Below, one piece after another: positions 1 through 30,690 of a DNA stretch of 30,690 nucleotides. The notes under the pieces were generated by a model. It searched no databases, was not told the DNA's origin, and worked only from the letters and a program-made list of their open reading frames with translations. The stretch's first letter is position 1, and every line of letters starts with the position of its first letter. Source of the DNA: a virus; IMG/VR virus record IMGVR_UViG_3300035698_002260, positions 1-30,690 of that record. One strand, written 5' to 3'. A program made the position numbers and the translations under genes.

Positions 1-209
1 ATTGCAACCACTGGGGCATCAGTGCCACCAATTTGCACACCGGCCCCCCACTTATCCAGCCCGGGACGTTGGCCCATACGAAGTCGCTTCGCCAACACAT
101 CCACCGGACGAACATTGTTCATAAACTCCGACACAAGTTGTTCAGCGTCACTCAGGGCCAAGAAGTGTGATACCCCTTGGATAGGAGGGACGAATCTACG
201 CATGGTCAT
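1..209 (-). CDS. Partial late-region protein, N-terminal 69 residues, function unknown
   Basis: Reading the minus strand from the ATG at 209 gives an open frame that runs off the left edge of the window. It begins MTMRRFVPPIQGVSHFLALS. Its ATG overlaps the stop of the upstream gene (TAATG), and GAGGAA lies about ten bases upstream, so translational coupling is likely. A second ATG two codons in (203) is an alternative start. The visible part has no signal peptide, membrane segment or motif I recognise. Its place downstream of the head genes suggests a head-completion or virion protein, but that is inference from position only. Confidence 0.7.
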   Translation of the reverse strand, partial: MTMRRFVPPIQGVSHFLALSDAEQLVSEFMNNVRPVDVLAKRLRMGQRPGLDKWGAGVQIGGTDAPVVA

Positions 210-445
210 TAGTATATTTCCTCGTGCCTTGCTTCGGGTCTGGTTGTTCCTTTGCCAGCTTTCTTGTAGTTAAAGTCAAGCCAGTCCTCTTTGCTCATGT
301 GAACACCCTTCGGGCCCACAATTTTGCGGTACGCTTTCCAGCTATCCCGCACATTCTTATCATTCCACAGGGCCTCATGTCTCATCTTACGCTGTAGTAT
401 TTGCAGTACGTCCCTCTTTGGCTGTGGTATCTTAGCTTCGGGCAT
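209..445 (-). CDS. Small basic hypothetical protein in the head-gene operon
   Basis: This is a 78-residue lysine-rich protein with no recognised family. The frame is open further upstream, but I chose the ATG at 445 because a strong GGAGGGA site sits seven bases before it. The longer version would also run into the preceding gene, which ends at 447. The sequence is mostly predicted helix (RDVLQILQRKMRHEALW) with a charged C-terminus. It ends in a TAATG overlap with the next gene. The conserved order in a head operon suggests a small structural or assembly factor, without direct evidence. Confidence 0.75.
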   Translation of the reverse strand: MPEAKIPQPKRDVLQILQRKMRHEALWNDKNVRDSWKAYRKIVGPKGVHMSKEDWLDFNYKKAGKGTTRPEARHEEIY

Positions 446-446
446 G

Positions 447-722
447 TTAATCCCTCCACAGGACTTGCACAATATCACCGGAAGTCCCATTAACGTTAAT
501 CTGGTTCACATTATTGACGGGGACCTCAATGGCATCAGTTGCCAATAACTTCCAATGGGAGGTTGTAGCCGCCGCCCCAATATTCATATACGCTTGGGTG
601 CCCGACTTCTGCATTACCAAGCATGTCCGGCAGGGTTGGTCGGTTCCAGCTACACTCACGGGACCAGCACCCACCGTAATTAGCTGAATACCCATCACCC
701 CACTATTTTCACCTAAATTCAT
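447..722 (-). CDS. Small beta-rich protein, probable minor head or decoration protein
   Basis: A 91-residue protein starting at an ATG preceded by AAGGGGG. It is rich in Val, Gly, Thr and Asn with alternating hydrophobic residues (MGIQLITVGAGPVSVAG and later VNNVNQINVNGTSGDIVQV), which suggests a beta-sandwich. It has no signal peptide or membrane segment. It lies between two other small beta-rich genes in the late operon, so a virion surface or head-completion role is plausible. The family was not recognised. Confidence 0.75.
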   Translation of the reverse strand: MNLGENSGVMGIQLITVGAGPVSVAGTDQPCRTCLVMQKSGTQAYMNIGAAATTSHWKLLATDAIEVPVNNVNQINVNGTSGDIVQVLWRD

Positions 723-732
723 AATAGCCCCC

Positions 733-1104
733 TTACGCTATGTCACCCGCTGTGCTATAATCCAATGTAACCCACTCGGTGCCCTTCCACATGAACAGCA
801 TGTGTTCATCGACAGCATCCAGTGGTTCTGAACCAGCGTCAACCGCTTGGTGGTGCGTTACTGTGAGGGTACAATCCTTGGTGTTAGCATCCGATGTGAA
901 GGTAACAAGAACAGTCTGCCCAATATATGTGCCATCCGGCAGAGTCATTGCAAAATCAGCGGCAGGGTCAACAATCTCCACAGAGGAGTCAATGACCTGA
1001 CCATCGGCTGTTCTACCAGTTTTGATTGTATATGCCCCGGATACCTGTGCATTACCAAGCAAAGCCGCACTCTTTCTACTATATGCAAAATTTGCACTTC
1101 CCAT
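733..1104 (-). CDS. Beta-sandwich protein, probable capsid surface (decoration) protein
   Basis: A 123-residue protein with an AGGAG site before its ATG. The C-terminal two thirds reads as a beta-rich domain: a conserved-looking DFAMTLPDGTYIGQTVLVTF stretch, further strands, and a closing WKGTEWVTLDYS. The same layout (hydrophobic-LP, GxxxxFTF, final G-x-x-W-V) occurs in the C-terminal half of the larger protein at 1973-2827. The two probably share a surface domain. This pattern is typical of phage decoration or head-fibre domains. The assignment is by pattern and position, not by a named family match. Confidence 0.75.
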   Translation of the reverse strand: MGSANFAYSRKSAALLGNAQVSGAYTIKTGRTADGQVIDSSVEIVDPAADFAMTLPDGTYIGQTVLVTFTSDANTKDCTLTVTHHQAVDAGSEPLDAVDEHMLFMWKGTEWVTLDYSTAGDIA

Positions 1105-1122
1105 AATACTACTCCTAATTCG

Positions 1123-1899
1123 TTAAGTTAATTCATGCCCATACGCCGAGGTCATACTCGGGGGGATTTGAAATTGACGGTAAGCAAACATACTTACCCT
1201 TCCGATATTACTATCTCTTATATATCCCATAGTATTAGGGACATCCTGCTGGTCAGCTAATATGAGTTGCTGTATTAACTGTGCCGCAAGTTGTGCATGT
1301 ACACCCGACTTCTCATCTTGGTCTAACTCCGCTGAAGCTAAGCAACTTTCCAGTATCGCCTCAGATTCAAGAGCACCACCGATAAAGTAGTCCCCATCAT
1401 TCGTGGGTTTCTCCGGGATGAACATGTATGCATAATTCATCGTGTAGTCAGAATCAGGGGTGGGGTAAAATATCAAGTCCTTGCCCTGAATAGGAATGCC
1501 CGGGTCAAAGTTGCGTACCCGAACTGCGTACTCAAGGGGGTAGGAGTTAGCACCAACATTGTTTCGCTGGTCCATAATTCGGGATATGGATACAGACTGC
1601 AACTTGGGGTACTTAGCTGATTCCCCGTAAGAGGGCCTTCGCACCATCTTCTGATAATCGTCTGGTAGGGGTTGTACCCATGAGCCAGAAGACATCTGGA
1701 AGGTTGCTTCCTTCTTGAGATACTCCCAAACGTAGGTTTCCTTAGACTCCGCATTGAACGGCATAAGGAATGCCATGTACCCCCGGTACGTGAGATTCTT
1801 AACTTTGGTAAGGTTTGACCCTGTTGGGCTTGAGCCTAACCCAAGAAACTCAGACACCCTCGTGTACACATCTGAGAAACTCCATGCCATATTCGCCAT
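1123..1899 (-). CDS. Head-tail connector/adaptor protein
   Basis: A 258-residue protein. The frame is open to 2013, but the ATG at 1899 has GGGAG seven bases upstream, and the longer form would overlap the previous gene, so 1899 is preferred (MANMAWSFSD). The N-terminus is helical. The middle has the phrase KDLIFYPTPDSDYTMNYAYM, which is typical of phage adaptor proteins of the P22 gp4 / T7 gp11 type, where a strand with a YPTPD motif precedes a beta segment. The C-terminal half is helical again. Such adaptors form a ring beneath the portal and join head to tail. The position downstream of the capsid genes fits. Confidence 0.75.
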   Translation of the reverse strand: MANMAWSFSDVYTRVSEFLGLGSSPTGSNLTKVKNLTYRGYMAFLMPFNAESKETYVWEYLKKEATFQMSSGSWVQPLPDDYQKMVRRPSYGESAKYPKLQSVSISRIMDQRNNVGANSYPLEYAVRVRNFDPGIPIQGKDLIFYPTPDSDYTMNYAYMFIPEKPTNDGDYFIGGALESEAILESCLASAELDQDEKSGVHAQLAAQLIQQLILADQQDVPNTMGYIRDSNIGRVSMFAYRQFQIPPSMTSAYGHELT

Positions 1900-1972
1900 T
1901 ATAAACTCCCAAAATGGGGTGGGCCACCGGACATTTCCAGTGCGAACCCACCCCGGAGACAGCTTGAAACTA

Positions 1973-2827
1973 TTAAGGAATAACAAACAAAGCGGCGGAG
2001 GTTGCAAACGCACTCGTTACAACCCAAGATGTGCCGTTGCTGACAATGGTAATAGTCGTGCCATTGTCGTTGGTATCCCCCGGTGTAAGCGTCAGGGCCT
2101 CACCAGCGCCCAGCACGCCCGACCCATTACCAAACAGAATAAGTTCGGTACCATTGGGGTCAATCACAATAGTCTCTGCTACGACAGTTGTGAAGGTGAA
2201 GGACAATCCTTTGCAGGATGCGGCAGTCGGCAGGTCAAATTCAACCGAACCAGTTGCCCCAGTATTGTCATAGACAGAGCCAGCATCCGCAACTGTAAGG
2301 GCAACGGCTGAGTCGGCCTGAGTCTTCGTAGCCGTGGTAACAATATCACCACTTGCCCCAGTGCCAATCAGTTTAACCAGAACCAATCCTTCTGTTCCTG
2401 AACGGTCAATGGTTTCCATGGCTACTCCAATTTTACCACCGGCCTGAGGAACATTTGTTACCTCGTAGTCAGCGGCGGCGATATAGACATCATCACCGAT
2501 AGTGAAGGACTCGGTACCGCGACATGCAACAATGGCACCATTAGGTACCGCAATGTCCAACCAACGAGGACCTGTTTTGCCAGCGTATGCCGACCCGGAA
2601 ACAACACCAGCGAAGAACGGCATGTTAGCGGCCTTAGCCACTTCAACTCGGGTCCATTTGCCCGGGTTCTGGGTGCCCTCAATTGCTGATACGTCATTCA
2701 TGTTAAGCACGGAATCCTGATTGTAACACAGGGCCATACCCTCATAAATTACTGCTGTGCCTTCATAAAGCACACGTTTTAGCTTAATGCCTTGAACATT
2801 ATAGCCACCAATAAAGCTACTTTCCAT
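1973..2827 (-). CDS. Capsid decoration or head-fibre-like protein
   Basis: A 284-residue protein with AGAGG before its ATG, immediately downstream of the major capsid gene. Residues 1 to about 150 resemble the small compact domain of capsid-stabilising proteins: the stretches WTRVEVAKAANMPFFAGVV and PRWLDIAVPNGAIVACRG suggest a beta-tulip-like fold of Gly- and Val-rich strands. Residues about 165-284 form a second beta-rich domain (SVEFDLPTAASCKGLSFTFT, then TTITIVSNGTSWVVTS) that resembles the protein at 733-1104. This suggests a two-domain protein with a capsid-binding N-terminus and an exposed jelly-roll-like C-terminus. The call rests on composition, fold pattern and place after the capsid gene. 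Confidence 0.7.
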   Translation of the reverse strand: MESSFIGGYNVQGIKLKRVLYEGTAVIYEGMALCYNQDSVLNMNDVSAIEGTQNPGKWTRVEVAKAANMPFFAGVVSGSAYAGKTGPRWLDIAVPNGAIVACRGTESFTIGDDVYIAAADYEVTNVPQAGGKIGVAMETIDRSGTEGLVLVKLIGTGASGDIVTTATKTQADSAVALTVADAGSVYDNTGATGSVEFDLPTAASCKGLSFTFTTVVAETIVIDPNGTELILFGNGSGVLGAGEALTLTPGDTNDNGTTITIVSNGTSWVVTSAFATSAALFVIP

Positions 2828-2859
2828 AATACTAACCTCTTGTTAAAATGAATGATTCG

Positions 2860-2893
2860 TGCTGGGGGAGTTACGTTTTTCCTCCCACCAGCA
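2860..2893 (-). promoter_or_regulatory. Intergenic hairpin between capsid and decoration genes
   Basis: In the minus-strand RNA, TGCTGG plus GGGAG pairs with CTCCC plus CCAGCA, an 11-bp stem with one bulged base and an 11-base loop. It lies in the 113-bp gap after the major capsid gene. It is not followed by a long U run (only ATTTT further on). It could therefore be an attenuating terminator, an mRNA-stabilising end for the abundant capsid message, or an RNase III site. Confidence 0.55.
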
Positions 2894-2940
2894 TTAAAGC
2901 AACCGGGTATCCTCCCGCACTGCTACGATGAACACTACTC

Positions 2941-4038
2941 TTACTGCTGTGAAATCAGGAAACCAGCCCGTTGTCGGTTTGTGCAGTGTACCGCATAGGA
3001 TACATCGCAGTGAACCTTCAGCACATTATGCTGATTGTCCCGGGGCGTGGGTTTGCCAATTACAAAGTCATTGTCCTTCAGGACAGTGAGTTTGAACCAG
3101 TCGTGGTTGACACCATAAATCGGGTCGGTACCACGCAGTGCTGTGTCAGCAGATGCCGCCGCATCAAGTTCCTCAAGATACATCATGGGGATGCCCTTGT
3201 ACACAATAACTCCGGCATACTTGCCGAGGTCAGAACCAATCTGGTCATCACTCTTGCGAAGCAATGTCTCAAGATTAGCTACAACATTCAGGTTCGTGTA
3301 GTAACGGAAGTTACCAAAACCTGTGCTCTCATCAATCTTACCGGCTTTAGGCACGATAGGAACGATGAACTTTGTTTGCGTGGTGGCCCGGAACAGCTTG
3401 GTCAAAAGAGCGTCACCAAGTGAGCCCTCATGGTCAGCATAGTACGATGCCCAACGTGCCAAACTTGCAGACGTTGATGCAATTCCACCTACGGAATACG
3501 TGGTAGCGGACCCATCATTATAGATGCCGCTGTACGCATTCCATGCACCGGCTGAACCATCCGTGCCCAGTGACAGCCAAGAAGCAAGTCCATGGGGGTT
3601 CTTCTTATCCGAGGCACTTGTGGGGGAAAGAACCAGTGAGGACTGAATATCCTCGGCAAGTTCCCGGTACATGTTGTCCATCTTCCCCTTGAGGTAGTTG
3701 TAAACACGCACTTCATCACTCATATTCATGCCGAGTTCAACACGGTTATAAGACAGGTTCGTAGTATAGTGACTCCAATCTACCCGAATTTCCTTGTCTG
3801 TGTTTACCGTGTTGTGGGTGTCTTCTTCCCACAGCGAGATATGTTTACCGTTTCCGGTATCCTTCAGAGTGATGTAATCCTTAATCATATCACCTGAATT
3901 GCGTTCGGCCTTGTCTCCGAACCACATGTTGAACAGTTCGTAGTGACCCGTTCCAAAGGTCATGGCAAGAGCGTCTTTCTTAATACGCCACAGAGTAGCA
4001 TATCCTACATCAATTGCTTGGTCGATTGTGATTTCCAA
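2941..4038 (-). CDS. Major capsid protein
   Basis: A 365-residue protein that follows the scaffold-like gene and precedes the decoration-like gene, the usual place of the HK97-fold major capsid protein. It starts at a TTG codon (4038) with a good AAGGAG site seven bases upstream. The next in-frame ATG would delete the first 25 residues and has no comparable site. The N-terminal arm is helical, followed by strands and a long helix (NMSDEVRVYNYLKGKMDNMY). The C-terminal half contains YKGIPMMYLEELDAAA and FKLTVLKDNDFVIGKPTPR, which look like the P-domain and A-domain strands of phage capsids. No protease gene was seen nearby, so maturation by cleavage is uncertain. Confidence 0.8.
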   Translation of the reverse strand: MEITIDQAIDVGYATLWRIKKDALAMTFGTGHYELFNMWFGDKAERNSGDMIKDYITLKDTGNGKHISLWEEDTHNTVNTDKEIRVDWSHYTTNLSYNRVELGMNMSDEVRVYNYLKGKMDNMYRELAEDIQSSLVLSPTSASDKKNPHGLASWLSLGTDGSAGAWNAYSGIYNDGSATTYSVGGIASTSASLARWASYYADHEGSLGDALLTKLFRATTQTKFIVPIVPKAGKIDESTGFGNFRYYTNLNVVANLETLLRKSDDQIGSDLGKYAGVIVYKGIPMMYLEELDAAASADTALRGTDPIYGVNHDWFKLTVLKDNDFVIGKPTPRDNQHNVLKVHCDVSYAVHCTNRQRAGFLISQQ

Positions 4039-4067
4039 AATAAAACTCCTTATAAATAAATCAGCAT

Positions 4068-5171
4068 CTAATCCGTTTGGATGCCAGCTTTGCCCATCGC
4101 ATCTCGGATAACGCTTCGCTTTCTATCGTCCTCGGACTCAAACTTCTTAGCGACCTTGCGTTGTCCCGGCCTGTTGATGAACTTCTTCTTACGACTGTTG
4201 AGTTTTTCAATAATCTTAGTCTCGGCATTGTTGGATTTACTCTTGGCACCGTACCACAGCATAGCATTATCAACTGCTACTTTCGCTGTTTGGCCCAAGG
4301 CAACAAAAGACTCAAAGATGTCGTAAATCTCTGCTCGAACTTTGACAATAGGATTTTTCATGTCGAATTGTCCATTGGGTGTTAGTGGTACATTCTCCCA
4401 CTTACCCAATTCAGGATAGTCCTTTGCAGAGGCATCCAATACTTCCATGAACGTATCCGCACGTTCACGAACTTCCCTATTAACAGCGTCCGTCTCGACC
4501 GCTTTATCCTTTTCAGACAGTGCATTAACCTTGTCTACCAGCAAATTGTTGGCATCGAGGATTGGCTGTAATACCTCATCAATGATGCCTTCACCGTACT
4601 TGCTCTCAAGATTGGCCTTCTGGTCATCTGTGAAAGACACTTTCTTAATGCCCTCGGGCTTCTTCTCCGGGGTTGTCTCCTTCGTCTTTTCCACAGGTGC
4701 TACATCCTGATGGGTGTCAATTCTATCCATCAGGTTTGCCACATCATCAAGCACTGAGATGTCTGACTCAGCGTATTTTAGAATCTTCGCGTTGTCCCAC
4801 CCACGTCTACGGGCGGCAGTTACCAGACGAGCATCAACCGAATCAATGGTTAATTCGGCGTCTCCATCCGTGTCACCAGCATCACCTTCAGGTGTTTCCT
4901 CAAGGCCATCGACCCGGGTTCCCTCAACTTCTTTCTCAGCTTCCTCAGTGCCCTTTTCACTCTCCACCGGAGTATCATCTTCTTCAATATCATCATAGGG
5001 CACCTTCCTATTCCCTTTAACGAAATCAATAGTTTTGCGAATAAATCCGATTTTCTTGTCGTCATTATCCTCGAACTTATCCACTCCAATGTCTAACTGC
5101 TCATCACTTATAATATCATGTATATTATCAGTAACCAAGTTTTCGTCTGGTTCTTTAATATCTTCAGCCAT
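4068..5171 (-). CDS. Scaffold-like head assembly protein
   Basis: A 367-residue, highly charged protein immediately upstream of the capsid gene. The first about 170 residues are very acidic and low-complexity (many Asp and Glu, for example VESEKGTEEAEKEVEGT). The middle is helical and coiled-coil-like (VLQPILDANNLLVDKVNALS). The C-terminus is strongly basic (KLNSRKKKFINRPGQRKVAKK). This polarity, with an acidic helical body and a basic C-terminal capsid-binding end, is the hallmark of phage scaffolding proteins. Its start overlaps the stop of the preceding gene (TAATG), with AAAGGTAAG as ribosome site. It could instead be an internal head protein. Confidence 0.75.
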   Translation of the reverse strand: MAEDIKEPDENLVTDNIHDIISDEQLDIGVDKFEDNDDKKIGFIRKTIDFVKGNRKVPYDDIEEDDTPVESEKGTEEAEKEVEGTRVDGLEETPEGDAGDTDGDAELTIDSVDARLVTAARRRGWDNAKILKYAESDISVLDDVANLMDRIDTHQDVAPVEKTKETTPEKKPEGIKKVSFTDDQKANLESKYGEGIIDEVLQPILDANNLLVDKVNALSEKDKAVETDAVNREVRERADTFMEVLDASAKDYPELGKWENVPLTPNGQFDMKNPIVKVRAEIYDIFESFVALGQTAKVAVDNAMLWYGAKSKSNNAETKIIEKLNSRKKKFINRPGQRKVAKKFESEDDRKRSVIRDAMGKAGIQTD

Positions 5172-5440
5172 TATTTCTTACCTTTCGATTTAGTTGTTTC
5201 CGCAGTAGCCAAGGCCAACGCTTCTTCCTTTTCCGCAAGGTAATCCCCAAGGGCCTCAAATAACCCTTGACACACATCTTCCCCAGTGTCCGTGTCCATA
5301 AGTGAAATAGACGCTGTTTTAGGAACACCCTCAATAAACCGTGTTACCACCAGTTGGGGAATATCCGCTACTCCATCCACGACACCTGTACAGAAGGCGA
5401 ATGAATCACCATCTGCAAACTTCTGTTTGAATCGTTCCAT
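5171..5440 (-). CDS. Small hypothetical protein upstream of the scaffold gene
   Basis: An 89-residue protein. The frame extends to 5590, but the ATG at 5440 has a near-perfect TTAAGGAGA site, so MERFKQKFADGDSFAF is taken as the N-terminus. It is beta-rich in the middle (PQLVVTRFIEGVPKTASISL) and ends in an acidic helix with a KSKGKK tail. It overlaps the scaffold gene by TAATG. The family was not recognised. A head-assembly role is suggested only by position. Confidence 0.75.
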   Translation of the reverse strand: MERFKQKFADGDSFAFCTGVVDGVADIPQLVVTRFIEGVPKTASISLMDTDTGEDVCQGLFEALGDYLAEKEEALALATAETTKSKGKK

Positions 5441-5450
5441 TTCTGTCTCC

Positions 5451-5786
5451 TTAACTAAGTTCAGCGAGATGAGTACCCAAATACTCGTTACGCTCTTTAA
5501 TACGTTGAAGTTTCTCTTTTCGGTTGTTAATCCGCAAACGACCCTGAGCATCAAAGGAAGCACCCGGGTGCATCTTGAAGGCACTGCCATCCGCTACTTG
5601 GTCTGGGTGAACCCCCAATGTTTCAGAATATCTAACATTTGCTACCATGTCTGTATTAGGAAGGGATATACAACGCTTTCCATCCCCACTACATTCACAT
5701 GGTTGGTCCTTCTCGAAATCCTCCATGGGGGCGAACTTTTCAAAGAACTCCCCACAGGTATTACATTTATACATGTAAATTGGCAT
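5451..5786 (-). CDS. FmdB-like zinc-ribbon protein
   Basis: A 111-residue protein. It begins MPIYMYKCNTCGEFFEKFAP, which matches the start of FmdB-type zinc ribbons (MPxYxYxCxxCGxxFE). A second knuckle, CECSGDGKRC, completes a four-cysteine site within about 40 residues. The remaining 70 residues are polar with a basic helical stretch (RINNRKEKLQRIKERNEYL). The ATG overlaps the previous stop (TAATG). In phages these proteins sit in head-gene operons with no proven role; binding of zinc and possibly nucleic acid is inferred. Confidence 0.7.
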   Translation of the reverse strand: MPIYMYKCNTCGEFFEKFAPMEDFEKDQPCECSGDGKRCISLPNTDMVANVRYSETLGVHPDQVADGSAFKMHPGASFDAQGRLRINNRKEKLQRIKERNEYLGTHLAELS

Positions 5787-6022
5787 TAGTTGCTGTCCCC
5801 TTTTGCCCTAAGTTTTATTATCTCCCGTTGGAGACAATCATTGTCAAATAACAAATATGACACACAGATGCCCAAATATGACATAGCATCCTCTAATTGT
5901 GAATCAACCGAAGTATCCTTTGAACTTGCTGATATACTTTTTAGTAATCCAATTCGCTGTGGTGAAGAATGCATACGGACGATAACTTCATTAAGTTGTT
6001 TCTGCAATTCCACTTTACGCAT
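5786..6022 (-). CDS. Small helical hypothetical protein
   Basis: A 78-residue, predominantly helical protein (MRKVELQKQLNEVIVRMHSS). It contains LEDAMSYLGICVSYLLF, a hydrophobic helix too polar to call a membrane segment. It ends with a coiled-coil-like DNDCLQREIIKLRAK. It is flanked tightly on both sides: the upstream gene ends 3 bases before it, and the downstream gene overlaps its stop. The function is unknown. Confidence 0.7.
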   Translation of the reverse strand: MRKVELQKQLNEVIVRMHSSPQRIGLLKSISASSKDTSVDSQLEDAMSYLGICVSYLLFDNDCLQREIIKLRAKGDSN

Positions 6023-6024
6023 GT

Positions 6025-6393
6025 CTAAGTAGTCCCGATTACAATGTACTCAAAAACTGGTGCAACCCCCGCATCTGTATTCTTTACATATACCGTACCA
6101 GCAGGTTTGAACATAGCTAACTCCCCCTCGGCCACGAGTACATCCACATCAAATGCGGAATCGAAGTCACAGTCAATAGAGAGATTTCCAGTAACCGCAT
6201 ATACCAGCAAATACTCCACGGTGGCTACATCACCAAGGTCCAACGCCTCATCCGAATCAGCTGTGCCCAGCGTTCTCCTCATCTGTGTAACAGTCGTTGG
6301 GGTTGTAGTCGTGTTAAAGAACTTTCGGAATGACAAGTCAGAGGAAAGTCCATCGACTTTCAAAAGTGCTGTAATGTTAGCGAGTATCGACAT
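6025..6393 (-). CDS. Hypothetical beta-rich protein of the head operon
   Basis: A 122-residue protein. The open frame begins at 6519, but the ATG at 6393 has GGGGGA five bases upstream (inside the end of the preceding gene) and gives the sensible N-terminus MSILANITALLKVDGLSSDL. The C-terminal part alternates strands (VATVEYLLVYAVTGNLSIDC and GTVYVKNTDAGVAPVFEYIV). It resembles small phage virion proteins of the tail-completion or decoration kind. The family was not recognised. It overlaps the upstream gene by 17 bases. Confidence 0.65.
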   Translation of the reverse strand: MSILANITALLKVDGLSSDLSFRKFFNTTTTPTTVTQMRRTLGTADSDEALDLGDVATVEYLLVYAVTGNLSIDCDFDSAFDVDVLVAEGELAMFKPAGTVYVKNTDAGVAPVFEYIVIGTT

Positions 6394-6886
6394 TGGTATC
6401 CCCCATCGAAATAAAACGGTCTGCAAGCCGGTCAGCAATGACACAAGCAATCGTGTATAGTTTGTCCGGGTGCATTTTATAGTTAAGAATCTCCGGCAAC
6501 CACTGACATAGAACGGCATAGAATACGGCCTCTGAGCAGAAGAAGGCGGTCACATCATCACGGCCAGTTATAGCACATCCTATGGCCCCACGCATATCAT
6601 ACTTTATTCCCATGGAGGCGAGCATCTCACATCGCATCTCAATGGCATCATATTCCTCATCGGTCACGAGAAGAACAACCTCAACCCACCGTTCCGGGTG
6701 TGAATATTTAATCTCGGCGAACCGAACACCATTCTCTGCACCCCACTTCTGTGTGGACGACCATGACCATCCATTTTCAAACAGGGCTTCTACGTGTGTC
6801 TTCTTTGAAACAATACCGATAACCTTGTCAGTTTTGTCAGCCCAAGGCCCCGTGCCATCGTGAAATTTAAGTACAATCTTACGCAT
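6377..6886 (-). CDS. Permuted papain-like (NlpC/P60, YiiX-type) hydrolase
   Basis: A 169-residue protein that I start at the ATG at 6886, because GGGAAGAAG precedes it. A start 18 bases earlier is possible but lies inside that site. Visible motifs are KKTHVEALF (His31, Glu33), then a stretch ending in Trp before strand VEVVLLV, and FFCSEAVFY (Cys117) near the C-terminus. That order, His first and Cys last within YxCSE-like context, is the permuted papain-like arrangement of YiiX/NlpC-P60 enzymes, which act as peptidases or amidases. It lies between portal and head genes, so it might process murein during entry or a head protein. It overlaps the portal stop by 8 bases. Confidence 0.6.
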   Translation of the reverse strand: MRKIVLKFHDGTGPWADKTDKVIGIVSKKTHVEALFENGWSWSSTQKWGAENGVRFAEIKYSHPERWVEVVLLVTDEEYDAIEMRCEMLASMGIKYDMRGAIGCAITGRDDVTAFFCSEAVFYAVLCQWLPEILNYKMHPDKLYTIACVIADRLADRFISMGDTNVDTR

Positions 6887-8654
6887 TATTCGTCTTCTTC
6901 CCATCTGCTAATACATTACCCACGGTCGAGGACTGCCCACCAGCGGCACTCTGTTGCTGTTGTAGATTTGTGTTCCTGCTTGCGGCACCCATCATACCCG
7001 TTCTACCGTCCTGCTGTCCATTCTTTGACCCTGCATCAGGGGAGTACGGATTCATTCCAGCATTCTGTGGGGCGGCTTGGTCATACCAATGGTCAATATT
7101 CTCAATCTGAAACTTCTGTGCCAAGTCCTTAGTTGCCTCGGGTACATTGAGCATTGCACCCTGTTGGGCGGCAAGCTGTGACGTAGGCAGAACCCACTGT
7201 GACAAGAACTGCAAGGTTCTCTGGAAATCAACATCGGGCGACATACGTTGCATCGAATAGGGTTTTACAGAGAATGTATAGTCATAGAAGTCCCCATCCA
7301 AATCAGGGGATACAAAGCGTTCTGATATATTACCATACCCGGGAACACGTTTTATGACTGGAATATCAATGAGTGGGTCAGTCCACATATACCATGCATG
7401 TTTTCTAAGTATTGACTCCACAAAATTATGAACGGAATCAATCATGTCATCAAGAGACTTAGATGCATTTGCCATTAGCATTTGCTCTTGACCTAATGTT
7501 CCGGCCTGTGAATTTCGTCCACCAATCGTATAAAGATTCTGTCCCTGCAAGGAATACTGCCCCTCAATATACTGCAACCAGTTATACATTTCCGGGTTTA
7601 TGCCAGAAAACTCGATGGGCTTTAGAGACTCAATGTTATCAACTCTAACCGTCTGCCTGTCACCCGCATTAGCGATACGTTCTGCATCATCCCCTGCCTG
7701 TGACTCATATGCAAGTACAGTCTTCTCAGACTCGGCTTGAGCCCTGAGTTTGTTGATGATTATATTCATAATAACATCCATGTCCAGCCAACCCCAAGCG
7801 GGTGGGATAGGATAGGAATGTTCAAGAAACCACTTGTACCCAAGAAAATCATAGGGTCCAGATTCCGGGCCATCCCACTCGACTTCATTGATAATACGAT
7901 TATAACCATCGTCATCAGTAAGCGTAATGATAACCTGTTCATCAGGAATGTAGTAATCCCTGAATCGGGTGTATTCTTTTAATAATCTGGATGTATCGTT
8001 TTGTCGGCCATTATGACTAATTTCATCAGGTGAGCCCGAACCGTATAACTGGTATGAGGATTTAATATGGTCCGCATGTTTGCTATCAAAGAACTCCTTC
8101 GCCAAATCCGTGGGCATCATATAGCGGTCACCCATAAAGTGTGCTTCATCAACCGTTCTGGCTGATGGGTCCATGATTAGATTAGTTTCATCTACTACGT
8201 CCGAGTAGGTTTGTCCGACATCATGTCGGAGGCCCTTTATCTCAATCTCCCATTCCTTCATTATGCCAGTTTTGGTTATTCCCATACCGAACATAGAGTG
8301 AAGAACAGCGGGCCGTATACAATTATTAGCGAACCTAAACTCCTGCAACCAATGCTGTAATGCCAGTTGGGTGGTGTAGGCAAGATGCTTGTGCTCCGGA
8401 AACTTTGTATTTACAATTACCCCGGGGTTGGACATAGCGAGATACGGAACAAGAATCGAGATAGCCCTGTCAATCAGGTTCATCGTATGGGGTGTAGAAT
8501 ACTCTGCCCCCAACTCAAAAAAGTTAGAAGCCCACCGGGAAAGCATGGTTGACCTGTGGGCGAGGGGTACCTTCTGTATCCTGTCCCATGCATCCGTTGC
8601 CCTTCGCAATCGCTTAGGGAAACTAACAGCGGGTGTTGCGTCTTTTGTGTCCAT
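6879..8654 (-). CDS. Portal protein
   Basis: A 591-residue protein placed directly after the large terminase. The sequence has the usual portal features: a helical N-terminal wing (TMNLIDRAISILVPYLAMSN, LALQHWLQEFRFANNCIRPA), a region with INKLRAQAESEKTVLAYESQ, and a long C-terminal stem/crown helix region. It closes with a low-complexity Gln, Gly and Asn tail (RNTNLQQQQSAAGGQSS). Length and order (TerS, TerL, portal) agree with the family. The portal forms the dodecameric ring through which DNA is packaged. The ATG at 8654 starts 3 bases after the terminase stop. Confidence 0.85.
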   Translation of the reverse strand: MDTKDATPAVSFPKRLRRATDAWDRIQKVPLAHRSTMLSRWASNFFELGAEYSTPHTMNLIDRAISILVPYLAMSNPGVIVNTKFPEHKHLAYTTQLALQHWLQEFRFANNCIRPAVLHSMFGMGITKTGIMKEWEIEIKGLRHDVGQTYSDVVDETNLIMDPSARTVDEAHFMGDRYMMPTDLAKEFFDSKHADHIKSSYQLYGSGSPDEISHNGRQNDTSRLLKEYTRFRDYYIPDEQVIITLTDDDGYNRIINEVEWDGPESGPYDFLGYKWFLEHSYPIPPAWGWLDMDVIMNIIINKLRAQAESEKTVLAYESQAGDDAERIANAGDRQTVRVDNIESLKPIEFSGINPEMYNWLQYIEGQYSLQGQNLYTIGGRNSQAGTLGQEQMLMANASKSLDDMIDSVHNFVESILRKHAWYMWTDPLIDIPVIKRVPGYGNISERFVSPDLDGDFYDYTFSVKPYSMQRMSPDVDFQRTLQFLSQWVLPTSQLAAQQGAMLNVPEATKDLAQKFQIENIDHWYDQAAPQNAGMNPYSPDAGSKNGQQDGRTGMMGAASRNTNLQQQQSAAGGQSSTVGNVLADGKKTNNA

Positions 8655-8656
8655 TA

Positions 8657-10696
8657 TTAAAACCTTTTCTCTCGTTCTCTGCGTATACGCTCACGTTTAC
8701 GATTTTTAATACGGGCGTTTAACGTGTCAGCCGTTTTTGTTTCAACCACTTTCATCACTGCTTTTGCTTGATACGTCATCGCAAACAATGCAATCGCTAA
8801 TGACATTACCCGGTCCCCATGTGTTGACCGAGCACCAACCGAATCTGATACTTCACTTGCTGGACCTAACGCCCCATTCTCATATTGGATATAGTTTTCT
8901 AATTCCTCAAGTGTTTCTACATCGTGTATCCGTATACTCCGATGTTCCGTGGACCTTCGTATCCCTGCTGATAAGGCAATATCTAAGTCTTCTAACACGG
9001 AATACTTGGTACCATTGGGTCCCGTAGTTGACCACCAACCACGTTTGTTCTTGCGTTTCTTAACCCGAGCACGTTCATCTTTGGGTATATAGTATTTAGT
9101 TATATTATGGAATAGGATGCGTTTCTCATACGCCTGTCCGGGACCATTTGCTTCCCAAATATGGTAGGGTTGAACGGAAGCACCACCGACCCACACACTA
9201 AGGGCACAAACCAAGTCACCGAACTCCTCCGGTGGCCGGTTCGGGGTGGCTAATATCGCTACCTGTTCCCCCAAGTTAACATCAATCACCTGTGCGACCG
9301 AGTTTGAATTACCAGTTCCACGGGATATATCTGATGCAATAACGTAATTGTGGTCCTGATTAAGTCTACCATTCACTAAGTTGGCAAATACTTTAAGCGA
9401 CCCAGCCGCTAAACCATCCTTGAAGAACACAGACTCTTTTCTAATTTGCTCACTCTGGTCCTTCTTGTACTTTAATTCACCACGGTACAGGGGCTCATGT
9501 ATGTCTTCTACCCGAATACGTCTCAGGTTAATTAACCCAAAGAATGAATCGCCTGAACCAATAGGATTTCGGTCAAGGTTCTGGGATATATCACGCTTGC
9601 TGTGTCCCCGTCTTTCGCATTCACTATCATACCACGGTGAACGCCAGCCGCCCTCGTTTGCATCACCTGCATCCGCAATGAACTTGAATTGTTCCATCCG
9701 TTGCACAAGGTCCGGGTGTAAACTTATAACATCCTTCTCTAATTGGGACAGAACAAAGGGTACGTCTGGTTCCAAGTCATTAAAGATTTCTGGTACAATC
9801 GCCCGGTAATAGTCAATGTCCCGTATGGTGATTTGGTCATAATCAGGTGAACGGTATAACCCCTCGTTCTTCTCTGGGTTTCGTTCCCATGGTAGTACAA
9901 CAACTTTGGTTCGGGAACTCTTACGTTGAAGCAAACGGTTGTAAGGGTGGGCCGCACCATAAAAGTGTGTTGAATTATAGATGTTGAAATCACAGGTATC
10001 CGATATTGAATCAATAATGGATTGTGCCACACCGTGGTCAACACGACCAATTTCATCCACAAGTATTATCGACCTACGGTCCCCAGCACCAAAATTGTCC
10101 GTGGTGGTTTCACCATCAACACAGGACCCATTATCAAGCAACTCCAAGTGCATGTGGGTCTTTTCCATCTCCGGTCTGAACCAGTCTGGACAGGTGTTAA
10201 GTGCATAGCATATCTTATGGAATAAGCATTTGTGGTCCCCAGTCAATAAACCCTTTGTGAAATTAACTTTCTTATCCACATAGTTTTCATTACGTGAGCC
10301 AACCAATGCCATCATCTGTGTATCCAGACATGCAAACAATGCAATGAACTTGCAAATCAGTTCAGTGGCACCCTCATCCCGGGACTTGTCAACAATCACA
10401 TCGTTCTGTGGTCTATTTGTATAACCTTGACAAAGAGCAGTAATAACGTCCTCTTGAGCAGGACGAAGTATAAATGGCACATTCTTAAAGCCCGGTTCTA
10501 ATCGTGGATTAAACGTAAAGAACATCGAGTTAAAGGCAATGTGTGGCTTAATTCGACACATATTGCGATATAGCTTCTGTAACCCAGTATCCTTTTCCAT
10601 CAATGTATGTAACTGTATACGAAATTCAAGATTTTCCATAATGCTTGTTGGGATACTCTTATAAAACGCTTCCGGGCTATCAATTATTTTACTCAT
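8657..10696 (-). CDS. terL: Terminase large subunit (packaging ATPase/nuclease)
   Basis: A 679-residue protein. The N-terminal ATPase domain has an atypical Walker A (K104-SRDEGATE, the K/R-x-x-x-G-x-T/S form of terminases) and Walker B ILVDEIGRVDH (Asp214, Glu215). The C-terminal nuclease domain starts with YVIASDISRGTGNS, where Asp456 is the first metal-binding residue of the RNase H-like fold. The ATG at 10696 is preferred over a TTG one codon earlier. It overlaps the small subunit gene by 8 bases, so the two are translationally coupled. It pumps DNA into the prohead and cuts it. Length is at the long end for the family. Confidence 0.9.
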   Translation of the reverse strand: MSKIIDSPEAFYKSIPTSIMENLEFRIQLHTLMEKDTGLQKLYRNMCRIKPHIAFNSMFFTFNPRLEPGFKNVPFILRPAQEDVITALCQGYTNRPQNDVIVDKSRDEGATELICKFIALFACLDTQMMALVGSRNENYVDKKVNFTKGLLTGDHKCLFHKICYALNTCPDWFRPEMEKTHMHLELLDNGSCVDGETTTDNFGAGDRRSIILVDEIGRVDHGVAQSIIDSISDTCDFNIYNSTHFYGAAHPYNRLLQRKSSRTKVVVLPWERNPEKNEGLYRSPDYDQITIRDIDYYRAIVPEIFNDLEPDVPFVLSQLEKDVISLHPDLVQRMEQFKFIADAGDANEGGWRSPWYDSECERRGHSKRDISQNLDRNPIGSGDSFFGLINLRRIRVEDIHEPLYRGELKYKKDQSEQIRKESVFFKDGLAAGSLKVFANLVNGRLNQDHNYVIASDISRGTGNSNSVAQVIDVNLGEQVAILATPNRPPEEFGDLVCALSVWVGGASVQPYHIWEANGPGQAYEKRILFHNITKYYIPKDERARVKKRKNKRGWWSTTGPNGTKYSVLEDLDIALSAGIRRSTEHRSIRIHDVETLEELENYIQYENGALGPASEVSDSVGARSTHGDRVMSLAIALFAMTYQAKAVMKVVETKTADTLNARIKNRKRERIRREREKRF

Positions 10697-11480
10697 CAAA
10701 TAGGTCCGGTATTTTTAGTGATGATTGTGGTTGTCCTTCCACATCCCCGTTTTCAGTCAGAGTGGTTGGGGTACCTACTTTGGGTTTAGTATCATCAGTC
10801 TCATTCTTATTACCGTGAAAATCAGCTTCCACAGGGGCAGCATTCACGGTTATCGCTTCAACCTTCTTGGACTTGACGTTGGAAAGTTCGTCAGTTGCCC
10901 TGTATAGTCCTTCGCAAAGTTTCTTTATGCCAGAGGCCATATCATCCCCGGACAGTCTAATGCCACCAACACCAGTTTCCCCAGCGTCAATCTGCACACT
11001 CTTGAGACTGGTGAATGTCGGGTCCATGTTACAGACATAAAACATGTTCAATGTAGGGTTTGCCGGTACGTGTTTCTTGGAGACTTTACGTTTTGATAAG
11101 ACCATTTCGGTCAGCATCTCACCGTTGTCCCCTATCTCCCCCGTGTTCGTCCGTACATATTCCTCTTGCACTTCCTCATAGTCGTAACCAGCCGCTGTTC
11201 GCAAGCCCTGAGCAACTGCATGATTTTTCGCAAGGTTCTTCCCGTTGGCACATGCCTTTGAAAACTGGGGGTACCTCTGCTTCCAACTACTGATTGTGGG
11301 TCCAGCCACACCAAAAACGAACCCTAAATCTTCCTCAGAGTGCCCCGATGCCACCAGACGAGCCGCAAGTTCTACATAACCGTAGTTAAACTTCGCATTC
11401 TTACGTATCTTCTTGGCCTTGACATCATCACCCCAAGTTTCGTATCCACCGACTATCTCTTGTTTCTTCTGCTTTGCCAT
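10689..11480 (-). CDS. terS: Terminase small subunit
   Basis: A 263-residue protein directly upstream of and overlapping TerL. Residues about 33-75 form a helix-turn-helix (YVELAARLVASGHSEEDLGF, then VAGPTISSWKQRYPQFSKAC), typical of TerS DNA-recognition domains. A middle part about 80-150 is the oligomerisation region, with KKHVPANPTLNMFYVCNMDP. The C-terminal third is polar and disordered, ending SLKIPDLFDE, an acidic tail of the kind that contacts TerL. It is the first gene of the leftward late unit. The ribosome site is weak (GGGAC). Confidence 0.85.
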   Translation of the reverse strand: MAKQKKQEIVGGYETWGDDVKAKKIRKNAKFNYGYVELAARLVASGHSEEDLGFVFGVAGPTISSWKQRYPQFSKACANGKNLAKNHAVAQGLRTAAGYDYEEVQEEYVRTNTGEIGDNGEMLTEMVLSKRKVSKKHVPANPTLNMFYVCNMDPTFTSLKSVQIDAGETGVGGIRLSGDDMASGIKKLCEGLYRATDELSNVKSKKVEAITVNAAPVEADFHGNKNETDDTKPKVGTPTTLTENGDVEGQPQSSLKIPDLFDE

Positions 11481-11614
11481 AAATTATAATGTCCCACATT
11501 GGCACTCCATTGCCCGTGTGGGTAATAAAAGGTGGTATCCCGACTCTTACTATGGTCTCGGATAACTGCTACCTTATTATTATTACATTGTCTCCTATTC
11601 GCTCGGTCAGACAT
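11453..11614 (-). CDS. Possible small upstream ORF (53 residues)
   Basis: A 53-codon frame from ATG 11614 overlaps the start of TerS by 28 bases. It encodes MSDRANRRQCNNNKVAVIRD and an aromatic stretch TTFYYPHGQWSANVGHYN. No Shine-Dalgarno site precedes it. It may be a chance frame in the leader of the late transcript, or a small regulatory peptide coupled to TerS. Confidence 0.25.
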   Translation of the reverse strand: MSDRANRRQCNNNKVAVIRDHSKSRDTTFYYPHGQWSANVGHYNLWQSRRNKR

Positions 11615-11987
11615 TATTAGCTGTTAAGTATTAAGTATTAGTTCCCAACGCTCATACGCATCCATGCAAACATGCGGAATATCAAGTACCGATTACGTTA
11701 GGTTACTCACATCGTGTTCGTCCCCGCCCCCCCTGTGTATCCCCCCCATAAGTAAGTGGCACGTTGTCGCACTCAAATACAACGTAATATGTGTAGACAT
11801 AAGGACTTAAGTACTATTTTATATGCAACGGATTTTTGACAAATGTAAAGTAAACCTTACATGGACACTTAGCATACTGGAAAGTATTTTTAGGCCGGTG
11901 AAAATAGTTCTTGACTTTGTTGCCGAATTGTGGTATACTGCTGTATAGAAATCGGGAATTAAACTTAATCATTAGGAGGTAAACAAA
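11481..11987. promoter_or_regulatory. Divergent intergenic control region
   Basis: A 507-bp region between the leftward late genes and the rightward early genes. It holds the strong rightward promoter at 11911-11939 and a GGAGGT site for the first plus-strand gene. It also contains C-runs at 11728-11748, a short tandem repeat TTAAGTATTAAGTATTAG near 11624-11641, and AT-rich stretches. I found no convincing sigma-70 promoter pointing left towards TerS, so late transcription may use a different signal. No tRNA or recognised protein gene is present apart from a weak leftward 53-codon frame. Confidence 0.7.
11911..11939 (+). promoter_or_regulatory. Sigma-70 promoter (early, rightward)
   Basis: TTGACT (11911-11916), a 17-bp spacer, then TATACT (11934-11939), with a TGG extended -10. 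Upstream TGAAAATAGTTC resembles the sequence before the promoters at 18719 and 19504. It is placed to transcribe the HTH gene and DNA polymerase from 11988. Confidence 0.85.
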
Positions 11988-12362
11988 GTGGAAAGCACGG
12001 ACCGGTCACGTAAATTAAGGGTAGCGACTAAGACCACTCAGGAGAAATGGGAGTTCATGATTCTTATAAACCCTGATGGGGAAGGGCTTTCTGTTGCGGA
12101 TGCTTCTGCGAAATTAGGAATTCATCCGGCAACCGGGTATCGGTGGTTAAATAAACTGTATGAGAGTATGCCCGAGTTCAAAGAAATGATGGAACGTTTC
12201 AATCGTATTGACAAAGAAGAACGGGCACTGGACCGCAGAATGAAGAAGTACGAATACTCCCTAAAGACCCGTAAGCACCATTTCTCCTATGATGAGATTA
12301 TGGATGAACAAGGTGGGGGTTTCACCCAAAATGGCAATGACCCAATTAAGAGGAAATTTTAA
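11988..12362 (+). CDS. Helix-turn-helix DNA-binding protein, first gene of the early unit
   Basis: A 124-residue protein with a GTG start and an excellent TTAGGAGGT site eight bases upstream. Residues about 33-60 read GLSVADASAKLGIHPATGYR, a classic helix-turn-helix of the transposase/terminase small-subunit type. The C-terminal half is highly charged and helical (ERALDRRMKKYEYSLKTRKH). It is the first gene after the divergent promoter and overlaps the polymerase start by TAATG. It may be an early regulator acting on the divergent region or a replication accessory factor; the sequence does not decide which. Confidence 0.75.
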   Translation: MESTDRSRKLRVATKTTQEKWEFMILINPDGEGLSVADASAKLGIHPATGYRWLNKLYESMPEFKEMMERFNRIDKEERALDRRMKKYEYSLKTRKHHFSYDEIMDEQGGGFTQNGNDPIKRKF

Positions 12363-14191
12363 TGATACACCGAACCGTGATAGTTGATAACGATGCTTTT
12401 CGCAGTTGGTTGGCGACAGCAAATTGGGACACCATGGCCTTCGACACGGAGACTACTGACCTGAAATACACAGAACTGGACATCAATGGGTTCTCACTGT
12501 GTGACGGAAAGAAGGTGTGCTACGTGGATTTAGCTGACAATGTGCAAAAAGATAGTATAATAGCCACATTAAAGCATGTTTTAACACACCCAAAGATGAA
12601 GCTAATCATCATGCATAATGCACCATTTGACCTGATGGTACTTCACAAGGTGGGGATTACTGACCCAATAGAGCGTATATTCTGCACAATGACCTCATCT
12701 TACGTGATAGATGAGAACAGACCCAGCCACTCCCTGAAGTACCGGGCATCCGATGAGTTGGGGGAAACGGTGGTATCCTTCACTGAAGCTGAGAAGGAGG
12801 GGGTCCACTCCCATAACTTCCACACATACGCCCAGAATGATGCCTTGTGGACGTACCAGCTATTCCAGAAGGACCTGCCCATCATCAAGAAGCAGAATCT
12901 AACCATGCTGTTCAGGGACATTGAGATGCCCTTCCAGTTCGTTCTCAGGGACTTGGCGATTGAGGGGGTCCTAATGGATGCGAAAGAAATGGAACGTCAG
13001 AAGGTCCTTGCAGAGGCCTTGCTGGACAAACTGGTGATACGGTTAGCTGAGTTGGCCCATATACCCTATGTCATACAGAAAGGATTATCTGGGGACCAGA
13101 CGGCGCAGTGTTCCGTTAATTTCAATAGCACGGCCCAACGTGTCGATATTCTTCAGAAGATGGGGTACACCCTCCGGGAAACTACGGACACAGGGGAACT
13201 GAGTACCGCAAAGGACGTATTGGAACGCCTCCGTCCCACCGGGGAGTTCATCGACAAACTAATCCAGTACCTTACCGTACGAAAGTTAGTAGACTCCTTC
13301 ATCAGCAAACTGCCCCTGCTTCAGTGTTCCGATGGGCGTGTCCGAACCAGCTTCAATAACACGGTGACGGGCCGTTTATCAAGTTCCAAACCAAATCTAC
13401 AAAATCTTCCATCCAACCGCACCAAGTCCGAGTTTGATGTACGGGCCTGCTTCGTGGCACCTGAGGGGAAAACCCTGATTGTCGCTGACTACGGTGGTCA
13501 GGAACTACGTATTCTGGCTGACCAGTCCCAAGATGAGATACTGTTGGATTGCTTTAATAATGGGATGGATGTACACTTAATCGCCGCAAATAAGATATTT
13601 GGACTGAATCTGTCCGATGAGGTATTGTTCGAGGAGAATAAGGACCATGAAGCAACGAAGGAGAAGTATAAACTGGACCGCCATAAGGCGAAGAATGGGG
13701 TGGTGTTCCCGATTATCTACGGGAAAACCGAACTGGGTATCTCTCAGGACTTTGGTATTACCGTGGCAACAGCGACCACTTGGATTACGAAGTTTTTTGA
13801 ACTCTGCCCGGACGTACATAAAGCAATCAAGAAATGCCATAAGTTTCTCTACCACCATAAGTATGTCTATACGAAAAGCGGGAGGAGAAGAAGGTTTGAA
13901 AGAATTGACAACCGTGCTAAACGACAGGCGTATAACTTCTTAATTCAGGGAACGGCGGCAGATATGTTAAAAGTGGCAATGGTAAAACTAAGACACCTTA
14001 TAAAGAACAATCCACAGTGGGAATGTAAGATGGTCCTGACTGTGCACGATGAGATTGTCTTTGAGGTGCTGGATGAATATACGGATGAGGCGGTATCTAA
14101 AATAGAGGAAGTAATGGTTAATGCGTATAAACTCTGCGTCCCGTTGACGGTAGAGATTGGCGTTGGCCGGACGTATTCGGAGGCAAAATAA
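12362..14191 (+). CDS. polA: Family A DNA polymerase with 3'-5' exonuclease domain
   Basis: A 609-residue protein that replicates the phage genome. The N-terminal DEDDy exonuclease has FDTETTD (Asp28, Glu30), NAPFD (Asp90) and YAQND (Tyr156, Asp160). The polymerase domain has motif A ADYGGQELR (Asp376), motif B RHKAKNGVVFPIIYG (Arg440, Lys444, Phe449, Tyr453) and motif C VHDE (Asp563, Glu564). Motif A is DYGGQELR rather than the common DYSQIELR. Motif B carries one extra residue between Lys444 and Phe449 compared with Taq or T7 polymerase. No 5' nuclease domain is present. The gene is coupled to its neighbours by TAATG on both sides. Confidence 0.95.
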   Translation: MIHRTVIVDNDAFRSWLATANWDTMAFDTETTDLKYTELDINGFSLCDGKKVCYVDLADNVQKDSIIATLKHVLTHPKMKLIIMHNAPFDLMVLHKVGITDPIERIFCTMTSSYVIDENRPSHSLKYRASDELGETVVSFTEAEKEGVHSHNFHTYAQNDALWTYQLFQKDLPIIKKQNLTMLFRDIEMPFQFVLRDLAIEGVLMDAKEMERQKVLAEALLDKLVIRLAELAHIPYVIQKGLSGDQTAQCSVNFNSTAQRVDILQKMGYTLRETTDTGELSTAKDVLERLRPTGEFIDKLIQYLTVRKLVDSFISKLPLLQCSDGRVRTSFNNTVTGRLSSSKPNLQNLPSNRTKSEFDVRACFVAPEGKTLIVADYGGQELRILADQSQDEILLDCFNNGMDVHLIAANKIFGLNLSDEVLFEENKDHEATKEKYKLDRHKAKNGVVFPIIYGKTELGISQDFGITVATATTWITKFFELCPDVHKAIKKCHKFLYHHKYVYTKSGRRRRFERIDNRAKRQAYNFLIQGTAADMLKVAMVKLRHLIKNNPQWECKMVLTVHDEIVFEVLDEYTDEAVSKIEEVMVNAYKLCVPLTVEIGVGRTYSEAK

Positions 14192-14391
14192 TGTACTATA
14201 TGAGAGTAGCAGTAACAGGAAAGACGGGGTCTATGGAGATATTCGACAATATCCATGCTAAAATGAAGGATATTGAAGCGTATGACGACTTCTACGACTT
14301 TGTAAGCATTGTGAATGTGGACTTGGGGAAGTATAATATGGCAACAATCTGGTGGAAAGCCAGTGAAATGTCGGAGGATGACGATGATTAA
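14191..14391 (+). CDS. Small hypothetical protein after the polymerase
   Basis: A 66-residue protein starting in the TAATG overlap with the polymerase, with CGGAGG upstream. It begins MYYMRVAVTGKTGSMEIFDN and ends in an acidic run (SEDDDD). It is beta-alpha in character, without a recognised motif. It overlaps the next gene by 8 bases, so it is part of the same operon. The function is unknown. Confidence 0.7.
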   Translation: MYYMRVAVTGKTGSMEIFDNIHAKMKDIEAYDDFYDFVSIVNVDLGKYNMATIWWKASEMSEDDDD

Positions 14392-14713
14392 AGACCCGGG
14401 ATACCACAAACGCAGACAGGACACCATGTGTAAGTATCTCCGAAAGGCCCTTAACTCCCTGCAAATGAGGGATTGGGGGGTAGACTTGGAGGTAGGGGAT
14501 GAAATCCCAAAGAGATTCGCAAGTGATGATGATGGGGACTGTGTGGCCCGGGTGTTCTTCGACTCTGACACCCTACACGCCTTTATCTGGGTGAGCCCTG
14601 GGAGGTGTAAGGTTGATGGTGTAGACCCCCTGAATGCCATGTACCATGAGATTGCCCACATATTCCATATCATCCATAATGAGGAAGTACGGTGCAATGT
14701 GCTGGCTTACTAA
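14384..14713 (+). CDS. Small zinc-metallopeptidase-like protein (HExxH)
   Basis: A 109-residue protein. I take the ATG at 14384 because GGAGG lies six bases before it; an ATG at 14378 is too close to that site. Near the C-terminus is NAMYHEIAHIFHIIHNEE, where His88, Glu89 and His92 form the HExxH zinc site, with His98 or Glu101 as possible third ligand. The preceding strand (HAFIWVSP) is the edge strand expected in minimal metallopeptidases such as ImmA/SprT-like domains. It is shorter than those families and could be a non-catalytic relative. Possible targets are host regulators or ribosomal factors; nothing shows which. Confidence 0.65.
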   Translation: MIKDPGYHKRRQDTMCKYLRKALNSLQMRDWGVDLEVGDEIPKRFASDDDGDCVARVFFDSDTLHAFIWVSPGRCKVDGVDPLNAMYHEIAHIFHIIHNEEVRCNVLAY

Positions 14714-14756
14714 TCAGTAACTTGCTTGCTTAATTTTGTTTTTCCGGCTAATGACC

Positions 14757-14773
14757 GCCCCACACGGGGCTTT
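14757..14773 (+). terminator. Weak hairpin, possible attenuator
   Basis: GCCCC-ACAC-GGGGC followed by only TTT sits between the metallopeptidase-like gene and the next gene's AAGGAG site (14776 onwards). It is short, with a tetraloop. It may be a weak terminator or a 5' leader structure affecting ribosome access. Confidence 0.4.
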
Positions 14774-14788
14774 GGAAAGGAGAGTAGT

Positions 14789-15004
14789 ATGAGTAGACAA
14801 ACAATCGTAACATGCGACAGATGTGGGGAACGGTCTGACCGAGCAGGGTTTACTATGGCCTATTCATTCGGTATTATTCCGGGTGCATCGCGTATACAAA
14901 GACAAGCAATGGAATTCGACCTGTGCGAAAAATGCTTTCAGGTCGTGATGGATGCTGTGTTACTAACAGTAAGAACATATAGTGATAATATATATACTAA
15001 ATAA
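14789..15004 (+). CDS. Small zinc-ribbon protein
   Basis: A 71-residue protein. The frame extends upstream to 14726, but the ATG at 14789 has AAGGAGA before it and gives MSRQTIVTCDRCGERSDRAG. Two CxxC knuckles (CDRCGE at residues about 9-14 and CEKCFQ at about 49-54) are about 37 residues apart with beta-rich sequence between them, as in small treble-clef or zinc-ribbon proteins of phages. It may bind DNA, RNA or a protein; none is proven. Confidence 0.75.
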   Translation: MSRQTIVTCDRCGERSDRAGFTMAYSFGIIPGASRIQRQAMEFDLCEKCFQVVMDAVLLTVRTYSDNIYTK

Positions 15005-15020
15005 TGAAAGGTGGTAACGA

Positions 15021-15446
15021 ATGAAGTGGATAAAATGGTACACTAATAAGGGCACCATGGACCTGATGTCTGATGATGGTGAATTGCTTATGGGCTGTGA
15101 AACGTGGGGTATAGACAAGGAAACACTGGACCTTATCCCTCAGGTGCACACGATGCGGGACGATATAGTACATCTGAATGGTATACTGGATGAACAATCG
15201 GACATAATAGATGCACAGTGCAAGGAACTGGTACAGCGGGACAATGACATGAATTTCCTGCTTAAGGCGGTCCGGGACCTCCATGCACATCTTGATGGGG
15301 AGTTTGAGAACCACACGGAGACTATTGAGAGGGGCAACAAACTAATCGAGGAAGTACTTGCGGAGAATAAACGACTGATGGAGGTGCTGGCAGGGACCCC
15401 TACCGGGCACAAGGTGATCAAAATCTACACCCGTATAGACAAGTAG
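15021..15446 (+). CDS. Coiled-coil hypothetical protein
   Basis: A 141-residue protein with AAAGGTGG before its ATG. After a short N-terminal segment (MKWIKWYTNKGTMDLMSDDG) the protein is mostly helical. Heptad-like repeats run from about residue 40 to 125 (NGILDEQSDIIDAQCKELVQ and later IERGNKLIEEVLAENKRLME). It has no catalytic motif. The gene contains the only GATC tetranucleotide I found in the window, at 15416-15419. It is the last gene before the long noncoding tract. Confidence 0.75.
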   Translation: MKWIKWYTNKGTMDLMSDDGELLMGCETWGIDKETLDLIPQVHTMRDDIVHLNGILDEQSDIIDAQCKELVQRDNDMNFLLKAVRDLHAHLDGEFENHTETIERGNKLIEEVLAENKRLMEVLAGTPTGHKVIKIYTRIDK

Positions 15447-15539
15447 TGGTCAAAGTACATACACTTATAGACAAGTGGGGACAATTAGTCAACTAATTCA
15501 TGTACGCATGGCTTTCCCTCGATTCGATAACACCCCATA

Positions 15540-15608
15540 GGGTATAATAACTATATATTTGTTGTAATCTCTGTATGAGGTACTACATATATGTAGTATA
15601 TTATACCC
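15540..15608. repeat. Nested inverted repeats, potential cruciform
   Basis: GGGTATAATA (15540-15549) is the exact reverse complement of TATTATACCC (15599-15608), and the flanking A-T pair adds one more base. Directly inside the right arm is a perfect 18-bp palindrome, TACTACATATATGTAGTA (15581-15598). The segment is very AT-rich. It could be an origin unwinding element, a protein-binding palindrome or a terminator for the upstream operon. Confidence 0.7.
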
Positions 15609-15875
15609 TTTCTGTGATAAATATACCCCCTTTTTTCACACAAAATAGTTACCCCCCATTCCCCCTTCTGTATGGTAACGCTGTCACAAACTATTATGTA
15701 CTTATTATGACATCATCCCCCGTAACCCATGTAAAACTATGTACTGAGACGATTATTGTCAAGTAATCCCTACTAACTTGTAGGTGTATATATTATTTCG
15801 TATCAGCATTTCTGTATTTTTAAGCGGTATCACCACCCTGAACAACAATTATGCCATTCCACCTGACCACTACCC

Positions 15876-16003
15876 CCCGGGCCCGATAACATCATGCATA
15901 CACGCCCGGGCCCGCATGGTCCGATAATACACGCATTCCTCCATATATACACGCATATAATGGGTCCGATAATACCGGATATACGATGTATACGCCCGGG
16001 CCC
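15876..16003. repeat. CCCGGGCCC boxes interspersed with GGTCCGATAATAC repeats
   Basis: CCCGGGCCC occurs at 15876, 15905 and 15995. GGTCCGATAATAC occurs at 15918-15930 and 15963-15975, and a related GGGCCCGATAAC overlaps the first box. ATACACGC or ATACGC precedes boxes two and three and recurs between them. The GC-palindromic boxes stand out in otherwise AT-rich sequence. They look like iterons or protein-binding sites. Confidence 0.65.
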
Positions 16004-16010
16004 CGATATT

Positions 16011-16089
16011 ATGCACATGAATATGCACATTATGCACATGGTCCAATGATGTAGTGTTCATAGCCGGGATGTTTCTGTAGTATGCACAT
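16011..16089. repeat. Four ATGCACAT direct repeats
   Basis: Exact ATGCACAT copies lie at 16011, 16023, 16032 and 16082. The first three are spaced by 12 and 9 bases. They follow the CCCGGGCCC boxes and precede the structured element. This is consistent with a cluster of binding sites for one protein. Confidence 0.6.
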
Positions 16090-16110
16090 AATCGGCTATA
16101 TAGGCCCACC

Positions 16111-16320
16111 GGCCGGGGTGTTTCCATCTTTGTACATGCGAATAGACGGGACCGATTATATTGCGTGGTGGTGTTCATCGGGACGGGGAGGGTATCAGAA
16201 CACACAATATGTCCATCAGAACACACAATACGGCTACAAAAACACGCCATACATGGGCACTATTCGCAACTCTACCATTGTATCTATATAGGTAGACGCA
16301 ATACGGGAAACACCCCGGCC
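16111..16320 (+). ncRNA. Candidate structured RNA element closed by a 15-bp stem
   Basis: GGCCGGGGTGTTTCC (16111-16125) is perfectly complementary to GGAAACACCCCGGCC (16306-16320). Inside, TGCGAATAG (16137-16145) pairs exactly with CTATTCGCA (16260-16268), and CTACC (16272-16276) pairs with GGTAG (16291-16295), giving a three-way-junction layout. Within the large arm a 16-bp sequence ATCAGAACACACAATA is repeated at 16194 and 16215. TATTGCGT (16159-16166) is complementary to ACGCAATA (16296-16303), allowing a pseudoknot or alternative fold. No family was recognised. It could also be a DNA-level origin structure. Strand is assigned from the direction of flanking genes. Confidence 0.5.
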
Positions 16321-16397
16321 ATAAAACCTTATAATCATTAAACTTACATCAATTATCATAAAATAGCCGAATTGGGGGATATTTGCGGTAAAAACCA

Positions 16398-16426
16398 TTG
16401 ATTTGGTTTGAATTATATGATATAAT
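16398..16426 (+). promoter_or_regulatory. Sigma-70 promoter for the zinc-cluster/peptidase operon
   Basis: TTGATT (16398-16403), a 17-bp spacer, and a perfect TATAAT (16421-16426) with TGA extended -10. Predicted transcription starts near 16433. It drives the gene starting at 16488. Confidence 0.85.
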
Positions 16427-16433
16427 GGCATTT

Positions 16434-16448
16434 CCGGCACAATGCCGG
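16434..16448 (+). promoter_or_regulatory. Stem-loop at the predicted 5' end of the transcript
   Basis: CCGGCA-CAA-TGCCGG forms a 6-bp GC-rich hairpin exactly where the transcript from the 16398 promoter should begin. GGCATT (16427-16432) and AATGCC (16441-16446) give an alternative overlapping palindrome. It may stabilise the 5' end or act as an operator. Confidence 0.45.
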
Positions 16449-16487
16449 GACGGTACCGAACCGAATCCGGAAATAAAGGAATTGATT

Positions 16488-17714
16488 ATGAGCAATGCAA
16501 GACAAGTAGTTTACCATTGCATTTTTAGAAATGTGGGTTCAAGGGACAGATATGAGGAATTGAGAGAGCATGTAGCCGTAAAATTGCTAGAGTTGGAAAT
16601 TGATTATACAGAAGACCAAACACCCGGGTTTTTGAGTTACAATGTGCCCGGCAAACCCCGCATGAAAATGAAGGTACATCGAATATTGACCAGAAAGTTA
16701 GGACTATCGGATTTTATGGGACCTTGCGACATACAGAACATCGGGGACAATATAATCGGTGAGTTATTCGGGACTAGTACGGAATTATTGACTGGTGATG
16801 ATATAACTGACGCATACAAAAATGAAGTGGGTGGTTACTCATGTATGACAGGTGATGAATCACGGTATACCCGGCTATATGCAGAAAACCCGGACGTTTA
16901 CCAGATGTTAACTATGTGGATGGGGTCCAATGAATCCCGGGCAATGGTCATAAAATTAGACAATGATGAATATTTGATGGACCGAATATACTCAGATTCA
17001 CAGACATTAACACAAAAGATGTTTGATTATGTAAAGAAACAAGGGTGGAATTATCGGAGCTCGACATCCCCGGGATGTTACGATATTATCGGACCGGATG
17101 GGTGTGAAGTTGATTATGAGGATATATATGTTACTGGGCTTGATTATGAACTCGGGGAAGTGCCATATATGGATACGCTAACTAAGGGCCGAATATGGAA
17201 TGGATTATTAGATTTGATGCACCCATCAAGTAAGAAAGCGTACGATTTTGAGGTAACGTCAACTTGTGGGGAAGTTAGGGATTTGGAAACCTGCTGTAAT
17301 TGTGGTGACGAGACCAATGAAGATGATAGAATGTGCTCTGATAGTGGGGAAACATGGTGTTCAGACTGCTATAATGAGTATTTTAGTTATTGTGATAACT
17401 GTAAAGAGGATGTACCCACTGTTGACATAGTATGTTTGGGCAACGATTATATATGTGAATCATACCGAGACGCTATAGCCACATGGTGTGATGAATGCCG
17501 GCGCTATGTAAAAAATGATGATATGATTACCATATCGGATACGGGACTGGAAGTATGCCGGGAATGTGCAGAAAATGAATATTCATACTGTGATGGATGT
17601 GGTGAATACTGTTCAGAAACACATGAAACAATAGACGGGGACATGTATTGTAAAGAATGCGCCCCGGATATAGATGAAACAGACGAATCGGAGATGATTG
17701 AAAATGAAGCGTAA
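16488..17714 (+). CDS. Multi-zinc-cluster protein of unknown function
   Basis: A 408-residue protein. The frame is open upstream to 16398, but that part lies inside the promoter. The ATG at 16488 has AAAGGA seven bases before it. Residues 1 to about 260 are a mixed-fold domain without recognised motifs, rich in Asp, Glu and Tyr. From Cys269 onward there is a dense series of knuckles: CCNCGDE, CSDSGETWCSDC, YCDNCKED, WCDECRR, CRECAENEYSYCDGCGEYC, and CKEC near the end. This suggests three or more tandem treble-clef/LIM-like zinc units for protein or nucleic acid binding. The gene is more A+T-rich than its neighbours. It overlaps the peptidase gene by 11 bases. Confidence 0.8.
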   Translation: MSNARQVVYHCIFRNVGSRDRYEELREHVAVKLLELEIDYTEDQTPGFLSYNVPGKPRMKMKVHRILTRKLGLSDFMGPCDIQNIGDNIIGELFGTSTELLTGDDITDAYKNEVGGYSCMTGDESRYTRLYAENPDVYQMLTMWMGSNESRAMVIKLDNDEYLMDRIYSDSQTLTQKMFDYVKKQGWNYRSSTSPGCYDIIGPDGCEVDYEDIYVTGLDYELGEVPYMDTLTKGRIWNGLLDLMHPSSKKAYDFEVTSTCGEVRDLETCCNCGDETNEDDRMCSDSGETWCSDCYNEYFSYCDNCKEDVPTVDIVCLGNDYICESYRDAIATWCDECRRYVKNDDMITISDTGLEVCRECAENEYSYCDGCGEYCSETHETIDGDMYCKECAPDIDETDESEMIENEA

Positions 17715-18576
17715 AAAGACCAAAAATATCAATAATAAGCTGTTTGCAGTGGAATTAAATGAATTAAAGACCTATTTTGTCGATAAAGAGGAACTATTCC
17801 AGCGGTATAAAAAACATGTTCTGGATGGGTCCGATAAAACAAAGAGGAGAATTTTTATTGACAATGGCGAACCCATTCTATTCGTGGCTCATGCGGATAC
17901 GGTACAAAAACCCCGAATTGATAAAATAGATAAAAAGGCCGGTATTTGTTATGGTGCTGGATTCGACGACCGATTAGGGATATACACGATATTCAAACTC
18001 CTGAATAACGGATTCAAGGCCGATGTATTGATTACGGATAATGAGGAAACCGGGGATTCAACTGCTAGGAACCATGTGTTAAAAGATTATGATTTGATTG
18101 TAGAATTCGACCGCGCCGGAGTTGATGTAGTTACTTACGATAGGGATTGTTCTGAATTACTGTCGAAACTTGGGGAACTATGGCCAATCGGTTATGGGTC
18201 CTATTCGGATGTTTGCGCAATGGATACAATGACCTGCACAGTTAACATCGGGATGGGGATTAGAGAATCACACTCACCCAAATCATGTTTCATACTTGCG
18301 GATTATTACAGGGCATTGTTACGATTCAAGACCTTTTATAGCAGGATAAAGGGCGTAACTTTTAGATGTGAGTTCAAACCAGTACAATGGGGATTTGATT
18401 CATATTATGATGATGAAGGTATAATAGACGTGTGTGATGTGTGTGGACATACAGGGGGAGAGGAAATACATGGATATTTTATCTGTTACGATTGTATGAC
18501 CTCTTTTATGATGGGGGACAATAGCCGGTTATATTCAGAAGATGATTATGGCAATGATTTTATTCGCAACTTTTAG
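17704..18576 (+). CDS. M20/peptidase T-like zinc hydrolase with C-terminal zinc knuckles
   Basis: A 290-residue protein. The ATG at 17704 is taken because GGAG sits ten bases upstream; a TTG six bases earlier is less likely. Residues show the M20 metallopeptidase order: VAHADTV (His63, Asp65), GFDDRLG (bridging Asp88 or Asp89), TDNEETG (catalytic Glu114, metal Glu115), VEFDRAG (Asp136) and ESHSPKSC (His190). The dimerisation lid domain of cellular M20 enzymes is missing, so this is a compact form. A C-terminal extension holds CDVCGHTGG and CYDC (about 244-264), like the zinc knuckles of the upstream protein. It is probably an aminopeptidase or amidohydrolase; the substrate is unknown. Confidence 0.7.
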   Translation: MKRKKTKNINNKLFAVELNELKTYFVDKEELFQRYKKHVLDGSDKTKRRIFIDNGEPILFVAHADTVQKPRIDKIDKKAGICYGAGFDDRLGIYTIFKLLNNGFKADVLITDNEETGDSTARNHVLKDYDLIVEFDRAGVDVVTYDRDCSELLSKLGELWPIGYGSYSDVCAMDTMTCTVNIGMGIRESHSPKSCFILADYYRALLRFKTFYSRIKGVTFRCEFKPVQWGFDSYYDDEGIIDVCDVCGHTGGEEIHGYFICYDCMTSFMMGDNSRLYSEDDYGNDFIRNF

Positions 18577-18586
18577 GGGGTGCAAA

Positions 18587-18691
18587 ATGAAGGGTATTTT
18601 ATACAGGATTATGGAAGGTGTTTTAGTAATAGTCATTTTACTACTGATATATTGGGGAATGACACACGATAGGGATAAACCGGATAGATAA
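18587..18691 (+). CDS. 34-residue single-span membrane peptide
   Basis: A short gene with AGGGGG six bases before its ATG, ten bases after the peptidase stop. The product is a small basic N-terminus, then a hydrophobic helix (VLVIVILLLIYWGM), and a polar charged tail (THDRDKPDR). It is a clear one-segment membrane peptide and closes the operon begun at 16488. It could anchor or regulate its operon partners; the function is unknown. Confidence 0.55.
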   Translation: MKGILYRIMEGVLVIVILLLIYWGMTHDRDKPDR

Positions 18692-18705
18692 TTACCACAA
18701 ATAAT

Positions 18706-18747
18706 ATGAAAATAATCCTTGACATACCCGGGCGATTCGGGTATAGT
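18706..18747 (+). promoter_or_regulatory. Sigma-70 promoter, repeated module copy 1
   Basis: TTGACA (18719-18724), a 17-bp spacer, TATAGT (18742-18747). The preceding ATGAAAATAATC (from 18706) is almost identical to the sequence before the promoter at 19504, and the downstream AGGGTTGATGG also matches. It drives the genes at 18808 onwards. Confidence 0.85.
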
Positions 18748-18807
18748 CAGGGTTGATGGAATTACGGAAATAGAAAACTATAAACTAAAACTATTACGGA
18801 GAAAACT

Positions 18808-19011
18808 ATGGCAACAAGTAAAGACAAGTGTTATACTGTGTATGACGTAATACGCAGGGGACACATGCTCGAACCGCTGGTATGTGTGCATTGTCAAGAA
18901 GTGGGAGAAGTAACATACAGCCAAGTAATTGAAGATGGGCTATGTGGATTATGTGGCAGGTGGCAACTGGAAAGTGACCCGGCCTTCAACCTAACTACGG
19001 AGGATTTCTAA
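18808..19011 (+). CDS. Small zinc-ribbon protein
   Basis: A 67-residue protein with GGAGA before its ATG. It has two knuckles, CVHCQE (about 26-31) and CGLCGR (about 46-51), about 20 residues apart, forming a compact four-cysteine zinc site. The N-terminal KCYTVYDVIRRGHMLEPLV is a short helical segment. It is the first gene of the 18719 promoter and overlaps the next by TAATG. The function is unknown. Confidence 0.7.
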   Translation: MATSKDKCYTVYDVIRRGHMLEPLVCVHCQEVGEVTYSQVIEDGLCGLCGRWQLESDPAFNLTTEDF

Positions 19012-19337
19012 TGCAGGATGTAACGACAGTATTTTTAGAGTATCTGCGAACCGTGAGGGAAATCAACGGATACCTTGTATCAGCACAACGTGATGGGGCC
19101 CTGCTGTTGGCCCTGATACTGCATGACGTGCCGAAACTGGACCCTGAGGATGATGAACCGTTGCCGTTTGAATTGAGACGGTACAGGGCAAAGGACGGCC
19201 GGGGGGATAGGCCCTATTCCTCGACATGGCACACGATAGCCGAATGTTACCATTATAAGATAACTAAGAGCCGGGATGAAGTATCGGGCAATCTATTCCA
19301 GTACTTCAAGGTCCCAACAACTGTGGAGGTGGTATAA
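19011..19337 (+). CDS. Hypothetical protein (108 residues)
   Basis: It starts in a TAATG overlap with the preceding gene. It begins with a helix (MQDVTTVFLEYLRTVREING), has a hydrophobic helix (GALLLALILHDVPKL) and a polar, basic second half (LRRYRAKDGRGDRPYSSTWH). The helix is probably soluble rather than a true membrane span. The family was not recognised. It ends in a TAATG overlap with the Trp-rich gene. Confidence 0.7.
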   Translation: MQDVTTVFLEYLRTVREINGYLVSAQRDGALLLALILHDVPKLDPEDDEPLPFELRRYRAKDGRGDRPYSSTWHTIAECYHYKITKSRDEVSGNLFQYFKVPTTVEVV

Positions 19338-19489
19338 TGAAAATGTTATCATGGGACTATTGGGCGTTCAGTTGGGTGTTCAGTTGGGGGAACATTTGGG
19401 TAGATAAAACGTGGGAATGGGGATTTCAGGGGTCAGAAGCGTATTCATGGCACTTCTGTATCGGAAGAATTGTTATAAGTCGTTGGTAA
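19337..19489 (+). CDS. Trp-rich small protein (50 residues)
   Basis: A short gene with a strong GGAGGTGG site, overlapping the previous stop. The 50-residue product has nine tryptophans at near-regular spacing (for example SWDYWAFSWVFSWGNIWVDK) and ends FCIGRIVISRW. The aromatic alternation suggests repeated beta-strands or an amphipathic membrane-surface protein. It is not a normal transmembrane helix. Coupling and ribosome site support a real gene. The function is unknown. Confidence 0.6.
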   Translation: MKMLSWDYWAFSWVFSWGNIWVDKTWEWGFQGSEAYSWHFCIGRIVISRW

Positions 19490-19490
19490 A

Positions 19491-19532
19491 ATGAAAATAA
19501 TGCTTGACGAACGATGTGATTTATGGTATAGT
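19491..19532 (+). promoter_or_regulatory. Sigma-70 promoter of the tRNA cluster, repeated module copy 2
   Basis: TTGACG (19504-19509), a 17-bp spacer, TATAGT (19527-19532) with TGG extended -10. The upstream ATGAAAATAATG and downstream GAGTATTGATAGG mirror the promoter at 18719. It gives the tRNA-His region and the downstream nuclease gene their own start. Confidence 0.85.
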
Positions 19533-19563
19533 GAGTATTGATAGGAAGAAGTGTGTGACAAAC

Positions 19564-19616
19564 ATGAACCCTAAAAAGTAAGAGAGAATGGTGATGATAT
19601 GAATCCTAAATTCTAA
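19564..19616 (+). other. Two near-identical five-codon mini-ORFs in the tRNA leader
   Basis: ATG AAC CCT AAA AAG TAA (19564-19581) encodes MNPKK. ATG AAT CCT AAA TTC TAA (19599-19616) encodes MNPKF. They are 35 bases apart, just downstream of the promoter. Purine-rich stretches precede each, but no good Shine-Dalgarno site is present at the right spacing. They may be a small duplication, minigenes or chance. Confidence 0.3.
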
Positions 19617-19633
19617 AGACATGTAACAGAATA

Positions 19634-19663
19634 GGGTCAGGGGGTTCGATTCCCCTTGCACCC
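19634..19663 (+). pseudogene. tRNA acceptor/T-arm minihelix-like sequence 1
   Basis: GGGTCA-GGGGG-TTCGATT-CCCC-T-TG-C-ACCC folds as an 11-bp helix with a canonical TTCGATT T-loop and one bulged C. It looks like a tRNA T-arm stacked on an acceptor stem with no D or anticodon arm. No matching GGGTGCA 5' acceptor strand lies upstream. It ends three bases before tRNA-His. It may be a tRNA remnant, a tRNA mimic or a processing signal. Confidence 0.45.
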
Positions 19664-19666
19664 GTT

Positions 19667-19740
19667 GTGACGGTAGCATAATTGGATAATGCATTGGCTT
19701 GTGATGCCAAGGATTGTGGGTTCGAGTCCCATCCGTCACC
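19667..19740 (+). tRNA. tRNA-His (GTG anticodon)
   Basis: The full cloverleaf can be read. The acceptor GTGACGG pairs with CCGTCAC. The D-stem GCAT/ATGC carries the loop AATTGGATA. The anticodon stem TTGGC/GCCAA holds the loop TTGTGAT with anticodon GTG at 19701-19703, followed by variable GGATT. The T-stem GTGGG/CCCAT has the loop TTCGAGT. The discriminator base is C (19740), as in bacterial tRNA-His. No encoded base is obviously suitable as G-1 (T precedes), so host tRNA maturation at position -1 is uncertain. CCA is not encoded. Confidence 0.9.
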
Positions 19741-19764
19741 TTTTTCATCATTCCCTCCAAAACC

Positions 19765-19806
19765 GGGTGGTTCGGAGTATGGGTGGTTCGACTCCACCCA
19801 CCACCC
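19765..19806 (+). pseudogene. tRNA acceptor/T-arm minihelix-like sequence 2
   Basis: GGGTGGT (19765-19771) is complementary to ACCACCC (19800-19806). Nested directly inside is GGGTGG-TTCGACT-CCACCC with a canonical T-loop. The nine bases TCGGAGTAT take the place of the whole D and anticodon arms. Together this is a 13-bp coaxial acceptor/T-arm helix with a strand bridge. It is too short for a working tRNA: either a deletion remnant or a deliberate minihelix. Confidence 0.5.
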
Positions 19807-19840
19807 TTGTATAAACTATTACTTTAATCAGGAGAAAAAC

Positions 19841-20725
19841 ATGAAGATTACAAACATGTTAGGGCTCGACCAATCCTTCGTGGATTACTGCACGTTGGGT
19901 ATTCGTCCCTTGAACCCGGAACGCATGGGGGTAACTACGCTTATTGGACCTCCCCAGATTCGTGCCCTGAAATTCAAGCATTGGGACGAAATGGAGGAGG
20001 ATATAGCGGATAGACTATGGGCCATGTTCGGTACCGGATTCCATGAGGAATTGGCAAAGTACCGGCGGGTCGGAGTCGTTCAGGAATTCAAGATGGAAAT
20101 GAAGGCCGGACCTTTTACGCTGGTAGGGGTTGCTGACATCATTGACTTTGTGATGAAGTACATTGATGACTATAAAGTAACATCCGTTTGGTCAGTGAAG
20201 TTCGGGAACCACCCGGAATGGGACCAGCAACTCAATGTGTACCGCATTATGCTGTGGAAACTAACGGGCGTTATGGTAAGCAAGTTACGAATCCATGCTA
20301 TTATGCGGGATTGGTCAGCCCGGGATGCAGAATCCGACAAGTCATATCCCCAAGTCCAGATACGAACACATGAATGTGATGTGTGGGACACGGATAAGGC
20401 AATTGAATACATGAAAAACTGTATCAATGAACATTCCGCAAGTACTCCTCGACCCTGTACCCCTGAGGAAATGTGGGCAAAGCCCTCGAAATGGGCCGTG
20501 ATGAAGAAGGGCAACAAGTCGGCATGTCGTGGGGGTGTGAAGGATACGGAGGAACAAGCGAAGAAGTACATATCCGATGAACGCTTGACTGCAAAGGATG
20601 ACAAAGCGAAGAAGGAAGTTGCCAAGATGTATATTGAACATCGGCCCGGGGAGTGCTTGAGATGCAAACGCTACTGTGGTGTTGCCAAGTTCTGCCTTCA
20701 AAACCCACACAGAGAGGATAAATAA
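19841..20725 (+). CDS. PD-(D/E)XK nuclease with Cas4/RecB-like cysteine cluster
   Basis: A 294-residue protein. The ATG at 19841 has CAGGAGAAAAAC upstream; the open frame before it covers the tRNA and is discarded. Core motifs: GTGFHEEL (His68, Glu69), VGVADIIDF (Asp99), IDDYKVT (Asp109/Asp110, Lys112) and EWDQQLNVYRIML (Gln129/130, Tyr133), the RecB-type exonuclease order. Cys17 plus CLRCKRYCGVAKFC (272, 275, 279, 285) gives one N-terminal and four C-terminal cysteines, resembling the iron-sulphur cluster of Cas4/AddB-type nucleases. Next to NinB-like, SSB and helicase genes, it likely resects DNA in recombination or replication. Confidence 0.75.
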   Translation: MKITNMLGLDQSFVDYCTLGIRPLNPERMGVTTLIGPPQIRALKFKHWDEMEEDIADRLWAMFGTGFHEELAKYRRVGVVQEFKMEMKAGPFTLVGVADIIDFVMKYIDDYKVTSVWSVKFGNHPEWDQQLNVYRIMLWKLTGVMVSKLRIHAIMRDWSARDAESDKSYPQVQIRTHECDVWDTDKAIEYMKNCINEHSASTPRPCTPEEMWAKPSKWAVMKKGNKSACRGGVKDTEEQAKKYISDERLTAKDDKAKKEVAKMYIEHRPGECLRCKRYCGVAKFCLQNPHREDK

Positions 20726-20985
20726 TGAAAATCGTAAAAAGCAAGACTTATTCACCCGCTGTTGTGCCTTTGGTGGATGCTGTGAAGGTGGGAGAATGTT
20801 TCTGGTATCAGGAGAGTGGACGGCCGGAGTGTTATTTACATATGCGGGTTGACGAATTTATAGGGGATGGCTGTTTCCCCCGGTATGCAGTTTACACGGT
20901 CAATCTGGAAACAGGTATCAGTGGTTGGTTCCGTGGGAATCACACGGACTTCAGATTAGCAAATGTGACAGTAGTGGAGAATTAA
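20725..20985 (+). CDS. Hypothetical beta-rich protein (86 residues)
   Basis: It starts in a TAATG overlap with the nuclease gene. Strand-rich sequence (VGECFWYQESGRPECYLHMR, FPRYAVYTVNLETGISGWF) suggests a small beta-barrel. It contains no catalytic motif. The next gene begins immediately after its stop. It is unrecognised; its place in the replication operon suggests an accessory role. Confidence 0.7.
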   Translation: MKIVKSKTYSPAVVPLVDAVKVGECFWYQESGRPECYLHMRVDEFIGDGCFPRYAVYTVNLETGISGWFRGNHTDFRLANVTVVEN

Positions 20986-21408
20986 ATGAACAGACCAAAG
21001 GGGATATTCTACGGGAGGGTCAGGGAAGGCCAAATTATCTTCCAGAACAAGGCCACAGTGATGCGGTTTGTGGAGTCCCTAATGGAAGATACCCCGATTG
21101 TTGTAACAATTGAGCAAGAACATAAGAAACCCTCATTGCAGATGTATGCATACTACGAAGCGTGTATTTGCAAGAGGGTATCGAAGGACGTGGGATATAC
21201 CCCAAAGGAGGTAGATGAAATACTATGTGAACGGTTCCTCACCAAGTTCAGGGGGACAAAAGCCCAATACGTACCATCCAAAGCCGACATAACTGATGAA
21301 GAATTTGCATGGTTTATAGACCACTCTATTCAGTTCTGTGCTATGGAATTTGGAGTATGCATAGAACCAGCCAATAGGAGATGGAAGGAGGAACGTGAAA
21401 AGGATTAA
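20986..21408 (+). CDS. NinB-like recombination protein (tentative)
   Basis: A 140-residue protein. An N-terminal beta part (KGIFYGRVREGQIIFQNKAT, PIVVTIEQEHKKPSLQMYAY) leads to helices with the pattern YYEACICKRVSKDVGYTPKE, a leucine/cysteine-rich LCERFLTKF segment, and DITDEEFAWFIDHSIQFCAM. It closes FGVCIEPAN. This layout (RS/KPSxQ-YY, G-T-x-E-E-V, LT-x-EF-xx-Y/FI, G-V-x-I-P/EP) is common in phage proteins annotated as NinB or related recombination-mediator proteins that bind ssDNA. It neighbours nuclease and SSB genes. The exact family is tentative. Confidence 0.55.
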   Translation: MNRPKGIFYGRVREGQIIFQNKATVMRFVESLMEDTPIVVTIEQEHKKPSLQMYAYYEACICKRVSKDVGYTPKEVDEILCERFLTKFRGTKAQYVPSKADITDEEFAWFIDHSIQFCAMEFGVCIEPANRRWKEEREKD

Positions 21409-21445
21409 ACTGACAAACGGTGGATTTGCTCGTATTGACACGTAA
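21395..21445 (+). pseudogene. Possible remnant of a homing-endonuclease-like gene (16 codons)
   Basis: After a strong AAGGAGG site, a GTG start gives VKRIKLTNGGFARIDT and then a stop. The opening resembles the start of many phage AP2/HNH endonucleases (M-K-x-I-x-L-T-x-G-x-x-A-x-V/I-D), but the reading frame ends at once. It overlaps the NinB-like gene end by 14 bases. It may be a decayed insertion or a chance peptide. Confidence 0.3.
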
Positions 21446-21482
21446 AATAAACCTTGACTTTTAGGGGAGTATATGGTATGAT
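21442..21482 (+). promoter_or_regulatory. Sigma-70 promoter upstream of SSB, repeated module copy 3
   Basis: TTGACT (21454-21459), a 17-bp spacer, TATGAT (21477-21482) with TGG extended -10. It is preceded by GTAAAATAAAC, like the promoters at 18719 and 19504. It drives the ssb, loader, helicase and primase genes. Confidence 0.8.
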
Positions 21483-21552
21483 AGGTTCAGTGGTGGAGGG
21501 TGTGGGTGTCTTATTGGCATTGTACCTTCTAATAAAATGTCTTGAATGTTAA
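21478..21552 (+). CDS. Possible 24-residue membrane peptide overlapping a promoter
   Basis: ATG 21478 has GGGGAG eight bases upstream and encodes MIGSVVEGVGVLLALYLLIK plus CLEC, a hydrophobic single-span peptide. The ATG lies inside the -10 box of the promoter at 21454, so it could only be made from a transcript started further upstream. The ribosome site and hydrophobic pattern argue for it; its size argues against. Confidence 0.35.
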   Translation: MIGSVVEGVGVLLALYLLIKCLEC

Positions 21553-21570
21553 TTTATTTGGAGAACGAAC

Positions 21571-21930
21571 ATGAATTTAGTACTGATTAGAGGACGGTTG
21601 ACAGCGGACCCGAAATCCCGCACAGCAGGAAGCACCACGATTGCAGGGTTTACGATTGCCCTGAATGAGAAGTCAAAGGATGGCAAGGAGACGGTGAAGT
21701 TCTTCCGTTGTAAGTTCTTCGGGAAACAAGCCGAGAACGTGGTTAAGTGGTTTACCAAAGGCAAAGAGATAATTATTGAAGGTGCGTTGGACCAAGAAAA
21801 GTTCCAAGACAAGAATGGTAATGACGTGGAAATCGTTGTTATCAAAGGGTTCCGCTGGGAATTTGTTGGTGGGGACAAGAAGAAGGATGATGCGCCGAGT
21901 GCAGAAGATAATGCCGGAGGGCTCTGGTAA
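21571..21930 (+). CDS. ssb: Single-stranded DNA-binding protein
   Basis: A 119-residue OB-fold SSB. The N-terminal MNLVLIRGRLTADPKSR, TIAGFTIALNE, FFRCKFFGKQAENVVKWFTKG and KEIIIEGAL are the standard SSB strands and helix. The tail KKDDAPSAEDNAGGLW is short, acidic and ends in GLW instead of the bacterial DDDIPF tip. That tip is instead present on the helicase two genes downstream. The ATG is preceded by TTGGAG. SSB coats ssDNA at the fork and in recombination. The gene overlaps the next by TAATG. Confidence 0.9.
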   Translation: MNLVLIRGRLTADPKSRTAGSTTIAGFTIALNEKSKDGKETVKFFRCKFFGKQAENVVKWFTKGKEIIIEGALDQEKFQDKNGNDVEIVVIKGFRWEFVGGDKKKDDAPSAEDNAGGLW

Positions 21931-22346
21931 TGACAACGGAAACGTGGGAATCTCGATTCGATGAGTTTTGGAAGTTATATCCATCCCGCAACGGTGTTCG
22001 TACTGGTAAAGCTGTGGCACGTAAGGCGTGGATGAAACTAAAGGGTGATGATGCTCTGTTTGAGTTGATACTGAAGGCCCTGATGTGGAACCTGCACAGC
22101 AACGATGATTGGTTGAAGGACAACGGACAGTTTATACCGATGGGGTCCACATGGTTGAACCAGAAGCGTTGGGAAGACCTTGAGGATGCCGGGTATGTAG
22201 TGGATACACGGGTTGACCCAGTTGACCAAGCTGAGGTGGATGCGGTTGAAACGCCGAACATCCAACGGATGCCAAGGTCCTTACAGCATACGTTATCGTT
22301 GCGGGAAAAGTACATACAGTTTCGTGGAATAAAGGTAGGAGTATAA
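21930..22346 (+). CDS. Probable helicase loader / replisome organiser domain protein
   Basis: A 138-residue protein. FDEFWKLYPSRNGVRTGKAV, then ARKAWMKLK and later NGQFIPMGSTWLNQKRWED, matches the domain found at the C-terminus of many phage replication initiators and DnaT-like loaders (F-x-x-FW-x-x-YP-x-R...ARKAW...P-x-x-STWLNQ-x-RW). Here the domain stands alone without an N-terminal winged-helix part. The tail from residue 85 is disordered. It sits between ssb and the DnaB-type helicase, so loading or recruiting that helicase is the likely role. Confidence 0.7.
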   Translation: MTTETWESRFDEFWKLYPSRNGVRTGKAVARKAWMKLKGDDALFELILKALMWNLHSNDDWLKDNGQFIPMGSTWLNQKRWEDLEDAGYVVDTRVDPVDQAEVDAVETPNIQRMPRSLQHTLSLREKYIQFRGIKVGV

Positions 22347-22347
22347 T

Positions 22348-23538
22348 ATGACAGCAACCTATTTTAGTAGAGAAGTTCGCAAGGTAGTAGCGAATGCAGG
22401 TGTGCTTGCTGGTGGACACTCCTCAGGTTTTGATGTTCTGGACAATGTATCGTTGTTGCGGGCCGGTGAATTGACACTGGTTGCCGCACGTCCGGGAATT
22501 GGCAAGAGTTCATTCATGGCCGATTTGGTGCTGAATATGAGTAATCGTATGCCAGCACTTGTATTCAGTTGTGAGATGTCCAATGGGGTGCTATCCGAGA
22601 GGTTGGTAGCGAACATGGCCGAGATACCCCCGAAGTTGCTACCCACGGACCTGAGCGAGAATGACCGTAAGAAGCTGGACAAGACCATGACCAAGTTAGA
22701 GAACCGGGACATTGTACTGGATGACACGGCGGGGGTGACCCCTAAGTACGTGGATGATTGCATGGCTAAGTTCGCTGATGTGGTACGGAAGTGCAAGACT
22801 GCGGGGAAATACCCCACGGAAACGGCACTGGTTTGTATTGACTATCTTCAATTGATGCGTCCAAACGAGAAGAATCGGGCCCGGTATGAAGAAGTTGATG
22901 AAATGGTGTATTCCGTGAGGGAGTCCGCTAAGAAGCATAACATGATTGTAGTACTCCTGTGCCAGTTGAACCGTGAGGTGGATAATCGCAAGTCGTTTGA
23001 ACCCCGACTATCAGACCTTCGGGAGTCCGGTGGAATTGAGCAAGCTGGGGACCTAATCCTCATGCTACACCGTCCGGCATACTATAAAATGCAGGAATTT
23101 GGTGTGGAAACCCCGGATGATGGCGAGGCCTTCGTTATTGTTGCGAAGAATCGGCAGGGCCCAACGGGTAAAATGAGGTGTGTTTGGGTGCCGGAGATTA
23201 TGAGTTTTCGTAGCATCGGCGGGTGGGCTGAGGAAGATAGCCCGGAATTGGACAGCAATCTACTCAGCACGGACGTGGATGAGCCAAAAAAGCCGGACCC
23301 AACGTATGAACCTGTTGAGGATAAAACGCCACAGGGGGGCACACAGACGGTCACAGGGGATTTGACTGACAGCAATGGAACGCCCATTGAATATGATACG
23401 ACCTCAGTGGATTTATCAGACTGCCAAAATGACAGTGGATTGCCCGATTTGTTCGCGGGGGAAACACCGGATGACAAGCCGGAACCCCACGTGGAACAGC
23501 CAGAAGTTGAAATGCCTGATGATGACATTCCGTTTTAG
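22348..23538 (+). CDS. dnaB: DnaB-type replicative helicase with SSB-like C-terminal tip
   Basis: A 396-residue RecA-fold helicase that unwinds DNA at the fork. Walker A is ARPGIGKSS (Gly50, Gly52, Lys53, Ser54) and Walker B LVCIDYLQLM (Asp165). QLNREVDNR and LRESGGIEQAGDLILMLHRP are the DnaB motifs 3 and 4 region with the arginine-finger area. The usual N-terminal domain of DnaB is missing; the RecA domain starts within 40 residues of the ATG. From about residue 305 there is a long disordered acidic tail that ends VEMPDDDIPF, the same hexapeptide as the tip of bacterial SSB. The ATG follows GGAG. Confidence 0.9.
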   Translation: MTATYFSREVRKVVANAGVLAGGHSSGFDVLDNVSLLRAGELTLVAARPGIGKSSFMADLVLNMSNRMPALVFSCEMSNGVLSERLVANMAEIPPKLLPTDLSENDRKKLDKTMTKLENRDIVLDDTAGVTPKYVDDCMAKFADVVRKCKTAGKYPTETALVCIDYLQLMRPNEKNRARYEEVDEMVYSVRESAKKHNMIVVLLCQLNREVDNRKSFEPRLSDLRESGGIEQAGDLILMLHRPAYYKMQEFGVETPDDGEAFVIVAKNRQGPTGKMRCVWVPEIMSFRSIGGWAEEDSPELDSNLLSTDVDEPKKPDPTYEPVEDKTPQGGTQTVTGDLTDSNGTPIEYDTTSVDLSDCQNDSGLPDLFAGETPDDKPEPHVEQPEVEMPDDDIPF

Positions 23539-23546
23539 GAGATACA

Positions 23547-24332
23547 ATGTTACGAATAAGCGATTTAGACGTAGTATGCCCTATATGTAGCAAACCTGAC
23601 TACTGCTTGATGAGTGATGATGGCCTTGCTTGCATTTGTACCCGTATTTCCGCTGGTTCGGTAAAACAATGTGGTAGTGCTGGGTACCTCCATATATTGG
23701 AGAAGGGCAAGTTCAAGGGGAAGAAGTTTACCCCGAAGGAACGACCGGACATTAACTGGTTTAACCTGATGAAGATGTATGAGGACAAGCTACGAAAGAG
23801 TCTGGAAGTGCTGGAAATAGGCCTTAAAGAGGAAACACTGAAGCAGTTCTGCATTGGGTGGGATGGGCAAGCGTTCACCTTCCCGATGCGGGACGAAACG
23901 ACAAGGCCCATTGGCATACAGATTCGATTCAAGGATGGAAAGAAGATGACAATTAAGGGGAGTCAAGCAGGGTTATTTATGCCGAATATGCTGGTGATTG
24001 AGGACATACTAGCCATTACTGAGGGTTTGTCAGATGCGGCAACCTTAACGGAGATGGGGGTACCCGCAATTGGTAGGTTTAACTGCAACTCCGGGGGTGA
24101 AATGATTGTTAACTATGCCAAGTGGTTGCCAAAGACCCCCCACATCGTGCTGGTGGGTGACAATGATGGGGCGGGCAAGGAAGGCCTTGAAGCATTAGGT
24201 GCCTTGCTAACAGCCCGTGGGATAGGGCACACTAAGGTATACCCATCCAAGTTTAAGGATGTCAGGGAGGCCTATGTTACAAAGGGCCTAACCAAGGATG
24301 ACTTTTACCACATAGTTAAGGCAAGGATATAA
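23547..24332 (+). CDS. DNA primase (zinc finger plus TOPRIM)
   Basis: A 261-residue protein. An N-terminal zinc site is formed by CPIC (11, 14) and CIC (29, 31) with extra cysteines at 20 and 42. A linker and a primase core strand block (FTFPMRDETTRPIGIQIRF) follow. The TOPRIM fold then appears: ILAITEGLSDAATLTEMGVP (Glu159) and VLVGDNDGAGKEG (Asp205, Asp207). This is the compact phage primase arrangement, with the helicase in a separate upstream gene instead of fused as in T7 gp4. It lays down RNA primers for lagging-strand synthesis. Confidence 0.9.
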   Translation: MLRISDLDVVCPICSKPDYCLMSDDGLACICTRISAGSVKQCGSAGYLHILEKGKFKGKKFTPKERPDINWFNLMKMYEDKLRKSLEVLEIGLKEETLKQFCIGWDGQAFTFPMRDETTRPIGIQIRFKDGKKMTIKGSQAGLFMPNMLVIEDILAITEGLSDAATLTEMGVPAIGRFNCNSGGEMIVNYAKWLPKTPHIVLVGDNDGAGKEGLEALGALLTARGIGHTKVYPSKFKDVREAYVTKGLTKDDFYHIVKARI

Positions 24333-24333
24333 T

Positions 24334-25236
24334 ATGTTCCACAAATATCAACACATTGAGAAACGGGACACGATGGAGACTGAGGGCATTGAAGCTGGCC
24401 TCGTTTACATCTTCCCGAAGATAGATGGTACTAATGGGTCCGTATGGTGGGAGAAACCGGAGGAAGATGGTGGAGACTTCATACACTGTGGTTCACGAAA
24501 CCGGGTGGTGACACCTGAGGACGATAATGCTGGGTTCGCTCAGGCCATGAAAACGGATGGGAATATAATCGTTGCCCTTCACAGGTGCCCGAATTGGCGT
24601 ATCTATGGGGAGTGGCTGGTACCACATACTCTGAAGACGTACCGGGAAGATGCATGGAGAAAGTTCTACATATTTGATGTGCATAATGGGGAACGCTGGT
24701 TGTCTTATGATGAGTACAGTGAGGTACTGCTACGGGCAGGATGTAATGTTATCCCGCCACTCGCAGTGATAAACAACCCGTCTGATGAGCAGTTGTTAAA
24801 CCTGCTGGACGTAAACACCTACCTTATAAAAGATGGGTGTGGTTCCGGGGAGGGTCTGGTACTGAAGAACTATGCACATGTAAACAGGTTTGGAAGGTCC
24901 ACATGGGCCAAGATTGTGCGTACTGAGTTCAAGGACAAGCACCGTTCAACATCACCTGTGAGCGTAACACAGGGGAAGGAAACACCTGAGTTGAAAATTG
25001 TGGATAAGTACGTGACACCTGCAATGATTGACAAGGTGTACGCAAACATCAAGAATGAACTGGGCGGTTGGACAGCGAAAGCAATCCCCCGGTTGATGAA
25101 CACCGTATTCTATGATTTAGTAACGGAGGAAACGTGGGGGTTTGTAAAGGAGTTTAAGAATCCAACGGTACACTTTGGTAAGCTGAAGAAGTATACATTT
25201 GACAAGGTAAAAGAACTGAAACCAGAATTATTTTAG
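24334..25236 (+). CDS. RNA ligase (Rnl2/REL-like nucleotidyltransferase)
   Basis: A 300-residue ATP-dependent ligase. Motif I is FPKIDGTNGS (nucleophile Lys29), motif III IYGEWL (90-95), motif IIIa FYIFDV (111-116), motif IV EGLVLKNY (173-180) and motif V KIVRTEFK (193-200). The C-terminal about 90 residues are helical, as in Rnl2-type ligases. The class seals nicked or cleaved RNA, for example tRNA cut by host anticodon nucleases. No T4-like polynucleotide kinase is visible in the window. The gene starts one base after the primase stop. Confidence 0.85.
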   Translation: MFHKYQHIEKRDTMETEGIEAGLVYIFPKIDGTNGSVWWEKPEEDGGDFIHCGSRNRVVTPEDDNAGFAQAMKTDGNIIVALHRCPNWRIYGEWLVPHTLKTYREDAWRKFYIFDVHNGERWLSYDEYSEVLLRAGCNVIPPLAVINNPSDEQLLNLLDVNTYLIKDGCGSGEGLVLKNYAHVNRFGRSTWAKIVRTEFKDKHRSTSPVSVTQGKETPELKIVDKYVTPAMIDKVYANIKNELGGWTAKAIPRLMNTVFYDLVTEETWGFVKEFKNPTVHFGKLKKYTFDKVKELKPELF

Positions 25237-25245
25237 GGGATACAC

Positions 25246-25605
25246 ATGAACAATGGTAAAGACATGAAAGAGGAACTCCTGTTTCTTGCAGTGCTGGTGC
25301 TCATCTTGGCTTGTATGGCTATGCTTACGGGGTGCTCATCCACTACGCAGAAGTTGGTGACTGTGACAAACATACCACAGTTCGATGCCACGATTACAGA
25401 AACAGCCAGCTTGAGCAGGACAAGTTTCATGTACTGGACAAAGTTTCAGGGTGAGGCAAAGACTGGGGAAATGACAACCACGATATACAATGCTGAGTGT
25501 AGGCCGGACACCGAATCCATTAAGGCCATCGTGAACAGTGAGTTCTTGAAGTACCTGAAACTGTTTGCGGATGCTACCCAGTTTAAGTTCGTGAGTGCTG
25601 AGTAA
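25246..25605 (+). CDS. Lipoprotein of unknown function
   Basis: A 119-residue protein with AGGGGA before its ATG. The N-terminus is charged (MNNGKDMKEE), then hydrophobic LLFLAVLVLILACMAM, then the lipobox LTGCSS, with cleavage before the cysteine at residue about 30. The mature part is about 90 residues, Thr-rich and beta-like (LVTVTNIPQFDATITETASL), ending in a helix. It is a probable membrane-anchored exported lipoprotein. Roles such as superinfection exclusion are typical for such early phage lipoproteins but are not shown here. It overlaps ninG by TAATG. Confidence 0.75.
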   Translation: MNNGKDMKEELLFLAVLVLILACMAMLTGCSSTTQKLVTVTNIPQFDATITETASLSRTSFMYWTKFQGEAKTGEMTTTIYNAECRPDTESIKAIVNSEFLKYLKLFADATQFKFVSAE

Positions 25606-26036
25606 TGGCTGGGCGACCAAAGAGCAAAGCGTCCTATATAAAGAACACGGTGGACCCCCACTTCAGTTGGTTTATTAGACTTAATGGGGCCAACCAGAAT
25701 GGGATGTGCAGATGTATTACGTGTAATAAGATGGTACACTGGACAGAAATTGATGCTGGACACTTTCATATTCGCAAGAACATGGGAACCCGCTTCCACC
25801 CCTGTAACGTGGCACCACAGTGTTCATGGTGTAACTCTTGGAACGAGGGGCAAAGTGCTCTGTTCGCCCAGTACATCAAGGACAAATTTGGTGTGGAAAT
25901 GCTGGATGAATTGGCTGAGTTGGCAAAGGGGAATGAACCGCTGGACTTGGATAAGCTGGTGGTGCTGGTTGCGGAGTTAAAAACTAAGATAAGGAAGCTA
26001 TGCAAAGATAAGGGTCTTAAGTGCCCGTTGAGGTAG
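25605..26036 (+). CDS. ninG: NinG/Rap-like recombination endonuclease
   Basis: A 143-residue protein matching the lambda NinG (Rap) pattern. A basic N-terminus precedes MCRCITCNK (35-42), DAGHFHIRKN (50-59), RFHPCNVAPQCSWCN (63-77) and a helical C-terminus (KDKFGVEMLDELAELAKGNE). The cysteine/histidine set forms the HNH-like zinc fold. Rap is a structure-specific nuclease that acts on recombination intermediates. The usual long basic coiled-coil N-terminus of lambda NinG is missing, so this is a short form. Confidence 0.8.
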   Translation: MAGRPKSKASYIKNTVDPHFSWFIRLNGANQNGMCRCITCNKMVHWTEIDAGHFHIRKNMGTRFHPCNVAPQCSWCNSWNEGQSALFAQYIKDKFGVEMLDELAELAKGNEPLDLDKLVVLVAELKTKIRKLCKDKGLKCPLR

Positions 26037-26038
26037 TC

Positions 26039-26262
26039 ATGAGTAAGGGGGATACACCTCGAAAGGTTAACAGAAACGGTATGATGAGAATTACAAGCGA
26101 ATATTTGGTCACTGCAATAACAAAACATGTGACCGTAGGTGGACCTGTGCTCGGTGGTTAAAAACACCAACGTTTTACGACCACCCAGAAGAAATGTGTA
26201 GCGGAACAGAATATGAATACTATATTGAATACGGAAAGGTAACTGACGATGAGAGAATTTAG
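26039..26262 (+). pseudogene. Small Cys-rich phage protein interrupted by a frameshift
   Basis: The ATG at 26039 gives MSKGDTPRKVN and then continues in a frame that stops at 26161 without a sensible sequence. From about 26070, the -1 frame reads QKRYDENYKRIFGHCNNKTC, then DRRWTCARWLKTPTFYDHPE and a Tyr-rich acidic end that stops at 26262. Joined, the two parts form a typical small phage protein (MSKGDTPR...YDENYKRIFG...). Gene spacing also fits: the upstream gene ends at 26036 and the downstream gene starts at 26249. No slippery heptamer is visible, so a one-base indel (real or sequencing error) is likelier than programmed frameshifting. Confidence 0.6.
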
Positions 26263-26587
26263 TACTGGTGCTACACGGGACAATGATGAGAACAAGCCGG
26301 ATTATGAGGGATTCCTGAGCTATCCTGTAATCAAACGGTTTGGGGAGTACATGAGCAAACACCGGGTTCAGGCAGATGGGAACCTGAGGGACTCTGACAA
26401 TTGGCAGAAGGGGATTCCGATGGACGCATATATGAAGTCAATGTACCGGCACTTCATGGATGTATGGGGCAACCACCGTGGAGTGGGAACGGAGGACATG
26501 GAAGAATCCCTGTGTGCCCTGATGTTCAACGTCATGGGATACCTGCATGAATGTGCACAAAAACGGGGAAACGATTATAATGAATAG
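26249..26587 (+). CDS. dATP/dGTP diphosphohydrolase-like protein (MazG/MazZ-type, DUF5664)
   Basis: A 112-residue all-helical protein. It opens MREFSTGATRDNDENKPDYE, then FLSYPVIKRFGEYM, NWQKGIPMDAYMKSMYRHFM and EESLCALMFNVMGYLHE. This is the pattern of the phage dATP/dGTP diphosphohydrolase N-terminal family (R-x-F-x-TGA-x-R...NW-x-KG-x-P...S-x-x-RH...E...L-x-A-x-x-F-N). The family includes MazZ, which hydrolyses (d)GTP in phages with 2-aminoadenine DNA, but also many others. The next gene is another nucleotide enzyme. It likely adjusts dNTP pools. Confidence 0.7.
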   Translation: MREFSTGATRDNDENKPDYEGFLSYPVIKRFGEYMSKHRVQADGNLRDSDNWQKGIPMDAYMKSMYRHFMDVWGNHRGVGTEDMEESLCALMFNVMGYLHECAQKRGNDYNE

Positions 26588-27032
26588 ACTACGAATCTAC
26601 GTAAGCCACCCCATCAGGGGGATTAAGGGAAAGGATGTCACCCATGAGGATATGGTCAACAATAACAAACGGGTATGTGTGTTTGCTGACCGAGTTCGGC
26701 AGTTGTTCCCGGAGGTAGAGTTATATGTTCCGGGGGAGCATGACGAATTTGTGACGATTGCCTATGAGTGTGGCCTTATGACGGTTGACCAGATTCTTGA
26801 GGTTGACATGGCGATTATTGACACCTGTGATGGGGTCCTGTTCTATGACATGGAACGGGCCTTTAGTGAGGGAATGCTGGAAGAATTCATGTATAGTGCA
26901 GACACCCTTACACCCACAGCGGTCGTTGCAGGGGATGTCGAAACCTATATTATGGTCAGTACAATTGAAGTTTTATTGGAGGACATTGCAAATGTCAAAC
27001 GAAAAGGTTGTAGAGCCACAAAGACGGTGTAG
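26580..27032 (+). CDS. Nucleoside 2-deoxyribosyltransferase-like protein (DUF4406 type)
   Basis: A 150-residue protein. The ATG at 26580 is chosen because it gives the canonical start MNRLRIYVSHPIRGIKGKD. The Rossmann-like fold shows YVSHPIRG (7-14), VELYVPGEHD (47-55), ILEVDMAIIDTCDGVLFYDM (72-91) and RAFSEGMLEEF (93-103), where Asp81/Asp84 and Glu97 fit the substrate and catalytic positions of the NDT/SLOG family. It could exchange bases on deoxynucleosides or nucleotides. It sits beside the dNTP diphosphohydrolase-like gene and overlaps it by 8 bases. Confidence 0.7.
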   Translation: MNRLRIYVSHPIRGIKGKDVTHEDMVNNNKRVCVFADRVRQLFPEVELYVPGEHDEFVTIAYECGLMTVDQILEVDMAIIDTCDGVLFYDMERAFSEGMLEEFMYSADTLTPTAVVAGDVETYIMVSTIEVLLEDIANVKRKGCRATKTV

Positions 27033-27228
27033 ATGGTGCAATAACTCACTGCACCTGTACGGACAGTTCTATATCTGTATGAAGCATACATCCTCAGTGG
27101 TACAAGCGGATGGTACAAAGGAAAAGGAACGGAGACGTGTGCTTGGGGATGACCGTTGCAAGAAGTTCCGGTTCAACGTACATAAATATAACATGGTAAT
27201 GAAGCCCGCAGATGGGGCCCAAGTTTAG
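26992..27228 (+). CDS. Small zinc-binding hypothetical protein
   Basis: A 78-residue protein with GGAGG ahead of its ATG, nested in a different frame over the last 41 bases of the preceding gene. CRWC (13-16), then Cys29 and Cys56, with nearby histidines, suggest a zinc site. The C-terminal half is basic (KEKERRRVLGDDRCKKFRFN). No family was recognised. Confidence 0.65.
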   Translation: MSNEKVVEPQRRCRWCNNSLHLYGQFYICMKHTSSVVQADGTKEKERRRVLGDDRCKKFRFNVHKYNMVMKPADGAQV

Positions 27229-27238
27229 GAGAACACAC

Positions 27239-27580
27239 ATGCAAGTTAAACGAGTATTACAAAACTTCTACATGGTTGAACGTGTTGAGGAAAAGTCAGA
27301 AAGTAAAATCATCCTGCCACAGATTGCAAAGGCAACCCTGACGACGACATTTGCCCGGGTTATTATGGCACATGGGGAGTACAGCAGTTACGGTGTGAAG
27401 CACGTCCCTCTTGCTGAGCCGGGTGACTTGGTGCTGGTACTGACAACCTTGGAGGGCAATCTATCGTTTGAGGTGGAGGGCAAGAAGGTATTCTTAGTGC
27501 CGGATAACGCAATCATTGCGATTGTGGATGGGCTTGATATTGACGACAGTGCGGCAGAAGGGTTGAGTAACGATGTGTAA
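27239..27580 (+). CDS. GroES-like co-chaperonin
   Basis: A 113-residue protein with TAGGAGA before the ATG at 27239; the longer frame upstream has no ribosome site. Sequence order matches GroES/Cpn10: VLQNFYMVERVEEKSESKII then LPQIAKATLTTTFARVIMAH (the first barrel strands and mobile-loop region), EPGDLVLVLTTLEG (the GD-x-V-L turn), FEVEGKKVFLVPDNAIIAIV (the closing strands). A C-terminal acidic tail (DGLDIDDSAAEGLS) is extra. Such proteins (T4 gp31 is the classic case) pair with host GroEL to fold the phage capsid protein. Confidence 0.85.
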   Translation: MQVKRVLQNFYMVERVEEKSESKIILPQIAKATLTTTFARVIMAHGEYSSYGVKHVPLAEPGDLVLVLTTLEGNLSFEVEGKKVFLVPDNAIIAIVDGLDIDDSAAEGLSNDV

Positions 27581-27797
27581 CGTAAAGCTATATGTAAACG
27601 GTACGTTTTGGAGGAAAGCGGAATACGCCGGGCTACCCAGTTCCGTTATGGTAGGTATAGTGGGGAGCTGTGGGAAGCTATCAATGATGTCAGCGGATGT
27701 AGTGGATGAGCGGGCCCACTTTGACGGGCCGGACATAAGCATTGACAAGAAACATTCGTTCTACCTTAGAAAGGGACCTGATGAAAGCACAAAGTAA
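27573..27797 (+). CDS. Small hypothetical protein
   Basis: A 74-residue protein overlapping the co-chaperonin gene end by 8 bases and the next gene start by 17. The first part is beta-like (MCNVKLYVNGTFWRKAEYAG, SVMVGIVGS) and the tail polar (FDGPDISIDKKHSFYLRKGP). No motif was recognised. Overlap at both ends supports it as part of the operon. Confidence 0.6.
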   Translation: MCNVKLYVNGTFWRKAEYAGLPSSVMVGIVGSCGKLSMMSADVVDERAHFDGPDISIDKKHSFYLRKGPDESTK

Positions 27798-28581
27798 AGA
27801 CGTGATGCAGATGATTGAACAGGGAATGTCCCACCGGGCGATAGCGAAGAAGACTGGACTTGCATTGTCTATGATTTCGGGAATACGAAACGCACCCCAG
27901 CCCGGGGATAAATACCGTGTACTGGTGATTGGTGACTTGCATGAGCCATCCTGCCGAAAGGGGTACCTTGAGTTCTGTCAGTCCGTGTATAAGAAGTACC
28001 GCTGTAACCGTGTGGTGTTCATAGGGGATGTAGTGGATTGGCATTCAATCAGCTTCTTCTCTGCACACCCGGACATGCCCGGACCAGCGGATGAATATAC
28101 CCATGCACTTCAGCGGATTCAGAGGTGGTACAGGGCCTTCCCGGTAGCCGATGTTATCATTGGGAACCATGACGCACGTATTATACGGTTGGCTGAGACG
28201 GCACATATTCCCTCGAAGTTCCTGAGAAACTATGCGGACATCTGGAAAACACCGAAGTGGAAATGGACGGACCACACAACGATTGATGACGTGTACTACA
28301 TGCATGGAATTTCATACGGTGGTTTACACCCGGCCTTCAATGCGGCACGGCACCTTGGTATGTCCTGTGTTATGGGGCACATCCACAGTGTTGCCGGGGT
28401 GAAGTGGTGTGTATCCCCCGTAAAGAGATGGTTCGGGTTGGATGTGGGTTGTGGTATTGATGATGACAGTATGGCATTCGCATATAGCAAGCACATGAAA
28501 CGGCGGTCCGTGATTAGCTGTGGTGTGGTTGTTGAGGGTCAGGCCCATGTAGAGTTGATGCCATTAGAGAAATATAAATAA
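27781..28581 (+). CDS. Calcineurin-like metallophosphoesterase with N-terminal HTH
   Basis: A 266-residue protein. The ATG at 27781 follows AAGGGA; a TTG at 27742 would extend it by 13 residues and is less likely. Residues 5-37 form a helix-turn-helix (MSHRAIAKKTGLALSMISGI). The phosphoesterase core has VIGDLHEP (Asp52, His54), FIGDVVDWHS (Asp83, Asp86), VIIGNHDARI (Asn129, His130), MHG (His175) and MGHIHSV (His200, His202), the complete two-metal set. Possible substrates are nucleic acid ends, cyclic phosphates or phosphoproteins. An HTH fused to this fold is unusual and suggests DNA targeting. Confidence 0.8.
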   Translation: MKAQSKDVMQMIEQGMSHRAIAKKTGLALSMISGIRNAPQPGDKYRVLVIGDLHEPSCRKGYLEFCQSVYKKYRCNRVVFIGDVVDWHSISFFSAHPDMPGPADEYTHALQRIQRWYRAFPVADVIIGNHDARIIRLAETAHIPSKFLRNYADIWKTPKWKWTDHTTIDDVYYMHGISYGGLHPAFNAARHLGMSCVMGHIHSVAGVKWCVSPVKRWFGLDVGCGIDDDSMAFAYSKHMKRRSVISCGVVVEGQAHVELMPLEKYK

Positions 28582-28823
28582 TGAGTCGTTCATTCAAAAA
28601 GTGGTCTATATTTGTTTGTTCCCGGGCACGAGATGTGTTTAATAGGAGGCGGGAACGCCATGCCGTGAAGCAAGCACTGCACATAGACCCTGAGTCTGAT
28701 ATTCCTAACCGGGACAGCAAGGAGTTAGGGAAGGATGACTGGGGTACTTGTTTTGGTATTCAGGTATGGGATATGCTGGATGATGACGACAGGGAACGCT
28801 ATGAGAAAGGAAAGCGTAAATAA
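28581..28823 (+). CDS. Small basic hypothetical protein (MSRSFKK type)
   Basis: An 80-residue protein overlapping both neighbours by TAATG. It begins MSRSFKKWSIFVCSRARDVF, an opening shared by many small phage and bacterial hypothetical proteins. A basic helical part (RRRERHAVKQAL) and an acidic end (DMLDDDDRERYEKGKRK) follow. The function is unknown; nucleic-acid binding is plausible from charge. Confidence 0.65.
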   Translation: MSRSFKKWSIFVCSRARDVFNRRRERHAVKQALHIDPESDIPNRDSKELGKDDWGTCFGIQVWDMLDDDDRERYEKGKRK

Positions 28824-29020
28824 TGGATAGACCTATCGCAGATTTAGAACAAGATGCAAAACGGTGTATCATTCACCTTGAGGCCTGTTCATGTGTGCAG
28901 TTAAACCATTGCAGATTGGTGGAAGCACTGCGGGATGAGATTATGGACCTGAGAAAGCGTATTTTGGATATGGAAAATTCGGCACGTTGGTATATGTATA
29001 ATGGGGGTTCCAATGAATAA
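28823..29020 (+). CDS. Small helical hypothetical protein
   Basis: A 65-residue protein. It is helical with four cysteines in the first half (KRCIIHLEACSCVQLNHCRL) that might bind a metal or form a helical hairpin. A coiled-coil-like segment follows (VEALRDEIMDLRKRILDMEN). It overlaps the next gene by 8 bases. The function is unknown. Confidence 0.6.
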   Translation: MDRPIADLEQDAKRCIIHLEACSCVQLNHCRLVEALRDEIMDLRKRILDMENSARWYMYNGGSNE

Positions 29021-29135
29021 AGTTATATGGATAGTTCTGCTGTTGGTTGTGGTGGGCGGGTGCACCATGAAACAACCACGACCACGGTATGACACGGAAA
29101 TATGGATGCCTATTGTGGAGGGAAATGATGAGTAA
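29013..29135 (+). CDS. 40-residue small lipoprotein
   Basis: A short gene from ATG 29013 with GGGGG upstream. The product has a complete lipoprotein signal (MNKVIWIVLLLVVVGGCTMK, lipobox VGGC) and a short mature part with prolines and charged residues (KQPRPRYDTEIW). Size and proline content recall Rz1-like outer spanins, but no Rz partner or lysin is next to it, so a lysis role is speculative. It is too short for standard gene finders. Confidence 0.6.
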   Translation: MNKVIWIVLLLVVVGGCTMKQPRPRYDTEIWMPIVEGNDE

Positions 29136-29166
29136 AGAGTTTAACGCTAAACTGAAAGGTGAATAA
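29125..29166 (+). CDS. Possible 13-residue peptide
   Basis: ATG 29125 follows a GTGGAGGG site and encodes MMSKEFNAKLKGE. It overlaps the lipoprotein end by 11 bases, and its stop overlaps the next ATG (TAATG). The coupling arrangement is intact, but the peptide is very short; it may be a translational relay or a decayed gene. Confidence 0.35.
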   Translation: MMSKEFNAKLKGE

Positions 29167-29330
29167 TGTGGATATGTGATGACTGTGGAAGAAAGTACGG
29201 TAAGCAGTTTGGTCGGTATAGCACGTTCCACTCCGGTGAATGCGAGTGGTGCGGGGAGAAAAAGGCCGTTACCGAAGACCGTGATTATGGATATCCTAAA
29301 CCCCTGAAAGGAGGTAAAAATGAAAACTGA
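29166..29330 (+). CDS. 54-residue zinc-ribbon protein
   Basis: A short gene starting in a TAATG overlap with AAAGGTG upstream. MWICDDCGRKYGKQFGRYST then GECEWCGEKK gives two CxxC knuckles about 22 residues apart, a complete minimal zinc ribbon. The tail is polar (DYGYPKPLKGGKNEN). Its last bases contain the GGAGG site of the following gene. The function is unknown; this type is frequent in phage genomes. Confidence 0.65.
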   Translation: MWICDDCGRKYGKQFGRYSTFHSGECEWCGEKKAVTEDRDYGYPKPLKGGKNEN

Positions 29331-29664
29331 CGAACACATGATAACAATTAAAGTCACAACTTACAATACCCTATTGGAGTCCGAAGCAACTCTTGAAGCA
29401 CTAATAGAACGGCTGAAAGAGAGCAACTTGTGTCAGACATCATCAGCTCAAGCATGGCAATCTAAAGCAAATCAACTCAAAGCGGAGAACGAGCGTCTGA
29501 AAGAGTCGCTGTTTGTAATAGGCGAAATAGCGGTTACTGATTTCGATAACACAGTTGTGAGAATCGTTGATAATACGATACGGGGATTCAAAGTATCATT
29601 AAATAGATATAAAGAAATTCTGACTGAACTAACGAAAGGAAAGAATTATGGTAAGAATGACTAA
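29320..29664 (+). CDS. Coiled-coil hypothetical protein
   Basis: A 114-residue protein with AAAGGAGG before its ATG. The sequence is nearly all helical: residues 18-65 carry heptad-like Leu spacing (LLESEATLEALIERLKESNL and KANQLKAENERLKESLFVIG). A C-terminal helical region is followed by a basic end. It overlaps the next short gene by 17 bases. The function is unknown. Confidence 0.65.
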   Translation: MKTDEHMITIKVTTYNTLLESEATLEALIERLKESNLCQTSSAQAWQSKANQLKAENERLKESLFVIGEIAVTDFDNTVVRIVDNTIRGFKVSLNRYKEILTELTKGKNYGKND

Positions 29665-29743
29665 ATACAATTCAGGAATATTGAATGGAAGTAAGTGGAA
29701 ATTTTACATGGTGCAAACAACATTCGTGAAAGTAAGTGAATGA
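29648..29743 (+). CDS. Possible 31-residue peptide upstream of def
   Basis: ATG 29648 with AAAGGAAAG upstream encodes MVRMTKYNSGILNGSKWKFY and an eleven-residue end, VQTTFVKVSE plus the internal Met. Its stop overlaps the start of the deformylase gene (ATGATGA), which supports coupling. The product is short and basic. It is a plausible but unproven gene. Confidence 0.45.
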   Translation: MVRMTKYNSGILNGSKWKFYMVQTTFVKVSE

Positions 29744-30231
29744 TGAAGAAGGTGACAACGAAAGCACGTAAGAATAGAATCTGTGACCGAGCCCTATTAA
29801 AGAAGATTCGGGTGTACCCTGACCCCGTGTTACGTTCAACGTGCAAGAAGGTTAAGGATGTACTGGGTGAAGAAACAATGGCTATCGTGGACCTGATGAC
29901 AAAGGTACTGACCGCAACTAAGAATGGGGTGGGAATTGCCGCCAATCAACTGGGGTTCACGAAGCGTATTATTGCTCTACGACCTGCCCGGCACAACGTA
30001 ATCGTAATGATTAACCCAAAAATTACATGGAAAAGTAAAGAAACATACGGGCAGTTTGAATCCTGCCTATCCTACCCGGGGAGGCGTGGAAAGGTTGACA
30101 GGCCCATGGCAATTGTTGTTGAGTATATTGACCGGGAGGGTGTGAAGAATGTGATGGAGGGCACTTTCTGGATAGCCCGTATTATCCAGCATGAAGTGGA
30201 CCACCTTAATGGAAAATGTAAGTTACAGTAA
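29740..30231 (+). CDS. def: Peptide deformylase
   Basis: A 163-residue enzyme that removes the formyl group from nascent proteins. All three family motifs are visible: GVGIAANQLG (63-72, motif 1), ESCLSYPG (107-114, motif 2 with metal ligand Cys109; the usual EGCLS has Ser instead of Gly) and QHEVDHLNG (150-158, motif 3, HExxH with His151, Glu152, His155). It ends soon after motif 3, so the C-terminal helix of bacterial enzymes is missing, as in other short phage deformylases. It probably supports rapid synthesis of phage or photosynthesis-like membrane proteins, depending on host. The start could also be the next ATG. Confidence 0.9.
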   Translation: MMKKVTTKARKNRICDRALLKKIRVYPDPVLRSTCKKVKDVLGEETMAIVDLMTKVLTATKNGVGIAANQLGFTKRIIALRPARHNVIVMINPKITWKSKETYGQFESCLSYPGRRGKVDRPMAIVVEYIDREGVKNVMEGTFWIARIIQHEVDHLNGKCKLQ

Positions 30232-30260
30232 TAGGCACATGGTGCCAGAGGAAAAGTACA

Positions 30261-30536
30261 ATGGACAGAGAAAGACTATCAGAACAGAACATGATGGATG
30301 CTTCATGTGAGGATTGTCAAGAATGTGATGGAGTTATGCCAAAATCAGATGCACCAGTAGACAACCCACTATGGGAAGTAACAAAGGAACTGGAAGCCGC
30401 TGTGCAGAAACACCCCGAATTACGGATAGGACAGATACTCAGTAATTCCCGGCGCTATTTGAAGAATGTTACCCTATTCTATATCCTGGATGTGGACCTT
30501 GCAAAGGTGATTCATAAATATTACGTAGAACAATAA
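30261..30536 (+). CDS. Hypothetical protein, last gene of the rightward unit
   Basis: A 91-residue protein with AGAGGAAAAG ahead of its ATG. The N-terminus is acidic with a CEDCQEC cluster (16-22). The C-terminal part (LRIGQILSNSRRYLKNVTLF, then YILDVDLAKVIHKYYVEQ) has a conserved-looking G-Q-x-L-x-N...F-Y-I-x-D-x-x-L pattern that recurs in phage hypothetical proteins. The function is unknown. It ends just before the terminator. Confidence 0.65.
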   Translation: MDRERLSEQNMMDASCEDCQECDGVMPKSDAPVDNPLWEVTKELEAAVQKHPELRIGQILSNSRRYLKNVTLFYILDVDLAKVIHKYYVEQ

Positions 30537-30540
30537 ACAA

Positions 30541-30590
30541 AAAGGGCCCGTGCACGAAGGATACACAATCCCCAGTGAGCGGGCCTTCAT
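30541..30590. terminator. Probable bidirectional hairpin terminator
   Basis: GGCCCG (30545-30550) pairs with CGGGCC near 30580-30585, with an inner GGAT/ATCC hairpin in the loop. Leftward transcripts end the stem in GGGCCC followed by TTTTTGTTT, a good intrinsic terminator. Rightward ones have only TTCATTTCT, which is weaker. It separates convergent genes ending at 30536 and 30593. Confidence 0.65.
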
Positions 30591-30592
30591 TT

Positions 30593-30690
30593 CTAACAGG
30601 GCATAATCCTTGCCCATAAAGCAAGGGCGACAGCACACGCAAATGATAATCCTGAAGCCACTGCCAGCAACTCTATCTTCCAGTGCTTGG
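30593..30690 (-). CDS. Partial minus-strand protein with C-terminal membrane segment
   Basis: Only the last 31 codons are in the window. They read KHWKIELLAVASGLSFACAV and then ALALWARIMPC before a TAG stop, a hydrophobic segment with a basic N-terminal flank. A membrane protein such as a holin, spanin or small inner-membrane protein is possible. It is convergent with the rightward early genes, so it likely belongs to the far end of the leftward late unit. Confidence 0.5.
   Translation of the reverse strand, partial: KHWKIELLAVASGLSFACAVALALWARIMPC

Follow-up and report, generated by a model that had tools for sequence, protein, structure and literature searches.

A bacterial SSB-type C-terminal tip on the DnaB-type helicase of an uncultivated virus, and its recurrence on other ring helicases

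The DnaB-type replicative helicase encoded on a 30.7-kb uncultivated virus record ends in DDDIPF, the C-terminal tip (SSB-Ct) of the E. coli single-stranded DNA-binding protein (PMC5872125). We refer to the whole stretch of DNA analyzed (30,690 nucleotides) as the window. The tip lies on a predicted disordered arm and is unlikely to be a random ending, and acidic-x-P-F tips recur on viral helicases of the DnaB/gp4 type as well as on cellular DnaB of Bacteroidota. On balance, we slightly favor the reading that it serves as a multi-copy SSB-Ct-like docking peptide, which would tether SSB-Ct-binding proteins at the fork much as the gp4 tail of phage T7 does for its partner. The helicase gene and its 3' end comprise the following features:

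22348..23538, plus strand: DnaB-type replicative helicase, RecA-like C-terminal domain only (396 aa; AGGAG upstream)
23236..23535, plus strand: acidic, Pro-rich tail, predicted disordered (helicase residues 297-396; pLDDT mostly <50)
23518..23535, plus strand: DDDIPF, the last six residues, which match E. coli SSB-Ct exactly
23537..23541, plus strand: AGGAG ribosome-binding site of the TOPRIM primase gene, overlapping the helicase stop codon and sparing the Phe codon

The last codons (23509-23538) read GAA ATG CCT GAT GAT GAC ATT CCG TTT TAG and encode EMPDDDIPF, which confirms to the nucleotide the ending reported in the original prediction. The core matches Pfam DnaB_C (residues 24-288, E=1.5e-59), PHROG 19 (1.7e-63) and solved DnaB structures (residues 20-297, E down to 2.5e-45). 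Neither Pfam nor the alignment, which starts at about residue 20, shows the DnaB N-terminal domain (primase/loader binding), and the helicases of related phages are truncated in the same way. In an AlphaFold2 model built from 28 sequences, the core (residues ~22-295) has pLDDT values mostly >90. Values are mostly <50 from residue 297 to the C-terminus, and we therefore regard the last 100 residues as a flexible arm. With 30 acidic and 4 basic residues among the last 107 (18 D, 14 P), the long acidic disordered tail that had been predicted is indeed present. A tail-only search of the phage collection found no similar tails. The possibility that the terminal codons are dictated by the ribosome-binding site of the next gene was rejected, as the AGGAG overlaps the stop and not the Phe codon. 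Residues 363-369 of the tail (23434-23454), SGLPDLF, faintly resemble a clamp-binding motif and can be compared with the end, KIPDLFDE, of a small-terminase-like protein of the same phage (10689-11480, minus strand).

A single-protein search of IMG/VR found no close homologues of the helicase, and none above ~45% identity was found in the collections searched. A profile built from two helicase sequences returned eight loci, of which only an already known relative (L131) was close. This nearest helicase (43-45% identity), encoded by the syntenic phage G010, lacks the tail and ends NFKLEEQF. Searching with the family A polymerase added the group members G158, G159 and G169, whose helicases end NVELGDI, NPNFKVEF and MEWSDSDDVPF, respectively; the G169 helicase is more distant (26%), and its polymerase is related to that of the window. 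Of the five helicases of the group, two carry a canonical tip and four a terminal Phe; the one closest to that of the window (43%) ends EEQF.

The SSB of the window was correctly described as lacking the bacterial tip. It ends AEDNAGGLW and has no D-D-x-[IL]-P-F, though its C-terminus is still short, acidic and aromatic-ended. The other OB-fold SSBs of the group end NEEAW (G159) and ESVDI (G158), while the G010 protein belongs to a small SSB family and ends GDLGF. A canonical PF tip is absent from all four SSBs identified (window, G159, G158 and G010); no SSB was identified in G169. These endings would fit a replacement of the SSB tip by one on the helicase but do not prove it. The original proposal that the peptide had moved from the SSB to the helicase is possible, with four tipless SSBs in the group, but unsupported, as the helicase of the nearest relative is also tipless and Bacteroidota mostly carry the tip on both proteins.

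In SSB-Ct pockets, a conserved basic residue binds the carboxylate of the terminal Phe and a basic rim binds the acidic residues (PMC5872125). The C-terminal tail of T7 gp4 serves for docking at the fork (PMC8472574, PMC8835902); these acidic tails bind patches on the gp5 polymerase, and their removal lowers processivity about threefold (PMC8472574). Because of this precedent and the pocket chemistry, we read the helicase arm as a multivalent docking peptide. A ring helicase would display as many as six tips at the fork junction, all from its C-terminal face. The partner that docks could have an SSB-Ct pocket, with its basic rim and Phe pocket, as RecO, PriA, Exo I, Pol III chi and DnaG-C do, or it could be encoded by the phage and have a similar pocket, the Orf homologue being one example. 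Docking would raise the local concentration of the partner at the phage fork and may help to load, restart or hold together the machinery. By analogy, the arm would act as the gp4 tail does, but with a bacterial address peptide substituted for the one that T7 uses. That the ending is exactly DDDIPF, and not a diverged acidic-Phe end, favors a pocket like those that bind host SSB-Ct. Three observations speak against the docking reading: the closest homologue is tailless, the exact DDDIPF is rare on helicases, and most tipped viral helicases lie in a Bacteroidota-related region of the tree that excludes the window helicase.

Comparison with described systems shows what is shared and what is particular to the window. 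Like the window helicase, T7 gp4 is a phage ring helicase with an acidic, flexible, Phe-ended tail, and it lends the tethering role suggested originally an experimental precedent. It also makes the original remark, that no described case was known, partly wrong, as gp4 is a described helicase with a docking tail of this kind, albeit one that differs in sequence and has an established phage partner. The T7 tail is short, differs in sequence from SSB-Ct and binds gp5, whereas the window helicase has only candidate partners; the T7 primase is fused to the helicase, whereas the window has a separate TOPRIM gene (23547-24332). With bacterial SSB, the window helicase shares the last six residues and their position on a disordered arm. 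The carrier, however, is a helicase and not an OB-fold SSB, the acidic, Pro-rich arm is unlike any SSB linker found, and the tip sits at the helicase ring, whereas that of SSB is displayed along coated ssDNA. The tail of the HK620 phage SSB, NDYPPF, docks the phage recombination protein Sak4 (PMC5928155); there, unlike in the window, the tip is carried by the SSB.

As partners, the phage Orf/NinB homologue, primase and polymerase are equally possible as host proteins. The relevant genes are:

12362..14191, plus strand: family A DNA polymerase, 609 aa (Pfam DNA_pol_A 6e-87), a candidate for tip binding as the counterpart of T7 gp5
20986..21408, plus strand: NinB/Orf-like recombination mediator (PHROG 72, E=7e-7), a candidate phage-encoded tip binder
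21571..21930, plus strand: OB-fold SSB, 119 aa (Pfam SSB 6.6e-20; PHROG 44 4e-28)
21930..22346, plus strand: small protein resembling the C-terminal part of phage replication-initiation/primosomal proteins (PHROG 9474 4.8e-21; PHROG 9327, primosomal protein, 3.6e-17)
23547..24332, plus strand: TOPRIM primase, adjoining the helicase downstream (PHROG 239/47 DNA primase 9e-12/4e-10; weak Pfam Toprim), a candidate tip partner

The genes are ordered exonuclease, NinB/Orf-like protein, SSB, small initiator-like protein, helicase, TOPRIM primase, RNA-ligase-family protein and NinG-like nuclease, with the family A polymerase gene 8 kb upstream. For the Orf-family protein YbcN, binding to E. coli SSB depends largely on the SSB C-terminal tip (PMC4118853), which makes the NinB/Orf homologue a possible tip reader; binding of lambda Orf to SSB is independent of the last SSB residues (PMC4118853). 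Orthologues of the NinB/Orf-like protein in related phages match the same family weakly, the AlphaFold2 model, built from 2 sequences, has a pLDDT of 44, and searches by sequence found no relative of solved structure. Judging from its profile matches, the small protein (21930..22346) is a candidate helicase loader or adaptor. A tRNA-His gene (GTG anticodon; 19667-19740, plus strand) lies between gene blocks.

The gene content bears on a narrower version of the tether, in which the tail docks only the phage polymerase or primase, no host protein takes part, and convergence accounts for the resemblance to the host SSB tip. T7 gp4 and gp2.5 both have acidic ends with a terminal Phe (read as STDWSNDTDF and DEDGDF, respectively), the gp4 tail binds gp5 (PMC8472574), and the window has the same set of family A polymerase, primase and SSB. 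A T7-gp4-type primase-helicase found among other viral proteins (L105/L223) ends GEDDGGDDDIPF and adjoins its polymerase gene; in this phage (L105/G011), the helicase (GDDDIPF) and the gp2.5-like SSB (SEDVDF) share an acidic-Phe ending. Relatives of the window helicase that retain only the terminal Phe (EEQF, KVEF) also fit such a tether. Convergence by itself, however, leaves unexplained why the end is exactly DDDIPF, Ile-Pro included, which is what bacterial SSB-Ct pockets recognize, and T7's own tail has no IPF. We therefore consider a purely phage-internal tether unlikely, while it is the best placed of the alternatives to docking by SSB-Ct-binding proteins.

A drifting acidic, Pro-rich tail might also end in DDDIPF by chance. 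The absence of the tip at 43% identity is in line with this, and the composition of the tail improves the odds. We defined a strict tip as at least two acids in three residues followed by a hydrophobic residue, P and F at the C-terminus. Such a tip arose in 0.01% (1/10,000) of shuffles of the helicase's own tail, and the probability of the exact hexapeptide from that composition is ~3e-7. Among 196 stop-to-stop frames of at least 60 aa in the window, this frame only has an acidic PF end, and the correction for picking one gene among all in the window is a factor of perhaps 50. The tip exceeds chance expectation even allowing for every gene that might have drawn notice.

Tips of the same kind are also greatly over-represented on other DnaB helicases, which speaks for docking and further against coincidence. 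Among 79 complete viral DnaB helicases (53 clusters) collected for the similarity of their cores, 8 end in PF, each in a different cluster (8/53), compared with 0.19 expected from shuffled tails of the 79; examples are RRENDEDIPF, KDEDDEMPF and EEDSKDLPF. In a second viral sample, chosen for likeness to Bacteroidota DnaB, the figure is 24 of 69 against 0.22 expected. A chance ending is thus improbable. Even less probable is autoregulation, in which the tail would fold onto its own DNA-binding channel or a neighboring subunit and compete with ssDNA, as acidic SSB tails, which can inhibit DNA binding, are known to do (reviewed in PMC9917605): the tail has the length, strong acidity and flexibility for it, but this role would require charge and not an exact IPF end, the AlphaFold2 model, of a single chain only, shows no confident contact between tail and core, and the tail is missing in relatives.

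The exact hexapeptide is distributed differently from the looser tip. Scanning IMG/VR for DDDIPF before a stop codon gave at least 240 ORFs (L005-L124, L513-L632), of which 94 are SSB-like and 146 not, according to a rough profile. Only 1 of these 240 listed viral ORFs, the L105 primase-helicase, was of the DnaB/gp4 kind, and exact DDDIPF is therefore rare on ring helicases, whereas the looser acidic-x-P-F tip is not rare on those of viruses. The ORFs that are not SSB-like include SF2 helicases (L037, L071, L079, L565), an Erf annealing protein (L019), a processivity-factor (sliding-clamp-like) homologue (L068) and families of unknown function. No relatives of a gut DnaB ending NNGDLPF (L002) were found in genomes.

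Cellular DnaB of Bacteroidota carries such tips as a rule (loci L415-L444, L225-L304). Most of the Bacteroidota DnaB proteins fetched by similarity end DDEDIPF, DDDVPF, DDDMPF or alike. In an evenly drawn sample of the phylum, the best 30 loci of 61 genomes, which include one near-identical pair and the seed genome, gave 28 complete proteins; 24 of these end in PF, 15 of them acidic by our rule. The same procedure applied to two other phyla, those of Peptoniphilus and of a genome titled Deltaproteobacteria, found no PF ends among 18 and 27 proteins, respectively. The C-terminus of E. coli DnaB is PQYDDE. Like the window helicase, these are DnaB helicases with an acidic-x-P-F end, but they are full-length, with the N-terminal domain, and occupy a separate region of the tree. 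A PF-tipped SSB is also present in 14 of the 18 Bacteroidota genomes checked, so that both proteins are usually tipped. A swap of the tip from SSB to helicase is thereby rejected as a general rule for Bacteroidota, and it was rejected for the L105 phage as well. Two Bacteroidota genomes (G022, G033) have a tipped DnaB and no tipped SSB among the SSBs found. In G042, G064 and G069, the DnaB frames span 870-1245 aa, with the DnaB_C match in two parts, as expected for inteins.

In a tree of 125 DnaB cores, many supports of which are weak, the window helicase pairs with L131 (SH-aLRT 99) within a set of 14 rows, no other row of which satisfies the tip rule. It is placed away from the Bacteroidota-like DnaB cluster and is not a member of that lineage, and inheritance of the tip from Bacteroidota DnaB is unsupported by this placement. 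Shine-Dalgarno-like sites precede 15 of the 20 start codons checked in the window, which argues against a Bacteroidota host. Over the whole tree, at least 18 changes of tip state are counted. Repeated gain or loss of the helicase tip is clear, and this is the expected behavior of a short linear motif.

SSB-Ct counts both as a drug target and as the hub of genome maintenance in bacteria and, to our knowledge, has been treated as always carried by SSB. A full-text search of the freely accessible literature found no description of an SSB-like tip on Bacteroidota DnaB. The helicase tip is near-universal in the Bacteroidota DnaB sampled and recurrent in phages, and we consider its presence on Bacteroidota DnaB and many viral helicases more interesting than the single phage case. 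We tentatively suggest, with doubts outweighing confidence, that the SSB-Ct code is a general address label of the fork: displayed by the ring helicases of some phages and of Bacteroidota, it would draw SSB-Ct-binding proteins to the helicase in addition to coated ssDNA, with the helicase as sole carrier in phages whose SSB is tipless. If true, display by the replicative helicase as well as by SSB would change the view of how partners reach the fork, and a helicase-borne SSB-Ct would matter for inhibitors of SSB-Ct pockets.

Some further endings and motifs were observed along the way. The SSB of phage G002 (L220) reads ETGDDLPF followed by IITILLAVGTLLPFMI without an intervening stop, which makes the canonical tip internal; either the stop codon has been lost or the added residues are a hydrophobic extension. 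Phage G010 (L131, L224) has at least nine small ORFs, apparently a paralogous family, with a C-terminal Q[LM]DF[SA]F that resembles a sliding-clamp-binding peptide. In the window itself, motifs resembling those of peptide deformylase (GIAANQLG, ESCLSYPG and QHEVDHLNG) can be read from the sequence at 29740-30231 on the plus strand.
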